64,000 bases of DNA, taken from contig NZ_JABMCJ010000090.1 in the NCBI RefSeq assembly GCF_013359755.1, forward strand, positions 186,001 to 250,000, written 5' to 3'. This document shows, in pieces, positions 1 through 64,000 of the stretch. Both the position numbers and the translations under genes were made by a program. The stretch comes from Tardiphaga robiniae (GTDB taxonomy: Bacteria > Pseudomonadota > Alphaproteobacteria > Rhizobiales > Xanthobacteraceae). Positions within the stretch are counted from its first letter, which is position 1, and each line of letters begins with the position of its first letter. Under the pieces are notes generated by a model. It saw only the letters and a program-made list of their open reading frames with translations, did no database searches and had not been told where the DNA came from.

Positions 1-586
1 GCGGCTTGTTGTCGATCAGAAGATCGCGGACACCTTCGTGGCTAAGCTCGCGGCCAAGGCGGGTAGCCTAGTCGCCGGCGATCCGCGCAAGGGCGATACA
101 CCGCTCGGTTCACTGATCGGCAAGGATGCTGCGGATCGCATGCAGGCGCTGATCAAGGACGCCGTGGGCAAGGGTGCCCGTGTTGTGGCGGGGGGCAGCG
201 TCGATGGCACGCTGATGTCGGCGACAGTACTCGATCACGTTACCTCGACGATGCGGATCTACAATGAGGAGTCATTCGGGCCGATCGTGAGTGTCGTGCG
301 CGTCGATGGCGTGGACGAAGCCGTGCGCGTTGCCAACGATACCGAATACGGACTATCGGCGGCGGTATTCGGCCGCGATATCGCCCGGGCGCTGGAAGTC
401 GCCAAGCGGATCGAGTCCGGCATTTGCCACATTAACGGCGCGACCGTGCATGACGAGGCGCAGATGCCGTTCGGCGGGGTGAAGGCGTCGGGCTACGGTC
501 GGTTCGGCGGCAAGGCCGGCATTGCCGAATTCACCGAACTGCGCTGGATCACCATCGAGACCGGCCCGCAGCACTATCCGATCTGA
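1..586 (+). CDS. Aldehyde dehydrogenase, C-terminal part (5' end outside window)
   Basis: This is the C-terminal portion of an NAD(P)-dependent aldehyde dehydrogenase, which oxidises an aldehyde to its acid. The frame is open from base 2 (RLVVDQKIAD...), so the gene begins upstream of the window. The catalytic cysteine and the nucleotide-binding half are not visible. What can be seen is the family's late motif EESFGPIVSVVRV, the NDTEYGLSAAVFGRD segment, the INGATVHDEAQMPFGG loop, and a GYGRFGG ending. This C-terminal style resembles vanillin or salicylaldehyde dehydrogenases of aromatic catabolism; the substrate is inferred only. It converges on the IclR gene, with 22 bases between their stop codons. 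It may belong to the same catabolic island as the molybdenum hydroxylase that follows. Confidence 0.9.
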   Translation, partial: RLVVDQKIADTFVAKLAAKAGSLVAGDPRKGDTPLGSLIGKDAADRMQALIKDAVGKGARVVAGGSVDGTLMSATVLDHVTSTMRIYNEESFGPIVSVVRVDGVDEAVRVANDTEYGLSAAVFGRDIARALEVAKRIESGICHINGATVHDEAQMPFGGVKASGYGRFGGKAGIAEFTELRWITIETGPQHYPI

Positions 587-608
587 TCGTGTCCGTTACA
601 CGCGGCCG

Positions 609-1427
609 TCAGAAGCTGACGGCAGCGTAGGCCTTGCTGATATCTGCAGCTGCGTGCTGCAGATGCTCGCGCAACCTGATCTGGCTGGCTTTCGGCGTGC
701 GGAATGCCGGCGTCACGAAAGAGATTGCGGCGATCACGCCACCGGAATCGCGGACGGGAACGGAGACGGCATAAACATGCGGTGTGATTTCCGCGCGCGA
801 CTCCGACCATCCCTGCTCGCGGATCACGGCGAGCTCGCGCACCAGCAGCCTGCGATGGGGTGCGAAGCCGGGATCGCGCCGAACGGCGTCGTCGAGGATT
901 GTCTCGCATTCAGCTTCGGGCATATGCGCGAGCAGCATTTTCGGTCCGGCACCGCGGTGCAGCGGCAAGGCCGTTCCAACCTCGAAGGTCAGGCGAATGC
1001 GTGACGACGATTCGGCGCGCTCGATACACACGGCGCGATCGGCCGAGCGGCGCAGCAGGATGATGGTTTCTCCGACCTCCTGAGAGACGCGCTTCATGAA
1101 GGGGCGCGCAATGGAGGCAAGGTCGGTGCCGGCGCGGGCCGCCTGAGCCAGGCCGATGACGCGTGGCGCGAGCACGAACGAGCCGCGGCCGTCTTCGTCG
1201 ATGAGGTCGGCTTCGCGCAAGATGCCAATGTACCGATAGGTCGACGACAGTGGCACCCCGATCTGTTCAGACAGGCTTTCTGCGGAATGCCTCGGACGAT
1301 CGGTGGAGAAGGCCAGCAAGGCGCGAAGTATCTTTCGCGAACTGCCATCCGCAGCAGCAGGACGGTCCGTCTGGTCGACGCGTTTCGACGCAGTTGCGGC
1401 TCTCTTGATGGCCAACGGAACCTCCAT
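609..1427 (-). CDS. IclR-family transcriptional regulator
   Basis: A 272-residue IclR-type regulator. It has an N-terminal winged helix-turn-helix (about residues 30-90, SSRKILRALLAF through the SSTYRYIGILREADLI recognition region) and a C-terminal effector-binding domain (RSADRAVCIERAES, GTALPLHRGAGPKMLLA, and a final SFVTPAF strand). IclR proteins usually sense a small aromatic or organic acid and control the adjacent catabolic genes. Here the gene is divergent from the molybdenum hydroxylase operon, across 129 bases holding a perfect inverted repeat. The start is uncertain: a GGAGG lies just inside the frame after ATG 1427, five bases before an in-frame TTG at 1415, so translation may begin there. 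Family assignment is firm; the effector is unknown. Confidence 0.92.
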   Translation of the reverse strand: MEVPLAIKRAATASKRVDQTDRPAAADGSSRKILRALLAFSTDRPRHSAESLSEQIGVPLSSTYRYIGILREADLIDEDGRGSFVLAPRVIGLAQAARAGTDLASIARPFMKRVSQEVGETIILLRRSADRAVCIERAESSSRIRLTFEVGTALPLHRGAGPKMLLAHMPEAECETILDDAVRRDPGFAPHRRLLVRELAVIREQGWSESRAEITPHVYAVSVPVRDSGGVIAAISFVTPAFRTPKASQIRLREHLQHAAADISKAYAAVSF

Positions 1428-1524
1428 TCGGTAATGCTTGCCAATGGAAACGGCAGCATGTGGATATCATTTGCGCACCAACAAACATTGCCGTGCGCGT
1501 GCCTTCTTATAAGATAAGATAGTG

Positions 1525-1541
1525 TTCTCAGCAATTGAGAA
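1525..1541. promoter_or_regulatory. Perfect inverted repeat, candidate IclR operator
   Basis: The sequence is TTCTCA, five spacer bases, then TGAGAA, a perfect 6-bp dyad. It lies 15 bases before the start of the FAD-subunit gene, in the divergent region shared with the IclR gene. IclR family proteins bind short dyads near their divergent promoters, so this is a plausible operator. The dyad is seen directly; its function is inferred. Confidence 0.4.
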
Positions 1542-1556
1542 GTAGCAAATCAGCCC

Positions 1557-2435
1557 ATGAAGCTTCCGCCGCTGGACTATATTTGCCCTGCTACGCTGCC
1601 CGAGGCGATCGCCGCGCTCGCGGTTCATGGCGGCAATGCCAAGGTGATCGCGGGTGGGCAGAGCCTGATGCCGATGCTTGCTTTCCGGCTGGCGGCGCCA
1701 AGCGTGCTGGTCGATATCGGACGGCTGCCAGATCTCAAAAGTATCAGTATTTCCGCTGAGGGCATCGACATTGGGGCCCTCGTGACCTGGCGGGATATCG
1801 AGCGCGATGCGCAGCTCGCACAGGCGCATCCGCTACTGGCGGCGGCCATCGCCCATGTCGCGCATTACCAGGTCCGTAACCGCGGCACCGTCGGCGGGAG
1901 CATGGCCCATGCCGATCCGGCCGCCGAAATGCCGGGCATTGCGGTGACCTGCGATGCGATGCTGACGATCGTCGGATCGACCGGGACCCGCATCTTGAGC
2001 GCAAACGAGTTCCTCACCGGCGGCCTCAGCACGGTTCTGGGGGCCGACGAAATCTTGACCAGCATACGTCTGCCGCTCTGGAAGAAGGCGCGGCGCTGGG
2101 CCTTCGAGGAACTCGCACGCCGCCGCGGAGATTTTGCGCTGGCGGGTGTTGCCGCATTCTACGACATCGACGCGCAGGGCCTGGCGCATAATGCGCATAT
2201 CGGGGTGATCGGCGTTGCCGATCGTCCGATGCGGCTGCCCGGTGTCGAGGCCATCCTCGATGGTCGTCGGATCGATGCCGACGTGATTTTGCAGGCCGCG
2301 GCTGTCGCACGGGATGCGGTCGATCCCGCCGATGATATCCACGCGGAAGCCGCCTATCGCCGCGATCTTCTCGGCGTGTTGCTGGAGCGGGCGCTGGCGC
2401 GCGCAGCCAATATCACTCTGCCGGAGGCCGCATGA
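1557..2435 (+). CDS. Molybdenum hydroxylase FAD subunit (CoxM type)
   Basis: This is the 292-residue medium subunit of a xanthine-dehydrogenase-family molybdenum hydroxylase. It carries FAD and passes electrons from the iron-sulphur subunit to an acceptor. The FAD-binding motifs of this family are plain: AGGQSLMPMLAFRL near residue 32 and RNRGTVGGSMAHADPAAE near residue 105. The C-terminal CO-dehydrogenase flavoprotein domain follows (about 180-285). The length is normal for CoxM/NdhF-type subunits. It is the first gene of an M-S-L operon and overlaps the next gene by four bases (ATGA). The candidate IclR operator lies immediately upstream. No strong ribosome-binding site was seen before ATG 1557. 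The substrate cannot be read from this subunit. Confidence 0.93.
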   Translation: MKLPPLDYICPATLPEAIAALAVHGGNAKVIAGGQSLMPMLAFRLAAPSVLVDIGRLPDLKSISISAEGIDIGALVTWRDIERDAQLAQAHPLLAAAIAHVAHYQVRNRGTVGGSMAHADPAAEMPGIAVTCDAMLTIVGSTGTRILSANEFLTGGLSTVLGADEILTSIRLPLWKKARRWAFEELARRRGDFALAGVAAFYDIDAQGLAHNAHIGVIGVADRPMRLPGVEAILDGRRIDADVILQAAAVARDAVDPADDIHAEAAYRRDLLGVLLERALARAANITLPEAA

Positions 2436-2929
2436 CGTCGGCCCGTCCCGTCCATTTCACCGTCAACGGTGCCGCGGCGACCGTCACAGTCGAACCTCGC
2501 ACCACGCTGGCGGATGCGCTGCGCAACGAGCTCCGCCTGACCGGCACGCATCTGGGTTGCGAGCACGGTGTCTGCGGTGCCTGCACGGTCATCGTCGATG
2601 GCGCCGCAGTGCGCGGCTGCCTGGTGCTGGCGGCGCAGGCAGAAGGACGCGAGATAACCACCGTCGAGGGTCTTGGCAGCGCCGCACATCTCAGTGCGTT
2701 GCAGCTTGCGTTCCGCAAGCATCACGCTTTGCAGTGCGGCTTCTGCACTGCCGGTATTCTCACGACGGCGCATGCATTGCTGACCGAAGAGCCGCATGCG
2801 GACGAGGACCGCATCCGCGAGGTGATTTCCGGAAACCTATGTCGCTGCACCGGTTATCTGCCGATCATCGCGGCGATCATGGAAGCCCGTATTGCCTATC
2901 GCGACGTGCAATGCGAGGCGGCGCAATGA
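2432..2929 (+). CDS. Molybdenum hydroxylase [2Fe-2S] subunit (CoxS type)
   Basis: This is the 165-residue small subunit, carrying two [2Fe-2S] clusters that relay electrons from the molybdenum site to FAD. The N-terminal plant-ferredoxin-type cluster site is GCEHGVCGACTVIVDG, with another Cys in the following RGCLVLA. The C-terminal all-helical cluster site is QCGFCTAGIL followed by NLCRCTGY. Both sets of cysteines are complete, so the subunit looks functional. It is translationally coupled to both neighbours: it overlaps the FAD-subunit gene by four bases, and its stop overlaps the start of the large-subunit gene in an ATGA. Confidence 0.95.
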   Translation: MTSARPVHFTVNGAAATVTVEPRTTLADALRNELRLTGTHLGCEHGVCGACTVIVDGAAVRGCLVLAAQAEGREITTVEGLGSAAHLSALQLAFRKHHALQCGFCTAGILTTAHALLTEEPHADEDRIREVISGNLCRCTGYLPIIAAIMEARIAYRDVQCEAAQ

Positions 2930-5220
2930 GCGATGTCGCCAAGCTCCTGGTCGGTAGCGCAGTCGAGCGCATGGAGGATGCGCGCTTCCTGTCGGGATCC
3001 GGCAATTTCGCTGACGATCTCGCCGTCGAGGGCATGCTGCATGCGGCGATCCTGCGCAGCCCGATCGCGCATGCGCGGATTGTCGCCATCGATGCATCGG
3101 CGGCACTAGCGATGCCGGGCATTCATGCCGTGATCACGGCTCGCGACATCAGCGACACCATCCCCATCATCCCGCTGCGCCTGGCGCCGCTGCCCGAATT
3201 CGAGCCATTCCGCCAGCCCGTCATCGCAAGCGACAAGGTGCGCTATGTCGGTGAGCCCATCGCTGTCGTGATCGCCGACAGCCGCGCACTGGCCGAGGAT
3301 GCGCTGGAGAGGATCGGCATCGAATTTGAAGCGCTGTCCGCAGTCACTGAGCGCGGCGCAAGTGAAACCCCGCTGTTCGACTTCGCCGAAGATAACGTTG
3401 CGCTGCGCTACGATGCCGGGTTTGGCGATGCCGATGCGGCCTTCGCGTCGGCGGACTATGTGCGCACCGAGCGCTTCAGCGTGCAGCGCCATACGGCGCT
3501 GCCCATGGAGACGCGGGGCCTCCTCGCAGAATGGAATTCATCGGCCGGTCGGCTCGTCGTCACAGGCGCGACAAAGGTTACGTTCTATAACCGCCGCGCG
3601 CTGGCGCAGATGCTGGGCCTTCGCGAGGATGATATCGATCTGATCGAGATCGATGTCGGTGGCGGCTTCGGCGTGCGCGGCGAATTCTATCCCGAGGATT
3701 TCCTGATCCCCTTCGCTGCCCGCAAAGTGGCACGCCCGGTCAAATGGATCGAGGATCGCCGCGAACATCTGATGGCGATCAATCACTCACGCGACATCGC
3801 TTGCGAATTGTCGCTCGCCTGCCGCAGCGACGGAATGATGCTGGGTTTGCGCGGCCAGGTATTCGCCGATATGGGCGCCTATATCCGCACCAATGGCGGC
3901 GTGGTGCCGGCCAAGGCGGCACAGTTTCTGCCCGGCCCTTACCGCATTCCCCATGTCAGCGTCTCTGTCGAAGCTTTCATGACCAGCAAGACGCCGGTCG
4001 GCACCTATCGCGGGCCGGGCCGCTTCGAGGCGAATTTCTTTCGCGAGCGGCTGATCGACATGGCCGCGACCGATCTCGGCATCGACATCGCCGAATTCCG
4101 GCGCAAGAACCTGATCACCGAACAGGAATTGCCCTACCCGATCGATGGGCTCGTACCCTATGAAGGTCCGACATCCTACGACACTGGCGACTATGTCGAG
4201 GTGTTCGAGCGTGCCTTGAAGGAGATAGGCTGGCACGAGAAACGTCATCTGCAGGGCAAACTGGTGGATGGCGTACGTCATGGCATCGGGCTCGGCTGTT
4301 TCGTCGAAAGCGGCGGTGCCGGCCCGAAGGAAAACGCGGCGCTTACCCTTGAAAAGGACGGCTCGCTGACGGTGGCCGTCGGCTCATCTGTGCTGGGGCA
4401 GGGATTGGAGACGGTGCTCGGCCAGATCGCATCGGATACGCTGTCGATCCCGTTCGATCGCATCCGCGTGCTTCATGGTTCGACCACGCTGCTGGATGAG
4501 GGCTTCGGCACCTATCATTCGCGTGCGGTGGTGATGGGCGGTTCGGCCGTGCTCGACGCGGCGATCCGGCTGCGCGAAAAGATTCTACAGCAGGCGTCCA
4601 ATCACCTGGGCAGGCCGAACAGCGAGTTGAAGATCATCAATGCGAACGTCGTCGCCGATAACGGCGCGTCAGTGTCATTTGCGGCGCTCGCAGCCGGTTG
4701 CGAATTGCAGGCTGACGGCACATTTTCCAACGAGGTGCGCACCTATAGTTACGGCACCCACGCGGCGCATGTCACCGTCGATCCGCGCACGGGCGCGGTG
4801 AAAGTTCTCGATTACATCGCGGTCGAAGATGTCGGTCGCGCCATCAATCCGGCCATCGTGCACGGACAGGCGATCGGCGCCATCGTGCAGGGACTGGGTG
4901 GCGTTTTCCTCGATCATCTGATCTATGACGATCAGGGACAGCTCTTGAACGCCTCTCTGGCCGATTATCTGGTGCCGACCGCGAGCGACTTTCCGGTGCT
5001 GCGCGCGGTAACGCTGGAATTGCGGCCGTCGCCGAGCAATCCGCTGGGTGCCAAGGGTGCGGGCGAGGGCGGTATCGTTGCCGTGGCCGCAGCGACGGCC
5101 AATGCGGTGGCGGCAGCGCTGGCGCCGCTCAATGTCGAGATTCATCACTTGCCGCTGACGCCGCCGCGTCTGTGGCGCCTCATCAAGAATGCGCATGCGC
5201 GCGCAATCACCGCTGCATAG
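2926..5220 (+). CDS. Molybdenum hydroxylase large subunit (CoxL type, form II-like)
   Basis: This is the 764-residue molybdopterin-cytosine-dinucleotide subunit that hydroxylates the substrate. The frame is open further upstream to 2314, but that part overlaps the two preceding genes. ATG 2926, in an ATGA overlap with the CoxS stop, gives the family's usual N-terminus (LLVGSAVERMEDARFLSG). The active-site loop reads TYRGPGR, close to the AYRGAGR of form II enzymes and unlike the CSFR loop of true aerobic CO dehydrogenases. So this is probably an aromatic or heterocycle hydroxylase, not a CO oxidiser. The molybdenum-proximal GAKGAGEGG near the C-terminus carries the expected catalytic glutamate. 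The cofactor-insertion gene products usually needed by such enzymes are not encoded next to it. Confidence 0.93.
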   Translation: MSDVAKLLVGSAVERMEDARFLSGSGNFADDLAVEGMLHAAILRSPIAHARIVAIDASAALAMPGIHAVITARDISDTIPIIPLRLAPLPEFEPFRQPVIASDKVRYVGEPIAVVIADSRALAEDALERIGIEFEALSAVTERGASETPLFDFAEDNVALRYDAGFGDADAAFASADYVRTERFSVQRHTALPMETRGLLAEWNSSAGRLVVTGATKVTFYNRRALAQMLGLREDDIDLIEIDVGGGFGVRGEFYPEDFLIPFAARKVARPVKWIEDRREHLMAINHSRDIACELSLACRSDGMMLGLRGQVFADMGAYIRTNGGVVPAKAAQFLPGPYRIPHVSVSVEAFMTSKTPVGTYRGPGRFEANFFRERLIDMAATDLGIDIAEFRRKNLITEQELPYPIDGLVPYEGPTSYDTGDYVEVFERALKEIGWHEKRHLQGKLVDGVRHGIGLGCFVESGGAGPKENAALTLEKDGSLTVAVGSSVLGQGLETVLGQIASDTLSIPFDRIRVLHGSTTLLDEGFGTYHSRAVVMGGSAVLDAAIRLREKILQQASNHLGRPNSELKIINANVVADNGASVSFAALAAGCELQADGTFSNEVRTYSYGTHAAHVTVDPRTGAVKVLDYIAVEDVGRAINPAIVHGQAIGAIVQGLGGVFLDHLIYDDQGQLLNASLADYLVPTASDFPVLRAVTLELRPSPSNPLGAKGAGEGGIVAVAAATANAVAAALAPLNVEIHHLPLTPPRLWRLIKNAHARAITAA

Positions 5221-5229
5221 GGACTGATC

Positions 5230-6234
5230 GTGCCGATCGATATCCATGCCCATTACGTGCCGCCGCAGCTGCTGTCCGCCATCGATGGCCGCGGCGCCTA
5301 TTGCGGCGTGAGGCTGCTGCCAGCCGGGAATGGCAAGCCGCCAGCCCTCGGCTTTGACTATGGTTTCAGGGTTCGGCCGTTCTTCCCGCAACTGGTCGAG
5401 CCGGTTGAACAACGCCGTGCCAGCCTCGACCGCCAGGGTCTCGACCGGCAACTGGTTGCCACATGGCCGGATATTTACGGTTACGGCCTTCAAAAAGATG
5501 CCTGCGCGCATTGGCACCGCATGCTCAACGATACGCTGGGCGAGTGGTGCCATACGAACAGCGACCGCTTTTCATTCGTCGCTTCGGTGCCTTTGGTCGA
5601 TGCTGCCGACGCTGCGGCTGAACTCGATCGCGCCGTTGGCCTTGGCGCTGTTGCGGTCATGGTCCCGGCCAATGTTGAAGGCGTCAATATCGGCGAGAAG
5701 CCGCTCGATCCGTTCTGGGCTAAGGCGGAAGCGTTGGGACTGCCGGTCATCCTTCATCCCGTTCTGGTGGATGCTGCGCCGCGTGCCGCGAAGTTCGCGC
5801 TGACGCAGATTGCGCAATATACGTTCGACACCACGCTCGGCATTGGTTCGATCATCTTCTCGGGTGTGCTCGATCGCTTCCCGGCGCTCTCGATCGTCCT
5901 CAGCCATGGCGGCGGCACATTTCCTTATCTGCTGGGTCGTTTCGATGTGATGCATGCGCGGATGGATCGCGCGGGGCAGGGCGATGTCGCGCAATGCGAC
6001 CCGTCGGTCTACGCATCGCGCATCGGCTATGACAGCATCGTGCATGCGCCGAAAGCGTTGCGTTTCCTCGCCGATACCGTGGGTATCGAACGTGTAGCGC
6101 TCGGTACTGACGAGTCCTTCCCGCCGGCGGATCGCGATCCTCTCGCCAGCGTCAAGGCTGCGGGCTTTTCCGCTACCGATATCGAACTGATTACCGAAAC
6201 CAATCCGAGGCGTCTGTTTCCACGTTTGCCCTGA
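5230..6234 (+). CDS. ACMSD-like amidohydrolase (possible decarboxylase)
   Basis: A 334-residue metal-dependent TIM-barrel protein of the amidohydrolase-2 family, which includes ACMSD and related aromatic or heterocyclic decarboxylases. Metal ligands expected for the family are visible: H6 and H8 in DIHAHYVPP, a histidine in LPVILHP, a histidine in IVLSHGGG, and an aspartate in ALGTDESFPP. Start codon is GTG 5230, nine bases after the large-subunit stop, so it belongs to the molybdenum hydroxylase operon. A hydroxylase followed by a decarboxylase or hydrolase fits stepwise breakdown of a carboxylated aromatic or N-heterocycle, but the substrate is inferred. Members of this family can be hydrolases or decarboxylases, and the sequence alone does not settle which. 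Confidence 0.88.
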   Translation: MPIDIHAHYVPPQLLSAIDGRGAYCGVRLLPAGNGKPPALGFDYGFRVRPFFPQLVEPVEQRRASLDRQGLDRQLVATWPDIYGYGLQKDACAHWHRMLNDTLGEWCHTNSDRFSFVASVPLVDAADAAAELDRAVGLGAVAVMVPANVEGVNIGEKPLDPFWAKAEALGLPVILHPVLVDAAPRAAKFALTQIAQYTFDTTLGIGSIIFSGVLDRFPALSIVLSHGGGTFPYLLGRFDVMHARMDRAGQGDVAQCDPSVYASRIGYDSIVHAPKALRFLADTVGIERVALGTDESFPPADRDPLASVKAAGFSATDIELITETNPRRLFPRLP

Positions 6235-6286
6235 GCTGCGGCGCGTTCTGCCGTATCATCTTCATGCGAGATAAAGAGGACCGATC

Positions 6287-7315
6287 ATGCTGAAACGTCT
6301 GCTTGTTGCCGCCGGTGTTGCGATGTCGATGCTGGGTCTTGCGAACGCCCAGGAGATGAAGACGGTCAAGGTCGGGACGACCAATCTGTCATCGGATATC
6401 GGTCTGTTCCTCGCCGAGAAGCGCGGCTACTTCAAGGAAGAGGGTGTCAAGGTTGAACTGATACCGTTCGACTCCGGCGCCAAGATGGTTGCGCCGCTCG
6501 GCGCAGGCGATCTCGACGCATCGGCAGGCGCGGCCTCCGCCGGGCTCTATAATGCCGTCAATCGCGGTCTCAAGCTGAAGATGGTCGCGGACAAAGGCAC
6601 CAATATCGCGGGCTATAGCTACAAGGCGCTGATGGTGCGCAAGGATCTGATCGAGTCAGGTGCATTCAAGTCGCTTGCGGATCTCAAGGGCAAGAAGGTC
6701 GCGATCATCGCCAATGGCGCGGCCGATGAGTCGGTCATCAATCAGGCGCTGAAAAAGGCCGGTTTGAAGGACGAGGATATCGAAAAGGTCTTCCTTCCGT
6801 TCCCGCAGCATCTCACCGCCTTCGCCAACAAGGCGATCGACGCGGCGATTTCGGCGGAGCCAGGCGTGACGGCGATGGTGCGCAACAATGTCGCTGTGCG
6901 CTTCACCGGCCTCGATGATTTCTATCCGGTGCAGCAGACAGCCATGCTGCTGATCAATGGCAAGTTTGCCGAAGACCGCAAAACAGTGACGGCGTTCCTC
7001 AAGGCCTATCTGCGCGGGGTGCGCGCCTATGCTGCGACGCTGAAGGACGGCAAGATCGCGGGTCCCGGCGCCGAGGACATGATCAAGGACATTGCCGAGA
7101 TGACGGGCATCAAGGACACGGCGCTGCTGCATCAGATCGTACCGGTGTTCATCGATCCCGACGGTCAGATCAATCTGCCCAGCGTCGAAACCGATCTCGC
7201 CTATTTCAAGTCGCGCGGGCTGGTCACCAGCGACATCGAGGCAGCCAAGGTCGTCGACATGTCCTATGTCGATGCACTGAAGCCAGTCCTGGGGCCGTTC
7301 GCACGGCCCAAGTGA
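6287..7315 (+). CDS. ABC importer substrate-binding protein (NMT1/SsuA type)
   Basis: A 342-residue periplasmic binding protein. A signal peptide is clear (MLKRLLVAAGVAMSML... with likely cleavage after ANA, near residue 21). The mature part has the NMT1/SsuA/TauA style: VKVGTTNLSSDIGLFLAEK, then RGYFKEEGVKVELIPF and a two-lobed layout. Proteins of this type bind sulphonates, nitrate-like ions, pyrimidine precursors, phthalate and other aromatic acids. AGAGGA lies a few bases before ATG 6287. It is followed by its ATPase and permease genes. The location after two catabolic enzyme genes suggests it imports their substrate. Confidence 0.92.
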   Translation: MLKRLLVAAGVAMSMLGLANAQEMKTVKVGTTNLSSDIGLFLAEKRGYFKEEGVKVELIPFDSGAKMVAPLGAGDLDASAGAASAGLYNAVNRGLKLKMVADKGTNIAGYSYKALMVRKDLIESGAFKSLADLKGKKVAIIANGAADESVINQALKKAGLKDEDIEKVFLPFPQHLTAFANKAIDAAISAEPGVTAMVRNNVAVRFTGLDDFYPVQQTAMLLINGKFAEDRKTVTAFLKAYLRGVRAYAATLKDGKIAGPGAEDMIKDIAEMTGIKDTALLHQIVPVFIDPDGQINLPSVETDLAYFKSRGLVTSDIEAAKVVDMSYVDALKPVLGPFARPK

Positions 7316-7337
7316 AACGGTGAAGAGAAGTGTGGCG

Positions 7338-8168
7338 ATGACGGTGCAGATGTCGACAGCAGCAATCGGGGATAGCGGGCCGGTGCCCGCGCCGAAGATC
7401 AGTCTGCGCGACGTCACCAAGCGGCACGATACGCAACTGGCGCTGGACCGGATCACGCTCGATATCCCGGCCAGCACCTTCTTCGTGGTGGTTGGCCCGA
7501 GCGGCTGCGGCAAGACCACGTTGTTGCGCATGCTTGCCGGGCTGGATGCGCCATCGGAGGGCCGGATCGACATCGCCAATCCGCAGCCCGGCCATCCGCA
7601 GAATTCCATGGTGTTCCAGGGGGACTCGTTGTTTCCCTGGATGACCGTCTGGGACAACGCCGCCTATGGCCTGACGATGCGCAATGTCCCGAAGGCGCGC
7701 ATCGACGACGTGGTCGGGCACTATCTGAACAAGACCGGCATGTATGGCGCGCGGACGCTCTATCCGCATCAATTGTCGGGCGGCATGCGCCAGCGCGTCT
7801 CCATCGCGCGCGCCTTTGCCAACGATCCCGACATTCTCTTGATGGACGAGCCGTTCTCGGCGCTCGACGAGCAGAACAAGACATTGCTGCACGAAGAGCT
7901 GTTGCGGATCTGGGAAGAGACCCGCAAGACCGTGGTCTTCATCACCCACAGTGTCGATGAAGCCGTGACGCTCGGCGATCGCATCATGGTGATGACGGCT
8001 GGCCCCGGCCGCATCAAGACTATCGTGCCGGTCGATCTGCCGCGGCCGCGCAATGTCGTAGAACTCCGGCACACACCGGCCTATGGCGAACTGGTCTATG
8101 ATATCTGGGCGCAGCTGCGTGAAGAGGTCGATCGCGCGCGCAGCCGCGAGCCGGGGAGCAAGGCATGA
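7338..8168 (+). CDS. ABC importer ATPase (SsuB/TauB type)
   Basis: This is the ATP-hydrolysing subunit of the importer, with Walker A GPSGCGKTT, a Q-loop (NSMVFQGDSLFPWMTV), the signature LSGGMRQR, Walker B DILLMDEPFSALD and the H-loop VFITHSVDEA. ATG 7338 was chosen because GAGAAG lies eight bases upstream. A longer reading from GTG 7320 adds six residues and has no visible ribosome-binding site. The family is that of sulphonate/taurine/nitrate-type transporters. Its stop overlaps the permease start in an ATGA. Confidence 0.93.
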   Translation: MTVQMSTAAIGDSGPVPAPKISLRDVTKRHDTQLALDRITLDIPASTFFVVVGPSGCGKTTLLRMLAGLDAPSEGRIDIANPQPGHPQNSMVFQGDSLFPWMTVWDNAAYGLTMRNVPKARIDDVVGHYLNKTGMYGARTLYPHQLSGGMRQRVSIARAFANDPDILLMDEPFSALDEQNKTLLHEELLRIWEETRKTVVFITHSVDEAVTLGDRIMVMTAGPGRIKTIVPVDLPRPRNVVELRHTPAYGELVYDIWAQLREEVDRARSREPGSKA

Positions 8169-8938
8169 GTTCGGTTCGCACCCGTTCACTGTGGAGCGAC
8201 CGCGCCATCAGCATCCTGTCGCCGCTGGTGCTACTGGGCTTGTGGGAAATCTGCGCGCGCACCGGCATCGTGGATGTCAGGTTTTTCCCGGCGCCTTCTA
8301 ATATCATTGGGCATCTGTTTGAACTCGCTTCCTCCGGCGCGCTGTGGCGTCATGTGGGAGCCAGCCTCTATCGCCTCGCTGCCGGTTTTGTCGTCGGCTG
8401 CGTGCCGGCCATCGTGATCGGACTCGCTATCGGCCTCTATCGGCCGATACGTGCGGCCTTCGATCCCCTGATCTCCGCGACCTATCCAATTCCGAAGAGC
8501 TCTCTGCTGCCGCTGATCCTGCTGATCTTCGGTCTCGGTGAAAGCTCGAAGATCGCCATGGTCGCGATCGGCGTGTTCTATCCGGTGGTGATCAATACAG
8601 CCGCGGGCGTGCGCCAGATCGCGCCGATCTTCCTCGATGTCGGCCGCAACTTCGGCGCCAGTCGGTTCAACATGTTTCGCACCGTGGCGCTGCCGGGCGC
8701 ATTGCCGCTGATCATGACCGGCATCAAGCTCGGCGCCGGCATGGGCCTCGTGCTGATCGCCATCGCCGAAATGGTCGGCGCCAAACAGGGGCTGGGTTAC
8801 ATGATCTGGAATGCTTGGGAGCTGTTCGACGTCCAGACCATGTATGTCGGCCTGTTCGTCATCGCGATCATCGGCTTCGTGATGAATGCCGGCTTCGACG
8901 CACTGGAGCGGGCCATCGTGCCGTGGCGGAAGGGCTAG
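8165..8938 (+). CDS. ABC importer permease (SsuC/TauC type)
   Basis: A 257-residue inner-membrane permease with about six hydrophobic segments and the binding-protein-dependent transport loop around residues 170-190 (GRNFGASRFNMFRTVALPGA, which contains the EAA-like motif). It completes the importer with the preceding binding protein and ATPase. The start overlaps the ATPase stop by four bases. The stop codon lies in the tetranucleotide CTAG, which on the other strand is also the stop of the convergent FAD oxidoreductase gene, so the two reading frames overlap by four bases. Confidence 0.93.
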   Translation: MSSVRTRSLWSDRAISILSPLVLLGLWEICARTGIVDVRFFPAPSNIIGHLFELASSGALWRHVGASLYRLAAGFVVGCVPAIVIGLAIGLYRPIRAAFDPLISATYPIPKSSLLPLILLIFGLGESSKIAMVAIGVFYPVVINTAAGVRQIAPIFLDVGRNFGASRFNMFRTVALPGALPLIMTGIKLGAGMGLVLIAIAEMVGAKQGLGYMIWNAWELFDVQTMYVGLFVIAIIGFVMNAGFDALERAIVPWRKG

Positions 8939-10293
8939 AGCGTCTTCAACTGCTCGCTCACGGCCAGCAACTGCCGCCGAATATTGGATGCCGCAGTCAC
9001 TTCCCAGAACGCGCCGCGCGTCGCCGGGCCGATGGCATAGAAGCCGGGCTGAACGTGGCCGGTGCTGTCACGCAGCTCGCAGGTTGGGGCGACATCGAGG
9101 CCGAGGCCGTTGAAGCCGGTCCGCACTTGCCCGGTTTCGAGCAGCGACTTGATGAGCGGATCGCCCAGGCGATCATAACGCTCTTCCGGGCCGGTACAGT
9201 TCAGGATCCAGTTGGTGGCGAGGTTGACCGTCTCGCCGTGTCCGCGCTTGCGGATAGTGACGTCATGTCCTGATGGTGTCGCAACTGCGCTGGTGATGCG
9301 ACCTGCGATCACATCGAGTCGTTTATCGCGTTGCAACTGCTCCAGCAGTTCGGCGACGTCGGGCGCCAGCCGATGCCGATGCACCATCCAGATCGCGCGC
9401 AGATGCCGCGCGAAGCGGGCACGTTCGGTCTCGGAGGCATTCCTGTAGAGTTCACCGATCGACAGCCGAAACGTATCGACCATTGTCTGCCATGGAATGC
9501 CCGCGGCCACCTTGCGCCGGGTGTCCCTGAGCAATGCCGCCAGAAGCCCACGCGCGGTGGGCACCGGGAATGAGTTCATTGGATCGGGATCGGTCTGCGC
9601 CGGCACGTCGATCAGCGGCAGCAACCCGCGCCGCGAGACCATCGTGATGGGCGCGCGCATGCCGCGATGGACGAGATCGATCACCATATCGACGGCGGTG
9701 GCGCCAGTGCCGATGACCAGCACGCGATCGTCATTGCCGATCGGATCGAGCGCGCCCGGCGCCCAGACATTCGTGATCGAGCGCGGCGATGCCTCGATGC
9801 CGGGAAATGGCGACGGCGGCTGGTTGCCAAGACAGAGGAACACCAGATCGGCGTCGATGGTCGCACCCGATGCTGTCGCAACGCGATAGCCATCGCCCTG
9901 CCGTGTCACACTCAGAGCCACATCCTGCCGCGGCGTCACGCGTCCGCTGCCCGTCAATTCGTTGAACTTCGTCGAGATGTAGTCGCCATAGACCCGGCGG
10001 GGCACGAAAGAGGTTGAATAGTCCGGCCAGTTGGCCTGGCCCGTCTCCGTCAACCATTCGACGAAGCCGTTATCTTCGGCGCCGAGTCCGCCCATCTTTG
10101 ATGCTGGGACGTTGATGCGGTGCCACTTGGCTTTCGCGGAATAGGCGAGCCCGCGCCCGAAGGCGCCGTCGCGATCCAGTACGGTGATCGTCCCGATCTG
10201 CGGCAGCTTCGCCAGAATGAGCGCGGCAAACGCACCGGCCACGCCGCCGCCGATGACGGCAACGCGTAGGGATTTGGGGGAAGATGATGTCAT
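8935..10293 (-). CDS. FAD/NAD(P)-binding oxidoreductase
   Basis: A 452-residue flavoprotein with two Rossmann motifs: VIGGGVAGAFAA near residue 13 for FAD, and VLVIGTGATAVDM near residue 195 for NAD(P)H. The layout matches the FAD-NAD(P)-binding family (NAD_binding_9-like), which resembles ornithine/lysine N-hydroxylases and Baeyer-Villiger-type flavoproteins. The reaction is not known. It is the second gene after the CodA-like deaminase, 36 bases downstream of it on the same strand, so they are probably co-transcribed. It converges on the ABC importer operon, and its stop shares CTAG with the permease stop. Confidence 0.82.
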   Translation of the reverse strand: MTSSSPKSLRVAVIGGGVAGAFAALILAKLPQIGTITVLDRDGAFGRGLAYSAKAKWHRINVPASKMGGLGAEDNGFVEWLTETGQANWPDYSTSFVPRRVYGDYISTKFNELTGSGRVTPRQDVALSVTRQGDGYRVATASGATIDADLVFLCLGNQPPSPFPGIEASPRSITNVWAPGALDPIGNDDRVLVIGTGATAVDMVIDLVHRGMRAPITMVSRRGLLPLIDVPAQTDPDPMNSFPVPTARGLLAALLRDTRRKVAAGIPWQTMVDTFRLSIGELYRNASETERARFARHLRAIWMVHRHRLAPDVAELLEQLQRDKRLDVIAGRITSAVATPSGHDVTIRKRGHGETVNLATNWILNCTGPEERYDRLGDPLIKSLLETGQVRTGFNGLGLDVAPTCELRDSTGHVQPGFYAIGPATRGAFWEVTAASNIRRQLLAVSEQLKTL

Positions 10294-10329
10294 GCTACCG
10301 GACGATGTGAGGAAAGGATGTCGAATATA

Positions 10330-11619
10330 TCAGCTCGGCGGTGCGTAAGCGGCGGGATCGACCGATGCCGGACGGCCATCGAGCGCGAGTCGGCCGATCC
10401 GTGCTGGCGTTTCGGCGATCACCTTGCCGCGGCGCACGACCGCGAGCCGTGTCGCCTTCAGCCGGATTGCCTCGATAGGGTCGCGTGCCTGTAGCAGTAC
10501 GAGGTCGCCGTTGCAGCCGACATCGAGGCCGTAACCTTCGAGGCCCATGATGGCAGCGGGATTTGTCGTGACGGTGTCGAAGCAAAAGCGCATCGCATCG
10601 CGGCTGGTCATCTGCCCGACATGTAGGCCCATATGCGCGACCTCCAGCATGTCCGCCGAGCCCAGCGAATACCATGGATCCATGCAGCAATCCTGGCCGA
10701 AGGCCACGTTAATGCCGTAGGGCCGCATCTCCGGCACGCGGGTCTGGCCGCGGCGCTTGGGGTAGCTGTCGTGGCGGCCCTGCAGCACGATATTGATCAG
10801 CGGATTCGCGATCGCGGCAACGCCGGCTTCGGCGATCAGCGGCAGCAGCTTCGAGACATAGTAGTTGTCCATCGAATGCATCGAGGTCAGATGCGAGCCG
10901 GCGACGCGACCCTGCAATCCCAGCCGCTGGGTCTCATAGGCCAGCGTTTCGATGTGGCGCGAGAGCGGATCGTCGCTCTCGTCGCAATGCATGTCGACGC
11001 GCAGGCCACGGGCTGCGGCGATCTCGCAGAGCGCCTTCACCGATGCGGCGCCATCGGCCATGGTGCGCTCGAAATGCGGAATGCCGCCGACGATGCTGAC
11101 GCCCTTGTCGAGGGCACGGGCGAGATTTTGAGCAGCCGTCGGCGAGCGGAAATAGCCGTCCTGCGGGAACGCGACCAGTTCGAGGTCGAGATAGGGCGCG
11201 ACCTGCTTCTTGACGTCGAGCAGCGCATCGACAGCCAGCAGCCGGTCGTCGCAGATATCCACATGGGTACGCACCGCGAGCAGGCCCTGTGCCACCGCGA
11301 GATCGCAATAGCGCAGAGCCCGTTCGACCAGTGCCTCATAAGTGAGGTGTGGTTTCAACTCGCCCCACAGCGCGATGCCTTCGAGCAGGGTGCCGGACAC
11401 ATTCAGCCGCGGCAGGCCGAGCGATAGCGTCGCATCCATATGGAAGTGAATGTCGACGAATGGCGGCGAGACCAGATGCCCGGCGGCATCGATCACCCGT
11501 CCGGCGTCTCCCGGCAGATCGGGCTGCACCGCGACGATACGGCCCCCTTTAATGGCGATATCCTGGCCCGTGCGGCCGTCGGGAAGCGTGGCGTTGCGAA
11601 TGAGGAGGTCGAACGGCAT
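10330..11619 (-). CDS. CodA-like cytosine deaminase-family amidohydrolase
   Basis: A 429-residue amidohydrolase that follows E. coli cytosine deaminase CodA closely through most of its length, with a constant offset of three residues. Metal and catalytic positions are present: H58 and H60 (VDIHFHMD), Q153 (FPQ), H211 and E214 (DMHCDESDD), H243 (GSHLTSMHS) and D310 (FGQD). The conspicuous difference is C311, where CodA has D314 next to its catalytic D313. In CodA that position shapes specificity at the 5-position of the ring, so the substrate may be a substituted pyrimidine or another amino-heterocycle. It lies upstream of the flavoprotein gene on the minus strand and near the molybdenum hydroxylase operon. 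Deaminase function is likely; the substrate is open. Confidence 0.85.
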   Translation of the reverse strand: MPFDLLIRNATLPDGRTGQDIAIKGGRIVAVQPDLPGDAGRVIDAAGHLVSPPFVDIHFHMDATLSLGLPRLNVSGTLLEGIALWGELKPHLTYEALVERALRYCDLAVAQGLLAVRTHVDICDDRLLAVDALLDVKKQVAPYLDLELVAFPQDGYFRSPTAAQNLARALDKGVSIVGGIPHFERTMADGAASVKALCEIAAARGLRVDMHCDESDDPLSRHIETLAYETQRLGLQGRVAGSHLTSMHSMDNYYVSKLLPLIAEAGVAAIANPLINIVLQGRHDSYPKRRGQTRVPEMRPYGINVAFGQDCCMDPWYSLGSADMLEVAHMGLHVGQMTSRDAMRFCFDTVTTNPAAIMGLEGYGLDVGCNGDLVLLQARDPIEAIRLKATRLAVVRRGKVIAETPARIGRLALDGRPASVDPAAYAPPS

Positions 11620-11734
11620 GAAACCCTTGCTGCTGCAGGTGTGATCGCCGAATTATCGGCGTTGCGCTGCAGCAATGCAAGACGGTCCCACGCGGGCGGC
11701 ATCTACCGGTCCGCGCGGACCGATTTGACCTGTA

Positions 11735-12100
11735 TCAGTGAAACGATTGTTGTGCGGCGCGGAGCAGATCGATCGGGCTCCATGGCTTGGCCATGAACAG
11801 CGTGCCGTCGGGCAGCCGACGCACGCGAGGCGCGCCCGACGTCACGATCACATGCATATCGGGGAATCGTTGCTTGGCGAGATAAGCGAGCTCGATGCCG
11901 TCCATCAGGCCTGCGAGTTCCACGTCGGTGAAGACCATCGCAACATTGTCGCCGGATTCCTCCAGCACCAGCACGGCGGCCTCCGCGCTTTCGCATTCGA
12001 TAACGTTCATCTCGCTCTCTTCGAGCAGCAGGCTGACCAGTGTGCGTTGTGCTTCGTCGTTCTCGACCACCAGCGCTGTCGACCTGTGTGCATAACCCAT
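11735..12100 (-). CDS. Stand-alone receiver (CheY-like) protein
   Basis: A 121-residue single-domain response regulator with no output domain. Receiver hallmarks are the acidic pocket E13/D15 (VVENDEAQ), phospho-acceptor D59 (MVFTDVELAG), T87 (VIVTSG) and K105 (FMAKPW). The frame is open upstream to 12199. ATG 12100 is preferred because GGAGG lies seven bases before it and the domain starts just after it. No partner kinase is encoded nearby. Receivers of this type in rhizobia often sit in phosphorelays or modulate histidine kinases; the role here is unknown. Confidence 0.85.
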   Translation of the reverse strand: MGYAHRSTALVVENDEAQRTLVSLLLEESEMNVIECESAEAAVLVLEESGDNVAMVFTDVELAGLMDGIELAYLAKQRFPDMHVIVTSGAPRVRRLPDGTLFMAKPWSPIDLLRAAQQSFH

Positions 12101-12244
12101 GGGGGAGCCTCCGTGGTTTGGTTGCGACAGGAGGGCAATGCGTGAGTTCATCAGCGGTTCAGATAAAAGTGAGTTCCCGTGAGCAACAATGTTACTCACG
12201 CAAATTACGTGCCTGCGCAGGATGATGTGCCGGCAGAAATGCAG

Positions 12245-13066
12245 TTAACCCACTACGGAAGTTGAAGCCGCAATCTGTTGCATCATCTGCGGCAGCAGAT
12301 AGGGCGCGCCATCGTCGGTGCGGGCGACGACGACGTCGATATCGAACACGCGGCGGATCACATCGCTGGTGATCGTTTCCGCAGGCGTTCCTTCCGCTGC
12401 AACAGCGCCGTTGCGCATCACGATGATGCGATCCGCAAACCGAACTGCGAGATTGAGATCGTGCAGCACTGCGATCACGGCCGTGCCGTTGCGCGCACGT
12501 TGCCGCGAAATTTCCACCAGCTCGATCTGATGGCGCAGATCGAGAGATGATGTCGGCTCGTCGAGCAACAGGATGCCTGGACCATGGGCAGCTTCGCCGC
12601 AGGCGAGCTGCACGAGGATGCGTGCGAAATGCGCGCGCTGTTGCTCGCCTCCTGACAGCGTTGGTAATTCGCGATGACGGAAGTCGCCAAGGCCCACTTC
12701 ATCGATGGCGGCATCAACCAGCGATTGCGCAGAAGCCAGCGGCAGGTTGCCCCGACCCATCTGCACGACTTCCTCGACCGTGAATGGAAAGCTCACACTG
12801 ACATGTTGCGACAGCATCGCGCGCCGCATCGCCAGTTCGGCGGGCGACCAGGCGTGGAGGTCGCGGCCTTTCAGAGTGATGGCGCCGCGCGACGCGCGCA
12901 GATCGGCCGACAGCAAGCGTAGCAGTGTCGACTTGCCGGCGCCGTTGGGGCCGACGATGGCGACCATCTCGCCGCTGGTGATGGCGAGATCGACATGATT
13001 GAGCAGCGTGGCCTGGCCGATGGTCAGTGAGATGCCGGATGCTGTGAGGACGGGAGCGTCGGCCAT
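12245..13066 (-). CDS. hmuV: Haemin ABC importer ATPase HmuV
   Basis: This is the 273-residue ATPase of the haem importer. It has Walker A GPNGAGKST, signature LSGGEQQR, Walker B GILLLDEPTSSLD and H-loop AVLHDLNLA, all in the FecE/HmuV style. The open frame runs on upstream across hmuU, but there it is out of frame with real coding. ATG 13066 gives the normal HmuV length, and it starts six bases after the hmuU stop codon. It is the last gene of hemP-hmuT-hmuU-hmuV. Together with HmuU it drives haem across the inner membrane. Confidence 0.95.
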   Translation of the reverse strand: MADAPVLTASGISLTIGQATLLNHVDLAITSGEMVAIVGPNGAGKSTLLRLLSADLRASRGAITLKGRDLHAWSPAELAMRRAMLSQHVSVSFPFTVEEVVQMGRGNLPLASAQSLVDAAIDEVGLGDFRHRELPTLSGGEQQRAHFARILVQLACGEAAHGPGILLLDEPTSSLDLRHQIELVEISRQRARNGTAVIAVLHDLNLAVRFADRIIVMRNGAVAAEGTPAETITSDVIRRVFDIDVVVARTDDGAPYLLPQMMQQIAASTSVVG

Positions 13067-13071
13067 CGGTG

Positions 13072-14169
13072 TCACAGCCCCACCAGCCCGCGCTGACGCA
13101 GCAGAATCAGCAGGAATATCGGCGCGCCCACGGCGGCAGTCAGGATGCCGATCGGCATCTCGGCCGGCGCCACGATGGTGCGGGCCAACGTATCGGCTCC
13201 AACCAGCAGGCTCGCGCCGAGACCGACTGAGGCCGGCAGTAACAGTCGATGACCCGGTCCGATCATCAACCGCAGCAGATGCGGCACGACGATGCCGACA
13301 AAGCCGATCACGCCGCACACCGAAACCGCTGCGCCGGTCATAATGGAGATCAGCACGATGCAGATGCGCTTGAGGCGCTCCACATCGACGCCGGAATGGA
13401 AGGCCTCGGACTCGCCGAGGATCAGCACGTCGAGGCCGCGGCTGGTGAAGAACATGCCGATCAAGCCTAGCGCCAGCATAGGCGCAATCGTCGCCGCCTT
13501 GCTCCAGGTCGCGCCGCTGAGCGAGCCGAGCAGCCAGAATGTGATGTCGCGCAATTGTCGGTCGTCGGCGATGAACACCAAAAGGCCGATGCCCGCATTG
13601 GCGATCGCAGCAATGGCGATGCCGGCGAGCAGGAACAGCGCGATGGAGGTGCGTCCGCTGCGGCTGGAAATTCGATAAAGAATAATGGTGGTGAGCAGCG
13701 AGCCGATGAAGGCGGCTAATGGCAACAGAAACGGCTGCAGAAAAGTAACATAATGCGCAAAGCGGCTGTCGCTGATGACGATGGCGCCCGCTGCAGCAAA
13801 TGCCCCGCCGCTGGAGACGCCGACCAGCGCCGGATCGGCGAGGGGATTGCGAAACAGGCCCTGCATAATCGCGCCGGCGGCGCCCAGCATGCCGCCGATC
13901 ATGGCGGCGATGGCAATGCGCGGAATCCGGATCGACCACAGGATCAGTTGATCGCGCGCGGCAAATGGATTGGCGGGATCGGCGGCCGTCAGGCCAAGCG
14001 CAGCGGGCAGGCGGGTAAGGGGAATGCCGGCGGCACCCACGGTGGCGGCAAGCAGCACCGTCAGCAGCAGTGCCGCGAGCAGGCCGCACAACACGATAAC
14101 GGTGGCAGGGCGACGCACCCGACCGGTCGTTCTGACAAACGCAGTCAGCTTGGCGTCGGCAGCGCTCAT
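13072..14169 (-). CDS. hmuU: Haemin ABC importer permease HmuU
   Basis: A 365-residue FecCD/BtuC-type inner-membrane permease with about ten hydrophobic helices. Family landmarks are RIPRIAIAAMIGGMLGAAGA, GLFRNPLADPALVGVSSGG and the late GFVGIVVPHLLRLMIGP. ATG 14169 was chosen over an upstream in-frame ATG at 14307, which would reach back into hmuT. The gap to the hmuT stop is one base, implying coupled translation. The gene lies between the binding-protein and ATPase genes, as usual for hmuTUV. Confidence 0.95.
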   Translation of the reverse strand: MSAADAKLTAFVRTTGRVRRPATVIVLCGLLAALLLTVLLAATVGAAGIPLTRLPAALGLTAADPANPFAARDQLILWSIRIPRIAIAAMIGGMLGAAGAIMQGLFRNPLADPALVGVSSGGAFAAAGAIVISDSRFAHYVTFLQPFLLPLAAFIGSLLTTIILYRISSRSGRTSIALFLLAGIAIAAIANAGIGLLVFIADDRQLRDITFWLLGSLSGATWSKAATIAPMLALGLIGMFFTSRGLDVLILGESEAFHSGVDVERLKRICIVLISIMTGAAVSVCGVIGFVGIVVPHLLRLMIGPGHRLLLPASVGLGASLLVGADTLARTIVAPAEMPIGILTAAVGAPIFLLILLRQRGLVGL

Positions 14170-14170
14170 C

Positions 14171-15151
14171 TTATTGGCGGCAGTTGACGGCGAGCGAGAC
14201 GGGCTTGAACGTTGCAGCCTCGGACGACAGCGCCGGGTCGAGCTTGACGGCGAGGTCGCGCGCGGCGGCGGCCGTGCGCGGACCGAAGCCGAGCAGATAG
14301 AGGCCATCCATGGCGACCAGGCTCCTGGTCTTCGCGGCCGGCGTCAGTGCGAATGCCGGGCTGGCAAACACGGTGTCGGCCTGCAGCGTATCCTTGCCGC
14401 GCTCCATCGAGAGCACGGTATCCGGCTTGGCTGCGGCGATGGCTTCATCGCTCATGATCTTGTAGCCGTCGAAGCTGTCCGCGACATTGACGCCACCGGC
14501 CAGCTTGATGATCTCGTTGGCTGCCGTCTTCTGGCCTGCGACCATAGTGCGGCCATCGAGGAAGGACATCACGAACATCACCCGTGGCGGGGTCTTCACC
14601 TTGGCGCGCAATTCACGCAGTGCGGTAAGATCGCCGGCCACGGCGTTGGCGAGACATTCGCCGCGTGCCTCGACACCCGCGACCTTGGCGACCAGCCGTA
14701 TCTTCTCCACCATGCCGGCTTCGGTGAACGTATCCGGCACCATGATGAGTGGGATCTTGGCGGCGTCGATGACGTCGATGGTTTCCTTCGGGCCGGAGCC
14801 CGCGATGGCGAGCACCAGTTGCGGATTCAGCCCCAGTACGCCTTCCGCAGAGAGCTGGCGCATGTAACCGACATTGGGTTTGTCGGCCATGGCCTTCGGC
14901 GGATACAGGCTGGTCGTATCGACGGCGACGATACGGTCGTCAGCGCCGAGGGCATAAAGGATTTCGGTCACTGCGCCGCCGATTGAGACGATGCGGGTCG
15001 AGTGGCCGATGGTGACGTCGCGTCCGCGTGCGTCGCGCACGACGGCGTCTTCCGCCGCGGCCGCGGCTGACAGCGCCAGCGTGCCGGCAAGCACTACACA
15101 TTGCAGCGCATGTGCGATGCGATGACGTCGAACGGGGAGGCCGGCGGTCAT
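14171..15151 (-). CDS. hmuT: Periplasmic haemin-binding protein HmuT
   Basis: A 326-residue haem-binding protein with an N-terminal signal sequence (cleavage likely after the run of alanines near residue 33). It has the TroA/BtuF-like two-domain fold: DARGRDVTIG, RIVSIGGAVTEILYALGADD, DTTSLYPPKA and NVGYMRQLSAEGVLGLNPQL. The true start is ATG 15151, overlapping the hemP stop in an ATGA. The open frame extends to 15379 but that stretch is hemP in another frame. It receives haem that HmuR brings into the periplasm and delivers it to HmuUV. Confidence 0.95.
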   Translation of the reverse strand: MTAGLPVRRHRIAHALQCVVLAGTLALSAAAAAEDAVVRDARGRDVTIGHSTRIVSIGGAVTEILYALGADDRIVAVDTTSLYPPKAMADKPNVGYMRQLSAEGVLGLNPQLVLAIAGSGPKETIDVIDAAKIPLIMVPDTFTEAGMVEKIRLVAKVAGVEARGECLANAVAGDLTALRELRAKVKTPPRVMFVMSFLDGRTMVAGQKTAANEIIKLAGGVNVADSFDGYKIMSDEAIAAAKPDTVLSMERGKDTLQADTVFASPAFALTPAAKTRSLVAMDGLYLLGFGPRTAAAARDLAVKLDPALSSEAATFKPVSLAVNCRQ

Positions 15152-15342
15152 TTGGTGAGGATCAGCTTGTTCTGGAACGTCAGGCGCAGGCGATAGGTCT
15201 CGTCGCCATGCGTAATCAGCAACTCGCGCTGATCCGCGAACAGCTCCTTGCTGTCCATCCGGTCGCCATTTATGACCACATTGCGTCCGGCTGAGGATTT
15301 GGCGTGAGCGGCAGCGCTGCCGTCGTGAGAACCCGTATCCAT
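15148..15342 (-). CDS. hmuP: Haemin uptake protein HemP/HmuP
   Basis: A 64-residue protein whose C-terminal 35 residues carry the HemP family core (DSKELFADQRELLITHGD followed by YRLRLTFQNKLILTK). In Bradyrhizobium, HmuP is reported as a co-activator of the haem receptor gene that works with the iron regulator Irr. Here it starts the hmuTUV operon and is divergent from hmuR, across 255 bases, which suits that role. Its stop overlaps the hmuT start by four bases. The N-terminal 29 residues are poorly conserved, and a start at the internal Met29 cannot be excluded. Confidence 0.92.
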   Translation of the reverse strand: MDTGSHDGSAAAHAKSSAGRNVVINGDRMDSKELFADQRELLITHGDETYRLRLTFQNKLILTK

Positions 15343-15597
15343 AGCGCCGATCTATCCCATCCGTAAAAGTCTCTGTCATCGTTATAGGTTTTGTCGCACC
15401 TCATCGCCAAGCACTGCAGTCTATAATCAGTATAAACAGGGCGGGGATTGCTTGACCCCCCCGTTAATGAACCGTAATCGAAAATGGCAACTTGGTGGCA
15501 GGGGTCCCCGAGTCGCATTCGAGAGCCAGCAAGCTCACTGCCTCGTGCAGCGCCAGCCAGCCACGATCCGTTGAAATTTGTGTTTGGGGATTAGGCT
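15343..15597. promoter_or_regulatory. Divergent hemP/hmuR control region
   Basis: This 255-base region separates hemP from hmuR and must hold both promoters. An AT-rich patch at about 15420-15437 contains a short dyad (TATA, five bases, TATA at 15422-15434) in otherwise GC-rich DNA. I do not see a convincing Irr (ICE) or RirA box by eye. GGGGA at 15586-15590 is the hmuR ribosome-binding site. Iron and haem control is expected from the family, not shown by the sequence. Confidence 0.55.
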
Positions 15598-17979
15598 ATG
15601 GCTCTTGGGGGCATGACTACGCGCGCCTTGTTGTTGGGTGTGTCGATCGTATCAATGGGGGCGTTGGTCTCCGAGACCGCCTTGGCACAGGCCGCCGCGC
15701 AGGCAGGCGACGTGCAGCCGCAAAAGCCGAAACCCGCCAAGAAAAAGCGTGCTGCTGCCAAGCCGGCGGCCGTGCCGGCGCAGGTAGCTAACGCAAATGC
15801 GCAGGCCAGCCGCAGCGGCCAGTCACTCGATGAAATCACGGTGACGGCTTCGAAGACCCAGGAGCGCGCCATCGATGCGCTGGCGCCCGTCAGCGTCGTG
15901 ACGCAGGAGCAGATCCAGCTGCAGCAGCCGAGCCGGCTGAGCCAGCTTTTCTACAATGTCCCCGGTGTCTGGATGCAGGATCGTGGCGATGATCCGTCCA
16001 CGGCGATCAATATCCGCGGCTTGCAGGATTTCGGACGTGTCGCCGTTGTCGTTGACGGCGCTCGCCAGAACTATCAGCGCTCCGGTCACAATGCGAATGG
16101 CTCGTTCTTTCTCGATCCCGAGCTGATCGGCGGCATCGATATCACCCGCGGCCCGACTGCCAATATTTACGGCTCTGGTGCCATCGGCGGCGTGGCCTCG
16201 TTCCGCACCAAGGATATCAATGACGTTCTGCGACCCGGCGAGCGCTGGGGCGTGGATATGAGCGGCTCCTACGGCTCCAACAACAATCGCGGTCTCGGCT
16301 CCGTGTTCGGCGGCGTGCGTGTCGACCCGACGGTCGATGTGTTCGGCGGTGCGGTCTATCGCACCCAGGGCAACTACAAGGATGGCGCCGGTACCGAGAT
16401 TGGCAATACAGGCAACGACATCGCTGCGGGCCTGATGAAAGTTACGGTTCGCCCGGCCGACGGCCATGAGGTGAAGTTCGGCGGCCTGTTCCAGGACTAC
16501 AGCTACACGATTGGTCAGTTGAATCGTGGTCCAACTACAACGCCGGCCTTGATCGCTCTGAATCAGGGCTCGTCCGTCTATGCCTCCAATGCAAAGAACT
16601 ATACCGGTACGGTGACGTGGAAATACGCGCGTCCGGAGGACATGCTGTTCGATTTCAATGTCTCGCTTTACGGCAATCGCGTCGACAACGACCAGACCAA
16701 GACCTACCACTATTCGACGGCCGGCACCGCGCTCTGCGGTGCTGGTAGTGCCGGTAACAACATTTCTGGTTGCGTTGGCGATCAGCGCGGCTACTTGCTG
16801 GATACGTTCGGCGTCGACGTCAACAACACGTCTCGCTTCAATATCGGTGAGTGGCGCAATGCTGTGACCTATGGCTTCGACGTCTTCAACGACAAGGTGA
16901 AAACATTCGACTCGCGCGGAAACTCCAACATCACCACGCCGAGCGGCGAGCGCACAGTCTCCGGCGGCTTCGTCCAGCTAAAGACCAACTATTCGAGTTG
17001 GCTCGAAGTCATAGGCGCGCTGCGTTATGACCACTATGAGCTCAATTCAAGCGGGACAGCCGTGGGTGTTAACAATGTTTCATCCAGCGGTGACCGCCTG
17101 TCGCCCAAGATCACACTCGGCGTGACGCCGGTAGCGGGCTTTACGCCCTATGTGAGCTATGCGGAGGGTTATCGTGCACCATCCATCAGTGAAACGCTCA
17201 TTGCAGGTGGCCACGCTTCCGGCGGCGGACCGACTTTCGTCACCTGTGCTGATGGTACCGCTGGCCTGTTCTGCTTCTTGCCGAACCCGAACCTCCGGGC
17301 AGAAGTCGGCAAGAACAAGGAAGTCGGCATCAATCTGAAATACAACGACGTCTTTACGTCTGGCGACAGTTTCCGCGCCAAGTTTAACTTCTTCCGCAAC
17401 GACGTTGATGACTACATCGACCTCGTCGCCTCTACGCCAGTTCTCGTCAACTATGTATTCATGGGGCGTCCTGGCACCATCCTCAACAGCAACTTCTATC
17501 AGTACCAAAACATTGCCAATGCGAAGATCGAAGGCTTCGAGGCCGAGACGGCCTATGACGCGGGCCTTTGGTTCCTGGGCGTCGGCGCGACGGTTCAAAG
17601 CGGCAAGAACACCCAGACCAATGTTGGTCTGGCGACAATCCAGCCGCGCAAGGTCACGACCACCGGTGGCGTCCGCCTGCTCGATCGCAAGCTGACAATC
17701 TCGGCTCAGTGGGCTTCGGTCGCGGCCAATACCGACCTTCCGGCCGGATACGTGCCATCGACCTCCTACGATCTCGTCAATCTCTACGTCGCCTATCAAC
17801 CGACGCAGGACATCACCTTGAATTTCGGGGTCGACAATATCCTGAACCAGTATTACCGCCCCTATGCTATTCCCGGGTCGACCAGCGATGGCACAACGCA
17901 GAACGACGCGTTGTGGACCGCCCCTGGTCCGGGCATCGTTTACAAGGGTGGCATCAAGGTGCATTTCGGCGGCGCATAA
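15598..17979 (+). CDS. hmuR: TonB-dependent haem receptor HmuR
   Basis: A 793-residue outer-membrane haem receptor. A signal peptide ends near ETALAQ (about residue 31). A Pro/Lys/Ala-rich linker follows, then a TonB-box-like segment (DEITVTAS), the plug (GVWMQDRGDD, INIRGLQDFGRVAVVVDG, TRGPTANIYGSGAIGG) and a 22-strand-type barrel. The haem-receptor signature is clear: YRAP at residue 525 and NPNL at 563, with H539 between them as the candidate haem ligand. The C-terminal strand ends as expected (VYKGGIKVHFGGA). GGGGA lies seven bases before ATG. TonB/ExbBD is not encoded in the window. It is followed by a small hairpin and then the haem-degradation genes. Confidence 0.95.
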   Translation: MALGGMTTRALLLGVSIVSMGALVSETALAQAAAQAGDVQPQKPKPAKKKRAAAKPAAVPAQVANANAQASRSGQSLDEITVTASKTQERAIDALAPVSVVTQEQIQLQQPSRLSQLFYNVPGVWMQDRGDDPSTAINIRGLQDFGRVAVVVDGARQNYQRSGHNANGSFFLDPELIGGIDITRGPTANIYGSGAIGGVASFRTKDINDVLRPGERWGVDMSGSYGSNNNRGLGSVFGGVRVDPTVDVFGGAVYRTQGNYKDGAGTEIGNTGNDIAAGLMKVTVRPADGHEVKFGGLFQDYSYTIGQLNRGPTTTPALIALNQGSSVYASNAKNYTGTVTWKYARPEDMLFDFNVSLYGNRVDNDQTKTYHYSTAGTALCGAGSAGNNISGCVGDQRGYLLDTFGVDVNNTSRFNIGEWRNAVTYGFDVFNDKVKTFDSRGNSNITTPSGERTVSGGFVQLKTNYSSWLEVIGALRYDHYELNSSGTAVGVNNVSSSGDRLSPKITLGVTPVAGFTPYVSYAEGYRAPSISETLIAGGHASGGGPTFVTCADGTAGLFCFLPNPNLRAEVGKNKEVGINLKYNDVFTSGDSFRAKFNFFRNDVDDYIDLVASTPVLVNYVFMGRPGTILNSNFYQYQNIANAKIEGFEAETAYDAGLWFLGVGATVQSGKNTQTNVGLATIQPRKVTTTGGVRLLDRKLTISAQWASVAANTDLPAGYVPSTSYDLVNLYVAYQPTQDITLNFGVDNILNQYYRPYAIPGSTSDGTTQNDALWTAPGPGIVYKGGIKVHFGGA

Positions 17980-18008
17980 TCGCCATCTGCATCCACCAGC
18001 CTCCAAGG

Positions 18009-18034
18009 AATCGCGCTCATGTCCGGGCGCGATT
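18009..18034 (+). terminator. Hairpin after hmuR
   Basis: AATCGCGC and GCGCGATT form a perfect 8-bp stem with a 10-base loop, starting 30 bases after the hmuR stop. There is no real T tract, so it may be a weak terminator, an attenuator or an mRNA-stabilising hairpin between hmuR and hmuQ. Confidence 0.45.
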
Positions 18035-18077
18035 TCGGTTATGATAGGTTCTCGACGTCACGAAAGGAAAGACATCC

Positions 18078-18416
18078 ATGTTCATCGCCATGAACCGCTT
18101 TCAGGTCAAAACCGGATCCGAAGCCGCTTTCGAAAACATCTGGGCGACCCGCGAATCCTATCTCTCGGAATTGCCGGGCTTCATCGAGTTCAGCCTGCTG
18201 AAGGGGCCGGTGGCTGAGGATCACACGCTGTATTCGTCGCATACGGTCTGGGCCAGCAAGGCAGACTTCGAGGGCTGGACCAAGTCCGAGCAGTTCCGCA
18301 AGGCGCATGCCCGCGCGGACAATAAGTCGGAAGGCGCCAGCCTCTATCTCGGTCACCCCAAGTTCGAGGGTTTCGAAGTGATCCAGTCCGAGCGCCGCAA
18401 GAGCGCTGCGGCCTGA
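18078..18416 (+). CDS. hmuQ: IsdG-type haem-degrading monooxygenase (HmuQ/HmuD)
   Basis: A 112-residue antibiotic-biosynthesis-monooxygenase-fold protein. The IsdG catalytic residues Asn, Trp and His fall at N6, W67 and H77, nearly identical to their S. aureus IsdG positions, with the family spacing kept (FIAMNRFQV, EGWTKSEQFRKAH). Such enzymes open the haem ring and release iron; Bradyrhizobium has homologues named HmuQ and HmuD. A purine-rich AAGGAAAG lies before ATG 18078. The gene follows hmuR and precedes hutX, so haem imported by HmuTUV would be degraded here in the cytoplasm. Which paralogue name applies is not certain. Confidence 0.88.
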   Translation: MFIAMNRFQVKTGSEAAFENIWATRESYLSELPGFIEFSLLKGPVAEDHTLYSSHTVWASKADFEGWTKSEQFRKAHARADNKSEGASLYLGHPKFEGFEVIQSERRKSAAA

Positions 18417-18463
18417 TTGCAGGCACTGCGTCTCACATCAATGATCGATCACGGAGCCATCTC

Positions 18464-18970
18464 ATGCTGAATACGGATCTCGCCGCGCTGAAGACCTATA
18501 TGGCGGAGAATCCCGGCGCCGTGGTCGAGACCGTTGCGCGCGAGCGGGGCGTCACGCCGCGTGCGGTGCTGGAAGCGCTGCCCGAGGGGATGGTGACCAT
18601 CGGTGGCGGCGCCGACACGTTCGTCACGGCGATGACGGATATCGCCGAGTGGGGCGAGGTGACGCTGATCGTGCATACCGAGGACGGCATCTTCGAGACC
18701 ACAGCGCCGCTGTCGCCGGGTGCCATTGGCCACGGCTACTACAATCTGACGCAGCCCAAGGGGTTGCATGGCCATCTGCGTCATGAGCGCTGCGGCGGCG
18801 TGGCTTTCGTCGAGCGGCCGTTCATGGGCAAGTCGTCGGCTTTCGTCGCATTTCTCAATGTCGATGGCGGTGTGATGTTCAAGGTCTTCGTGGGCCGCGA
18901 CGAGACCCGTGCGCTGAAGCAGGATCAGCTCGAACGTTTCCGCGTACTGGCTGGAAAGCTCGCTGCTTAA
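18464..18970 (+). CDS. hutX: Haem utilisation protein HutX
   Basis: A 168-residue protein of the HutX/HuvX/ChuX haem-utilisation family (haem-trafficking proteins of the cytoplasm). Family features are the N-terminal helix pair ending in LEALPEGMV, then the sheet segments MTDIAEWGEVTLIVHTED and HGYYNLTQPKGLHGHLRHER, and the late FMGKSSAFVAFLNVDGGVMFKVFVGRD. The histidine-rich HGHLRHER segment is a possible haem contact. CGGAG precedes ATG. It follows the IsdG-like gene in the same orientation and probably hands haem to or from it. It ends six bases before the stop of the convergent LysR gene. Confidence 0.9.
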   Translation: MLNTDLAALKTYMAENPGAVVETVARERGVTPRAVLEALPEGMVTIGGGADTFVTAMTDIAEWGEVTLIVHTEDGIFETTAPLSPGAIGHGYYNLTQPKGLHGHLRHERCGGVAFVERPFMGKSSAFVAFLNVDGGVMFKVFVGRDETRALKQDQLERFRVLAGKLAA

Positions 18971-18975
18971 GGCGT

Positions 18976-19881
18976 CTACCCTTCTTCACTGTCCTTCATC
19001 TGCGCCACCAGCATCTCGGCGACCAGTCGCGTTGATGGCGATGCCATGCGCGCGGCCGACTGCACCAGCGTCACCTGTGTTGACTCCAGTCTGCGGTCGC
19101 GCGGCGGGATCGCGACAAGTGTGCCGGCATTGATCGCCGCCGTCGCCGAGACCATCGGCAGGAACGTCGCAAGATCGGTGCGGGCAGCGACGGTCTGGGT
19201 GAAGGCCAGCGAGTTGGTCTCGCTGCACATTTCCAGCCGCACACTGGCCTGTGCGCAGGACTTGTCGAGTTCCTGACGAATGCCGAATGATGGGTCCGGA
19301 AGGATCACGCGCAACCCTGCAAGATCCTTCATCGCGTATGAGTTTTGGCCGGCGAGCGGATGCGTGGGCGCGACGATCAGGCAGACCGGTTGCCGCATGC
19401 GTCCGAGTTCGATCAGATCGCGTCGCGGCGCACGACCGAAGATCAGGCCGAGATCGACCTCGTTCTGGCTGACCATCTCGACCACATCGCGAGCGCCCAC
19501 GGCGGTGACAGATAGCGCGATCCCGGGATATTGCTGCGACAGGTCAACGAAGGAGTTGGGCAGGAAGCTCGACAGCATGCCTTCGACGGTGGCGATCTTC
19601 ACCTGGCCGCGGCGCAGCGATGCGAATTCCTCGACCTGGCTGCGCAGCCCGTCGAGCTGGCTGCGGTTCTCGACTGCATAGCGATAGAGCACGTGGCCGG
19701 CATCGGTCAGGTTCATGCCGCGCGCGCCGCGCTCGAACAGCTTGACCGCAAGCTCCTCCTCCAGACCCTGCACCTGCCGGCTAATGGCGGAGGGGGCGAT
19801 GCGGAGCGCTGCGGCGGCCTGTTTGATCGATCCGGACTCGGTAACCACGCGAAAATAGCGAATGGCGGTGGATTCGATCAT
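18976..19881 (-). CDS. LysR-family transcriptional regulator
   Basis: A 301-residue LysR regulator. It has an N-terminal winged helix (residues 1-65: TAIRYFRVVTESGSIKQAAAALRIAPSAISRQVQGLEEEL with the usual LFERGARGMNLTDAG) and a C-terminal inducer-binding domain. It is divergent from the branched-chain-amino-acid-type importer operon across 158 bases, the classic LysR layout, so that operon is its likely target. The ligand is unknown. Confidence 0.93.
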   Translation of the reverse strand: MIESTAIRYFRVVTESGSIKQAAAALRIAPSAISRQVQGLEEELAVKLFERGARGMNLTDAGHVLYRYAVENRSQLDGLRSQVEEFASLRRGQVKIATVEGMLSSFLPNSFVDLSQQYPGIALSVTAVGARDVVEMVSQNEVDLGLIFGRAPRRDLIELGRMRQPVCLIVAPTHPLAGQNSYAMKDLAGLRVILPDPSFGIRQELDKSCAQASVRLEMCSETNSLAFTQTVAARTDLATFLPMVSATAAINAGTLVAIPPRDRRLESTQVTLVQSAARMASPSTRLVAEMLVAQMKDSEEG

Positions 19882-20039
19882 GGTCAGTCCCTCGCTGCTG
19901 GCTGCCCAGCGCGATGGCAGGACCTGACTAGCGTTCTGATTTTCAGACCTCTCACATCGAAATTCAATGCTTTTATTCGAAATCTAAATTTGACAGAGTT
20001 TTGATCAGGTCACGGTCCCGTCATCGATGGAGAATTTGG
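19882..20039. promoter_or_regulatory. Divergent LysR / importer control region
   Basis: These 158 bases separate the LysR gene from the importer operon. The stretch 19955-19995 is AT-rich and repeats TCGAAAT twice, 18 bases apart (starting at 19958 and 19976), a plausible LysR binding area. GGAG at 20029-20032, seven bases before ATG 20040, is the ribosome-binding site that fixes the start of the binding protein. No other gene was seen. Confidence 0.4.
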
Positions 20040-21257
20040 ATGTTTCATCCCCGGCTTGCTGTCTCGGCTTTTTCCGCATCCCTCCTGCTGGCTGCGGCCG
20101 GTTTGGGAGCGACCTCCTCAATGGCTTCGGCGCAGGATGTGATCCGCTTCGGCGCGCCGCTGCCGATTACCGGGCCGCTGGCGCCGGAAGCCGTGAAGCA
20201 GCAGCAGGGCTACGACCTCTGGGCCGAACAGGCCAACAAGGCCGGCGGCATCGATGTCGGCGGCAAGAAGTACAAGGTCGAGATCGTCTATTCGGACTAC
20301 CAGTCCAACACGCCGCGCTCGGTGCAGACCACCGAACAGATGATCACCCAGGACAAGGTGAACTTCATGTTCGGCCCGTTCGGCTCGGGCGCCGCCAAGG
20401 CCGCCAGCACGATCGCCGAGAAATACAAGGTGCCGATGCTGGCCGCGACGGCGTCGTCATCCCAAGTCTATGATCAGAACTACAAATATCTGTTCGGCAC
20501 CTTCACCCCGAACGACACGCTGACGACGCCGCTGACGCAGCTCGTCAAGGCCAAGGCTGCCGACGTCAAGAAGGTTGCCATTCTGGCGCGTAACGATCTG
20601 TTTCCGCTGGCCATCGCGCAGGAAATGGAGAAATCCGCCAAGGCCAACGGTCTCGAAGTCGTCTATTTCGAAAAATACGCCATCAACACGCTCGATCACT
20701 CCGCAACCCTGTCGCAGATCAAGTCGTTGAATCCGCAATGGGTGTTCGTCACCGGCTACACCAACGACCTCTTGCTGATCCGCAAGCAGATGGTCGATCA
20801 GCAGATGAAGGCCAATGTCGTGACCATGATCGCCGGTCCGGCCTATCAGGAATTCATCGAATCCGCCGGGCAGAGCGCCGAGAACATCTCCAGCGCCTCG
20901 TGGTGGCATCCGGCCGAACAGTACAACGGCAAAGACATTTTCGGCACCACGGCCAACTTCGTGAAGCTGTTCAAGGACAAGTACAAGCTCGAGCCCGACT
21001 ACGCCCACGCCTCGGCTGCGGTCTGCGGCGCGCTGTTCCAGATGGCCATCGAAAAGGCCGGTTCGCTGGATCGCGACAAGGTGCGTGACGAACTCGCCAA
21101 GATGGACGTCGTGACCTTCTGGGGCCCGGTGAAATTCGGCGCCAACGGCCAGATCAACTCGCTCGAACCGCCGGTCTTCCAGATCCAGGCCGGCAAGCCT
21201 GTTGTGCTGTTCCCGGACGCCATCAAGCAGGGCGACTTCAAGCTCGGCGTGAACTGA
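20040..21257 (+). CDS. Branched-chain amino acid-type ABC substrate-binding protein
   Basis: A 405-residue periplasmic binding protein of the LivJ/LivK superfamily (Peripla_BP_6). ATG 20040 is chosen over the frame's first start at 20001 because GGAG sits seven bases upstream and a clean signal peptide follows (cleavage near SMASAQ). Mature landmarks are RFGAPLPITGPLAPEAVKQQ, EIVYSDYQSNTPRSVQT, NFMFGPFGSGAAKAAS and the hinge regions of the two lobes. In rhizobia many members bind aromatic or other carboxylic acids, so the substrate is open. Its stop codon lies inside a 49-bp palindromic repeat that separates it from the permease genes. Confidence 0.93.
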   Translation: MFHPRLAVSAFSASLLLAAAGLGATSSMASAQDVIRFGAPLPITGPLAPEAVKQQQGYDLWAEQANKAGGIDVGGKKYKVEIVYSDYQSNTPRSVQTTEQMITQDKVNFMFGPFGSGAAKAASTIAEKYKVPMLAATASSSQVYDQNYKYLFGTFTPNDTLTTPLTQLVKAKAADVKKVAILARNDLFPLAIAQEMEKSAKANGLEVVYFEKYAINTLDHSATLSQIKSLNPQWVFVTGYTNDLLLIRKQMVDQQMKANVVTMIAGPAYQEFIESAGQSAENISSASWWHPAEQYNGKDIFGTTANFVKLFKDKYKLEPDYAHASAAVCGALFQMAIEKAGSLDRDKVRDELAKMDVVTFWGPVKFGANGQINSLEPPVFQIQAGKPVVLFPDAIKQGDFKLGVN

Positions 21258-21304
21258 GCATGATCCCGAAAAGTGGATACCGGTTTTCGGACAAGATCAT
21301 GCTC
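21256..21304. repeat. 49-bp palindromic intergenic repeat, copy 1
   Basis: The outer arms GAGCATGATC and GATCATGCTC pair perfectly over 10 bp; the inner arms CCGAAAA and TTTTCGG pair over 7 bp around GTGGATACCGG. A second copy at 56468-56516 matches at 45 of 49 positions. The repeat starts inside the TGA stop of the binding-protein gene and lies within the importer operon, so it is transcribed and would form a hairpin in the mRNA. Elements like this are scattered in rhizobial genomes. Confidence 0.85.
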
Positions 21305-21337
21305 AAGCAAGTCTGCTAAGACCGGCGGGGAATCCAC

Positions 21338-22204
21338 ATGCTGGCCATCCAGGTCCTGATCAATGCACTCGTGCTTGGGTGTCTCTATGCCTGTATCGCG
21401 ATCGGTTTCTCGCTGGTCTGGGGCGTGCTCAACGTCATCAACCTGATCCACGGCTCGTTCATCGTGCTCGGCGCCTATCTCGCCTGGGGCGCCTATAATT
21501 CGCTCGGCCTGTCGCCGTGGTATGCGCTGCTGATCGCCGCGCCGGCGTTCTTCGTGTTCGGCTATCTGTTGCAGCGGCTGCTGCTCAACCGCGTCATCAC
21601 TGCACCGGTGCTGGTGACGCTGACGCTGACCTTCGGGCTCGATCTGATCCTGAACAATGCGATGATCTATTACTTCAAGGCCGATTACCGGAAGCTGATC
21701 CTCAATCCGCCCACGGGATCGATCTCGATCTTCGACGTCGTCGTTCCCGTCGACCGTCTGATCGCCACCGCCTCAGCGCTGGCGCTGACCTTTCTGCTCT
21801 ATCTGCTGCTGCGCCGCTCCAAGGTCGGCCGCGCCATTGTCGCCGTCCGGCTCGACCGCGATGCTGCCGTGCTGATGGGCGTCGATGTGAAATCGATCTA
21901 CGCCATCGCCTTCGGTCTCGGCGCTGCGCTCGCCGGCTGCGCCGGTGTGCTGATGGCGCTGATCTTCCCGATCTCACCGCTGACCTCATCGGCCTATCTG
22001 GGCAAGGCCTTCGTGGTCTGCGTGCTCGGCGGACTCGGCAGCGTGTCCGGCGCATTGGCGGGCGGCATCTTGCTGGCTTTGGTCGAAGGCGTGGGCTCGG
22101 TCTATCTCGGCCCGGCCCATGCGGTGACGCTGTCCTTCGTCCTGCTCATCATCTTCCTTGTGGTCAGGCCGCAGGGCTTGCTCGGCCGAAAGGGTTTTGA
22201 ATGA
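21338..22204 (+). CDS. Branched-chain amino acid-type ABC permease (LivH type)
   Basis: A 288-residue inner-membrane permease of the LivH family, with about eight hydrophobic helices. Landmarks are GCLYACIAIGFSLVWGVLNV, NLIHGSFIVLGAYLAW and the C-terminal GKAFVVCVLGGLGSVSGALA. GGGGAA precedes ATG 21338. It overlaps the LivM-type gene by four bases (ATGA). It forms the transmembrane channel with that protein. Confidence 0.94.
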   Translation: MLAIQVLINALVLGCLYACIAIGFSLVWGVLNVINLIHGSFIVLGAYLAWGAYNSLGLSPWYALLIAAPAFFVFGYLLQRLLLNRVITAPVLVTLTLTFGLDLILNNAMIYYFKADYRKLILNPPTGSISIFDVVVPVDRLIATASALALTFLLYLLLRRSKVGRAIVAVRLDRDAAVLMGVDVKSIYAIAFGLGAALAGCAGVLMALIFPISPLTSSAYLGKAFVVCVLGGLGSVSGALAGGILLALVEGVGSVYLGPAHAVTLSFVLLIIFLVVRPQGLLGRKGFE

Positions 22205-23151
22205 CCCGGACCAATATCGCGCTTCTCGTCCTCATTGGCTGCGTGGCGGCACTGCCCCTGTTTGGCGATGCCTATGCGCTACGTCTCGGCACCATGGCCT
22301 GCATGTATGCGATCTTCGCGTTGTCATGGAACATCGTCGGCGGCTTCGCCGGTTACCCGTCTTTTGCGACGGCCGCCTTCTTCGGGCTCGGCGCCTACAC
22401 GACCGGCATTCTCATGAATAAGGGCGTGCCGCTGCCCCTGTCGCTGCTGGGGTCGCTGGTATTGTGCCTGTTGCTTGCTGCGGCTCTCGGTGTGGTGCTG
22501 CTGCGCCTCCGCGGCCATTACTTCGCCATCGCCAGCCTGTCGCTGGTCGAAGTGTTCCGCGAACTCGTCAACAACGCCACCGACCTCACCGGCGGCGGCA
22601 TGGGCCTGAACATTCCGCTGGTCTCCGGGTCGAGCGTGCTGTCCGACGCGACGTTCTTCTTTTACGCCATGTGGGGACTGCTGCTGATCACCGCGCTCGT
22701 CGTCATCGCAGTCTCGATGTCGAAGCTCGGCTTCGGTCTCAACTGCATCCGGCAGAACGAGACGGCCTCGAACATGGTCGGTCTCAATTCCACGCTCTAC
22801 AAGGCCGTGGCTTTCGGCCTGTCCGCCTGTTTCGTCGGTGCCGCCGGCGGGCTCTATGCGGCCTGGGTGCATTACATCGATCCGTCCGACGTGTTCGACA
22901 TCTTGTATTCGGTGAAGCCGATCGTGATGGCGCTGATGGGCGGGCTCGGCTCGCCGCTCGGCGTGGTCTGCGGCGCCTTCGTCTATCTCGGCCTCGAGGA
23001 AGTGGTCTGGCGCAATTACATCCAGATCCATTCGGGCGTGCTGGGCGTGCTCATCATCCTGCTGCTGCTGTTCCTGCCGCATGGGTTGGTCTCGCTGCAT
23101 GCCGGCAAGATCTGGCGCGGGCTCAGCGGACGAAAGGCAAAGCATGTCTGA
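22201..23151 (+). CDS. Branched-chain amino acid-type ABC permease (LivM type)
   Basis: A 316-residue LivM-family inner-membrane permease. Landmarks are MYAIFALSWNIVGGFAGYPS, LRGHYFAIASLSLVEVFREL, NCIRQNETASNMVGLNSTLY and KPIVMALMGGLGSPLGVVCG. It is coupled to its neighbours by overlaps: four bases with LivH upstream and eight bases with the LivG-type ATPase downstream. Confidence 0.94.
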   Translation: MTRTNIALLVLIGCVAALPLFGDAYALRLGTMACMYAIFALSWNIVGGFAGYPSFATAAFFGLGAYTTGILMNKGVPLPLSLLGSLVLCLLLAAALGVVLLRLRGHYFAIASLSLVEVFRELVNNATDLTGGGMGLNIPLVSGSSVLSDATFFFYAMWGLLLITALVVIAVSMSKLGFGLNCIRQNETASNMVGLNSTLYKAVAFGLSACFVGAAGGLYAAWVHYIDPSDVFDILYSVKPIVMALMGGLGSPLGVVCGAFVYLGLEEVVWRNYIQIHSGVLGVLIILLLLFLPHGLVSLHAGKIWRGLSGRKAKHV

Positions 23152-23905
23152 GATCCGTCAAGAAATCCTGCATCTCAGCAGCGTCTCGCGAAACTTCAGC
23201 GGGCTGAAGGCGCTGAGCGATGTCTCGCTGTCCGTTAACAAGGGCGAGGTGGTTGGCCTGATCGGCCCGAATGGCGCCGGCAAGACCACGCTGGTCAACA
23301 CCATCTGCGGTGTCACGCCGGCGAGTTCCGGCGTGGTCACCTTCGATGGCCGCGACATCACGCGGATCAAGACCTATCAATCGGCGCGGCTCGGCCTGTC
23401 GCGCACCTTCCAGATCGTGCAGCCCTTTGCGGAATTTTCGGCGCTCGACAATGTCGCTGCGGCCGCGTTGTTCTCGCAACCGGGCGAGAGCCTGAAGTCG
23501 GCGCGCGAGGCCGCTCGCGCGCATCTCGCATTCGTTGGCCTCGACGCGCAGGCCGACCAGTCCGCAGCAACGTTGACACTGGCGATGCGCAAGCGGCTGG
23601 AGCTAGCCAAGGCGCTGGCGATGAAGCCGAAGCTGCTGTTCCTCGACGAGGTCAATGCCGGCCTCAACAGCGCCGAGGTCGAACGCGCCACCAAGCTGAT
23701 CCATCAGCTCGCCGCCGACGGCATCACCATCGTGATGATCGAACATCTGATGAAGGTCGTGCTCAATGTCTGCACCCGCATCGCGGTGCTGCATAACGGA
23801 CGGCTGATTGCCGACGGCGCGCCGCGCGACATCATCAAGGATCCCGCCGTCGTCGATGCCTATCTGGGCCAGCAATATGCACAACGGAACGCCGCCCGTG
23901 GCTGA
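23144..23905 (+). CDS. Branched-chain amino acid-type ABC ATPase (LivG type)
   Basis: A 253-residue ATPase. ATG 23144 (MSEIRQEILHLSSV) is used; the frame is open upstream to 23081 but that part lies inside livM. Walker A is GPNGAGKTT and Walker B LLFLDEVNAGLN. The signature motif is unusual: where LSGGQ is expected the protein reads LTLAMRKRLELAKALA, the degenerate form found in a subset of LivG proteins. The H-loop is IVMIEHLMKVV. It overlaps the permease gene by eight bases and the next ATPase gene by eight bases. Confidence 0.93.
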   Translation: MSEIRQEILHLSSVSRNFSGLKALSDVSLSVNKGEVVGLIGPNGAGKTTLVNTICGVTPASSGVVTFDGRDITRIKTYQSARLGLSRTFQIVQPFAEFSALDNVAAAALFSQPGESLKSAREAARAHLAFVGLDAQADQSAATLTLAMRKRLELAKALAMKPKLLFLDEVNAGLNSAEVERATKLIHQLAADGITIVMIEHLMKVVLNVCTRIAVLHNGRLIADGAPRDIIKDPAVVDAYLGQQYAQRNAARG

Positions 23906-24629
23906 TCATTCGATGCTCGAACTCAATCAGGTCTGCGCCGGTTACGGTGAAATCCAGGTGCTGTGGGGCATCGACATGGTGGTGCGTTCCGGCGAGATCA
24001 CCGCGTTGATCGGCTCCAATGGCGCCGGCAAGACCACGCTGATGCGCGCACTGTCCGGGCTGATCCCGTTGGTCTCGGGCAAATATGTTTCCGAAGGCGT
24101 CGATCTCTCCAAGGCGACAGCTGCGCAGATGTTGGCACATGGTATCGTCCATGTGCCGGAAGGGCGCCGTCTGTTCGGCGCCATGAGCATTGAGGACAAT
24201 CTGCTGATGGGCGCCTATTCGCGCAGCGTCAGCCGTACCGAGCTCAATCGCGATCTCGATCGGGTTTACACGACCTTTCCGAAGCTCCGCGAGCGCCGCA
24301 ATCAGGCCGCGGCTACGCTCTCCGGCGGCGAGCAGCAGATGTGCGCCATCGGCCGCGGGCTGATGAGCGCGCCGCGCCTCCTGATGATCGACGAACTCTC
24401 GCTCGGCCTGTCGCCATTGCTGGTGGAGCAACTGGTCGCGGCACTTCGGCAGTTGAACAGCGAAGGCATGTCGATCCTTCTGGTCGAGCAGGACGTCACC
24501 ACGGCGCTCGATCTCTGCCATCACGCCTACATCATGGATATGGGCCGCATCGTGCGCACCGGGCAGGGCGCCGAATTGCTGGCCGATCCCATCATTCGCG
24601 ACGCCTATCTCGGCGTCCTCGAAGATTGA
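23898..24629 (+). CDS. Branched-chain amino acid-type ABC ATPase (LivF type)
   Basis: This is the second ATPase, 243 residues from GTG 23898 or 238 from ATG 23913. GTG is slightly preferred because GGAAC sits seven bases upstream. Walker A is GSNGAGKTT, the signature LSGGEQQM, Walker B LLMIDELSLGLSP and the H-loop ILLVEQDVTTA; HVPEGRRLFG is typical of LivF. It pairs with the LivG-type subunit, completing a five-part importer. Confidence 0.93.
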   Translation: MADHSMLELNQVCAGYGEIQVLWGIDMVVRSGEITALIGSNGAGKTTLMRALSGLIPLVSGKYVSEGVDLSKATAAQMLAHGIVHVPEGRRLFGAMSIEDNLLMGAYSRSVSRTELNRDLDRVYTTFPKLRERRNQAAATLSGGEQQMCAIGRGLMSAPRLLMIDELSLGLSPLLVEQLVAALRQLNSEGMSILLVEQDVTTALDLCHHAYIMDMGRIVRTGQGAELLADPIIRDAYLGVLED

Positions 24630-24655
24630 TTTTCACTTCATCCAAAGAGGCAAGC

Positions 24656-25411
24656 ATGATCGAGACCGTCGAAGCCCCCAATAGCGGCTACCGTTACATG
24701 CCGGGCGTGTTCCAGTATTCCTGCGGCGTCGGCGCGCTGCCCGGCTTCGCGCTGGAGCGCGTGCGTTTCTCCAAGGTCGTCCCGCTGAAGGAAGGCTTCG
24801 CCAGGGTTGCCGAGATCATCAAGGCAGCCGGCCGGCCGCTGACCGCCTTCGCAGCCTGCGAACTGCGCTCGCCGGCACCGTTCACGGAGCAAGGGTTTAT
24901 CGACTTCAACGAGATCTACATCAAGACCCTCGAAGACTGGGGGATCATGAAGGATCGCGTGAATCCCATCGCGCGCAGCAATGTGTGTCCGAAGATCGAT
25001 CCGCCGTCGGAGCCTGGCTTTCATGCCTTCTCCTTCACCACCGTCGCGCCGAATGCGCCAGCATCCTTCGTCATCGCCGGCAGCGGCGAGGCCGCGGAAG
25101 GCAAGGGCGACTATCGCGACAACACGGTACGCCTCGGCGACATCAGCCCGTCCGGCATGCTGGAAAAAGCCAAGTTCGTGCTCGACGAGATGGAGCGCCG
25201 CATGAGCGCATTCTCCGGCACCTGGGACCAGACCACCGGCGCGCAGCTCTACACCGTGCGCGACGTCTATGCTCTGCTGGAAAGCGAACTCGGCCGCCGC
25301 GGCGTATTCCGCAACGGCCTGACCTGGCACTTCAACCGCCCACCGGTCGTCGATCTCGAATACGAGATGGATTGCCGCCGCGTGCATGTGGAGCGCGTGG
25401 TCGAGGTTTAA
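24656..25411 (+). CDS. RidA-like duplicated protein of unknown function
   Basis: A 251-residue protein starting at ATG 24656, with AGAGG seven bases upstream. The frame is open to 24341 but that part is inside the ATPase gene. I do not recognise a named family. Both halves look like RidA/YjgF: residues about 35-135 have LKEGFARVAEIIKAAG, CELRSPAPF, DFNEIYIKTLEDWG and NPIARSNVC; residues about 160-250 have MLEKAKFVLDEMERRM, TTGAQLYTVRDVYALLE and a C-terminal VDLEYEMDCRRVHVERVV. So it may be a tandem RidA-fold protein. RidA relatives hydrolyse imines or deaminate aminomuconates. As the last gene of the importer operon, it may act on the imported compound. This is inference from pattern only. 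Confidence 0.6.
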   Translation: MIETVEAPNSGYRYMPGVFQYSCGVGALPGFALERVRFSKVVPLKEGFARVAEIIKAAGRPLTAFAACELRSPAPFTEQGFIDFNEIYIKTLEDWGIMKDRVNPIARSNVCPKIDPPSEPGFHAFSFTTVAPNAPASFVIAGSGEAAEGKGDYRDNTVRLGDISPSGMLEKAKFVLDEMERRMSAFSGTWDQTTGAQLYTVRDVYALLESELGRRGVFRNGLTWHFNRPPVVDLEYEMDCRRVHVERVVEV

Positions 25412-25416
25412 CCGCC

Positions 25417-27630
25417 TCAATGATGACTGATGCGCAGATCTTGCGAGGTCTGCCGTAGTCGCCGGGTGAGTTCGCGCGCCAGGTTGCCCAGCAGCCTGGT
25501 GGCGAGCACCGGATTTTTCTTCAGGATCAGGTCGAAGCCGTCGCGCGGGAATTCGTAACAGACCACCGCGTCGTCGGCGACGATGGTCGCCGAGCGTGGC
25601 ACCGATTCCACCAGCGCCATTTCTCCGACCGTCGTGCCGCGGCCAAGTCCGGCGATGCGGCGTCGCTCGTGATGTCCGTCGGTGCGCAGCAACACGCTGA
25701 CGCTCCCTTTCAGGATCAGCCACATCCGGTCGCCGGCGTTGCCTTCGCGGCAGATCGTATCGCCACATGCGAATTCGCGTCTGGTCATTACTGCAGTCAG
25801 TTCGGCCATCTCGTTGGTGGAAACGCCATCGAGAAAGTCGATCTGCTCGAGCGTGAGTTCATCCGCTTGCCCCTGCCTCGCAGCGGAGCGGTCGAGCACG
25901 GTCTGCTCCATCCACTCCAGTGCGGAGTCGAGATCTTGTGTCATTGGCGGCGATGCCGCGTCGTGCTCGATCCCGTTGCCGATGATGGCGGCATGGACGG
26001 GCCGGACATTGCAGTAGATCAGTCGCCGTTTCTTTTCAGTCGCCTTCTGGCGCAGGGTTCGCAATGCGTTGATGCCGGACACGTCGAGGTCGGAGATGGC
26101 ACCCATGTCGAGCAGGATCATATCCGTGCTGTTGAACAAGTCCTTGACGCGGAGCGAGAGGTCGTCGGCATTGCCGAAGAACAGCGCGCCTTCGAGCTGC
26201 AGGATGGCGCGCTGCTGTCCGGTCTGCTGCAGGATCGCGAGATCGTCGGCCGAGCGAATGCGCTTGGAGAACAGTGTGTCGCCGAGATGGGCGCGGCGCA
26301 CCAGCGGCCGGCTCATATTGATGACGAAGATGATGCAGGACAGGATGATCCCGACAATGACTCCGGAAACCACCGAGCTGAACACGGTCACGGCCATCAC
26401 CGCGAGTACAACGATCAGATTATAAACGGCGTGGCGGCGAACCTGCGGCTCGCTTTTGTGTCTGACATCGGCCAGCAGTTGCAGATTCCAGCGATCGAAC
26501 AGCACGATGCCGATCACCAGAAGCAGGCCGGCGAACACCGCGCGCGGCACCTGTGCGAGCACCGACGACAGCGCGAATGTGATGGCCAACAGGCTGAGAG
26601 CCACGAAAATGCTGGTCCAGCGCGTGCGGCCGCCCATGCGATAGCCGAGCAGAATAACGGAAGGGATCGCCGATCCGCCGATGCCGCCGCCCAGCGCTGC
26701 TGCCGCATTGGCGATGCCCTGCGCGGCGAGGTCGCGCACCGGATGGATATGCGTATCGTCGAGCTGCTGTGCCACGCGAAACGCCAGCATGGTCTCCACA
26801 GTGCCGATGATCGCCAGCACCAGCGATACCAGCACGACATGCGGAAGCACGGCGGTCAGTTCCGGAGTGATCGAGCCGTCGAACACTGCACCGAGCGGCA
26901 TGGCCGGAGGGAAGCTGACATGGATCTCACCGATGGTCGGCCCGAGATCGAGACCGGTCGGGACGCTGATCAGATAGTAGAGCGCGGTGCCGGCGATGAA
27001 GCCTGCAAGCGATCCCGGTATCTTCCGCAGCCAGTCCGGCAGCCGCAGCCAGCCTGCTATTGCCGGATAGTTCAGAACAAAGAGCGCCAAGGCCACGACG
27101 TAAGCCAGCATCGCCGGCTTGTTCGGCCACAGCGTATGCGCGGCAAAGAACGGCTTGAACTGGGAAATCACGATCAGCATGCCGACGCCATTGAGCAGGC
27201 CGGTGAGTACCGGGTGCGGCGCGAATTTGATGGCGCGTGTCAGGCCGAGCAGCCCGAACAGGACCTGCCACAGCCCGGCCAGAAACAAACACAGCATGAT
27301 CGCGGTCACGATCATCGCGGGCTGGCTCGCAAGCGTGGCGTCATTGACCAGCGTCGTGGTCAGGCCGGCCTGCACCAGGGCCATGCTGACGCGGCTCGTC
27401 GTCACGATATAGGACGAGGTGGCGACCACGGCCGCGACCAGGCCGACGATGGCGCCGCCATACAGGCCGGCTGCAGCGCCGGCTGCGACATAGTCGGGGC
27501 CGAGCGGCGCAAACACCAGCAGTCCGCAAGCAAGGCAGAGCGGCAGGCAGACGAGGCTTGAGATCAGACCGGCGCTGATTTCCGATCGCCAGTCGACGAG
27601 CGGCTCGGCGGGAGGCGAAGCTTTGAGCAC
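25417..27630 (-). CDS. SulP-family anion transporter with STAS and cyclic-nucleotide-binding domains
   Basis: A 737-residue inner-membrane protein in three parts. Residues about 15-430 are the SulP transporter (SLVCLPLCLACGLLVFAPLG, later GGGIGGSAIPSVILLGYRMG). Residues about 450-560 are a STAS domain (RAILQLEGALFFGNADDL, LLDMGAISDLDVSGINAL). Residues about 605-725 are a cNMP-binding fold (GDTICREGNAGDRMWLILKG, then VGEMALVESVPRSAT with the family's phosphate-binding GE and R residues). SulP proteins carry sulphate, bicarbonate or dicarboxylates. The terminal domain suggests control by cAMP or cGMP, or a structural role. It converges on the RidA-like gene, with five bases between them. Confidence 0.9.
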   Translation of the reverse strand: MLKASPPAEPLVDWRSEISAGLISSLVCLPLCLACGLLVFAPLGPDYVAAGAAAGLYGGAIVGLVAAVVATSSYIVTTSRVSMALVQAGLTTTLVNDATLASQPAMIVTAIMLCLFLAGLWQVLFGLLGLTRAIKFAPHPVLTGLLNGVGMLIVISQFKPFFAAHTLWPNKPAMLAYVVALALFVLNYPAIAGWLRLPDWLRKIPGSLAGFIAGTALYYLISVPTGLDLGPTIGEIHVSFPPAMPLGAVFDGSITPELTAVLPHVVLVSLVLAIIGTVETMLAFRVAQQLDDTHIHPVRDLAAQGIANAAAALGGGIGGSAIPSVILLGYRMGGRTRWTSIFVALSLLAITFALSSVLAQVPRAVFAGLLLVIGIVLFDRWNLQLLADVRHKSEPQVRRHAVYNLIVVLAVMAVTVFSSVVSGVIVGIILSCIIFVINMSRPLVRRAHLGDTLFSKRIRSADDLAILQQTGQQRAILQLEGALFFGNADDLSLRVKDLFNSTDMILLDMGAISDLDVSGINALRTLRQKATEKKRRLIYCNVRPVHAAIIGNGIEHDAASPPMTQDLDSALEWMEQTVLDRSAARQGQADELTLEQIDFLDGVSTNEMAELTAVMTRREFACGDTICREGNAGDRMWLILKGSVSVLLRTDGHHERRRIAGLGRGTTVGEMALVESVPRSATIVADDAVVCYEFPRDGFDLILKKNPVLATRLLGNLARELTRRLRQTSQDLRISHH

Positions 27631-27760
27631 GGGCTAGCTTTCATCACAGGGGGTACCGGCCACGCCTTCATGGATGATAGTTGTTGCCAGCTTTTGCCAT
27701 TATTGTGAAACGGAACTGATCCGCAAGCCAAGATCGGGGTTCGCCCGCCGATTTCCCGCG

Positions 27761-29182
27761 CTACACGCCGGCGACGATCGTCTTGCGATACAGCGCGCTG
27801 TAGCTGGCGGCAGAAATATTCCAGCTGAACGATTTCGACATGGCGCTGCGGCGCATCGAGTTCAGGCGATCCTTGGAGCCATAGGTCGCGAAAGCCCGCA
27901 GGATGCCGCCCAGAAATGACTCGGTGGAGGGCTGCGTGAACAGGAAGCCGGTCTCGCCATCGACGATGGTTTCGGCGAGGCCGCCGGTCTGGTGGCCGAT
28001 CGGCAGCGAGCCGAAGCGCTGCGCATACATCTGGCTCAGGCCGCAGGGTTCGAAGCGCGACGGCATCAGCGTGAAGTCGCTGCCGGCGAAGATGCGCCGT
28101 GCCTCGCGGTCGTTGAAGCCGATGGCGACGCCGATCGCATCCGGACGGCGGCGATGCGCGTCCATCAGCGCGTTTTCGAGTTCGGTCTCGCCGCGGCCGG
28201 TGACGACGATCTGGCCGCCGGCGGACACGATGGCGTCGGCCGCCGACAGCACGAGGTCGACGCCCTTCTGATGCACGAGGCGGGCGACCAAACCAAAAAT
28301 GGGCCCGCGGGAGAGTGCGAGCCCAAATTGTTGACGTACCCCGTCGGCATTGGCGCGTTTGGCTTCCCAGTCGCCCGCGCCGAACGGTCTCATGAGCTCC
28401 GCGCAGACGCGCGGATCCCAACTCTCATCGATGCCGTTGAGAATGCCTGTCAGACGCGACTCGTTGGAGCGCTTCGTCAGCAGGCCTTCCAGCCCGCAGC
28501 CAAGTTCCGGTGTGGTGATCTCGCGCGCATAGGTCTCGCTCACGGTGGTGAGGTGCGACGAGTAGATCAGCCCGCCCTTGAGGAAGGACAGCTTGTCGTA
28601 GAATTCGAGCCCGTCGATATGGAACGACTCCGCCGGTGCACCGATCCGGCGCAGCGAAGACTTCGGAAACAGGCCCTGATAAGCGAGATTGTGGATCGTC
28701 AGGATGGTCGGGATCTTCACGCCGCTCCAGGCGAGATAGGCCGGCACCAAGGCCGCCTGCCAGTCATTGGCGTGGACCAGATCGGCCGACCAGTTCTTGT
28801 CGAGCTTGCCGGAGGCGAGCAGTGCCGCTGCGGAGGCGAAGCGTGCGAAGCGGATGTCGTTGTCCGGCCAGTCGCGGCCGCCGGCATCGCCGTAAGGGTT
28901 GCCTGGACGATCGTAGAGCTGCGGGCAGAGCAGGATATAGATCGGCAGCCCGTCCTTGGTCGCGGCCAGGCCAACCGAGCACGCCGGCATTTCCGCCAGT
29001 GCCGGGCATTCGCCGACGATCTCGATGTCAGGAAACTGCGTGACGACGTCGCGGTAGCCGGGAAGGATGATGCGAACGTCGGTCCAGATGCGCAAGGCTC
29101 TAGGGAGGGCGGCGGAGACGGCTGCAAGGCCGCCCACCCGGATGAAGTCGTCAATCTCTGGAGTGACGAACAGTACCCTCAA
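27761..29182 (-). CDS. glgA: Glycogen synthase GlgA
   Basis: A 473-residue GT5 glycosyltransferase that builds glycogen from ADP-glucose. The N-terminal domain begins MRVLFVTPEIDDF and the C-terminal domain carries LMPSRFEPCGLSQMYAQRFG and QTGGLAETIVDGETGFLF. The usual N-terminal KTGGL motif reads RVGGL, so the ADP-glucose-contacting lysine 15 of E. coli GlgA is arginine 15 here. Other glycogen genes are not in the window, which is unusual since glgA is often beside glgC or glgB. It is oriented with the SulP gene, 130 bases upstream of it. Confidence 0.93.
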   Translation of the reverse strand: MRVLFVTPEIDDFIRVGGLAAVSAALPRALRIWTDVRIILPGYRDVVTQFPDIEIVGECPALAEMPACSVGLAATKDGLPIYILLCPQLYDRPGNPYGDAGGRDWPDNDIRFARFASAAALLASGKLDKNWSADLVHANDWQAALVPAYLAWSGVKIPTILTIHNLAYQGLFPKSSLRRIGAPAESFHIDGLEFYDKLSFLKGGLIYSSHLTTVSETYAREITTPELGCGLEGLLTKRSNESRLTGILNGIDESWDPRVCAELMRPFGAGDWEAKRANADGVRQQFGLALSRGPIFGLVARLVHQKGVDLVLSAADAIVSAGGQIVVTGRGETELENALMDAHRRRPDAIGVAIGFNDREARRIFAGSDFTLMPSRFEPCGLSQMYAQRFGSLPIGHQTGGLAETIVDGETGFLFTQPSTESFLGGILRAFATYGSKDRLNSMRRSAMSKSFSWNISAASYSALYRKTIVAGV

Positions 29183-29380
29183 GAAACGCCCTCGTGCCCG
29201 CCGCGACTACAAGGATACAAAACTGGTCCAGCGTCTTTGGGTACTTATGGAACCGAAGGGCAATGGAACTCAGTTTTGTTACTTGCGCTGCAAAATATCT
29301 GTCTCTGCACTGCAGTATATCACATCACTTAATACGGCATTGCAAAAGAGAAATGTGAGTTCGCTAAATTATCTCTGAAA
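29183..29380. other. AT-richer intergenic region upstream of glgA
   Basis: These 198 bases between glgA and the MFS gene (both minus strand) are distinctly AT-rich at 29270-29380. They should hold the glgA promoter and the 3' end of the MFS transcript. I see no convincing gene; short open frames here have no ribosome-binding site or recognisable product. Confidence 0.5.
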
Positions 29381-30772
29381 TCAGTGACTGGGTGACGACG
29401 GGACGATCAGCCGCAGGAAGCTCATGACGCAGCCGAGCGCGGCAAAACCGGCACCGAGCGCCAGCGCCCAGGTCGCGCCGCCATGGCCGAACAGGCCGAA
29501 GCAGAAGGCGGCAAGCGCTGCGCCCATGCTCTGGCCGGTCAGCCGGGCGGTGGCCACGATACCGCTGGCGCCGCCGCTACGGCCGGCCGGCGCGCTCGAC
29601 ATGATCGCCTTCATGTTCGGCGCCTGGAAGAAGCCGAAGCCGGCGCCGCAGATCACCATCCGCCAGACGATATTGGCGACGCTCGGGTCGGGCGGCAGGG
29701 TGGCCAGCAGCACCATGCCGATGCCGAGCAGGGCCATGCCGATACCGCCAAGAAGCCCGGCGGGATAGTGGTCCGACAACCGGCCGGCGATCGGCGCCAT
29801 GATGCCGACGACCAGCGGCCAGGGCGTCAGGAAGAAGCCGGTCTCGACTGCCGAACGATGCAGAACTTCCTCGAAGTAGAACGGCAGCGACACAAAGGCG
29901 AGGCCCTGGACGGAGAAGGAGCAAACCGCCGTGGCCGCCGACAGCGCGAACAACGGGCGGCGAAACAGGTCGATCGGCAGCATGGGCGCAGGGTGATCGG
30001 CCTGCCGGCGGAGCAGCAGCCAGCCGAACAACAGGCCGGCAACCAGTTCGGCGACGACGATGGACGGCGCGGTGTGATGGGCGGCGCTGTCGATGCCGAG
30101 GATCAGCAGGCCGAGACAGAGCGAGGTCAGCAGGGCACCGAGAAAATCGAAACGATGGGTGGCGCGCGTGGTCTTTGGCAGCGTCTTGAGGCTGATGATA
30201 ATGGCGGCGAGGCCGAAGGGCAGGTTGATCGCGAACAGCCAGGGCCAGGTTGCAACCGACAGGATGCCCGAGGCGATGGTGGGGCCGAGGGTGAAGGCCG
30301 TCGCGACGACGAGAGCGTTATGACCGAGCCCGCGGCCGAAATGGCTTGGGGGATAAACCACCCGGACCAGCGCGGCATTGACGCTCATGGCGCCGGCGGC
30401 GCCGAGGCCCTGCAGCACCCGCGCGAACAGCAAAGTGTCCAGCGACCACGCGAATGCGCAGGCGACCGACGCGATGGTGAACAGGATCAGCCCGCCGAGA
30501 TAGATGCGCTGATGGCCGACGATCTCGCCCAGCGCGCCGAATGGCAGCAGCGTGGCGACCATGGCGATCTGGTAGACATTGACCACCCAGATCACATCCG
30601 CTGGCGTGGCATGGAGGTCGCTGGCGATGGAAGGCAACGCGATATTGGCGATGGCGGTATCGAGCGAGGCCATGGCAAGGGCGGTAAAGATGGCAAGCCG
30701 CGCCCAACGCTGCTGGCTCGGCGTCAGCCCTTCCGTCGGCTGGGGAGCCTGTGCCACGATACCGTCTGCCAT
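29381..30772 (-). CDS. MFS exporter, DHA2 (14-helix) type
   Basis: A 463-residue major facilitator protein with about 14 hydrophobic helices, the drug:H+ antiporter-2 layout. The diagnostic early motif is MASLDTAIANIALPSIASDL in helix 1. The loop-2 area reads GALGEIVGHQRIYLGG, and motif C follows in helix 5 (LGPTIASGIL). Members export drugs, dyes or metabolites; the substrate is unknown. It is on the same strand as the MATE gene, 179 bases downstream of it, so the region has two different exporters in a row. It may have its own promoter in that gap. Confidence 0.92.
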   Translation of the reverse strand: MADGIVAQAPQPTEGLTPSQQRWARLAIFTALAMASLDTAIANIALPSIASDLHATPADVIWVVNVYQIAMVATLLPFGALGEIVGHQRIYLGGLILFTIASVACAFAWSLDTLLFARVLQGLGAAGAMSVNAALVRVVYPPSHFGRGLGHNALVVATAFTLGPTIASGILSVATWPWLFAINLPFGLAAIIISLKTLPKTTRATHRFDFLGALLTSLCLGLLILGIDSAAHHTAPSIVVAELVAGLLFGWLLLRRQADHPAPMLPIDLFRRPLFALSAATAVCSFSVQGLAFVSLPFYFEEVLHRSAVETGFFLTPWPLVVGIMAPIAGRLSDHYPAGLLGGIGMALLGIGMVLLATLPPDPSVANIVWRMVICGAGFGFFQAPNMKAIMSSAPAGRSGGASGIVATARLTGQSMGAALAAFCFGLFGHGGATWALALGAGFAALGCVMSFLRLIVPSSPSH

Positions 30773-30951
30773 AGCTGGGGATTCCTGGGTGCGGCCGAAC
30801 TGACCGCCGATCCGCGCTATCTAGGATAGTTCGCTTTGCCCCTACAGGCGTGTAACTGCATGAGGCATATGCACATCTTTATTCCCAGTTTATTCCCAGC
30901 GGAAAATCCGCTTTCGGCTGATCACATCGCTGTCAGGCGATTACATCGCCG

Positions 30952-32358
30952 TCAGACCGGCTTGGTCTTGAACCAGGTCCCGGACGCCACCGCCGTGACG
31001 ATGATAGTGCCGTAGACGACCAGCGCGAAGGCCAGGCAGGCGAACAGCCAGGTCAGCGATCCCGTCAGCCGCAGCGCCAGCCAGCCGCCGCCGATCGAGA
31101 TCAGCAGCCGCAGCACGCCGGCGAGCAGGGGATAGAGCATCTTGCCGGCGCCCTGAGAGGCGAAATACAGCGACAGGCCGAGGCCGAAGAAGCCATAGGC
31201 CGGGCCGACAATCCGCAGATAGGCGCTGCCGGTCTCGATCATCTGCGGATCCGACCCGAACAGGCCGAGCCACGCGGCTGGCCAGATCGCGGCCGCCAGG
31301 CCGACGGTTTCGGTGATCACGAACACCATGCCGCCGCCGATCAGCGCCGCCCGCAGCGCGCGCTGCTCCTGTCCGGCGCCGATATTGGTGCCGACCAGGG
31401 CCACCAGAGGTCCGCCAAATCCAAACGCCAATGGCACCATCAGATATTCCAGCCGGACGCCGGTGCCGAAGCCCGCCACGGCGTCGCCGCCAGCGAAGCC
31501 GCCGACCAGTGCGGTGGTCAGCAGCACCGTGAAACTCGTCTGCAGCGAAATCACCGCAGCGATGGCGCCGACGCGCAAGATGTCGGCCGAGAGATCCCAG
31601 CGCAGGCGGGCCAGCTTGAAATGCACGATGCAGCGGCCGGAGAGGATGTATCCTGCGAGCACCGCGCCCACGGTGAAGGTCGACAGCACCACGGCCCAGC
31701 CGCCGCCGGCAATGCCGAGGGCCGGAATCGGTCCCCAGCCGAAGATCAGCAGCGGCGACAGCGGGATCAGCAGCACCACGCCGATACAGATCGACAGCGA
31801 CGGCACCAGCATATTGCCGGTGCCGCGGATGATGCTGGCAAAGCCGTTCATCAGCCAAACTAAAACGCTGCCGCCGAACACCACGTTGGAATACTGCATG
31901 GCCGCGTCCAGCGCGCCGCCGCTGACGCCCATCGCCGTGTAAATCGCACGGCCCCAGATCAGGAAGATTGCCGAGCCGATCAGGCCGAGCAGGATATTGA
32001 TGAGCGTGGCATGCATCACCAGTGCTTCGGCATCGTCGGTGCGGCGCGCGCCGAGCGCACGCGCGATCGCCGAGGAAATGCCGCCGCCCATGGCACCAGC
32101 CGACAGCATCTGCATCATCATGAAGCCGGGAAACACCACGGCCATGCCGGTCAGCGCGTCGCTGCCGAGATGCGACACCCACCAGGTTTCGATCAGGCCG
32201 GTGGAAGCCTGCGCCAGCATCACCAGCAGATTGGGCCAGGCCAGCTTGACCAGCGTGGAAGCGATCGGCGCCTGCAGCAGCATCCGGGTCCGCGGGTTCA
32301 TCTCGTGGACGGGCGCGGCCGTAGCGGCGACGATGGCCTGCGGCGTTTCCAGTTTCAT
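30952..32358 (-). CDS. MATE-family efflux protein
   Basis: A 468-residue multidrug and toxic compound extrusion protein with about 12 helices in two homologous halves. Landmarks are LAWPNLLVMLAQASTGLIET and later GFGTGVRLEYLMVPLAFGFG. Such pumps exchange organic cations for Na+ or H+. ATG 32358 overlaps the HxlR stop in an ATGA, so regulator and pump are translated together, and the regulator probably senses the pump's substrate. Confidence 0.92.
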   Translation of the reverse strand: MKLETPQAIVAATAAPVHEMNPRTRMLLQAPIASTLVKLAWPNLLVMLAQASTGLIETWWVSHLGSDALTGMAVVFPGFMMMQMLSAGAMGGGISSAIARALGARRTDDAEALVMHATLINILLGLIGSAIFLIWGRAIYTAMGVSGGALDAAMQYSNVVFGGSVLVWLMNGFASIIRGTGNMLVPSLSICIGVVLLIPLSPLLIFGWGPIPALGIAGGGWAVVLSTFTVGAVLAGYILSGRCIVHFKLARLRWDLSADILRVGAIAAVISLQTSFTVLLTTALVGGFAGGDAVAGFGTGVRLEYLMVPLAFGFGGPLVALVGTNIGAGQEQRALRAALIGGGMVFVITETVGLAAAIWPAAWLGLFGSDPQMIETGSAYLRIVGPAYGFFGLGLSLYFASQGAGKMLYPLLAGVLRLLISIGGGWLALRLTGSLTWLFACLAFALVVYGTIIVTAVASGTWFKTKPV

Positions 32359-32858
32359 GGTGATCCGTCCTTCTGCGGGCGCGGTTTGCTGAGCCGCCGT
32401 TGCACGCGTGCGCTGGCGGCGGGGCCGGGCGCATTGGCGTGGGTGGCTTCGGTGATTGGTTTGCCGGTACGACGGTCGACCAGGATGGGATCGGCGGTCT
32501 CGCCGGTCTCCTTGTCGATCAGAACAACGCTTTCACCCTCCGGCGCGAAGTGACGGTTGCCCCAGCTTTGCAGCGACCACAGTACGGAGCGGAAATCCCG
32601 GCCGCGCGGGGTCACGATATATTCGTAGCGCGGCGGCTTTTCGCAATATAGCCGCTTCTCCAGCAGCCCGGCCTCGACCAGGACTGCCAGCCGGCGGGTC
32701 AGCATGTTCGGCGCGATGTTGAGGTTCTTCTGGAACTGGTCGAACCGCGTCATGCCGTAGATGGCATCGCGCATGATCAGAATGCTCCACCACTCGCCGA
32801 CGCGCTCAAGGCTGCGGGCGACCGGGCATTCCAGTTTCTCGAAACTCTTGCGCTCCAT
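32355..32858 (-). CDS. HxlR-type transcriptional regulator
   Basis: A 167-residue winged-helix regulator of the HxlR family. Typical sequence starts with the conserved cysteine (KLECPVARSLERVGEWWSIL), then RDAIYGMTRFDQFQKNLNIA, NMLTRRLAVLVEAGLLEKRL and YEYIVTPRGRDFRSVLWSLQ. The C-terminal 50 residues after the core are longer than usual and basic (RVQRRLSKPRPQK). It heads a two-gene operon with the MATE pump. The conserved Cys may make it redox-responsive. Confidence 0.92.
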   Translation of the reverse strand: MERKSFEKLECPVARSLERVGEWWSILIMRDAIYGMTRFDQFQKNLNIAPNMLTRRLAVLVEAGLLEKRLYCEKPPRYEYIVTPRGRDFRSVLWSLQSWGNRHFAPEGESVVLIDKETGETADPILVDRRTGKPITEATHANAPGPAASARVQRRLSKPRPQKDGSP

Positions 32859-32939
32859 GGCGGGAAGATAGGGGAGTAACTATCATCATGCAAGTCACTT
32901 GTCAGGACGGTTGTGTGTGGGGGCTCTGGCCTCTCAATT

Positions 32940-32994
32940 GTCGTCCCCGCCTAGCACGCCAATGGCGCGCGCGGGGCGGGGACCCATAACCACG
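32940..32994. repeat. GC-rich palindromic repeat, left unit
   Basis: TCGTCCCCGC and GCGGGGACCCATAACCAC-type sequence form an imperfect hairpin. It is paired with an inverted related unit at 33049-33084, in the 260-base gap between the HxlR gene and the acyl-CoA synthetase gene. The rest of that gap holds no gene that I can support. Confidence 0.6.
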
Positions 32995-33048
32995 ATAGGA
33001 GTAAATGACGGAAAGGCCTCAACCACAGCGTTAGATTAGCTCTGCGGA

Positions 33049-33084
33049 GGCTATGGATCCCCGCCTTCGCGGGGATGACAACGG
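33049..33084. repeat. GC-rich palindromic repeat, right unit
   Basis: TATGGATCCCCGCCTTCGCG followed by GGGATGACAACGG is a short hairpin (CCCCGC with GCGGGG). It is the reverse orientation of the unit at 32940-32994. Sequences of this kind, a GTCATCCCCGC-type palindrome, are common between genes in Bradyrhizobium-like genomes (from memory, not searched). Confidence 0.6.
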
Positions 33085-33118
33085 ATAGGTTAGAGTCCGG
33101 GCCTGTGAGCTAAGCCCC

Positions 33119-34681
33119 TTACCCCACCATCCGTTCGCGTCCGACCCAGAAGCTTGCGCGCAGCGCCTTCTTGTCGATCTTGCCGACGCCCGTCATCGGC
33201 AACTCACTGACGAATTTGATGTGCTTCGGCGCATGGGCCGAACCCTTGCGGGTCTTCACCAGATTGATCAGCTCATCCGCATCCGGCTTCGCACCGCCAC
33301 GCGCGACCACGATGGCGGTGACAGCCTCGCCCCATTTGTCGTCGGGCACGCCGACCACGGCGCACATGGCGACATCGGCATGGGTGGTCAACACATCCTC
33401 GATCTCGCGCGGGAAGATGTTGAAGCCGCCGGAGACGATCATGTCCTTCTTGCGGTCGAGGATGAACATGTAGCCGCGCTCGTCCGCGCGGGCGATGTCG
33501 CCAGTATGCAGCCAGCCGTTCTTCAGCGTTTCCGCCGTCTGCTCCGGACGTTTCCAGTATTCCTTCATCACATGCGGCGCGCGCACGCAGATTTCGCCGG
33601 CCTCGCCGGGCGACACTTGCTGATCGTCATCGTCGAGAATGCGGACGTCGCAGACGGCGATGGGGAATCCACAGGACAAAAACAGTTCGGGCTTCTTCGG
33701 ATCGTGATCCGTCTTGCGCAGCACGGACACCGGATAGCATTCGGTCTGCCCGTAGAGCTGCGAGAACACCGGGCCGATGCGTTCGATACCTTCCACCAGC
33801 CGGCTGGGCGACATCGGCGATGCGCCGTAAAGCACCAGATCGAGTGATGACAGATCGGTCTTTGACAGCGTCGGGTTGTCGAGCAACACATAGATCATGG
33901 TCGGCACGAACAGCGTGAAATTGATCCGCTCGCGTTCGATGGTCTTGAGCACCGCCTCGGGATCGAACCCCTTCAGCATATGCACCGTGCCGCCCCGCAT
34001 CAGCGTCGGCAGCACCTTGGTGCCGGCGACATGACTGATCGGCGCCACCGTGAGATAGCTCGGCGTGTCCGGAATTTCGAAGTCGGATAGAATGGCGCTG
34101 GCAAAACCCGACACTTCACGATGTCGGCGCAGCGCGCCCTTGGATTTTCCGGTGGTGCCGCCGGTGTAGTTCAGCACGGCGATGTCATCGACCTGTGCAA
34201 AGTCCCGCGCGGTGGCGCTGCCGCCTGAGCCGACGACTTTCAGCAGATCGATGCCGTAGTCTGCACGGCCCAGCGTGAATACGTGTTGCAGGCCCTGCGC
34301 GCGCGAGGCGAGCTCGCCGCCGCGCTGCAGGAAATTGTCGGCGTCAATGATCAGGATCGTTGCTTCGGCGTCCTCGATCTGGTCGATCTGGTCCTGCATC
34401 GAGCCCAGCGGATGCAGCCAGGAGATTGCGAAACGCGACAGTTGCGCCGCGACCCCGGCGCACCAGGTGTCGGCGCGATTGGCTGTGAGCAGCGCCACTT
34501 TCGTGCCGGGCTGTGCGCCGAGGTTCATGAACACATTCTGCAGCCGCGCGATCAGGTCCGTAGTGCCGCGATAGGTGATCGAGCCGCCGGGCCAACTGAA
34601 AGCGATGCGATCCGGATAGCGCGCCAGCGCCCGCAAGGTCTGCGCGCCAACGGTCGGAAACGTGTTCAGCACGTCCGTCAT
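33119..34681 (-). CDS. Acyl-CoA synthetase (AMP-forming)
   Basis: A 520-residue ANL-superfamily ligase that activates a carboxylic acid to its CoA thioester through an acyl-adenylate. Motifs are all present: the P-loop NYTGGTTGKSKGA, YGQTECYPV, HTGDIARADERGYMFILDR, the hinge KKDMIVSGGFNIFPREIEDV and the C-terminal lysine in GVGKIDKKALR. ATG 34681 is preceded by GGGAGG; an in-frame start at 34786 lacks that. The length and motif style fit medium/long-chain or aromatic acid CoA ligases. The acid is not known. It stands alone, so no pathway can be read from neighbours. Confidence 0.92.
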   Translation of the reverse strand: MTDVLNTFPTVGAQTLRALARYPDRIAFSWPGGSITYRGTTDLIARLQNVFMNLGAQPGTKVALLTANRADTWCAGVAAQLSRFAISWLHPLGSMQDQIDQIEDAEATILIIDADNFLQRGGELASRAQGLQHVFTLGRADYGIDLLKVVGSGGSATARDFAQVDDIAVLNYTGGTTGKSKGALRRHREVSGFASAILSDFEIPDTPSYLTVAPISHVAGTKVLPTLMRGGTVHMLKGFDPEAVLKTIERERINFTLFVPTMIYVLLDNPTLSKTDLSSLDLVLYGASPMSPSRLVEGIERIGPVFSQLYGQTECYPVSVLRKTDHDPKKPELFLSCGFPIAVCDVRILDDDDQQVSPGEAGEICVRAPHVMKEYWKRPEQTAETLKNGWLHTGDIARADERGYMFILDRKKDMIVSGGFNIFPREIEDVLTTHADVAMCAVVGVPDDKWGEAVTAIVVARGGAKPDADELINLVKTRKGSAHAPKHIKFVSELPMTGVGKIDKKALRASFWVGRERMVG

Positions 34682-34869
34682 GGAAACCTCCCCAAATGTC
34701 CTCGGCTTCTGTGGGCCGATGGTTGCGGCAAGGCTAACAACGAATGCCGGGCATGCAAACATAAACCCGTATGGGCATTGCAGCATTCGCGATGAACTTG
34801 TGGCGGCTTTCGTCGTTTGCCTGTGCTAGAAGCGGTCGAGCCATTTGAGCCGCGTCACAGGAGAATTTC

Positions 34870-35478
34870 ATGCGCAAGTTTTTGACCGTGCTGGCAGCAC
34901 TGGCGACCCTCAGCCTGACCAATTGCGGTTACAACGCGATCCAGACCAATGATGAGCAGGTCAAGTCGGCCTGGTCGGAGGTGGTCAACCAGTATCAGCG
35001 CCGCGCGGACCTCGTGCCGAATCTCGTGAATTCCGTGAAGGGCTTCGCGCAGCAGGAGAAGGACGTTCTTCTGGGCGTCACAAATGCACGCGCCAAGGTC
35101 GGCTCGGTGCAGGCGACGCCTGATGTGGTCAACGATCCCGCCGCGCTGCAGAAATTCCAGGCCGCGCAAGGCGAACTCTCCAGCGCGCTGTCGCGCTTGC
35201 TCGTGGTCACCGAGAACTATCCGCAGCTCAAGTCGGACGCGCTGTTCAAGGATCTGATGTCGCAGCTCGAAGGCACCGAGAACCGTATCACCGTGGCGCG
35301 CAACCGCTACATCAAGTCGGTGCAGGATTATAACGTCGGCGTGCGCACCTTCCCGAACAATCTGACCGCCATGATGTTCGGCTACAAGGAGAAGGCGAAT
35401 TTCTCGGTCGCCAATGAGAGCGAAATCTCGACCGCGCCGAAGGTCGACTTCAACCCGACGCCGGCGCCCGCGAAATAG
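34870..35478 (+). CDS. lemA: LemA-family lipoprotein
   Basis: A 202-residue LemA-family protein with a lipobox (LTNC, Cys19), so it should be a lipoprotein on the periplasmic face of a membrane. The family core is plain: NDEQVKSAWSEVVNQYQRR, DLVPNLVNSVKGFAQQEK, then helices with TENRITVARNRYIKSVQDYN and the terminal FSVANESEISTAPKVDF. GGAG sits before ATG 34870. It is followed by two TPM-domain genes, a common partnership in bacteria. The role of LemA is not well defined. Confidence 0.93.
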   Translation: MRKFLTVLAALATLSLTNCGYNAIQTNDEQVKSAWSEVVNQYQRRADLVPNLVNSVKGFAQQEKDVLLGVTNARAKVGSVQATPDVVNDPAALQKFQAAQGELSSALSRLLVVTENYPQLKSDALFKDLMSQLEGTENRITVARNRYIKSVQDYNVGVRTFPNNLTAMMFGYKEKANFSVANESEISTAPKVDFNPTPAPAK

Positions 35479-35502
35479 GCCGGTGCCGATCAGGCCGATC
35501 CG

Positions 35503-36384
35503 ATGAAGGCGATCAAAGCCTGTCTGCTGGCATTGCTGCTGTGCTGGAGCGCCGTCGCTCTGGCCGATGTGGCTGTGCCGGCGCTGACGGGGCGCGTGGT
35601 CGACCAGACCGCGACGCTGAGCCAGAGCGAACAGGCGTCCCTCGACAGCACGCTGCGTGATTTCGAGTCGCGCAAGGGCAGCCAGATCGTGGTGCTGATC
35701 GTGCCCACCACGGCGCCGGAAGCCATCGCGCAATACTCCATCCGCGTTGCCGAAGCCTGGAAGATCGGCCGCAAGAAAGTCGATGACGGCGCGATCCTGC
35801 TGGTCGCCAAGGATGATCGCAAGCTCCGCATCGAAGTTGGCTACGGCCTCGAAGGCGCGCTGACCGACGTGACCACGAAACGGATCATGGACGAGATCAT
35901 CACGCCGCGCTTCAAGACCGGCGATTTCGCTGGTGGCATCACGGCCGGCGTCAACCAGATCATCAAGGTGGTCGATGGCGAGCCGCTGCCGGCGCCGGAT
36001 GAATGGAAGGGCAATTCGAATGCCCTCGATCAGATCATGGAATATGCGCCGTTCCTGTTGTTCGGCGTTCTGATCTTCGGCAGCATCCTGCGCAACATTT
36101 TCGGCCGGCTGTTCGGCTCGCTGGTGACCGGCGGGCTCGTCACCGCGGTGGTCTGGTTGGTCGCCGGCAGCCTGCTGTTCGGCGGCATTCTCGGCGCGGT
36201 CGCGTTTTTCTTTACGCTGATCAGCGAGGCCCTCATGTCGGGTGGCGGAGGCGGTGGACGTCGCGGCGGTGGCTATATCGGGGGCGGCGGCGGTTCCTGG
36301 TCATCAGGGAGTTCATCGAGCAGCGGCGGCTTCAGCGGAGGCGGCGGCAGTTTCGGTGGCGGCGGCGCTTCGGGGAGTTGGTGA
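35503..36384 (+). CDS. TPM-domain membrane protein with Gly-rich tail
   Basis: A 293-residue protein: signal peptide (residues 1-23), a TPM (TLP18.3/Psb32/MOLO-1) domain at about 25-160 (GRVVDQTATLSQSEQASLDS, GSQIVVLIVPTTAPEAI, RKLRIEVGYGLEGALTDV), two membrane helices (about 180-245), and a C-terminal tail that is almost all glycine and serine. This layout matches YgcG-type proteins. The TPM domain should face the periplasm. It follows lemA by 24 bases and its stop overlaps the next start by one base. Confidence 0.92.
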   Translation: MKAIKACLLALLLCWSAVALADVAVPALTGRVVDQTATLSQSEQASLDSTLRDFESRKGSQIVVLIVPTTAPEAIAQYSIRVAEAWKIGRKKVDDGAILLVAKDDRKLRIEVGYGLEGALTDVTTKRIMDEIITPRFKTGDFAGGITAGVNQIIKVVDGEPLPAPDEWKGNSNALDQIMEYAPFLLFGVLIFGSILRNIFGRLFGSLVTGGLVTAVVWLVAGSLLFGGILGAVAFFFTLISEALMSGGGGGGRRGGGYIGGGGGSWSSGSSSSSGGFSGGGGSFGGGGASGSW

Positions 36385-36881
36385 TGAGCTTGAAACGCAT
36401 CGGCAACCATCTGCTCGGCAATCGCTCGCGCGTCCGCAAGGCGTTCCCGCCGGAATCGCTGGCGGCGATCGAACAGGCCATCAAGGCCTCCGAGGCCAGC
36501 CATGCGGGCCAGATCCGCTTTGTCGTCGAGGGCGCGCTCGACGGCGCGCCGCTGTTCCGCAATCAGTCCGCGCGCGAACGCGCCATCGACGTGTTCGCGC
36601 AACTGCGCGTCTGGGACACCGCGCATAACAACGGTGTGCTGATCTATCTGCTGCTCGCCGATCGCGATGTCGAGATCGTGGTCGACCGCGGCATCGATGC
36701 CCGCGTCGGCAAACCCGGCTGGGAAGCGATCTGCCAGATGATGGAGGCGGAGTTTCGCGCCGGGCATTTCGAGCGCGGCGTGATCAAGGGGATCGACGCG
36801 GTGACGCAGCATCTGGCGGCTCACTTCCCGCGCGATGCCGGCTCGGTGAATGAACTGCCAGATGCGCCGGTGGTGCTGTAA
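36384..36881 (+). CDS. TPM-domain protein, short form
   Basis: A 165-residue protein with a single TPM domain (SHAGQIRFVVEGALDGAPLF, VLIYLLLADRDVEIVVDRGI, FRAGHFERGVIKGIDAVTQ) and no signal peptide or membrane helix that I can see. ATG 36384 forms a TGATG overlap with the preceding stop; the open frame extends upstream to 36003, inside the neighbour. It is the third gene of lemA-TPM-TPM and probably acts on the inner face of the same membrane complex. It ends two bases before the stop of the convergent GST gene. Confidence 0.88.
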   Translation: MSLKRIGNHLLGNRSRVRKAFPPESLAAIEQAIKASEASHAGQIRFVVEGALDGAPLFRNQSARERAIDVFAQLRVWDTAHNNGVLIYLLLADRDVEIVVDRGIDARVGKPGWEAICQMMEAEFRAGHFERGVIKGIDAVTQHLAAHFPRDAGSVNELPDAPVVL

Positions 36882-36883
36882 CG

Positions 36884-37495
36884 CTACGCCTTCGCTGACT
36901 CCCGCGCGCCGACGCGCTCGAACCACGCCGCGATCTTCGCATTGCCCCGGTCCCACGGCTGCTTCACCTTGTCGGCGAAATCGAGCCAGCAGAACAGCAC
37001 GATATCCGCCATCGTGAACCGTTCGCCGCAGATGAAGGTCTTGCCGCCCATCTGTCCGTCGAGCCAGCGCAGCCGGTCGATGGCGATTGTCTTCAGGCCC
37101 GGCGCGCCTTCAGGGACGCAGACGATGCGCGTCTCGAAGCGCTTCAATCCCTCGGCGAAGCGATAGCCGTTGGCGATGTGCTGGCAGATGTTGAGATCGA
37201 CGCGCTGCCGCCACATCCGTGCCTCGGCGCGCTGCTCGGGCGTGGTGCCGATCAGCGGCGGCGTCGGATGCGTCTCCTCGACATATTCGCAGATCGCGAC
37301 CGTCTCCGAAACATAGGCGCCATCGTCGAGCTCGAGCGTCGGCATCTGCCCGTGCGGATTGCGCGCCAGATGCGCGCGTTCGCGGTTCTCGCCACCAGCA
37401 AGATCGACGGTCTGGACGGGGAGGCTGATGCCCTTCTCGGCCAAGAACATGCGCACCACGCGCGGATTCGGTCCGATGGAATCGTAGAGCTTCAT
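36884..37495 (-). CDS. Glutathione S-transferase family protein
   Basis: A 203-residue GST. The N-terminal thioredoxin-fold domain starts MKLYDSIGPNPRVVRMFLAE and carries the glutathione-binding segment QMPTLELDDGAYVSETVAIC. The C-terminal helical domain has GERFTMADIVLFCWLDFA. ATG 37495 was chosen; the frame stays open to 37627 without a domain. The catalytic residue is not obvious: a Ser follows the first strand. Substrate unknown. Confidence 0.9.
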   Translation of the reverse strand: MKLYDSIGPNPRVVRMFLAEKGISLPVQTVDLAGGENRERAHLARNPHGQMPTLELDDGAYVSETVAICEYVEETHPTPPLIGTTPEQRAEARMWRQRVDLNICQHIANGYRFAEGLKRFETRIVCVPEGAPGLKTIAIDRLRWLDGQMGGKTFICGERFTMADIVLFCWLDFADKVKQPWDRGNAKIAAWFERVGARESAKA

Positions 37496-37669
37496 GGCAT
37501 TTCCCCGATTGTTCTGTTTGCTGGTGTTGTGCGGGCGGGGCGCGTGCGCGTCAAGCAACGGTTCCCATCGCCGGACAAGAGGTGAAATTTTCGTAAGCAC
37601 TGCACCCGGTAAGGATTTGGCAAGCAATGAAAGTTACCAAAGTGTTCATCTATTCTGGAGAATTTGATC

Positions 37670-38644
37670 GTGAGCGAGCACAAGGCCGATTCCACCCCAG
37701 ACGTCAGCGGCGATCACGTCGACACCGGCGCCGCGGCGGCGGCCGGTTCCCACGATGCTGACATTCACGTGGATTCGCCGAAGCTCGCACCGGAGCAGGG
37801 CGACGATCGCAGCGGTGCTGACCGCCCCGCCCAGATGCCAAAGAGGGAAGCGCCGAAGCTCGGAGCGCCCGGCCGGATCACCATCATGGCTCCTTCCCGC
37901 GACAGCGGCCCGCATGAGGGCGCGTCCCGTGAGAATGCGTCGCGCGAGCGCTCCTGGGAAGACTTCGTCAATTCCGAGCCGAAGATTGAGTCGGCAGAGA
38001 AGGCTGGCCGTAGCCGGATGATGGCGATTGCCGCGATGATCGCGCTGGGTATCACCGTCGGCGCAGTCGGCGGTTCGGTGGCCATGTCGGGCCTCGGCAA
38101 GCTGTTTGCCGCCGACGACACCAAGTCGACCAACCAGGCACTGGAAGAACACATTGCCCGTCTCGACGGCGAACTCTCGGCGCTCAAGGCCGAGGTCGAC
38201 CGCAACGCCAAGCAGTCCATTGCGGCGCGCGCGAAGTCTGCCGAGCGTCTCGACAAGCTTGAGAAGGGCCAGGCCGAACCGGCCGCGAAACTCGCGAAGC
38301 TGAGCGAGACCGTCGAAAAGCTGCGCACCACGCCGCCGCCCGCTGCTGCGCCCGCGCCGGCCCCTGCACCGGTTGCCTCGGCACCGGCCAAGGAAGTGAC
38401 AGGTTCGATCAACGCCCCGGTGCCGACCCCGGCACCGAAGCCCGAAGTTGCGCGCCTGCCCATGGTCGAAGGCTGGCGTATCATCGACATCGCCGGCGGC
38501 GGCGCCACCATCGAGGGCCGCGCTGGAATCTTCGAAGTCTATGCCGGTGATCCGGTTCCGGGTCTCGGCCGCGTCGATGCGATCCGCAAGCAGGATGGTC
38601 GCTGGACGGTGGTCACGAGCCGCGGCCTGATCGTTGCCCGCTGA
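37670..38644 (+). CDS. Single-pass membrane protein with coiled coil, function unknown
   Basis: A 324-residue protein that I cannot name. The N-terminal 110 residues are acidic, low-complexity and probably cytoplasmic. A membrane helix follows at about 118-140 (MMAIAAMIALGITVGAVGGS), then a coiled coil at about 148-215 (LEEHIARLDGELSALKAEVD), a Pro/Ala-rich linker, and a compact C-terminal domain of about 60 residues (EGWRIIDIAGGGATIEGRAG ending WTVVTSRGLIVAR). The last part has a small beta-barrel look. Start is GTG 37670, nine bases after GGAG; a TTG at 37664 is less likely. A strong terminator follows, so it is a single-gene unit. It could span the envelope, but its role is unknown. Confidence 0.75.
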   Translation: MSEHKADSTPDVSGDHVDTGAAAAAGSHDADIHVDSPKLAPEQGDDRSGADRPAQMPKREAPKLGAPGRITIMAPSRDSGPHEGASRENASRERSWEDFVNSEPKIESAEKAGRSRMMAIAAMIALGITVGAVGGSVAMSGLGKLFAADDTKSTNQALEEHIARLDGELSALKAEVDRNAKQSIAARAKSAERLDKLEKGQAEPAAKLAKLSETVEKLRTTPPPAAAPAPAPAPVASAPAKEVTGSINAPVPTPAPKPEVARLPMVEGWRIIDIAGGGATIEGRAGIFEVYAGDPVPGLGRVDAIRKQDGRWTVVTSRGLIVAR

Positions 38645-38671
38645 TCCGCTCTTTCTGCGATGAAAGCGTTC

Positions 38672-38702
38672 AGGCCGCTGCTGGTGCAGCGGCCTTTGTT
38701 TT
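38672..38702 (+). terminator. Rho-independent terminator
   Basis: AGGCCGCTG and CAGCGGCCT form a perfect 9-bp stem with a six-base loop, followed by TTTGTTTT. It lies 28 bases after the stop of the coiled-coil membrane protein gene and is the best intrinsic terminator on the plus strand here. Confidence 0.8.
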
Positions 38703-38738
38703 GGGCTAGCCTCCTGACGTGACGTCTGGGATAGCGCC

Positions 38739-40247
38739 GTGCGACTTCGCTTGAGCTTCATTGCCGTGCTGCTCTGCCTCGTGGCTCCCGTCGCGCGGGC
38801 GGATGAGGGCAATGGTCTCGCCGTCACCGATCCCGGTGTGTTGCGGACACTGGAAACGCACAACACCCACGGTCTCAGCCTCGCGCAGCTGCTAGATCCC
38901 GCGCGGACAACGCCGATCCCCAACGACGCGCTGTTTGCTCTGCCTGCGATGACACAAATCCGCGCCGCGCTGGATGATGCCTTTGCGCGCTATCTCGCCG
39001 ATCATCAAAAGCATCAGCCGCGTGTGAGGATCGGAGTCGGCCCCGGCCACGATGTGCAACTGTTCGACCAGGCGACGCTGACATCGCCGGACGTGCGGTT
39101 CGTTCTCGCCGGGATCGTCAATCGCATGGACCGGGCCTATGTCGCGCCGGAGACCTGCGGCGAGATCAGGCTGATCTATCGCCTCACGCGCGCGGCCGCT
39201 GGCACAACGCCGCCGCGTCTGCCGATGACGCTCAATCTTGTGCTTCGTGCGAAGGACCTGAACGATGCGTCGGTGACATGCGCGGATCTCGCCGGGCGCT
39301 GGCTCGACTCTGCGTCATTCATCGAGACTGGCGCAGCACGCGCAGATCGCTTGCTGAAACCGGATGGTCCGCTTGCGACAATCACAGCCGCGCATGTCGA
39401 TCGCGTCGAGACCAATCTGCAGATTGTGCATCGACCGAAGTCCGAGACGCAGGAATTCCGCACCGACTATTTGCAGAAGGTGTTTCGCTTCGATGCCACC
39501 GTGAAGCAGTTTCGCGAGGCACCCATGGAGAACCAGATCGACCGTGACCGGTTGCTGGCTGATGCGGCGCTCGGTCGCGCGTTTCGCGACTGGCTGCTTG
39601 CGCCCGTCAATCTCCTTGCTTTCGATCGCGGTACAGTTTTGATCCCCGAGAAATTCCTTGCGACCACGTCGCTGTCGTCGACACCAGCCGGCTTTGCACC
39701 GTCGGCCCTGCAGCCGGAATTCGGGCTGATAGACAGCAAGGGGAAGGGCGTGTTCAGCGAGCGTGACGTCGTCGCCGCGCTGGAGCGGGCAGTGGCGCAG
39801 GGCGGCGCCTTGGAGAATATCCGTTCGCCGGCTGGCTTCGCGCGGCGGCTGAACGACATCACCTGCGGTGGTTGCCACCAGATCCGCGGCATCGGTGGCT
39901 TCCATTTTCCGGGCGCGGACACGCTGGCAGACCAATCGCAGGGAACGGTTGCCGCATCGCCGCATTTCATCGGTGACCAGCCCCGCCGTCGCGATATCGT
40001 CATGGCGATACGCGATGGAAAGGCGCCGGATTTTTCGCGCGGGTTTTCGGATCGTCCGCAGATGCGTGGTAACAATGAACTCGCGGGATCGCCTCTCCTC
40101 GATGGCTGGGGTGCGACATGTTATCGACCGAAGCAGAAGGGCGTCGCGGACAAGAGCTTCGCGTCCTGGACCTGTGCCGAAGGTCTCGCCTGTCAGCAGG
40201 TTGGCGCGGATGCGTCGTCTGCGATCGGCATGTGTTTTGTGAAATGA
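38739..40247 (+). CDS. Exported protein with one c-type haem motif, function unknown
   Basis: A 502-residue protein with a signal peptide (cleavage near ARADEG). The only recognisable motif is TCGGCHQIRGIGGFHFPG near residue 375, which gives a CGGCH haem c attachment site and a downstream region of the kind seen in exported cytochrome-like proteins. The N-terminal 370 residues do not match a family I know. Start is GTG 38739. It has no recognised family and stands with a tiny membrane protein gene 12 bases downstream. It is probably periplasmic with one covalent haem. Confidence 0.75.
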   Translation: MRLRLSFIAVLLCLVAPVARADEGNGLAVTDPGVLRTLETHNTHGLSLAQLLDPARTTPIPNDALFALPAMTQIRAALDDAFARYLADHQKHQPRVRIGVGPGHDVQLFDQATLTSPDVRFVLAGIVNRMDRAYVAPETCGEIRLIYRLTRAAAGTTPPRLPMTLNLVLRAKDLNDASVTCADLAGRWLDSASFIETGAARADRLLKPDGPLATITAAHVDRVETNLQIVHRPKSETQEFRTDYLQKVFRFDATVKQFREAPMENQIDRDRLLADAALGRAFRDWLLAPVNLLAFDRGTVLIPEKFLATTSLSSTPAGFAPSALQPEFGLIDSKGKGVFSERDVVAALERAVAQGGALENIRSPAGFARRLNDITCGGCHQIRGIGGFHFPGADTLADQSQGTVAASPHFIGDQPRRRDIVMAIRDGKAPDFSRGFSDRPQMRGNNELAGSPLLDGWGATCYRPKQKGVADKSFASWTCAEGLACQQVGADASSAIGMCFVK

Positions 40248-40259
40248 AATGAGGGCGCG

Positions 40260-40418
40260 ATGAACGAGACCGACCAAGAGATCAAGGAACGGGATATCGC
40301 GATTGCCGAGAACGAGAGCAAGCAGCAGACGACAAGCAGTATCCGCGTCAGCGTCTGGGCGATCGGTGTGGCGGTTCTGCTCGGGCTCGGCTTCTTCGGA
40401 TGGCTGCTGGCGCGCTAG
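40260..40418 (+). CDS. 52-residue single-helix membrane protein
   Basis: ATG 40260 to TAG 40418 encodes 52 residues. The first 27 are polar and charged (MNETDQEIKERDIAIAENES), then one hydrophobic helix (VSVWAIGVAVLLGLGFFGWL) reaches the C-terminus. GAGGG lies just upstream, 12 bases after the stop of the haem c protein gene, so the two are probably co-transcribed. The family is unknown. The shape fits a small inner-membrane anchor or a partner of the preceding exported protein. Confidence 0.6.
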   Translation: MNETDQEIKERDIAIAENESKQQTTSSIRVSVWAIGVAVLLGLGFFGWLLAR

Positions 40419-40420
40419 TC

Positions 40421-40454
40421 GAAAAATATACCTCTCCCTGCGGACAGGGAGAGG
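40421..40454 (-). terminator. Hairpin between convergent transcripts
   Basis: CCTCTCCCTG and CAGGGAGAGG form a perfect 10-bp stem with a CGGA loop. On the minus strand it is followed by TATATTTTTC, so it should end the fasciclin transcript. It also lies just after the small membrane protein stop on the plus strand. The stem also resembles the arms of the larger CCTCTCCCCGC repeat family seen at 57 and 61 kb. Confidence 0.7.
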
Positions 40455-40489
40455 CGAGATGCGTCAATTCGGACTGTGCGTTGGAACGA

Positions 40490-41056
40490 TCAGCCCGGCA
40501 TCAGCACAGTATTGACGACGTGGATCACGCCGTTCGACTGGTTGACGTTCGGGATCGTCACGGTGGAGGCGCCACCCTTGGCATCGACGATCGTGACCTT
40601 GCCGCCCGAACGCTTGACGGTGAGCTGCTCGCCTTCAACAGTCGTCAGCTTCTTGCCATCGGTGAGGTCGGCCGCCGAGAGCCGTCCGGGAACCACATGA
40701 TAGGTGAGGATCTTGGTGAGGGTCATCTTGTTCTCGGGCTGCACCAGCGTATTGACCGTGCCCTTCGGCAATTTGCCGAATGCGGCATTGGTCGGCGCGA
40801 AGACGGTAAACGGGCCGGGGCTGGCCAGCGTATCGACGAGGCCGGCAGCCTTCACGGCGGCGACCAGCGTGGTGTGATCCTTCGAATTCACCGCGTTCTC
40901 GACGATGTTCTTCGACGGATACATGGCGGCGCCGCCAACCATGACGGTGTTCTCGCCCTTCATCATCTTGGCAGCAGCAGGCTCAAGGAAGCTCGCCGAA
41001 ATCATCAGCGTGCTGAAGGCGGCAAATGACAGCAGTGCAATGCGCTTCTTGGACAT
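40490..41056 (-). CDS. Exported fasciclin (FAS1) domain protein
   Basis: A 188-residue protein with a signal peptide (cleavage near EPAAAK) and one FAS1 domain (about residues 45-185). FAS1 features are visible: SKDHTTLVAAVKAAGLVDTL, PFTVFAPTNAAFGKLPKGTV, ILTYHVVPGRLSAADLTDGK and VNQSNGVIHVVNTVLMPG. Such proteins are secreted or surface-attached adhesion-type domains; in rhizobia they are sometimes linked to symbiosis or stress. Preceded by a 218-base gap and followed by the hairpin at 40421-40454, so it is probably transcribed alone. Confidence 0.92.
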   Translation of the reverse strand: MSKKRIALLSFAAFSTLMISASFLEPAAAKMMKGENTVMVGGAAMYPSKNIVENAVNSKDHTTLVAAVKAAGLVDTLASPGPFTVFAPTNAAFGKLPKGTVNTLVQPENKMTLTKILTYHVVPGRLSAADLTDGKKLTTVEGEQLTVKRSGGKVTIVDAKGGASTVTIPNVNQSNGVIHVVNTVLMPG

Positions 41057-41274
41057 GGTCGTCTCCCGGTTGATAGTGGCGTCGCCGGCGGGGAATCCGC
41101 AGACGTCGTGATCTCGTCGTGCACGACATGGCGAGTGCCTGTTGCGCTAACGAGACCAGCTACGCGTTTTGGGGGAGGCGGTTTCAGGTCGGCCCGTGAC
41201 CACTTCGTGATCACGGACCGCATCGCAGCATTGAAACTCTTTTGCTGCGGTTTCGTAGTCTGCAGTTTGCGCGG

Positions 41275-42480
41275 CTATGCTACCGCGCCCGTCGCGCGCA
41301 ACCGCGCGATATCGGCATCATCGAAGCCGGCGGCGCGCAGGATCTCGTCGCTGTGCTGGCCGATGGACGGCGGCAGATGCGGCTTGCGCTTGGTCTCGCC
41401 GCCAATCCAGATAGGGCTGTTGATGGTGAGGATGTCGGTTCCCTCGAACGGGATCAGCACATCGTTGTCCTTCATCTGCTGATCGTTCGGAATATCGTCG
41501 AGGATGCCGACAAAGCCGAACACGAGGCCGTTGCCGTCAAGCCGCTGGCGCCAGTCGGCGAGGTCGCGGGTCGCGAACGCCTCGTCGAGGATCTTGATCA
41601 GTTCGACCGAGCGCGCATGGCGATCGGGTTTGGTTGCGAAGCGCGGGTCGTCGCGCAGGTCCTCGCGGCCGAGGCATTTGGTGAAGGCCGGCCATTGCCG
41701 CTCTTCGGCAAGCAGCGACAGCATGATCCAGCGGCCGTCGCGGCACCTGTAGTGATTGGTGACGGCGTTGAGCGCTTCCTCGCGCGAGCGGCGTTTCTCG
41801 AACTTGGCGCCCACCAGCTTGGCCTGTGCCAGCACGCTCGACGACCACACACCATTGGCCATCAGGTTCGATTTCACCTGGCAGCCCTTGCCGGTCTTCT
41901 CGCGCTTGTAGAGCGCGGTGACGATGGCGCCATACAGCGCCATAGCACAGGGATGGTCGCCCATGCCGGCGATCGAACGCGCGGGTGTCGTGTCCTCGTC
42001 CGCCCGCACCAGATCCATCATGCCGGAGCGCGCCCACCACGCCGTCGAGTCGAAACCTGGCTTGTCGGCTTCCGCGCCCTTGTCGCCATAGCCGGTGAAG
42101 CAGGCATAGATCAGCCGCTCGTTCAGCGGCGCGATATCCTCATAGGCAATCTTCAGGCGCTTGCGCACCGGCGGCGGGAAATTGGTGATGAAGACGTCGG
42201 CTTCGGCGATGAGCTTGTAGAGCACCGCCTGGCCTTCCGGCTTGGCCAGATCGAGCGCGAGGCTCTTCTTGTTCCGGCTCTCCATCATCCACGCATAGTT
42301 GTGTTCGCTCTTGGGATAACCGGGCAGGTTGGGCAGGTTGCGATAGGGATCGCCGGCACCCGGTGGTTCGATCTTGATGACGTCGGCGCCGAAGTCGGAC
42401 AGCACTGTGGCTGCGGCGGGCGCGGCGATGAAACTCGCGCAGTCCAGCACCTTCAGCCCCTTGAACAGACCGTCTTCCAT
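41275..42480 (-). CDS. Family III CoA transferase (CaiB/BaiF type)
   Basis: A 401-residue CoA transferase that moves CoA from one acid to another. The conserved opening is LKVLDCASFIAAPAAATVLS and DFGADVIKIEPPGAGDPYR, and the catalytic aspartate is expected in SIAGMGDHPCAMALYG. The C-terminal half carries WIMLSLLAEERQWPAFTKCL. The acid is not known; relatives use oxalate, carnitine, succinyl or mesaconyl groups. The divergent neighbour to the left is far, and a 277-base gap with paired repeats lies upstream. Confidence 0.91.
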   Translation of the reverse strand: MEDGLFKGLKVLDCASFIAAPAAATVLSDFGADVIKIEPPGAGDPYRNLPNLPGYPKSEHNYAWMMESRNKKSLALDLAKPEGQAVLYKLIAEADVFITNFPPPVRKRLKIAYEDIAPLNERLIYACFTGYGDKGAEADKPGFDSTAWWARSGMMDLVRADEDTTPARSIAGMGDHPCAMALYGAIVTALYKREKTGKGCQVKSNLMANGVWSSSVLAQAKLVGAKFEKRRSREEALNAVTNHYRCRDGRWIMLSLLAEERQWPAFTKCLGREDLRDDPRFATKPDRHARSVELIKILDEAFATRDLADWRQRLDGNGLVFGFVGILDDIPNDQQMKDNDVLIPFEGTDILTINSPIWIGGETKRKPHLPPSIGQHSDEILRAAGFDDADIARLRATGAVA

Positions 42481-42599
42481 GCGTCACTCCCGTCGCTTTT
42501 GTTCTGCGTGTTGTTCTTGCCGTCTGCCGGAATTTAATTCCATCCGGAATCCGGTGACGCATTTGACCCATCTTCGATGGGTGATGCAACGGCCTCAGC

Positions 42600-42662
42600 T
42601 AACCCTCCCCTGGAGGGGGAGGGTCGCTGCATGCATAGCGCGCAGCGAGGTGGGGTGAAGCA
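42600..42662. repeat. Palindromic repeat, left arm of an inverted pair
   Basis: ACCCTCCCCTGGAGGGGGAG begins a unit ending in GTGGGGTGAAGC. It has a self-complementary head (CCCTCCCC with GGGGGAGGG), and the whole unit is inverted at 42681-42752. The pair sits between the CoA transferase promoter region and the 3' end of putA. Confidence 0.7.
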
Positions 42663-42680
42663 GCAAGCTCCGTCGTTGTG

Positions 42681-42752
42681 GCTTCACCCCACCCCGTCTC
42701 GCAACACGCGTTGCGTGCTGCTCACCGACCCTCCCCTCCAGGGGAGGGTAAG
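42681..42752. repeat. Palindromic repeat, right arm of an inverted pair
   Basis: GCTTCACCCCACCCCG opens the unit and CCCTCCCCTCCAGGGGAGGG closes it, six bases before the putA stop. It is the inverted partner of 42600-42662. Together they can fold into one long hairpin with an 18-base loop, which would end or protect the putA mRNA. Confidence 0.7.
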
Positions 42753-42757
42753 AAGGA

Positions 42758-45700
42758 TCAGTTTTGATCTGTCATCAATGCTGCATTGCCACCCGCGGCG
42801 GCGGTGTTGATCGTCACCGTCTGTTCGGTGGCGAAGCGGGCGAGGTAATGCGGGCCGCCGGCCTTTGGGCCGGTGCCGGACAGGCCGAAGCCGCCGAAGG
42901 GCTGCACGCCGACCACGGCGCCGATCATGTTGCGGTTCACATAGACATTGCCGACCGGCAGGCGCGCGATCACGCGCTCAACCATATCGTCGATCCGCGA
43001 ATGCACGCCGAGCGTGAGCCCGAAGCCGGTGTCGGCAATATCCTGCAGCACCTTGTCGAAGCCGGCAGCGCGGTAGCGGACCACATGCAGGATCGGGCCG
43101 AACACTTCTTCGGTGAGCTCACGTGCGCTCGCGAGTTCGAAAATATGCGGCGCGACGAAGTTGCCCGCAGGTGCCATGCCCGCAAAGTGCACGCGTGCCT
43201 CGATCGTCATGCGCGCAATATGCGCATCCAGCTTCTGCTTCGCTTCGGCATCGATCACCGGGCCGATATGGGTGGAGGCATCCCGGGGATCGCCGAGCTT
43301 GAGTTCCCGGGCCGCGCCAACGATCATCTCGATCATGCGGTCGGCGACATCGTCCTGCAGGAGCAGCAGCCGCAACGCCGAGCAACGCTGCCCGGCCGAC
43401 CGGAACGCCGACATCACCACATCGTCGGCGACCTGTTCCGGCAGCGCAGTGGCATCGACGATCATCGCATTGATGCCGCCGGTCTCGGCGATCAGTGGCA
43501 CGATCGGGCCATCCTTGGCGGCGATGGTGCGGTTGATGGATCGGGCCACCTCGGTCGAGCCGGTGAACACCACACCGGCGATGGCGGGATGCGCGACGAG
43601 CGCCGCCCCGATGCGGCCGTCGCCCTGGATCAGATGCAATGCTGACGTGGGCACACCCGCTTCATGAAGCAGGCGTACGGCCCGTGCGGCGATGCGTGGC
43701 GTTTGTTCGGCCGGCTTGGCGACAACCGTGTTGCCCGCCATCAGCGCGGCGCTGACCTGGCCGAGAAAGATCGCCAGCGGAAAATTCCACGGCGAGATGG
43801 CGACGAAGACGCCACGGCCGCGCAGGCTCAACACGTTGCTCTCGCCGGTGGGCCCGGGCATCACCTCGCCCTCGCCGAATTGCTTGCGGCCCTGCGTGGC
43901 GTAGTAACGGCAGAAGTCGATGGCTTCGCGGACCTCCGACAGCGCATCATCAAGCGTCTTGCCGCCTTCCTGTTGCAGCAATGCGATGAAGGACGCGCGG
44001 CGCTGTTCCAGACGATCGGCGGCGTTGTCGAGGATCGCCGCGCGTTCATGTGCTGGGGTGTGGCTCCATGACGCAAAGCCTGCGCGCGCTGCCGTCACCG
44101 CGGCATTTGCCTGCTCGGCATTGGCATCAACGACCTCGTCCATGTCTGGCTTGCTGGCCGCAATCTCGGCCAGCAATTCATCCAATGCGGCGCGTTCGCC
44201 AAATTCGATGCCGTGTGAATTGGTCCGCTCTGGTCGATAGAGATCGGCCGGCAAAGGGATCTTCGGATGGTGCGCACCATTCGAAGAGCCGATGATCGCG
44301 GCAGGCCGCTTAAGCAGCGTCGCGATCGGCACGGCGTCATCCGCGGCGATCGCCACGAAAGATGAGTTCGCGCCATTCTCCAGCAGCCGTCGCACCAGAT
44401 AGGCCAGCAGATCGCGATGGCTGCCGACCGGCGCATAGGTGCGCCAGCGGATCGCGGGATGATCCTTGCCGAGTTGCTCGTAAAGCGCGTCGCCCATGCC
44501 GTGCAGGCGCTGGAATTCGTAGCCGCCGCTGGTGCCAGCCAGTTCGAGGATGGTCGCGACGGTGAGCGCATTGTGAGTGGCGAATTGCGGAAAGATGCGT
44601 GGCCGTAAAGCCAGCAGCTTCTGTGCGCAGGCGATGTAGTTGAGGTCGGTCATCGCCTTGCGCGTGAACACCGGATAGCCGGCGAGCCCGCGTTCCTGCG
44701 CGCGCTTGATCTCGGTGTCCCAATAGGCGCCCTTGACGAGCCGCACCATCATCTTGCGATCGTGACGGCGCGCCAGCGCGTCGATGTGATCGATCACATC
44801 CGCGCAGCGCTTCTGATAGGCCTGGATCGCAAGCCCGAATCCGTCCCATCCCGCCAGCGACGGATCGGCAAAGGCCGCATCGATGACATCGAGCGAGAGT
44901 TCGAGCCGGTCGGCTTCTTCGGCATCGACGGTGAAATTGAGGTCATAGCTCTTCGCTTGCTGCGCCAGCACGATCAGGCGCGGCACGAGTTCATGCATCA
45001 CGCGCTGATGGCTCACCGCCTCATAGCGCGGATGCAATGCCGAGAGTTTGACCGAAATACCCGGCCGGTCGGGCAGCGGGTTGTTGCCCGCGGCGTGGCC
45101 GATGGCCGAGATGGCCGATGCATAGGAGTCGAAATAGCGCTGCGCGTCGTCCTTGGTGCGCGCGCCTTCGCCGAGCATGTCGAAGGAATAGCGCGCCGGA
45201 CGCTCGGACGGTGCACGCGCGCGGGCCAGCGCTGCATCGATGGTTTCGCCGAGCACGAAGTGGCTGCCCATCAGCCGCATCGCCTGCCGCGTCGCCGTGC
45301 GCACCGCAGGCAGGCCGATCCGCTTCGCCAGCCGGCCCAGCGTGCCCGTCGGCGTCTCGCCCGGCTGAATCGCCCGCTGCGAGATGCCGAGCGCCCATGC
45401 GGAGGCGTTGACCAGAAACGCGCTGGATCTGGTCTCGTGATGGATGAAGTCGCCCTGGCCGAGCTTGTCCTCGATGAAGGCGTCGGCGGTCCGCGCGTCC
45501 GGTACACGCAGCAGCGCCTCCGCCAGCACCATCAGCGCAAGGCCCTCTTTGGTGGAGAGCGCATATTCCCGCAACATGTCCTCGACACCGCCGAAACGGT
45601 CGTCCTTGGCGCGGATCGCGTCGATCAGGCGCGTCGCCGTTGCGTCGATCTGTGCGTCCTGGGCGGGCGTCATGGCCGCGCCGGCCAGAAGCCCGGCGGC

Positions 45701-45760
45701 GATGGCCGCATCATCCGGTGCATAGGGAGCGGCGAAGGGAGGCATGAAATCGGGCGGCAT
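42758..45760 (-). CDS. putA: Bifunctional proline dehydrogenase / P5C dehydrogenase PutA
   Basis: A 1000-residue bifunctional enzyme oxidising proline to glutamate: FAD-dependent proline dehydrogenase first, then NAD-dependent P5C dehydrogenase. The N-terminal half carries the PRODH barrel (PDRPGISVKLSALHPRYEAV, MMVRLVKGAYWDTEIKRAQE). The C-terminal half carries the aldehyde dehydrogenase (SPWNFPLAIFLGQVSAALMA, ETGGINAMIVD and catalytic Cys in SAGQRCSALRLLL). It lacks the N-terminal ribbon-helix-helix DNA-binding domain of E. coli PutA, so it cannot repress its own gene. The size equals the short Bradyrhizobium PutA type. It is divergent from an Lrp-type gene. Confidence 0.97.
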   Translation of the reverse strand: MPPDFMPPFAAPYAPDDAAIAAGLLAGAAMTPAQDAQIDATATRLIDAIRAKDDRFGGVEDMLREYALSTKEGLALMVLAEALLRVPDARTADAFIEDKLGQGDFIHHETRSSAFLVNASAWALGISQRAIQPGETPTGTLGRLAKRIGLPAVRTATRQAMRLMGSHFVLGETIDAALARARAPSERPARYSFDMLGEGARTKDDAQRYFDSYASAISAIGHAAGNNPLPDRPGISVKLSALHPRYEAVSHQRVMHELVPRLIVLAQQAKSYDLNFTVDAEEADRLELSLDVIDAAFADPSLAGWDGFGLAIQAYQKRCADVIDHIDALARRHDRKMMVRLVKGAYWDTEIKRAQERGLAGYPVFTRKAMTDLNYIACAQKLLALRPRIFPQFATHNALTVATILELAGTSGGYEFQRLHGMGDALYEQLGKDHPAIRWRTYAPVGSHRDLLAYLVRRLLENGANSSFVAIAADDAVPIATLLKRPAAIIGSSNGAHHPKIPLPADLYRPERTNSHGIEFGERAALDELLAEIAASKPDMDEVVDANAEQANAAVTAARAGFASWSHTPAHERAAILDNAADRLEQRRASFIALLQQEGGKTLDDALSEVREAIDFCRYYATQGRKQFGEGEVMPGPTGESNVLSLRGRGVFVAISPWNFPLAIFLGQVSAALMAGNTVVAKPAEQTPRIAARAVRLLHEAGVPTSALHLIQGDGRIGAALVAHPAIAGVVFTGSTEVARSINRTIAAKDGPIVPLIAETGGINAMIVDATALPEQVADDVVMSAFRSAGQRCSALRLLLLQDDVADRMIEMIVGAARELKLGDPRDASTHIGPVIDAEAKQKLDAHIARMTIEARVHFAGMAPAGNFVAPHIFELASARELTEEVFGPILHVVRYRAAGFDKVLQDIADTGFGLTLGVHSRIDDMVERVIARLPVGNVYVNRNMIGAVVGVQPFGGFGLSGTGPKAGGPHYLARFATEQTVTINTAAAGGNAALMTDQN

Positions 45761-45872
45761 AGGCGTTTCCTCGGATATCCTGCAAGCCTAATCCCGGTCT
45801 GTCCGTAGTTCGATAGGAAATATCGGAATTTTACCTTAGATAATCCGGAAATGATCGTGCTATACACCCGGT
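45761..45872. promoter_or_regulatory. Divergent putA/putR control region
   Basis: These 112 bases carry both promoters. The stretch 45812-45855 is AT-rich, has related GGAAAT-type and CGGAAT-type half-sites and a weak dyad of the kind that Lrp/AsnC proteins wrap. Proline-dependent control by the adjacent regulator is expected from known putA/putR pairs; specific sites are not proven. Confidence 0.4.
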
Positions 45873-46337
45873 ATGAGCGATATCGACAAGATTGACCGGA
45901 AAATCCTCGCCGTCCTGCAGGCTGACGGCCGAATCGCCAATGTCGAGCTGGCCGAGAAGGTCGGCCTGTCCCCGACCTCGATCGGCGAGCGGCTGAAGCG
46001 GCTGCAGCGCGACGGCTATATCGAGGGCTATGGCGCGCGGCTCAATCCGCAGATGCTTGGCCTTGGCCTCCTCGTGTTCGTCGAAGTTCTGCTCGACAAG
46101 ACCACGCCCGATGTATTCGAGCGCTTCGCCCGCGCCGTGCGGCTCGCGCCGGAAGTGCTGGAGTGCCACATGGTGGCCGGCGGTTTCGATTATCTGGTGA
46201 AGGCGCGCGTTGCCGACATGAGCGCCTATCGCCGTTTTCTCGGCGAAAGTCTGCTGGCACTTCCCGGCGTGCGCGAGAGCCGTACTTACGCCGTCATGGA
46301 AGAAGTGAAGCGCGACGCACCGCTGCCGGTGGGATAG
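45873..46337 (+). CDS. putR: Lrp/AsnC-family regulator, likely PutR
   Basis: A 154-residue Lrp-type regulator. The N-terminal helix-turn-helix is typical (MSDIDKIDRKILAVLQADGR, VELAEKVGLSPTSIGERLKR) and the C-terminal RAM domain follows (LAPEVLECHMVAGGFDYLVK). Lrp-like proteins next to putA in alphaproteobacteria activate proline catabolism when proline is present. The divergent position and lack of a DNA-binding domain in PutA make that role very likely here. Confidence 0.9.
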   Translation: MSDIDKIDRKILAVLQADGRIANVELAEKVGLSPTSIGERLKRLQRDGYIEGYGARLNPQMLGLGLLVFVEVLLDKTTPDVFERFARAVRLAPEVLECHMVAGGFDYLVKARVADMSAYRRFLGESLLALPGVRESRTYAVMEEVKRDAPLPVG

Positions 46338-46418
46338 CGAGCCGGGATAATGCCGCCGTTGCCTTGGCAGTCCGAGAACGCTGCGTTAGGTTTCCGCGCG
46401 TTTCTCTCGGAGCAAATC

Positions 46419-47075
46419 ATGCGGGCAGGCTACTTCAATCTTCGTGTCGCCGATTTTCGTATTCTGATGGCGGCAGCTGTCATCGCAGTGACCGGCCTGT
46501 TCTCGATGTCGCATGCGCGCGCGATCGAAATGTCCCGCGAGGTCAGCGATCTCTACACGTCGGTGTCGATCTACCCGCCATCCGCCGGTTCCATGACCAT
46601 CTGCTACGGCTTCGTCTGCCGGCGTCGCCACGCCTTCGATTTCACCTCTGCTGACAGGGCCGCGCTCACCAAGCTTCTCGCCGCGGGCAAGGGGGCGGCC
46701 GCGGCGGAACGCGCTGCCGTGCAGAAGGCGGTGGTGTGGTGGGACCGCCGCGTCGGCCCGGTGCTCGGCACCGACAAGCGGATCGCCAATGCGGATTTCC
46801 GTTATTTCGACGACAAGCACAATTTCGATTGCTGGGACACGACGCGCAACGTCACCAGCCTGCTGCTGATCATCCAGGACTGGGGTTTGCTGAAGCATCA
46901 CACGGTGGGCAATCCGCGCTATCGCGGCAATGCGCTGGTGTTGCAGACGCCGCACAATACCGCCGTGCTGCTGGACCGCGCGACAGGCACCGAATGGGTC
47001 GTCGACATGTGGACGCGCGGCTATGCACAGCTGCCGGACGTCAAGCCGGCCGATCAGTGGGTCAAGGAAAACTGA
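46419..47075 (+). CDS. Exported protein, possibly transglutaminase-like, function unknown
   Basis: A 218-residue exported protein. ATG 46419 has GGAG six bases upstream, then a signal peptide ending near HARAIE. The mature part has a possible Cys-His-Asp order: NFDCWDTTRN (Cys), NTAVLLDRATGTEWVVDMW preceded by a His (QTPHNTAVLL), and Asp in VVDMW. This spacing recalls the bacterial transglutaminase-like cysteine proteinase fold. No name can be given. The gene lies 81 bases after putR in the same orientation, but the shared function is not evident. Confidence 0.7.
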   Translation: MRAGYFNLRVADFRILMAAAVIAVTGLFSMSHARAIEMSREVSDLYTSVSIYPPSAGSMTICYGFVCRRRHAFDFTSADRAALTKLLAAGKGAAAAERAAVQKAVVWWDRRVGPVLGTDKRIANADFRYFDDKHNFDCWDTTRNVTSLLLIIQDWGLLKHHTVGNPRYRGNALVLQTPHNTAVLLDRATGTEWVVDMWTRGYAQLPDVKPADQWVKEN

Positions 47076-47356
47076 AGCAGGGAATGGAGCGCCGTCGCGT
47101 CGCTGAGGCGTGCGTCACGTCAACTGGCGGCTCTAAGGAGCGGACCTTACAAAGATCTCAGCTCGGGTTTTTGGAGTTAGGCTAGAGCGCACACCGCGGA
47201 TCGAATTAGCGCAATCCTGCGTGAAACTGATTGCGTTGCAGGAGAGGTGCCCCTTTGGAGGAAACCGCTCGTGCCGAATGCGCTCTACATTGTTGAGGCG
47301 TGATCTGGAAAACTTCGGGGAAGCAGCCGGATCACACTGGTATCAAACCAGATGTA
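47076..47356. other. Non-coding stretch between exported protein and cold-shock genes
   Basis: 281 bases downstream of two convergent genes. A short hairpin (CTGGT, five bases, ACCAG) lies near 47336-47350, just beyond the cold-shock stop, without a clear T tract. I see no gene or RNA that I can support. Confidence 0.4.
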
Positions 47357-47557
47357 TCAGACCTTGAGGTTCTCAGCCGAGGTCTTGCCGCGGTTGGCAA
47401 CTTCCTCGAATTCAACGGTCTGTCCTTCGTTCAGTGTCGAAAGGCCAGCCTTCTCAACTGCCGAAATATGAACGAACACGTCCTTGCCGCCATTCGCCGG
47501 CTGGATGAATCCATAACCCTTCGTCGGGTTGAACCACTTCACAGTGCCTTTAGTCAT
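47357..47557 (-). CDS. Cold-shock domain protein (CspA family)
   Basis: A 66-residue single-domain cold-shock protein that binds single-stranded nucleic acid. Both RNA-binding motifs are present: KGYGFIQP (RNP1) and VFVHISAV (RNP2), after the usual TKGTVKWFN start. ATG 47557 is used, eight bases after GGAG; a GTG immediately before it would add one residue. The long upstream gap could be a regulated leader. Confidence 0.95.
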
Positions 47558-47832
47558 CACGTCGTCTCCGCGGGATCAAAATCGATAACGAACTGCCGGT
47601 CCCCGCAAACCGGCATATCCGACATGCGCACGTTACCCGCGGATTGCCAAGCTTGATAGCTCAAACGGCGTGCAGAAATCGTCCAAACCGACCGTTATCT
47701 GTCCAATTTGCCGGGATTCGTCGCTATTCAGGATGTTTCCGACGCGGCGGAAGGTCGCAAAAGTAGAGTGCCGGGTTCGGTCGCAATACGACCATGCGTT
47801 GTCGCCTGCACGCGGGTGATATCGCTGCAATG
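47558..47832. promoter_or_regulatory. Leader and promoter region of the cold-shock gene
   Basis: About 275 bases upstream of the cold-shock start. On the minus strand it contains a hairpin (CCGGT, eight bases, ACCGG) within 60 bases of the start codon, as expected of a structured 5' leader. No gene is supported here. Cold-dependent folding is a family expectation, not shown. Confidence 0.4.
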
Positions 47833-47860
47833 CAAAACCCCGGCCAAGGTGGCCGGGGTT
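47833..47860 (-). terminator. Rho-independent terminator
   Basis: AACCCCGGCC and GGCCGGGGTT form a perfect 10-bp stem with a five-base loop. On the minus strand it continues into TTTTGCA. It lies 20 bases after the stop of the small exported protein and should end its transcript. Confidence 0.8.
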
Positions 47861-47879
47861 CGCAGCCCTCATGCGAGGA

Positions 47880-48125
47880 TTAGTAGCAGACGTTAACCGT
47901 GCGCCAGCGCAGGCCGTAGGGCGTCATCACGCGGCGGCTCACATAGCATCCACCGCCGCCACCGACATAGCCAATGCCGAAAGTGGGGCCGTAGAAGCCG
48001 CCGCCATGGAAGTGGTGGTGATGGCCATGCCAGCCCCAGCCATGGGCCGATGCGGCGGACGGCGTCAGCGCCATCGCGCCGAGGGAAGCTGCTGCAACGA
48101 ATGCGAGTGCGAGTTTGCGAAACAT
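47880..48125 (-). CDS. Small exported His/Gly-rich protein
   Basis: An 81-residue protein with a signal peptide (cleavage near ASAHGW). The mature part starts with a histidine-rich patch (HGWGWHGHHHHFHGG), then glycines and aromatic residues, and ends with a Cys at each side of a short basic segment (CYVSRRVMTPYGLRWRTVNV, then C). The family is a common but uncharacterised rhizobial type. Histidines and the two cysteines suggest metal binding or a disulphide; this is inference. It has its own terminator. Confidence 0.75.
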   Translation of the reverse strand: MFRKLALAFVAAASLGAMALTPSAASAHGWGWHGHHHHFHGGGFYGPTFGIGYVGGGGGCYVSRRVMTPYGLRWRTVNVCY

Positions 48126-48291
48126 GGTCGTTCTCCTTCAGTGATGCGCGAAGCGCTGGTTGCGGGATCTGTCTGTTCGATCCATCGCAAATTCGTCGCA
48201 TCGATTTCGGAGCGGGTTCGAAGAAATTCTGTAGGAATTTTCTGAATGCTTGTTCAGGCGGGCAAAGCATGCGCGCCCTGCAGGAACAGCG
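48126..48291. other. Promoter region of the small exported protein gene
   Basis: 166 bases between two minus-strand genes. It holds the promoter of the small exported protein (GAAGGAGAA lies a few bases before its start) and the 3' end of the cyclase transcript. No gene is supported. Confidence 0.4.
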
Positions 48292-50052
48292 TTAAAGCGC
48301 GGAAACCATGTCGCTGGTAACGAGAGACGAAAGCAACTTCGCATCTGTGATCGTGCGGACATTCATCGGCGCGGCGCGACCGCGGATCGCGACGTCCTGT
48401 TGTGGCAGCGCGTCACCCGCGAGGCCTGCAGTGGTGCTTACTTCTTCGGAGATGATGACTTCGCAAGCGAGGCTCTTGGTCATGTCCTGCAGGCGTGCAG
48501 CGACATTGACCGCATCGCCGAGTGCGGTGAACACCATGTGGTCGCGATAGCCGATATCGCCGACGATGACTTCGCCGCCGTGAATGCCGATGCCGAAACG
48601 CAGCGGCTGCGGCAGGTCATGGGCGAGGGCGCGATTGAGTTCCTCGATATTCTCGGCAATGAGCCGTGCAGCCTGCAGGGCCTGACGACACGCGGTCTGC
48701 GGATCGCAGGCGAGGCCGAACAGCGCCAGCTCGCCGTCGCCGATGAACTGGTTGGGCTTGCCGCCGCTTGCGATCACAGCTCGCGAGACGGCGTCGAGAA
48801 AGCGGTTGACGATGAACACGGTGTCGTAAGGCAGCCGCTTCTCGGCGAGCATGGTGGAGCCGCGCATGTCGACGAACATGCAGACGAGATAACGCTCCTG
48901 GCCGATCCGCGCCGGCTGCGATGCGTGCGCATTCGCGCTGGTCACTTGCGGAGCGAACAGTTGAACGAAGGCCACATCAGTTGTCGGCCGCAACTGGCAG
49001 GCCAGCCGGACCGCGGGATCTGCAGCGCCGCCGATCCTGCTCAGCACGAAGGCTTCGCGCGCGGAAGGTGCCGGCAATGTCTCGACACCGCTGGTGACGC
49101 GAATGCGGCAGGTCGAACAGCGCGCGCGTCCGCCGCAGACGCTGGCATGCGGCACGCGATGACGTAGGCTCGCTTCCAGCACGCTGAGGCCGAGAGGGAC
49201 GCGCAGCTTGCGACCGTCGCTATAGGAGAGATTGATCATGCCGGCGCGGCGTTCGACGACCATGCGGATGGCACGGGCCGCGAGCACGATACCAAGCAGC
49301 GCGAGATAGCCGATCAGGAGATCGTCGGTGATGTCGCCCAGTGTCTGCTGCTGTGGAGCGGTGCCCATCCGGTCCGGGCCGAAATTCTCGGCCTGCCATT
49401 GCGGCGATGCCAGCTTGGCCTCGACCTCACGCTTGCCCTGGAAGATACCAAGCAGCGCCAGTGTCGGGATCAGCACGGCAGCCGACAGAAGATAGGGCGC
49501 CAGGCTCCTGAAGTGTGCTTTCAGCCGCAGCCAGAAATACAATCCGATACACCCGTGTAGCCAGGAGACGACCACCACGAGATACATCGACCACGTCTTC
49601 GCGGGCGAGGTGATCCAGCCATAGAACACCTGGGGATAGCTGCGATTGATGTCGTACAGGTTTTCGCCCAGGCGGACGGCGACCACATGGCCGACGATGA
49701 GTGCGGGAATGCTGAGCCCGAGCACCAGTTGCAGCGGCTCGACGGCTCGCCAGCGGAATTGCCGGCGTTCGAACAGCGCCCAGACGCCGAGCACGCCATG
49801 GATCGTCACCGCCGAATAGAAGGTCACCGCGACCGGAAAAAACTGCCAGAAGCCGGCATGAATCACGACGCCGGTCTGCAACGCGTCGAGCGAGATATTG
49901 CCAAGCGCGTGATTCAGAAAATGGCTGAGCAGATAGGTGAACAGCACCAGTCCGCAGACCAGCCTGACCTGGCGCAGCCCGATGCCGCGCCACCACGCGG
50001 TGGCGGGGGTGGCCCCGGGCGGCCTGCTGGCTGTCTTGAACGTCGCGTCCAT
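48292..50052 (-). CDS. Nucleotide cyclase with SdhC-like haem anchor and [2Fe-2S] domain
   Basis: A 586-residue fusion in three parts. Residues about 25-205 contain five or six membrane helices with conserved-looking histidines (H44, H48, H85, H122, H166), resembling the SdhC/fumarate-reductase b-haem anchor. Residues about 240-265 are one more helix. Residues 275-365 are a plant-type ferredoxin with C306, C312, C315 and C352. Residues 387-570 are a class III cyclase: metal ligands D395 (CMFVDMRGST) and D439 (FIGDGELALFG), N516 and R520 (GDAVNVAARLQ). The base-contact Lys is Gln435 and the paired Asp is Thr509. Likely senses membrane redox or quinone state and makes cAMP or cGMP. A related anchor is known from the redox-controlled CyaC of Sinorhizobium; the extra ferredoxin domain is notable. 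Confidence 0.9.
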   Translation of the reverse strand: MDATFKTASRPPGATPATAWWRGIGLRQVRLVCGLVLFTYLLSHFLNHALGNISLDALQTGVVIHAGFWQFFPVAVTFYSAVTIHGVLGVWALFERRQFRWRAVEPLQLVLGLSIPALIVGHVVAVRLGENLYDINRSYPQVFYGWITSPAKTWSMYLVVVVSWLHGCIGLYFWLRLKAHFRSLAPYLLSAAVLIPTLALLGIFQGKREVEAKLASPQWQAENFGPDRMGTAPQQQTLGDITDDLLIGYLALLGIVLAARAIRMVVERRAGMINLSYSDGRKLRVPLGLSVLEASLRHRVPHASVCGGRARCSTCRIRVTSGVETLPAPSAREAFVLSRIGGAADPAVRLACQLRPTTDVAFVQLFAPQVTSANAHASQPARIGQERYLVCMFVDMRGSTMLAEKRLPYDTVFIVNRFLDAVSRAVIASGGKPNQFIGDGELALFGLACDPQTACRQALQAARLIAENIEELNRALAHDLPQPLRFGIGIHGGEVIVGDIGYRDHMVFTALGDAVNVAARLQDMTKSLACEVIISEEVSTTAGLAGDALPQQDVAIRGRAAPMNVRTITDAKLLSSLVTSDMVSAL

Positions 50053-50171
50053 GGCGAAACCCTACGGCGAGACGCGCTCCGATGCCATCCGGAGCGGCCT
50101 CCGGACAGACCTTATCCAGCAGTAAAGTCAACAAGTTGACAGCATGGCGAAGTCCGCCGAAAAGCTCGGCG

Positions 50172-51770
50172 ATGACGTCTTTCCCCGACCCTTACCTCGA
50201 TCGGAATGTCTCCCGCCGCGCCTTTTGGGTGATCGGTGCATTGCTGGTCGCGCTGACCGCGATGCGGCTGGTCTATGCCGGGCTGTTTGATCTGCGCACC
50301 GACGAGGCCTATTACTGGACCTGGTCGAAGGAAAACGTGCTGTCATTCCTCGATCATCCGCCGATGATCTCATGGTTCATCCGTGCGGGCACGCTGATCT
50401 TCGGCGACACCAATTTCGGCGCGCGTTTCGCCGGTATCGTGGCGATGGCGGTGACGCAATTGCTGCTCGCCGACATCGTTCGCCGCGTCACGCAGGATCT
50501 GCGTGCGGTGCTGCTGGCGGTGCTGATGTCGGAAGCGGCGCTGTATTACGGATTGCTGATGGCCAAGGTCGCGCCGGATGTCGCGTTGATCCCGTTCGCC
50601 ATGGCGATGCTGTGGTCGCTGCTGCGGCTTGCCGAAAGCCATGACGGGCGCTGGTGGCTCGCGGCCGGCGTCTTCGGCGGTCTCGCGCTGCTGTCGAAAC
50701 TCACCGTGGTGATGTTCGTGCCCGGCATTCTCGCTTTCATGCTGGTGCCGGAATGGCGCGGGCGCTGGCTGCGCAGCCCGTATCCATGGCTGGCCGTGCT
50801 GATCGCACTGGCGATCTCGTCGCCGGTCCTGATCTGGAATGCCGGTCATGACTGGGCATCGTTCAGGTTCCAGTTCATCCGAGCCACCACGAACAACGAA
50901 GTGTCGCTGCGCACGCTCGGCGATTTTCTCGGCCTGCAGTTCGGTCAGGTCGGCTTCATCCTGATGCCGGTGATCCTCTCCGCGGTCGTCGTCACGGCAT
51001 GGCGTGGCTATCGCCGCCGCGAACCGGTCGCGATCCTGCTCGCCACCTGCGTATTGGTGCCGTTCTTTTTCTTTGCATGGAAGTCGCTGACCCTGCGTGT
51101 CGGCGATACCTGGCCGATGTTCCTGTGGCCCGCCGGCATCGGCGCAGCGGCGATCAACCTGACGAAGCTCGCGGGCGACGGCTGGTCGCCGCGCATGGTG
51201 CGTGCCTCCTATGGCTGGAGCATCGCCGCCATCGCCACCGGCATTCCGCTGGTGGTGCTGGTCTTCCTCTACAGCGTGGCCGCGCCGTGGAACCTGATCG
51301 GCAAGAACGATCCGCTCGGCGGCGAGGGCGGCTATCAGGCGCTGGCCGACCGCGCATTGGCTGAGATGAAGACCACCGGCGCCACCTGGATCGCGACAAC
51401 CGACTACCGCACCTATGCGATGCTGCGCTGGCATCTGAAGGACAAGGTCCCGGTGGTGCAGGTCAATGAGCGCGCCAGATTTATCGGCTTCCGCGATCCC
51501 GGCATGGACAGAATTAAGGGGCACAACGGACTTTACATCGCGCAGACCGCGGACAATCAGCGCCCGCTGCTGGCGACGACGAGTGCAGTGCTCACGCCTG
51601 TCACCAAAGTCGATACCATCTGGCGCGGCACGGCCATGAAGCACTATGCGATCGACAAGCTCACCGGCTGGACGCCTGACCTGACGCCGAAGCCCGATAC
51701 GCCGTTCTATCGCTGGCCGGCGCTGGCGGAGATGACTGTGCCGTCACGCATTCAGCTGGCAGCGCGCTGA
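50172..51770 (+). CDS. GT39-type membrane glycosyltransferase
   Basis: A 532-residue inner-membrane protein with about 11-12 helices. The first large periplasmic loop carries the acidic motif DLRTDEAYYWTWSKENVLSF and DHPPMISWFI of ArnT/PMT-type (PF13231, PF02366) glycosyltransferases that use polyprenyl-phosphate sugars. The C-terminal 150 residues form a soluble domain (QALADRALAEMKTTGATWIA). ATG 50172 was preferred because coding features start there; the frame is open to 50082 and no clear ribosome-binding site was seen. Acceptor (lipid A, protein or glycan) unknown. Its last 19 bases overlap the convergent regulator gene. Confidence 0.88.
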   Translation: MTSFPDPYLDRNVSRRAFWVIGALLVALTAMRLVYAGLFDLRTDEAYYWTWSKENVLSFLDHPPMISWFIRAGTLIFGDTNFGARFAGIVAMAVTQLLLADIVRRVTQDLRAVLLAVLMSEAALYYGLLMAKVAPDVALIPFAMAMLWSLLRLAESHDGRWWLAAGVFGGLALLSKLTVVMFVPGILAFMLVPEWRGRWLRSPYPWLAVLIALAISSPVLIWNAGHDWASFRFQFIRATTNNEVSLRTLGDFLGLQFGQVGFILMPVILSAVVVTAWRGYRRREPVAILLATCVLVPFFFFAWKSLTLRVGDTWPMFLWPAGIGAAAINLTKLAGDGWSPRMVRASYGWSIAAIATGIPLVVLVFLYSVAAPWNLIGKNDPLGGEGGYQALADRALAEMKTTGATWIATTDYRTYAMLRWHLKDKVPVVQVNERARFIGFRDPGMDRIKGHNGLYIAQTADNQRPLLATTSAVLTPVTKVDTIWRGTAMKHYAIDKLTGWTPDLTPKPDTPFYRWPALAEMTVPSRIQLAAR

Positions 51771-52513
51771 GGACTCTCTCCCGGTTGACGAGGCGGAAGT
51801 AGGCCGCGATTGGTGCATGCGACGTCCAGGTCGACACCAAATATGTCTTTCAATTCAACCTTGCCGGCATCCGTTACTTTAAAGGCGCGAGTCGCGCCCG
51901 TTCGCGCAACCCATCCGAGTTCCAGAAACCGCCGTTGCAGCTCGGCGCCGACCAACCCACCCACATGATAGCGCCGCTCGCTCCAGTCCAGGCAGGCCCG
52001 GCAGAAGATGCGCTTGCTGCGGCGGTCGGTTTCAAGCCTGGCTCCGAAGTCGCAGAGGAAGCGGTGGCCTGCGTCGGTAAGCACCCCGCCATCTGCGCTC
52101 AGATGCATGTAGTCTCGTTCGATCAGCGCGTCCGCGACTGCAACGCCCAACCGTCCGGCCATGTGATCGTAGCAACTGCGCGCAAGGCATAACGCTTCAT
52201 CGCGGGCGGAGCGCGGTCGATGCCTCGGTGGCATTTCCAGGGCCGCGACGGCGATCATACTTTCCAGCATCTGGGCCACGAGCGGTGATGTGATCCGATA
52301 GTAACGAAACCGCCCGCTCGGTGTCACCGATATCAATCGCGCGTTGAGCAGCCGAACCAGATGTTCGCTCGCAGTGGGGCGGGATATCCGCGCCTGAAAC
52401 GCCAGCTCGGTTGCCGTGAGCGCCTGACCTCCCATGAGTGCCGCAAGCATGGTCGCGCGCGCAGTGTCACCAACCAGCGCTGCGACTTCGACCATGTTTG
52501 CGGAGGCGACCAT
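51752..52513 (-). CDS. ArsR-type winged-helix regulator
   Basis: A 253-residue regulator. The N-terminal winged helix (VEVAALVGDTARATMLAALM, TATELAFQARISRPTASEHL) is of ArsR type. The C-terminal part is longer than classic ArsR and contains the conserved family segment CYDHMAGRLGVAVADAL and a second cysteine segment (IFCRACLDWSERRYHVGG). The cysteines may bind a metal or sense redox state. ATG 52513 is preferred over a longer frame to 52657, because the longer one would overlap the divergent RidA gene. A 132-base divergent promoter region remains. Confidence 0.85.
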   Translation of the reverse strand: MVASANMVEVAALVGDTARATMLAALMGGQALTATELAFQARISRPTASEHLVRLLNARLISVTPSGRFRYYRITSPLVAQMLESMIAVAALEMPPRHRPRSARDEALCLARSCYDHMAGRLGVAVADALIERDYMHLSADGGVLTDAGHRFLCDFGARLETDRRSKRIFCRACLDWSERRYHVGGLVGAELQRRFLELGWVARTGATRAFKVTDAGKVELKDIFGVDLDVACTNRGLLPPRQPGESPQRAAS

Positions 52514-52645
52514 ATCCCAGCGTAGCGGCTCGCCGGATAATTCGCCACTCCCGTCGGTTCGGCCGGCGCCGAACCAATTGGCCCATCCGGAGCCGCCGCC
52601 CATGCGATCATGTGCCGGGAATTGATTGCACCGGGAGGCAAATAC

Positions 52646-53038
52646 ATGGAAGCGCAATTCGTCCGCGTCGAACCGTTCTCATCCTATTTCGCGGCACGAA
52701 AGGTTCCTGTCGCGCCGGCCGTGCGCTATGGCGATCTCGTCTATGTCTCGCAATTGCCGCCCTATGATCCCGAGACCGGTGAAATCAAGCGCTTCCCGCT
52801 GGAGCGGCAGATCGAGATTGTCCTCGATCAGATGGCGCAGTGCCTTACGGCTGCGGGTTCATCGATCGGCAGGGTGATCAAGTGCAATGTCTATTGCACG
52901 GGGGCCGATCAGTTCGAAACCATCAATCGGGTTTATGCGCGTTACTTCTCAGGCGAGCCGCCGGCACGCGGCTTTTTCATCGTTGCGGGATGGCATGGCC
53001 CGTTCGACGTCGAGGTCGACTGCGTGGCAGCGGTTTAG
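52646..53038 (+). CDS. RidA-family enamine/imine deaminase
   Basis: A 130-residue RidA (YjgF/YER057c) protein. Features: [60 protein letters not shown] and [12 protein letters not shown]. The arginine in PARGF is at the position of the RidA catalytic arginine. GGGAGG lies seven bases before ATG 52646. It is divergent from the ArsR-type gene, which probably controls it. RidA proteins remove reactive 2-aminoacrylate-type intermediates. Confidence 0.92.
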
Positions 53039-53050
53039 AAGTAGCGCGGA

Positions 53051-54085
53051 TTAGGTATTCTCTTCCCCATCCCGCTTGCGCAGCAGATCCTTCGCGAGAT
53101 CGCCAAGCTGCGGGCGTGGCAGCGCCGTGAATGGCAATGGACGTGTCACGTCGATCGCAGCAAGCCCGAGCCTTGCGGTGAGCAATCCATTGAGCACGCC
53201 TTCGCCGAGCCGCTGCGAGAGTTTCGCGGCGATGCCGTGGCCGAGCACCTGCTGGATCATGCTGTCGCTGGCGGCCATACCGCCGGTGATGGCGAGATGG
53301 CTGATGGCATGGCGCATCAGCGTGATCATCCCGAGAGTCCCCGGGCGGCCGCCATAGAGTTTTGCGAGTTGGCGCACCAGCCGGATCGCCGCGGCGGCGA
53401 CGAACAGCACATCGACCACCGCGCGCGGGCTGACGGCGGTCACCACCGAGACGCGCTGCGCGGCGACCGAGACGAGGCGGCGGGCTTCGATGTCGAGCGG
53501 GCTCATCAATTCACGTTCGGCCACGCGAATGAGATCGGCACCGTCGATGATATCGTCGGCATGGCCTTGCAGGGCCGTGCGCGCGCGGGCGAGGCGCGGA
53601 TTGGTATGTGCGAGCTTCAGCAGGTCGGCCAGCACAGCGCGGCTCTCGGCATGGTCGTCGCTGGCGATCACGGCCAGCGCGCGGGCATGCAGCTTCTCGA
53701 TGGTGGCGAGCCGCATCAGGCTGAGCGCCTCGCGTGTGATGATGGCGATCAGCGCGATGCTGACCAGCGCGGCGAAGCCGAGGCCGAGAAAACCGAGGCC
53801 GTCATTGATGGCGAACAGGTCGCGGACCAACTGCGTGACGCCGAGACCCGTGCCGAGCAGCACGAGGCCGCCGAGTCCGGTCCAGAACAGCGTGCCCCAG
53901 CGGAAGCCCGATCGTACGGGTCGTAGCGGCTCGTCGAGGACGACGGGCATCGCCATCGGATCGGCTTCGGGCGTGATGCGGATAGTGCCGCGTTTGAGGT
54001 GGCCGGCGTCCTCGTCGGCATCCATGACGGTGACGTGGGGATCGTCGAGCCGGAACGTGGCCGGGCGGCGCGTACGGTCGGTCAT
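53051..54085 (-). CDS. YcjF/TIGR01620-family membrane protein (DUF697)
   Basis: A 344-residue protein with two membrane helices around residues 60-125 (WGTLFWTGLGGLVLLGTGLG, LGFLGLGFAALVSIALIAII) and a C-terminal DUF697 domain (AVVDVLFVAAAAIRLVRQLA, GMITLMRHAISHLAITGGMA). This is YcjF, co-encoded with the GTPase YcjX in many proteobacteria and linked to envelope stress. ATG 54085 overlaps the YcjX stop in an ATGA. It should work with YcjX at the inner membrane. Confidence 0.9.
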   Translation of the reverse strand: MTDRTRRPATFRLDDPHVTVMDADEDAGHLKRGTIRITPEADPMAMPVVLDEPLRPVRSGFRWGTLFWTGLGGLVLLGTGLGVTQLVRDLFAINDGLGFLGLGFAALVSIALIAIITREALSLMRLATIEKLHARALAVIASDDHAESRAVLADLLKLAHTNPRLARARTALQGHADDIIDGADLIRVAERELMSPLDIEARRLVSVAAQRVSVVTAVSPRAVVDVLFVAAAAIRLVRQLAKLYGGRPGTLGMITLMRHAISHLAITGGMAASDSMIQQVLGHGIAAKLSQRLGEGVLNGLLTARLGLAAIDVTRPLPFTALPRPQLGDLAKDLLRKRDGEENT

Positions 54086-55545
54086 TGCAGCCTGTCTCCG
54101 ATCAGGAACTGGAGCGCGCGGTCGAGGCGGATGTGAGGCAGCGCCGGCTCCTCGCCGCCGTCGCGGGTGAGCAGCGGCGGGCGGAAGCGCAGGAAGCGAT
54201 AGTCGGCCTTGTCGGCGGCATCTGTCGAGAGGCCCTTGAAAGAACCGCCGGCGAACAAACCATCGAGATCGGTCGGCAGATCGCCGGGAAAGGTCGCGAC
54301 TTCGGTCTCGCCGTCGAAGGTCTCGCCATTGGCGACCTCGCCGGCGGCCGGCGTGCCCAATATCGACGGCAGCTTGTCACGGCCGCGTTGCACCAGCGCT
54401 TCCTTGGTGGCGCGCACGGCGGCGATGGCGACGACATCGACCGATGCACCGGCAAGCTCCGAGCGCGATACCGCCTTGGTCACGGTGCGCCGGAGCACAT
54501 CCTCCAGCCGGTCGTGGCTGAGATGATGCAGATGATCGGCCTTGGTCGCCGCAAACAGGATGCGATCGACGCGCGGCCGAAACAGCGTGCTGAGGATCGT
54601 GCTGCGGCCGATGCGGAAACAATCGAGGATGCCGGCGAGGGCGGCTTCGAGATCGTGGAGTGCTTCGGGTCCCGCGTTGAAGGCAGAGAGCGCATCGACG
54701 AGTACGATTTGCCGATCCAGCCGCGAGAAGTGATCGCGAAAGAACGGGCGGACGACGACGTCCTTGTAGGCCTCATAGCGTCGCTTCATCATCGCCCACA
54801 GCGAACCATCCGGTGCACTGCCATCGCTGGCGACGTCGAGCGGCGCAAAGGTGAGCGCCGGCGAGCCCGCGAGATTGCCGGGCATCAGGAAGCGGCCCGG
54901 CGGCAGCAGGCTCATGGCAAAGCGTTCGTCGCGGCAGGCGCGCAGATAGTCGGTGAAGAGTTTTGCTGCGATCAGCGTCGCCTGCTCGTTCTCCGGTGCA
55001 TTGGGATCGAGCGTGGCAAGATGCGCGTGAAACGCCGCAGCCAGCGCCGCGCGCGGTCCCTGCCGCGATAGCGCAAGGCTCTCCGCGGACCATTCCTCAT
55101 AGCTCTTGCTGAGCAGCGGCAGATCCAGCAGCCATTCGCCGGGATAGTCGACGATGTCGAGGGTCAGCGTGCGGTCGGCGCCGCTCGTGCGCTGATAGTC
55201 GATGACCAGACGCAGCTCGCTGATATCGGTGGTGGAGTTCGGCCAGCGGCGGTCGTCGATCAGCGTGCGCAGATGCTCTTCATAGGCGAACCGGGGAACG
55301 GCATCGTCGGGCTGCGGCGCGAGACGCGCCTTGGCGATGCGTCCGGTGGCGAGCGACTCGAAGACGGGAAAGCGTCCGCCGCGCGTCAGGCCATGCACCA
55401 GCGCGGTAATGAAGACCGTCTTGCCGGCGCGCGACAGGCCTGTGACCCCAAGCCGCACCGTGGGATTGAACAGACCATCGCCATAATCGAGCAATGCGCG
55501 CGCGGACAGCCGTGCTTCTTCGACGAGTTCGGACAGGCTGGGCAT
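54082..55545 (-). CDS. YcjX-family GTPase-like protein
   Basis: A 487-residue P-loop protein of the DUF463/YcjX family. ATG 55545 gives the family start (MPSLSELVEEARLSARALLD); the frame is open to 55635 without extra domain. The Walker A motif is GVTGLSRAGKTVFITAL; a switch-like LTLDIVDYPGEWLLDLPLLS segment follows. The rest is helical. It forms the upstream half of a ycjX-ycjF pair. YcjX is a stress-responsive protein whose exact role is not settled. Confidence 0.9.
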   Translation of the reverse strand: MPSLSELVEEARLSARALLDYGDGLFNPTVRLGVTGLSRAGKTVFITALVHGLTRGGRFPVFESLATGRIAKARLAPQPDDAVPRFAYEEHLRTLIDDRRWPNSTTDISELRLVIDYQRTSGADRTLTLDIVDYPGEWLLDLPLLSKSYEEWSAESLALSRQGPRAALAAAFHAHLATLDPNAPENEQATLIAAKLFTDYLRACRDERFAMSLLPPGRFLMPGNLAGSPALTFAPLDVASDGSAPDGSLWAMMKRRYEAYKDVVVRPFFRDHFSRLDRQIVLVDALSAFNAGPEALHDLEAALAGILDCFRIGRSTILSTLFRPRVDRILFAATKADHLHHLSHDRLEDVLRRTVTKAVSRSELAGASVDVVAIAAVRATKEALVQRGRDKLPSILGTPAAGEVANGETFDGETEVATFPGDLPTDLDGLFAGGSFKGLSTDAADKADYRFLRFRPPLLTRDGGEEPALPHIRLDRALQFLIGDRLQ

Positions 55546-55769
55546 CGTGCGGGAAAGCTCATCATGGTGAATGGTGCGCGGGTGTTGGTCTGCCTCTAAA
55601 AATGGCGATTGTCTGACTGAAATCAAGTTCGTCACGAAAGCGTCGTTACTTCGTCGTTTGGCTTTCGTTGACGATCTCCAGCCTATGATCTATCGCTGAT
55701 TTCAGGGGAAGTCACAGGCGGGCTTACGGGGCAAGCTCACCGCATCGCACCGGCCGGGTTGACGCCACC

Positions 55770-56468
55770 ATGACCGTTTTCCGATTCAAAGAACTGACCA
55801 GTAATTCCGCTCACATGGTGGCCGGCGCGATCCGCTGGAATTACGACCGTGCCGAACTGATCGCCGACGGCATCGTTCACGGTCTCGGCGTGTTCTCCGG
55901 CCTGATCGCCGCCACTGTCCTCATCGTGCTCGCTGCCGTTTTCGCCACCGCCTATGAAGTGGTGACCGTCTCGGTCTATTCCGTGGGCCTGCTGGCCATG
56001 TTGGTGCTGTCGGCCATCTATAATATGTGGCCGGTGTCGCCGCGAAAATGGTTCCTGCGCCGCCTCGATCACTCCGCGATCTACTTGCTGATCGCGGCGA
56101 CCTACACGCCGTTCTTCGCGCAGATCGCCAACACACGGCTCGCGATCTCGCTGCTGGCCGGCGTGTGGAGCGTCGCCATCACCGGCATCGTCATCAAGCT
56201 GGTTTATCCCGGCCGTTTCGATCGCCTTGCGGTCGTGCTCTATCTCGCCATGGGCTGGAGCGGATTGATGGCCTATGACGCCGTGTTCACGCCGCTGCCG
56301 CCGCTCACCATGTGGTTCGTCGCTGCCGGGGGCACGCTGTATACGCTGGGCGTCGTATTCCACGCTTGGCAGCGGCTGCGTTTCCAGAACGCCATCTGGC
56401 ACGCATTTGTCCTGCTCGGCGCCGCATGCCACTATACGGCCGTGCTCGACATGGTGCTGAGCACCTAG
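55770..56468 (+). CDS. Haemolysin III / PAQR-family membrane protein
   Basis: A 232-residue seven-helix membrane protein of the haemolysin-III family (YqfA/TrhA type). Landmarks are ELIADGIVHGLGVFSGLIAA, AIYNMWPVSPRKWFLRRLDH, SAIYLLIAATYTPFF and the C-terminal HAFVLLGAACHYTAVLDM. The conserved Asp-His residues of the family's putative metal site (RLDHSAIYLL, FHAW, HAF..CH) are present. Function in bacteria is not clear; relatives influence membrane energetics. The stop codon is the first base of a 49-bp repeat. Confidence 0.92.
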   Translation: MTVFRFKELTSNSAHMVAGAIRWNYDRAELIADGIVHGLGVFSGLIAATVLIVLAAVFATAYEVVTVSVYSVGLLAMLVLSAIYNMWPVSPRKWFLRRLDHSAIYLLIAATYTPFFAQIANTRLAISLLAGVWSVAITGIVIKLVYPGRFDRLAVVLYLAMGWSGLMAYDAVFTPLPPLTMWFVAAGGTLYTLGVVFHAWQRLRFQNAIWHAFVLLGAACHYTAVLDMVLST

Positions 56469-56516
56469 AGCATGATCCCGAAAAGTGGGTACCGGTTTTC
56501 GGATCAGACCATGCTC
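56468..56516. repeat. 49-bp palindromic intergenic repeat, copy 2
   Basis: The second copy of the element at 21256-21304, with 45 of 49 bases the same. Arms are GAGCATGATC and GACCATGCTC outside (one mismatch), CCGAAAA and TTTTCGG inside. It begins with the last base of the TAG stop of the haemolysin-III gene and ends 36 bases before the SDR start. Confidence 0.85.
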
Positions 56517-56551
56517 TAATAAGAAACAAAAACAAACAAAGGGAGTGCGGC

Positions 56552-57349
56552 ATGCGGGTAGACGGCAAGGTCGTCGTCGTGACCGGTGGCGCCAATGGCA
56601 TTGGCCAGGCGCTATGCGAGACATTTCATAAAGCGGGTTCTGCGAAAGTCGTCGTCGTCGATCTCGACGGCGAGCGCGCGACAGCCGTTGCAGAGTCCAT
56701 CGGCGGCGCCGCATTCCGATGCGATGTCGGCAAGGAAAAAGACATTCAGCATGTGATCGAACTGACCGAACGGCATTACGGGCCGATCGCTTTGTTCTGT
56801 TCCAATGCCGGCATTGGCGGCGGCTTCGATCCCATGAGCCCGAATGCCGGTGGCACGTCGGATGAACCATGGGCGAAGAGCTGGGCGATTCATGTGATGG
56901 CGCATGTCTATGCTGCCAGGCATCTGATCCCGCTCTACAAGGCACGTGGCGGCGGCTACTTCCTCAACACGATCTCGGCAGCCGGTCTGCTGTCGCAGGT
57001 CGGTAGCCCGGCTTATTCGACCACCAAACATGCCGCAGTGGGGTTCGCCGAAAATCTCGCGATCTCCCACCGGGCAGACAACATCAAGGTCTCGATCCTG
57101 TGCCCGCAGGGCGTCGATACCAACATGCTGAAGAACATTCCGAAGGGCCCGCAATCCAATGACGGCAATCTGTCGCCGGAGCAGGTGGCGCAGGATGCGC
57201 TGGCGGGGATCGAGGCGGAGACGTTCCTGATCCTGCCGCACAAGCAGGTCATCGACTACATGCGCAAGAAGACCGAAAACTACGATCGCTGGATCGGCGG
57301 CATGGCCAAGATCCAGGCGAAGATGCGGGAGACGTTTGGGACGAAGTGA
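56552..57349 (+). CDS. Short-chain dehydrogenase/reductase
   Basis: A 265-residue SDR with an NAD(P)-binding VTGGANGIGQ, the NAG motif (CSNAGIGGG), a serine (TISAAG) and YxxxK (AYSTTKHAAVGFAENLA). ATG 56552 has GGGAG upstream; the frame is open to 56312 inside the previous gene. The C-terminus (YDRWIGGMAKIQAKMRETFG) matches bacterial SDRs of unknown alcohol or ketone substrate. The gene is separated from its upstream neighbour by the 49-bp repeat. Confidence 0.9.
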   Translation: MRVDGKVVVVTGGANGIGQALCETFHKAGSAKVVVVDLDGERATAVAESIGGAAFRCDVGKEKDIQHVIELTERHYGPIALFCSNAGIGGGFDPMSPNAGGTSDEPWAKSWAIHVMAHVYAARHLIPLYKARGGGYFLNTISAAGLLSQVGSPAYSTTKHAAVGFAENLAISHRADNIKVSILCPQGVDTNMLKNIPKGPQSNDGNLSPEQVAQDALAGIEAETFLILPHKQVIDYMRKKTENYDRWIGGMAKIQAKMRETFGTK

Positions 57350-57370
57350 GGGGAGGCGGGCCTTCCTGAA

Positions 57371-57424
57371 CCTCGCCCCGCATTTGCGGGGAGAGGTCGG
57401 CGCGCAGCGCCGGGTGAGGGGCAT
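57371..57424. repeat. CCTCTCCCCGC-type repeat, unit A (left of pair)
   Basis: CCTCGCCCCGC and GCGGGGAGAGG form a hairpin, followed by a conserved GGGTGAGGGGC tail. Unit B at 57535-57598 is its inverted copy. The two lie in the 246-base gap between the SDR and molybdoenzyme genes, which converge here; no other gene is seen in that gap. Confidence 0.75.
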
Positions 57425-57534
57425 GGCACGCGGCCAGCCACACAAAAGCCCTCTCGGATCTCTCTGAATGATGCCGTGTGGTTCAAGGAATTTCGCGACC
57501 CGAGAGACTGGCGCTGTGGCGAATGTCGCGCGCG

Positions 57535-57598
57535 GCCCCTCACCCGCCGCGAAGACGCAGCGACCTCTCCCCGCAAAGAGCGGGGAGAGGTAAGATCA
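57535..57598. repeat. CCTCTCCCCGC-type repeat, unit B (right of pair)
   Basis: GCCCCTCACCCGCCGCGAAG begins the unit, then CCTCTCCCCGC and GCGGGGAGAGG form a hairpin of 11 bp. The end TAAGATCA overlaps the stop codon of the molybdoenzyme gene. Almost the same sequence occurs at 61861-61922. Confidence 0.75.
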
Positions 57599-59938
57599 TT
57601 CCGCCGCTTCCAGCTTCGGCGGGCGCGGCCAGATCACCGGGACCGGCGGATCATAGGCCTGGATCGGCGGCAGGTTGCCGGTGAACTTCTCGACATTCAC
57701 CACCGTGAGCTGGCCGGTGCAGCCCTGCGCCAGGCGCGAGGTGCCGGTGTCCCTTGTCAGCACATTCGGATTGCCGTGCACGCAGAGCGGCTTTTCCTCG
57801 TTCGGATCCTCGGGATCGTAATAGGCGCCGGTCGGCAGCTGCACAACGCCGGCCATCACGTCTTCGGTGACCACCACCGAGGCGAGACACGAACCGCGTT
57901 GATTGAACAGCCTGATGATGTCGCCGTCCTTGATGCCGCGCGCATCGGCGTCGACCGGATGCATGCGCGCGACCTCGCGGCCGCGGCGCTTTTCTGCCGA
58001 ACTATGCCCGCCGAAATCGAGCTGGCTGTGCAGGCGCGACGCCGGCTGATTGGCGACAAGCTGCAGCGGGTTGGTCGCATCGACAGTGTCTTCTGGCGTC
58101 AGCCAGACCGGATGGCCGGGGCAGTCGTCGTAACCGAAGCTGGCGATGGTATCGGACGTGATCTCGATCTTGCCGCTGGTGGTCGGCAGTGGCGTGCCCT
58201 CAGGATCCTCGCGGAATGCGCGCAGCGTGCCGCCATCCAGCGGCAATTGCGGCAGCATGACTTCGCCGGCCGCCCAGAAGGCATCGAAGTCCGGTGCGTC
58301 GAGGCCCTTAGCTTTGAGGCCGTCGTAAGTCGGCTGATACAGATGCTTCAGCCATTCACGCGGCGTGCGGCCTTCGGTGAAGGCGTCGGCAGCGCCGAGG
58401 CGTTCGGACAAGCCGGTGAAGATCGCGTAGTCGTCGCGCGCGTCGCCGAACGGCTCGGCCATCTGATGCATCGCGACCATCATCGGATCGGTTTGCGAGC
58501 TGCCGATGTCCTCGCGCTCCAGGCTCATGGTGCAGGGGAGCACGAAGTCGGCATGGCGTGCCGATGCGGTCCAGGCGAGGTCATGCACCACCAGCGTATC
58601 GATCTGCGCGAAGGCCTTGCGCAGGCGGTTGAGGTCCTGATGGTGATGGAATGGATTGCCGCCAGCCCAATAGACCAGCTTGATATCCGGATAGGTCATA
58701 TGCGCGCCGTTATATTCGAACGGTGCGCCGGGATTGAGCAGCATGTCGCTGACGCGCGCCACCGGGATGAATTCGCTGACGCCGTTCTTGCCCTGCGGCA
58801 GGCCGGCGATCGGCACGGCATTCTGGCGGCGTCCGTAATTGGCGATGGCGCCGAGCGCATAGCCGAAGCCGCCGCCGGGCAGGCCCGATTGTCCGAACAT
58901 CGCCGACAGCACCGAAGCCATCCAGACCGGCTGTTCGCCATGCTTCGCGCGCTGCAGTGAATGCGCAACAACAAAGAGCGCACGCTTGCCGGGCAGGCGA
59001 CGCGCCAGCGTGAGGATGGCGTCGGCAGTGAGGCCGGTGATCGCAGCGGCCCACGCCGCATCCTTCGGCTGGCCGTCGCTGCGGCCCATCAGATAGTCCT
59101 CGAAGATATCCCAGCCATGGGTATGGCTGGCGAGGAACGCGCGGTCATGCGTGCCGTCCATCACGGCGGTGTGCGCGATGCCGAGCATCAGTGCCACATC
59201 GGTGCCGGGACGCGCGGCGACCCAGTCCTGGTTCACTTCATCCGGCAGATCGCTCTTCAGCGGCGAGATCAGCACGAGTTCGCCGCCGCGCTTGCTCAGC
59301 GCGATCATGTCACGATGTTCGGTGTGCTTGCTGATGCCGCCGCCGGCGACGCGCGAGTTCTTGGTGTTCATGCCGCCGAAGGCGAGAATGATATCGGTGT
59401 GCTCGACGATCTCATCCCAGCCGATATTGCGGCGGGTCATGTCTTCGTAGTTGCCGAGGATGTGCGGAATGAGAACCGTCGACGCGCCGGCCGAGTAGCT
59501 GTTGACCGAACGCACATAGCCGCCGAGCGCGACATTCAGAAAACGATGGATCTGGCTCTGCGCGTGATGGAAGCGTCCGGCGCTGGACCAGCCATAGGAG
59601 CCGCCATAGATCGCCCTGGCGCTGTAGGTGTCCTTGACGCGCTTGAGTTCGCCGGCGAGCAGGTCGAGCACCTCGTCCCATTCCATCTCGACGAATGCGT
59701 CGCGGCCGCGACGCTCGTCTGGACCCGGTCCATTTTCGAGCCAGCCACGACGCACCATCGGCTTGGCGATGCGCGCCTTGTGGCGCAGCGCCTCCGGAAA
59801 ATTCTGGATGATCGGATTCGGATCGGGATCGATCGGATGCGGTGTGATGACGAGCTTGCCGTCGACCCACTGTCCGGAAAAGGCACCCCAGTGGGAGCTG
59901 TGCGATTTCTTGGCGTTGTCGTTCGGCTGCTTGGTCAT
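57596..59938 (-). CDS. Molybdopterin oxidoreductase, BisC/DMSO-reductase type
   Basis: A 780-residue molybdenum enzyme of the DMSO-reductase family. The substrate-site segment YGGSYGWSSAG (W117) and the molybdenum-ligand serine expected in SYSAG (S149) place it in the DMSO/TMAO/biotin-sulphoxide reductase class. The N-terminus has no twin-arginine signal, so it should stay in the cytoplasm like BisC, which reduces biotin sulphoxide and methionine sulphoxide. Other landmarks: GMNTKNSRVAGGGISKHTEH, LVYWAGGNPFHHHQDLNRLR, VHDLAWTASARHADFVLPCT. No iron-sulphur cysteines at the N-terminus. Molybdenum cofactor genes are not nearby. Precise substrate is unknown. Confidence 0.9.
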   Translation of the reverse strand: MTKQPNDNAKKSHSSHWGAFSGQWVDGKLVITPHPIDPDPNPIIQNFPEALRHKARIAKPMVRRGWLENGPGPDERRGRDAFVEMEWDEVLDLLAGELKRVKDTYSARAIYGGSYGWSSAGRFHHAQSQIHRFLNVALGGYVRSVNSYSAGASTVLIPHILGNYEDMTRRNIGWDEIVEHTDIILAFGGMNTKNSRVAGGGISKHTEHRDMIALSKRGGELVLISPLKSDLPDEVNQDWVAARPGTDVALMLGIAHTAVMDGTHDRAFLASHTHGWDIFEDYLMGRSDGQPKDAAWAAAITGLTADAILTLARRLPGKRALFVVAHSLQRAKHGEQPVWMASVLSAMFGQSGLPGGGFGYALGAIANYGRRQNAVPIAGLPQGKNGVSEFIPVARVSDMLLNPGAPFEYNGAHMTYPDIKLVYWAGGNPFHHHQDLNRLRKAFAQIDTLVVHDLAWTASARHADFVLPCTMSLEREDIGSSQTDPMMVAMHQMAEPFGDARDDYAIFTGLSERLGAADAFTEGRTPREWLKHLYQPTYDGLKAKGLDAPDFDAFWAAGEVMLPQLPLDGGTLRAFREDPEGTPLPTTSGKIEITSDTIASFGYDDCPGHPVWLTPEDTVDATNPLQLVANQPASRLHSQLDFGGHSSAEKRRGREVARMHPVDADARGIKDGDIIRLFNQRGSCLASVVVTEDVMAGVVQLPTGAYYDPEDPNEEKPLCVHGNPNVLTRDTGTSRLAQGCTGQLTVVNVEKFTGNLPPIQAYDPPVPVIWPRPPKLEAAE

Positions 59939-59967
59939 GCCGGCCCTTCCGTTATGATCCCGTCATA

Positions 59968-61596
59968 TCAATGCTTCTGTCCATAAAGCACGGGAACGGC
60001 CGAGTCGACGATGACTTCGACAAGGCTGACGCCCGGATGTTGCAGACTGGCCGCGAAAGCGCCCGCAAGTTCCGATGATTTGCTCACACGCACCGCATGC
60101 GCGCCCATGCCTTCCGCCAATTTGACGAAATCCAGACCGGGAAGATCCAGCCCGGGAACATTACGCACCTGCATCACCTGGCTGAACGAGCGCATCGCGC
60201 CGTAACCGGAATTGTTGATAACCACTACGGTTAAAGGCAATTTACGCTGCGCGGCGGTCCACAGCGCCTGGATCGAATACATCGCCGAGCCATCGCCGAT
60301 CAGGCAGACGGTGCGCCGATCCGGATAGCCTAGTGCCATGCCGACAGAGGCGGGGAGGGAGTGGCCGAGGCCGCCCGACGACATGGTGTAGAAACTATTG
60401 GCGCCGCGCATCGGAAGATACTTCTGCATCGCCGGGCGATGCGACGGCGCTTCTTCCACCAGCATCGCGTCTGCAGGCATGGCCCGCGATAGCGTGTGCA
60501 GCAGATAATCTATCGGGATCGGGTCAGCACCCGCGGGCGGTGGCGGCAGGATGCGGCCCTTCGCAACATGTCGCTTGGTGTCTGGTAGCAGATCGAGCAG
60601 CAGCTTGAGCGCCGGCTTCATGGTCGCGATGATGCTGGTGCCGATCGGCGCCACGGCCGCCGAGTCCGCATCATCCGTGATCTGGAAGATCGTGGTATCG
60701 CCATCGAAGATCGCGGCATGACCTTCGACGTGGAAGGTGAACACCGGCGCGCCGATCACGACGACGAGATCGTGTTCGCGCAGCGCGTCGGAGAGCTGTG
60801 CCGGCGACGCATGCAGGAACCCCGCGAATTGCGGATGAAGTTCCGGGAAACTGCAACGTGCCGAGAACGGACTGACCCAGACGGCGGCCTTTGTTTTCTC
60901 CGCAAAGCTGACCATGAGATCGACGGCGTTTGCGCGGTCGATGCCGGGGCCGACGATCAATGCAGGGTTCTTGCTTGTGCCGAGTGCGGCGACAAGTTCC
61001 TGCATCGCTGTCGGATCTGGCCCGAGCTCGCGGCTGACATGACGCGCCTCGAGAGGTTGGGCCTGATGCGTCCAGTCGTCGATCGGCACCGACACGAAAG
61101 TCGGTCCGCAAGGCGGCTGCATCGCCACATAATAGGCGCGGGCGATGGCGGCCGGCACATCCTCCGCGCGCGCGGGCTCGACGCTGTATTTCACATAGGG
61201 CCGCGGAAATTCCGACGCGCGTTCCGCATAGAGAAATGCCTGCAGCGGCAGAATGCTGCGCGCCTGCTGGCCGGCGGTGATGACCATCGGCGTTTGGTTG
61301 CGATGCGCGGTGTAGATATTGCCCAGCGCATGGCCGACGCCTGCGGCGGAATGCAGATTGACGAAAGCGGCATTGCGCGTTGCCTGCGCATAGCCATCGG
61401 CCATGCCGATGACCGAGGCTTCCTGCAGGCCAAGCACGTAATCGATATCGTCGGGCCAGTCGGACAGAAACGGCAGTTCCGTCGAGCCGGGATTGCCAAA
61501 GACTTTTTGGATGCCGAAGCCGCGCAACAGATTCAGCGTGGCGTCTTTGACGGTCACGGGAGTACGGGCGGCGGTTGTCTTGCTGTCGCGGGCCAA
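59968..61596 (-). CDS. mdlC: ThDP-dependent decarboxylase, benzoylformate-decarboxylase-like
   Basis: A 542-residue thiamine-diphosphate enzyme. It follows Pseudomonas benzoylformate decarboxylase closely, with its catalytic residues: S38 (GNPGSTELPF), E59 (GLQEASVIG), H82 (NLHSAAG) and the later His in PVFTFHVEGH. The cofactor motif is GDGSAMYSIQALWTAAQRK. The reaction would be decarboxylation of a 2-oxo aromatic acid such as benzoylformate, or carboligation. The mandelate-pathway partners are not adjacent, so the substrate may differ. It lies 30 bases upstream of the molybdoenzyme gene start in the same direction. Confidence 0.88.
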   Translation of the reverse strand: MARDSKTTAARTPVTVKDATLNLLRGFGIQKVFGNPGSTELPFLSDWPDDIDYVLGLQEASVIGMADGYAQATRNAAFVNLHSAAGVGHALGNIYTAHRNQTPMVITAGQQARSILPLQAFLYAERASEFPRPYVKYSVEPARAEDVPAAIARAYYVAMQPPCGPTFVSVPIDDWTHQAQPLEARHVSRELGPDPTAMQELVAALGTSKNPALIVGPGIDRANAVDLMVSFAEKTKAAVWVSPFSARCSFPELHPQFAGFLHASPAQLSDALREHDLVVVIGAPVFTFHVEGHAAIFDGDTTIFQITDDADSAAVAPIGTSIIATMKPALKLLLDLLPDTKRHVAKGRILPPPPAGADPIPIDYLLHTLSRAMPADAMLVEEAPSHRPAMQKYLPMRGANSFYTMSSGGLGHSLPASVGMALGYPDRRTVCLIGDGSAMYSIQALWTAAQRKLPLTVVVINNSGYGAMRSFSQVMQVRNVPGLDLPGLDFVKLAEGMGAHAVRVSKSSELAGAFAASLQHPGVSLVEVIVDSAVPVLYGQKH

Positions 61597-61728
61597 GGTC
61601 GTTTCCTCACGGGATCGGGCAGTTGTCTGCCGTGTGTTGTTGACTCATCAACAGCAGGAGGGGGCCGGGAGTCAATCGGGGAGGTGGGGGCAAAACCGCC
61701 CCGACGGAGCGGAGGCGCGCTGTCGCTC

Positions 61729-61770
61729 CCTCTCCCCGCTCTTGCGCGGGGAGAGGGGTGGGTGAGGGGC
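61729..61770. repeat. CCTCTCCCCGC-type repeat, unit C (left of pair)
   Basis: CCTCTCCCCGC and GCGGGGAGAGG form an 11-bp hairpin with a four-base loop, then a GGGTGAGGGGC tail. It is the same family as 57371-57424 and is inverted relative to unit D. Confidence 0.75.
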
Positions 61771-61860
61771 GGGGCACATCGCCCGCGAAATTTGCAGGAT
61801 GCTCGGGTCGAAGAATTGAGCGATCCGAAAGCGGAGTGAGTTGGGCTCTTACAGCGCAAT

Positions 61861-61922
61861 GCCCCTCACCCGCCGCGAAGACGCGGCGACCTCTCCCCGC
61901 AATGCGGGGAGAGGTAAGATCA
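61861..61922. repeat. CCTCTCCCCGC-type repeat, unit D (right of pair)
   Basis: GCCCCTCACCCGCCGCGAAG then CCTCTCCCCGC, a short loop and GCGGGGAGAGGTAAGATCA. It is nearly the same as unit B at 57535-57598, including the final TAAGATCA. The next gene's stop is 15 bases further on. Confidence 0.75.
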
Positions 61923-61936
61923 GCGCGCTCCTTCGG

Positions 61937-62785
61937 CTACCAGCTCGCGGTCGCCTTCATGGTCGGCGCGCCCTTGTCATTGGCGGTCCAGACGTCGAGC
62001 CCGTCCGCTGTCTCGTTCGCATTCACCGAAAAATCCGCGCCGTCGAACAGCGGTGACACGCCGCGATAGCTGAATTTCGCCGGCGCCTTGCCGCCCTTCA
62101 GCTTGGCGGCGAACTCCACCAGCAGAGCCGCCTGCAGCGGTCCATGAAACACGAGCCCCGGATAGAACTCGACCTTGGTGACATAGTCGCGGTCGTAATG
62201 GATGCGGTGACCGTTGAATGTCAGCGCCGAGTAGCGAAACAGCAGCACGGGATCGGCGTAATGCGTCTCCTGATGCTTGGCCGCAGGGACTTCCTTCGGC
62301 GCGGGGGCCGGCGGCGCCATGGTCGGCATGTCGCGATAGACGATGTCCTGGCGCTCGCGGATGGCGAGGCCGCGCTTGGTGGTGATCAGGTGTTCGACAT
62401 TGACGAAGCACAGCGCGCCGGTGGAGCCGGTCTTCAGATTGACGTCGAGGATCTTCGAGGAGCGCGTGACCTCGTCGCCGACAAGCAATGGCTCGATGAA
62501 CTGCACTTCGCCGCCGGCCCACATACGGCGTGGCAGCGGCACCGGCGGCAGGAAGCCGCCGCGCGCGGGATGGCCATCGCTGCCGAGCTTGTCCATCGCC
62601 GCGACCGGCTGCGCCAGGCACCACTGCGTGGTGAAGGGCGCGGCATCACCGGGCTTCGGCGTGCCGATGTCGAGAAACAGCGTCGCGCGCAGACCCTTCA
62701 CGAGCTGCGCCGTGACCACGTCGGAGGCCTCGTCGGTGCGACCGATCCACTGCTTGAGATGATCGATGTCGAGTTTGTCGGTCAC
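61937..62785 (-). CDS. FAS1-like/MaoC-type acyl-CoA dehydratase or hydratase
   Basis: A 282-residue hot-dog-fold protein with two halves: an N-terminal FAS1-like dehydratase domain (PVPLPRRMWAGGEVQFIEPL) and a C-terminal MaoC-like part with the catalytic-type segment FNGHRIHYDRDYVTKVEFYP. This layout matches itaconyl- or mesaconyl-C4-CoA hydratase and HTD2 proteins. Start is GTG 62785 with GGAGG six bases upstream; the longer frame to 62863 overlaps the next gene and lacks a signal. It should act with the adjacent CoA transferase and acyl-CoA dehydrogenase on a short CoA ester. Confidence 0.87.
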   Translation of the reverse strand: MTDKLDIDHLKQWIGRTDEASDVVTAQLVKGLRATLFLDIGTPKPGDAAPFTTQWCLAQPVAAMDKLGSDGHPARGGFLPPVPLPRRMWAGGEVQFIEPLLVGDEVTRSSKILDVNLKTGSTGALCFVNVEHLITTKRGLAIRERQDIVYRDMPTMAPPAPAPKEVPAAKHQETHYADPVLLFRYSALTFNGHRIHYDRDYVTKVEFYPGLVFHGPLQAALLVEFAAKLKGGKAPAKFSYRGVSPLFDGADFSVNANETADGLDVWTANDKGAPTMKATASW

Positions 62786-62810
62786 GATGACCTCCGTGTG
62801 ATCTTGACGT

Positions 62811-63905
62811 TTACTTCTGCACTTCGCCGATGCCGGGCACGGCGCCGTAGCTGCGCGGCGCATCGACCCACATCGCGGCCGGCGCCGGATACGACACCTC
62901 GCCGTTCGGCGTGTTCACGGTGATGCGGCGCAGATGCGGATGATTGGTGAGATCCGCCATGGTGTTCACTTCCGCAAACGCGATGTCGGCATCCGTTAGC
63001 CGCTTCAGCAGTTCGTCGCGGCTGAGCGATCCGAAGATGTCGCTGACGGTCTGGTCGGTAAAGGCGCGGTTGCGTACGCGCTCGACGCCGTTGACCAGGC
63101 GTGAATCGCTCGCCAGCGCGGCATCGCCGAGCACCTTGGCGCAGAGGATCTTCCATTCGCGCTCGCTCTGGATCGAGATCAGGATGTCCTTGCCGTCCTT
63201 GGAGCGAAACACGCCATAGGGCGCAATGGAGGGATGCGCGAGGCCCATGCGCTTCGGCTCGTTGCCGGCTTCGGCATTGAGCAGCGGCACGGTGAGCCAG
63301 TCGGCCATTACGTCGAACATGGAGATGCGGATATCGGCGCCTTCGCCCGACACCGAGCGACCGATCAGCGCTTCCAGGATCGCCGCATGAGCGGCCGCGC
63401 CGGTGGCGACGTCGACGATGGACACGCCGACGCGCGACGGCCCTTCGGGACCGCCGGTGATCGACGCCAATCCGCTCTCCGCCTGGATCAGCAGGTCATA
63501 GGCCTTGCGATGGGCATAGGGGCCGGTGTCGCCATAGCCGGTAATGGTGCAGCAGATCAGCCGCGGATAGTCCTTGCGCAGCCGCTCGCGGGTGAAGCCG
63601 AGCTTGTCCATCGACCCGGGCTTGAGGTTCTGGATCAGCACGTCGGCGGTGGCGATCAGCTCTTCCATGGCCTTGCGGCCGTCCGGCGTGGAGAGATCAA
63701 CGACGACGGAATCCTTGCCGCGGTTGAGCCAGACGAAGTAGCTGCTCTGGCCCTTCGCCGCGGCGTCGTAACCGCGGGCGAAGTCGCCTTCGGGTCGCTC
63801 GATCTTGATGACATGTGCGCCGGCATCCGCGAGACGCGAACTGCAGAATGGTGCAGCCACCGCCTGTTCAACGGCGATGACGGTCAGTCCCTTGAGCGGC
63901 AGCAT
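62811..63905 (-). CDS. Family III CoA transferase (CaiB/BaiF type), second copy
   Basis: A 364-residue CoA transferase. It has the opening LKGLTVIAVEQAVAAPFCSS and ADAGAHVIKIERPEGDFARG, and the catalytic aspartate in VSIVDVATGAAAHAAILEAL. The family moves CoA between carboxylic acids. It is 25 bases upstream of the hydratase gene start and 9 bases downstream of the acyl-CoA dehydrogenase gene, so the three form an operon. It is shorter than and only distantly like the copy at 41275-42480. Confidence 0.92.
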   Translation of the reverse strand: MLPLKGLTVIAVEQAVAAPFCSSRLADAGAHVIKIERPEGDFARGYDAAAKGQSSYFVWLNRGKDSVVVDLSTPDGRKAMEELIATADVLIQNLKPGSMDKLGFTRERLRKDYPRLICCTITGYGDTGPYAHRKAYDLLIQAESGLASITGGPEGPSRVGVSIVDVATGAAAHAAILEALIGRSVSGEGADIRISMFDVMADWLTVPLLNAEAGNEPKRMGLAHPSIAPYGVFRSKDGKDILISIQSEREWKILCAKVLGDAALASDSRLVNGVERVRNRAFTDQTVSDIFGSLSRDELLKRLTDADIAFAEVNTMADLTNHPHLRRITVNTPNGEVSYPAPAAMWVDAPRSYGAVPGIGEVQK

Positions 63906-63914
63906 GGGTCTATC

Positions 63915-64000
63915 TCAATATGAGCGCGGCATGCCGAGCACGTGCTCGGCCACGAAGGACAGGATCAGGTTGGTCGAGATCGGCGCCACCTGATACAGAC
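63915..64000 (-). CDS. Acyl-CoA dehydrogenase, C-terminal end (5' part outside window)
   Basis: The frame on the minus strand reads LYQVAPISTNLILSFVAEHV followed by LGMPRSY and a stop at 63915-63917. This is the typical end of an acyl-CoA dehydrogenase. The catalytic glutamate and flavin site are outside the window. It is the first visible gene of the CoA-ester operon. Confidence 0.8.
   Translation of the reverse strand, partial: LYQVAPISTNLILSFVAEHVLGMPRSY

Follow-up and report, generated by a model that had tools for sequence, protein, structure and literature searches.

A 64,000-nucleotide stretch of DNA from the soil bacterium Tardiphaga robiniae (hereafter the window) contains a gene encoding a 586-residue protein in which a membrane domain with spaced histidines is fused to a ferredoxin domain and a class III nucleotide cyclase domain. 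The arrangement raises the question of which signal controls the cyclase, and whether the membrane-ferredoxin module serves cyclases alone. Judged from the sequence and by analogy with CyaC of Sinorhizobium meliloti, the protein is probably best explained as a class III nucleotide cyclase of the CyaC type that is under redox control, with two b haems, a [2Fe-2S] cluster and quinone as the input. The three-module architecture is of an already published kind. New here is a sister clade that is without the cyclase and is tied to MscS-type channels.

Domain composition of the 586-residue protein

The open reading frame described in a preliminary description of the window was borne out as a gene with an ATG start on the minus strand (Table 1). 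Pfam recognized Fer2 with 28.4 bits against a gathering score of 21 (E=1.6e-6) and Guanylate_cyc with 37.2 bits against a gathering score of 21.9 (E=2.9e-9), and returned no family for the membrane part. Searches of PDB sequences with phmmer matched the cyclase domain to class III cyclases (best E 5.7e-18), the best matches carrying the name adenylyl cyclase, and the ferredoxin domain to [2Fe-2S] proteins of the ferredoxin, putidaredoxin and adrenodoxin type (best E 5.8e-8). The histidines at 44, 48, 85, 122 and 166 and the ferredoxin cysteines at 306, 312, 315 and 352 that the preliminary description listed were all found at those positions, and the two metal-binding aspartates that it claimed for the cyclase correspond to D395 and D439. 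H65, absent from its list, is invariant in close relatives.

Table 1. Coordinates of the cyclase gene and its predicted features in the window.
Feature	Position	Strand	Basis
6TM (diheme-type) - [2Fe-2S] ferredoxin - class III cyclase fusion, 586 aa	48292..50052	(-)	ATG start
Predicted six-helix membrane domain, about residues 22-270	49243..49989	(-)	AlphaFold2, residues 18-271, and fold search
H44, helix 1, predicted haem ligand	49921..49923	(-)	82/82 distant homologues
H85, helix 2, predicted haem ligand	49798..49800	(-)	82/82 distant homologues
H122, helix 3, predicted haem ligand	49687..49689	(-)	81/82 distant homologues
H166, helix 4, predicted haem ligand	49555..49557	(-)	82/82 distant homologues
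[2Fe-2S] ferredoxin domain, residues 280-357; C306, C312, C315, C352	48982..49215	(-)	Pfam Fer2 and PDB matches
Ferredoxin-cyclase linker, about residues 367-388	48889..48954	(-)	Low identity to distant homologues
Class III cyclase domain, residues 391-541	48430..48882	(-)	Pfam Guanylate_cyc and PDB matches
Q435 at the presumed canonical purine-specifying Lys position	48748..48750	(-)	Residue table; site assigned by motif

A search of the T. robiniae genome with the 586-residue protein gave 16 matches including the gene itself, and the membrane part was covered by no other. Thirteen matches fell within the cyclase part or reached no further than the linker before it, one was confined to the ferredoxin part and one spanned the ferredoxin into the cyclase (query 302-540).

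Distribution and residue conservation

A GTDB genome scan in which 81 loci passed and 80 were kept, mostly from Bradyrhizobium and Tardiphaga, identified relatives with a best-segment identity of 58-93%, most of them full length. Since these 80 loci in other genomes encode relatives in a conserved neighbourhood, the gene is not a chance open reading frame. A full-length profile matched 50 of 149 genomes of Tardiphaga's family (E<=1e-60). The profile of the membrane and ferredoxin domains matched 83 of 199 genomes in a second family of the order (E<=1e-40) and, at E<=1e-15 with the T. robiniae genome counted, 89 of 297 genomes of the order (six of these by anchor-only proteins) and 45 of 398 genomes sampled across the phylum (one by the ferredoxin part only).

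Residue conservation was evaluated in an alignment of 171 homologues, obtained from 191 matches after removal of 20 with identical C-terminal 300 residues and comprising 89 close rows (88 loci, including the window's own gene as L092) and 82 distant rows. Among the distant rows H44, H85 and H166 are invariant (82/82), H122 is present in 81 and H48 in 73. H48 was rejected as a haem ligand on the basis of its loss in nine of these rows, which indicates that it probably does not bind haem, and H65 was rejected as near-exclusive to close relatives. At the 14 positions examined, deviations among the close rows are confined to L040, L052, L081 and two L087 fragments. A contig end truncates L052 and L081, and L040 has one different cyclase residue in an over-long frame. 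The L087 copy from Bradyrhizobium macuxiense (L087:10001-11772) matches along its length at 58% (best segment), with a frame broken in the ferredoxin-cyclase region that a frameshift or sequencing error could explain.

Median identities of the window protein to 72 distant rows were 31% for the membrane domain, 49% for the ferredoxin, 21% for the linker and 44% for the cyclase. The linker is the least conserved part and therefore gives no indication that a rigid helix couples the two domains. The ferredoxin is the best conserved domain, and C306, C312, C315 and C352 are all kept in 76 of the 82 distant homologues, that is, in every one with a ferredoxin domain, a pattern also compatible with the iron-sulfur cluster itself sensing oxidative stress, NO or iron supply. 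The haem anchor would then mainly keep the cluster reduced, and the cyclase output would report the state of the cluster rather than that of the quinone pool. That the cluster has this role is nevertheless considered unlikely, since the available text of PMC10463352 reports CyaC to be quinone-responsive through its haems, and since the remaining six distant homologues are anchor-only proteins that lack the ferredoxin, five of them keeping all four haem histidines and one keeping three. Retention of these histidines in proteins without a ferredoxin indicates that the anchor can be functional by itself.

The anchor-only homologues (L135-L140) are proteins of 242-358 residues from one genus, in which the haem histidines are mostly kept and both the ferredoxin and the cyclase are absent; as judged from their sequences they appear to be a third form of the module. 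The anchor-only gene of L136 adjoins a gene for a CobW-type GTPase (Pfam), and other genes nearby in L135 and L136 resemble genes for zinc uptake.

Fold of the membrane domain

The membrane domain (residues 18-271) was modelled with AlphaFold2 using 49 close relatives, with a mean pLDDT of 81.7 and a pTM of 0.77. The model contains six helices, at residues 26-52, 72-95, 104-133, 150-177, 185-213 and 232-270, and places the conserved H44, H85, H122 and H166 on helices 1 to 4, so that the six-helix anchor with four spaced intramembrane histidines known from the published cyclases is found here as well. In Wolinella FrdC the four haem histidines are also located on the first four helices. A Foldseek search of the model against the PDB gave no match at E<=0.001. 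The cytochrome b of Wolinella quinol-fumarate reductase (QFR; 2bs4_C) was second by E-value (E=0.76), with a probability of 0.94 and a TM-score of 0.49, the best of both among the best 50 of 205 matches; a further QFR chain, 1e7p_C, had a probability of 0.69 and a TM-score of 0.46. The first match by E-value was an ABC transporter with a probability of 0.11, and apart from the Wolinella QFR chains the TM-score to the query was at most 0.27 among the best 50 of 205. The likeness to FrdC is accompanied by differences: the window protein has six helices in one chain fused to a ferredoxin and a cyclase, and the sequence similarity is not significant.

Sequence comparisons were extended with a profile of 43 membrane domains, picked at steps from 113, to which four close sequences were added and from which L168 and L227 were excluded for length. 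Against PDB sequences the profile matched 8qag_A (E 0.02), a designed protein for which the match was taken as compositional, the SdhC chain 6lum_C (E 0.11) and the fumarate reductase chain 5xmj_C (E 3.1); the H44 column aligns with a histidine of the first matched helix in both the 6lum_C and 5xmj_C alignments. Pfam found Sdh_cyt weakly in three of the 43 members (best E 0.0047) and the unrelated SteA-like_C in five (best E 0.00093), and the window protein matches neither. The NCBIfam b558 family (TIGR02046) was matched in five of 249 genomes, none above the cut-off. The earlier claim that the helices are SdhC-like is thus supported by the fold match to the Wolinella cytochrome b but not proven, the sequence matches being weak and the fold E-value 0.76. 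Taken together, sequence and model suggest that the domain is likely SdhC-like.

The full-length protein was modelled with 29 close relatives at a mean pLDDT of 62, with parts of the ferredoxin and cyclase below 50. This model is too weak for any claim of inter-domain geometry or of a haem-to-cluster distance.

Comparison with CyaC and related cyclases

Tardiphaga and Bradyrhizobium belong to the same wider group as Rhodopseudomonas. Thirty class IIIb cyclases from alpha- and beta-Proteobacteria, exemplified by Q132R4 of Rhodopseudomonas palustris, were described as one cluster in eLife in 2016 (PMC4821796, available text); in these proteins a ferredoxin lies between the membrane and catalytic domains, and the anchors resemble cytochrome b of fumarate reductase or succinate dehydrogenase, with four spaced membrane histidines and a predicted diheme character. 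The order of six-helix anchor, ferredoxin and cyclase has thus been in print since 2016 (PMC4821796, available text). The window protein shares the domain order and the four spaced membrane histidines with cluster 1 of Beltz et al. 2016, including the ferredoxin between membrane and catalytic domains and a class IIIb catalytic domain (T509), and the available part of the published description contains no feature in which it differs.

For CyaC of S. meliloti (SMc01818), a figure legend in PMC10463352 shows a [2Fe-2S]2+ cluster along with two haem b; the accessible text states that the enzyme can be activated by quinone oxidation with the response via the haems. A redox-regulated diheme anchor of the CyaC type is also described in the accessible part of PMC9552081, and quinone control is stated again in that of PMC13259868. 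The preliminary description was in agreement with PMC10463352, as far as its text is available, in stating that a diheme anchor controls Sinorhizobium CyaC by the quinone redox state. It went astray in setting a full electron path in the window protein against CyaC, which by the same figure legend has both the haems and the cluster as well; with the three-module layout already published (PMC4821796, PMC10463352) that contrast is wrong. Compared by its description in these sources, CyaC resembles the window protein in its six-helix anchor, which in the window protein is predicted to be diheme-b as in CyaC, its [2Fe-2S] domain and its class III cyclase. The two differ in gene context, a TetR gene (CycR) directly preceding cyaC in S. 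meliloti, whereas the window cyclase has none among its immediate neighbours, the gene at that place being of the PMT_2 type. A search for S. meliloti CyaC through a TetR neighbour in the fetched homologous loci, with a crude motif filter for TetR, yielded nothing convincing; the one match lay 1.2 kb upstream in L183.

Cyclase active site and substrate

The residue table of the cyclase domain shows D395, D439, T509, N516 and R520. By motif assignment, D395 and D439 are presumably the metal ligands, N516 and R520 the transition-state residues and T509 the class IIIb-type residue. Class IIIb is defined by a threonine replacing the adenine-binding aspartate. The metal aspartate pair and the transition-state asparagine and arginine of the canonical adenylate cyclase site are thus present, and the purine-specifying lysine is not, glutamine occupying position 435, which on the basis of motif we take to be the lysine site. 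In the close rows glutamine is found here in 87 of 89, and in the distant rows lysine in 54, glutamine in 10 and another residue or a gap in 18 of 82. When a different set was counted by motif, lysine was present in 83, glutamine in six and asparagine in four of 101 distinct proteins, with eight lacking the motif; with repeats included (119 entries) the counts were 97, six, eight and eight, respectively. L148, L150 and L163 are among the few distant members in which more site residues differ or are misaligned. The apparent replacement of the canonical ATP-specifying lysine by Q435 in the window's clade is new here.

Since residue 435 varies in the family, ATP as the sole substrate is not to be assumed. 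The redox-controlled cyclase might make a product other than, or in addition to, cAMP, with the glutamine loosening purine selectivity in favour of GTP or some other nucleotide, a reading considered rather doubtful. The distribution of Q435 among close and distant rows is in its favour, as are the fold matches of the full-length model; solely cyclases appear among the best 50 of 225 matches, with the guanylyl cyclase Cya2 at the top and a cUMP synthase among those listed. The second specificity residue, T509, is nevertheless of the class IIIb adenylyl type, and the PDB sequence matches that rank best are named adenylyl cyclases. Some adenylyl cyclases have glutamine at the lysine position; a literature search for such enzymes gave nothing relevant among the matches listed. 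The most likely product is cAMP.

Gene neighbourhood

The divergent upstream neighbour of the cyclase gene encodes a PMT_2-family membrane protein (Pfam). Among the 80 related loci, many of which are cut by contig ends, a PMT_2-type gene is found in 73, a putA-type gene in 68 and an Lrp-type gene in 40. The putA-type gene of the window (42758-45760, minus strand) encodes a bifunctional proline catabolism enzyme with the Pfam domains Pro_dh-DNA_bdg, Pro_dh and Aldedh. PutA-type enzymes pass electrons to quinone, and for this reason a functional link to the cyclase is conceivable.

A perfect palindrome, GTCAAC-N2-GTTGAC, lies in the gap that separates the cyclase gene from the divergent gene upstream (50127-50140); it was rejected as a family operator, the pattern being present in six of 77 close upstream regions. 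A FixK-like consensus pattern with a six-base spacer was found in none of these 77 regions. Elsewhere in the window, a 737-residue protein (25417-27630, minus strand) contains the Pfam domains Sulfate_transp and STAS and a C-terminal cNMP_binding domain, and this transporter could be a target of the cyclic nucleotide. In L271 a gene with a metallo-beta-lactamase fold (Lactamase_B_2, E 3e-16) is located upstream of the cyclase, and the counterparts in L273 and L276 look alike.

A sister clade with an MscS-family gene

Eighteen short homologues of 368-495 residues (longest open reading frame) keep the six helices and the ferredoxin and lack the cyclase. They occur at L141, L143-L145 and L223-L236, for example at L227:3217-6800. 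An open reading frame matching an MscS profile lies on the same strand after or overlapping the short form in all 18 loci. Its start forms a 4-base stop/start overlap with the short gene in 12 loci (ATGA in 11, GTGA in one) and lies 6 and 72 bases downstream in two; in the other four the short gene and the longest MscS frame, whose true start may lie elsewhere, share 88 to 696 bases. Four MscS partners were confirmed by Pfam, and the same four seeded the MscS profile. The four short forms tabulated retain the four haem histidines and four cysteines. Among 119 entries longer than 520 residues (101 distinct proteins, often with little flanking sequence) an MscS gene was found near two, and in both cases it is paired with a short form that also lies in the fetched stretch. 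The short form and the window cyclase are therefore alike in the membrane-Fer2 module and differ in that the former lacks the cyclase and has an MscS-family gene next to it.

In a quickly built maximum-likelihood tree with 83 rows, the short forms lie on one side of a branch with an SH-aLRT value of 99. The tree covers loci numbered L135 and higher, the window protein and seven close relatives, and excludes most odd-numbered cyclase rows, the anchor-only forms, L166 and L099-L134. A non-exhaustive literature search found no report of a pair of membrane-ferredoxin protein and MscS among the matches listed.

The short forms also bear on the view that the protein serves chiefly in electron transfer, as an enzyme passing electrons from quinol or haem through the ferredoxin to a cytoplasmic acceptor, with the cyclase reporting turnover. 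Haem and cluster would make up a complete transfer chain, the sister clade has the cyclase-less module as a separate protein, and the conserved putA-type gene, for a proline dehydrogenase, lies about 2.5 kb off. That gene is not adjacent to the cyclase, however, an Lrp-type gene and two small genes lying between, and the partner of the cyclase-less form is in every locus a channel gene and not a redox enzyme. An electron-transfer function of this kind is accordingly regarded as highly improbable.

The loss of the cyclase and the pairing with MscS in the sister clade suggest an exchangeable redox-sensing module. We tentatively propose that the haem-b/[2Fe-2S] module may be an exchangeable redox input, which in the cyclase fusion would lead to a cyclic nucleotide, the choice of nucleotide possibly altered by Q435, and in the sister clade to an MscS-family channel gated or assembled by the quinone redox state.

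Proposed mechanism and implications

For the CyaC-type cyclase, the preferred explanation, the membrane domain would hold two b haems with H44, H85, H122 and H166 as ligands, likely paired as H44 with H122 and H85 with H166 by analogy with the anchor of Wolinella fumarate reductase. The haems would exchange electrons with the ubiquinone pool, as reported for S. meliloti CyaC, and the redox state would be relayed through the [2Fe-2S] domain to a cyclase homodimer. The relay might consist of electrons passing directly from quinone to the cyclase by way of haem and cluster, or equally well of a conformational signal. Oxidized quinone would turn the cyclase on if the sign is that reported for CyaC. 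The cAMP produced could then act on at least one of the 18 places in the genome at which a domain for binding cyclic nucleotides scores above the Pfam cut-off.

Related small genes lie directly upstream of the cyclase homologue in L142, L151, L152, L163, L170 and L190. The two tested, those of L142 and L190, encode a domain for binding cyclic nucleotides (Pfam, E 4.6e-22 and 2e-19), as would be expected for a working cyclic-nucleotide signal.

The 586-residue cyclase would be a widely conserved addition to the family of proteins that turn the quinone state into a second messenger. If the module is indeed exchangeable, the sister clade would possess an MscS-type channel controlled by respiration, and this clade makes the modularity of the redox sensor directly testable.
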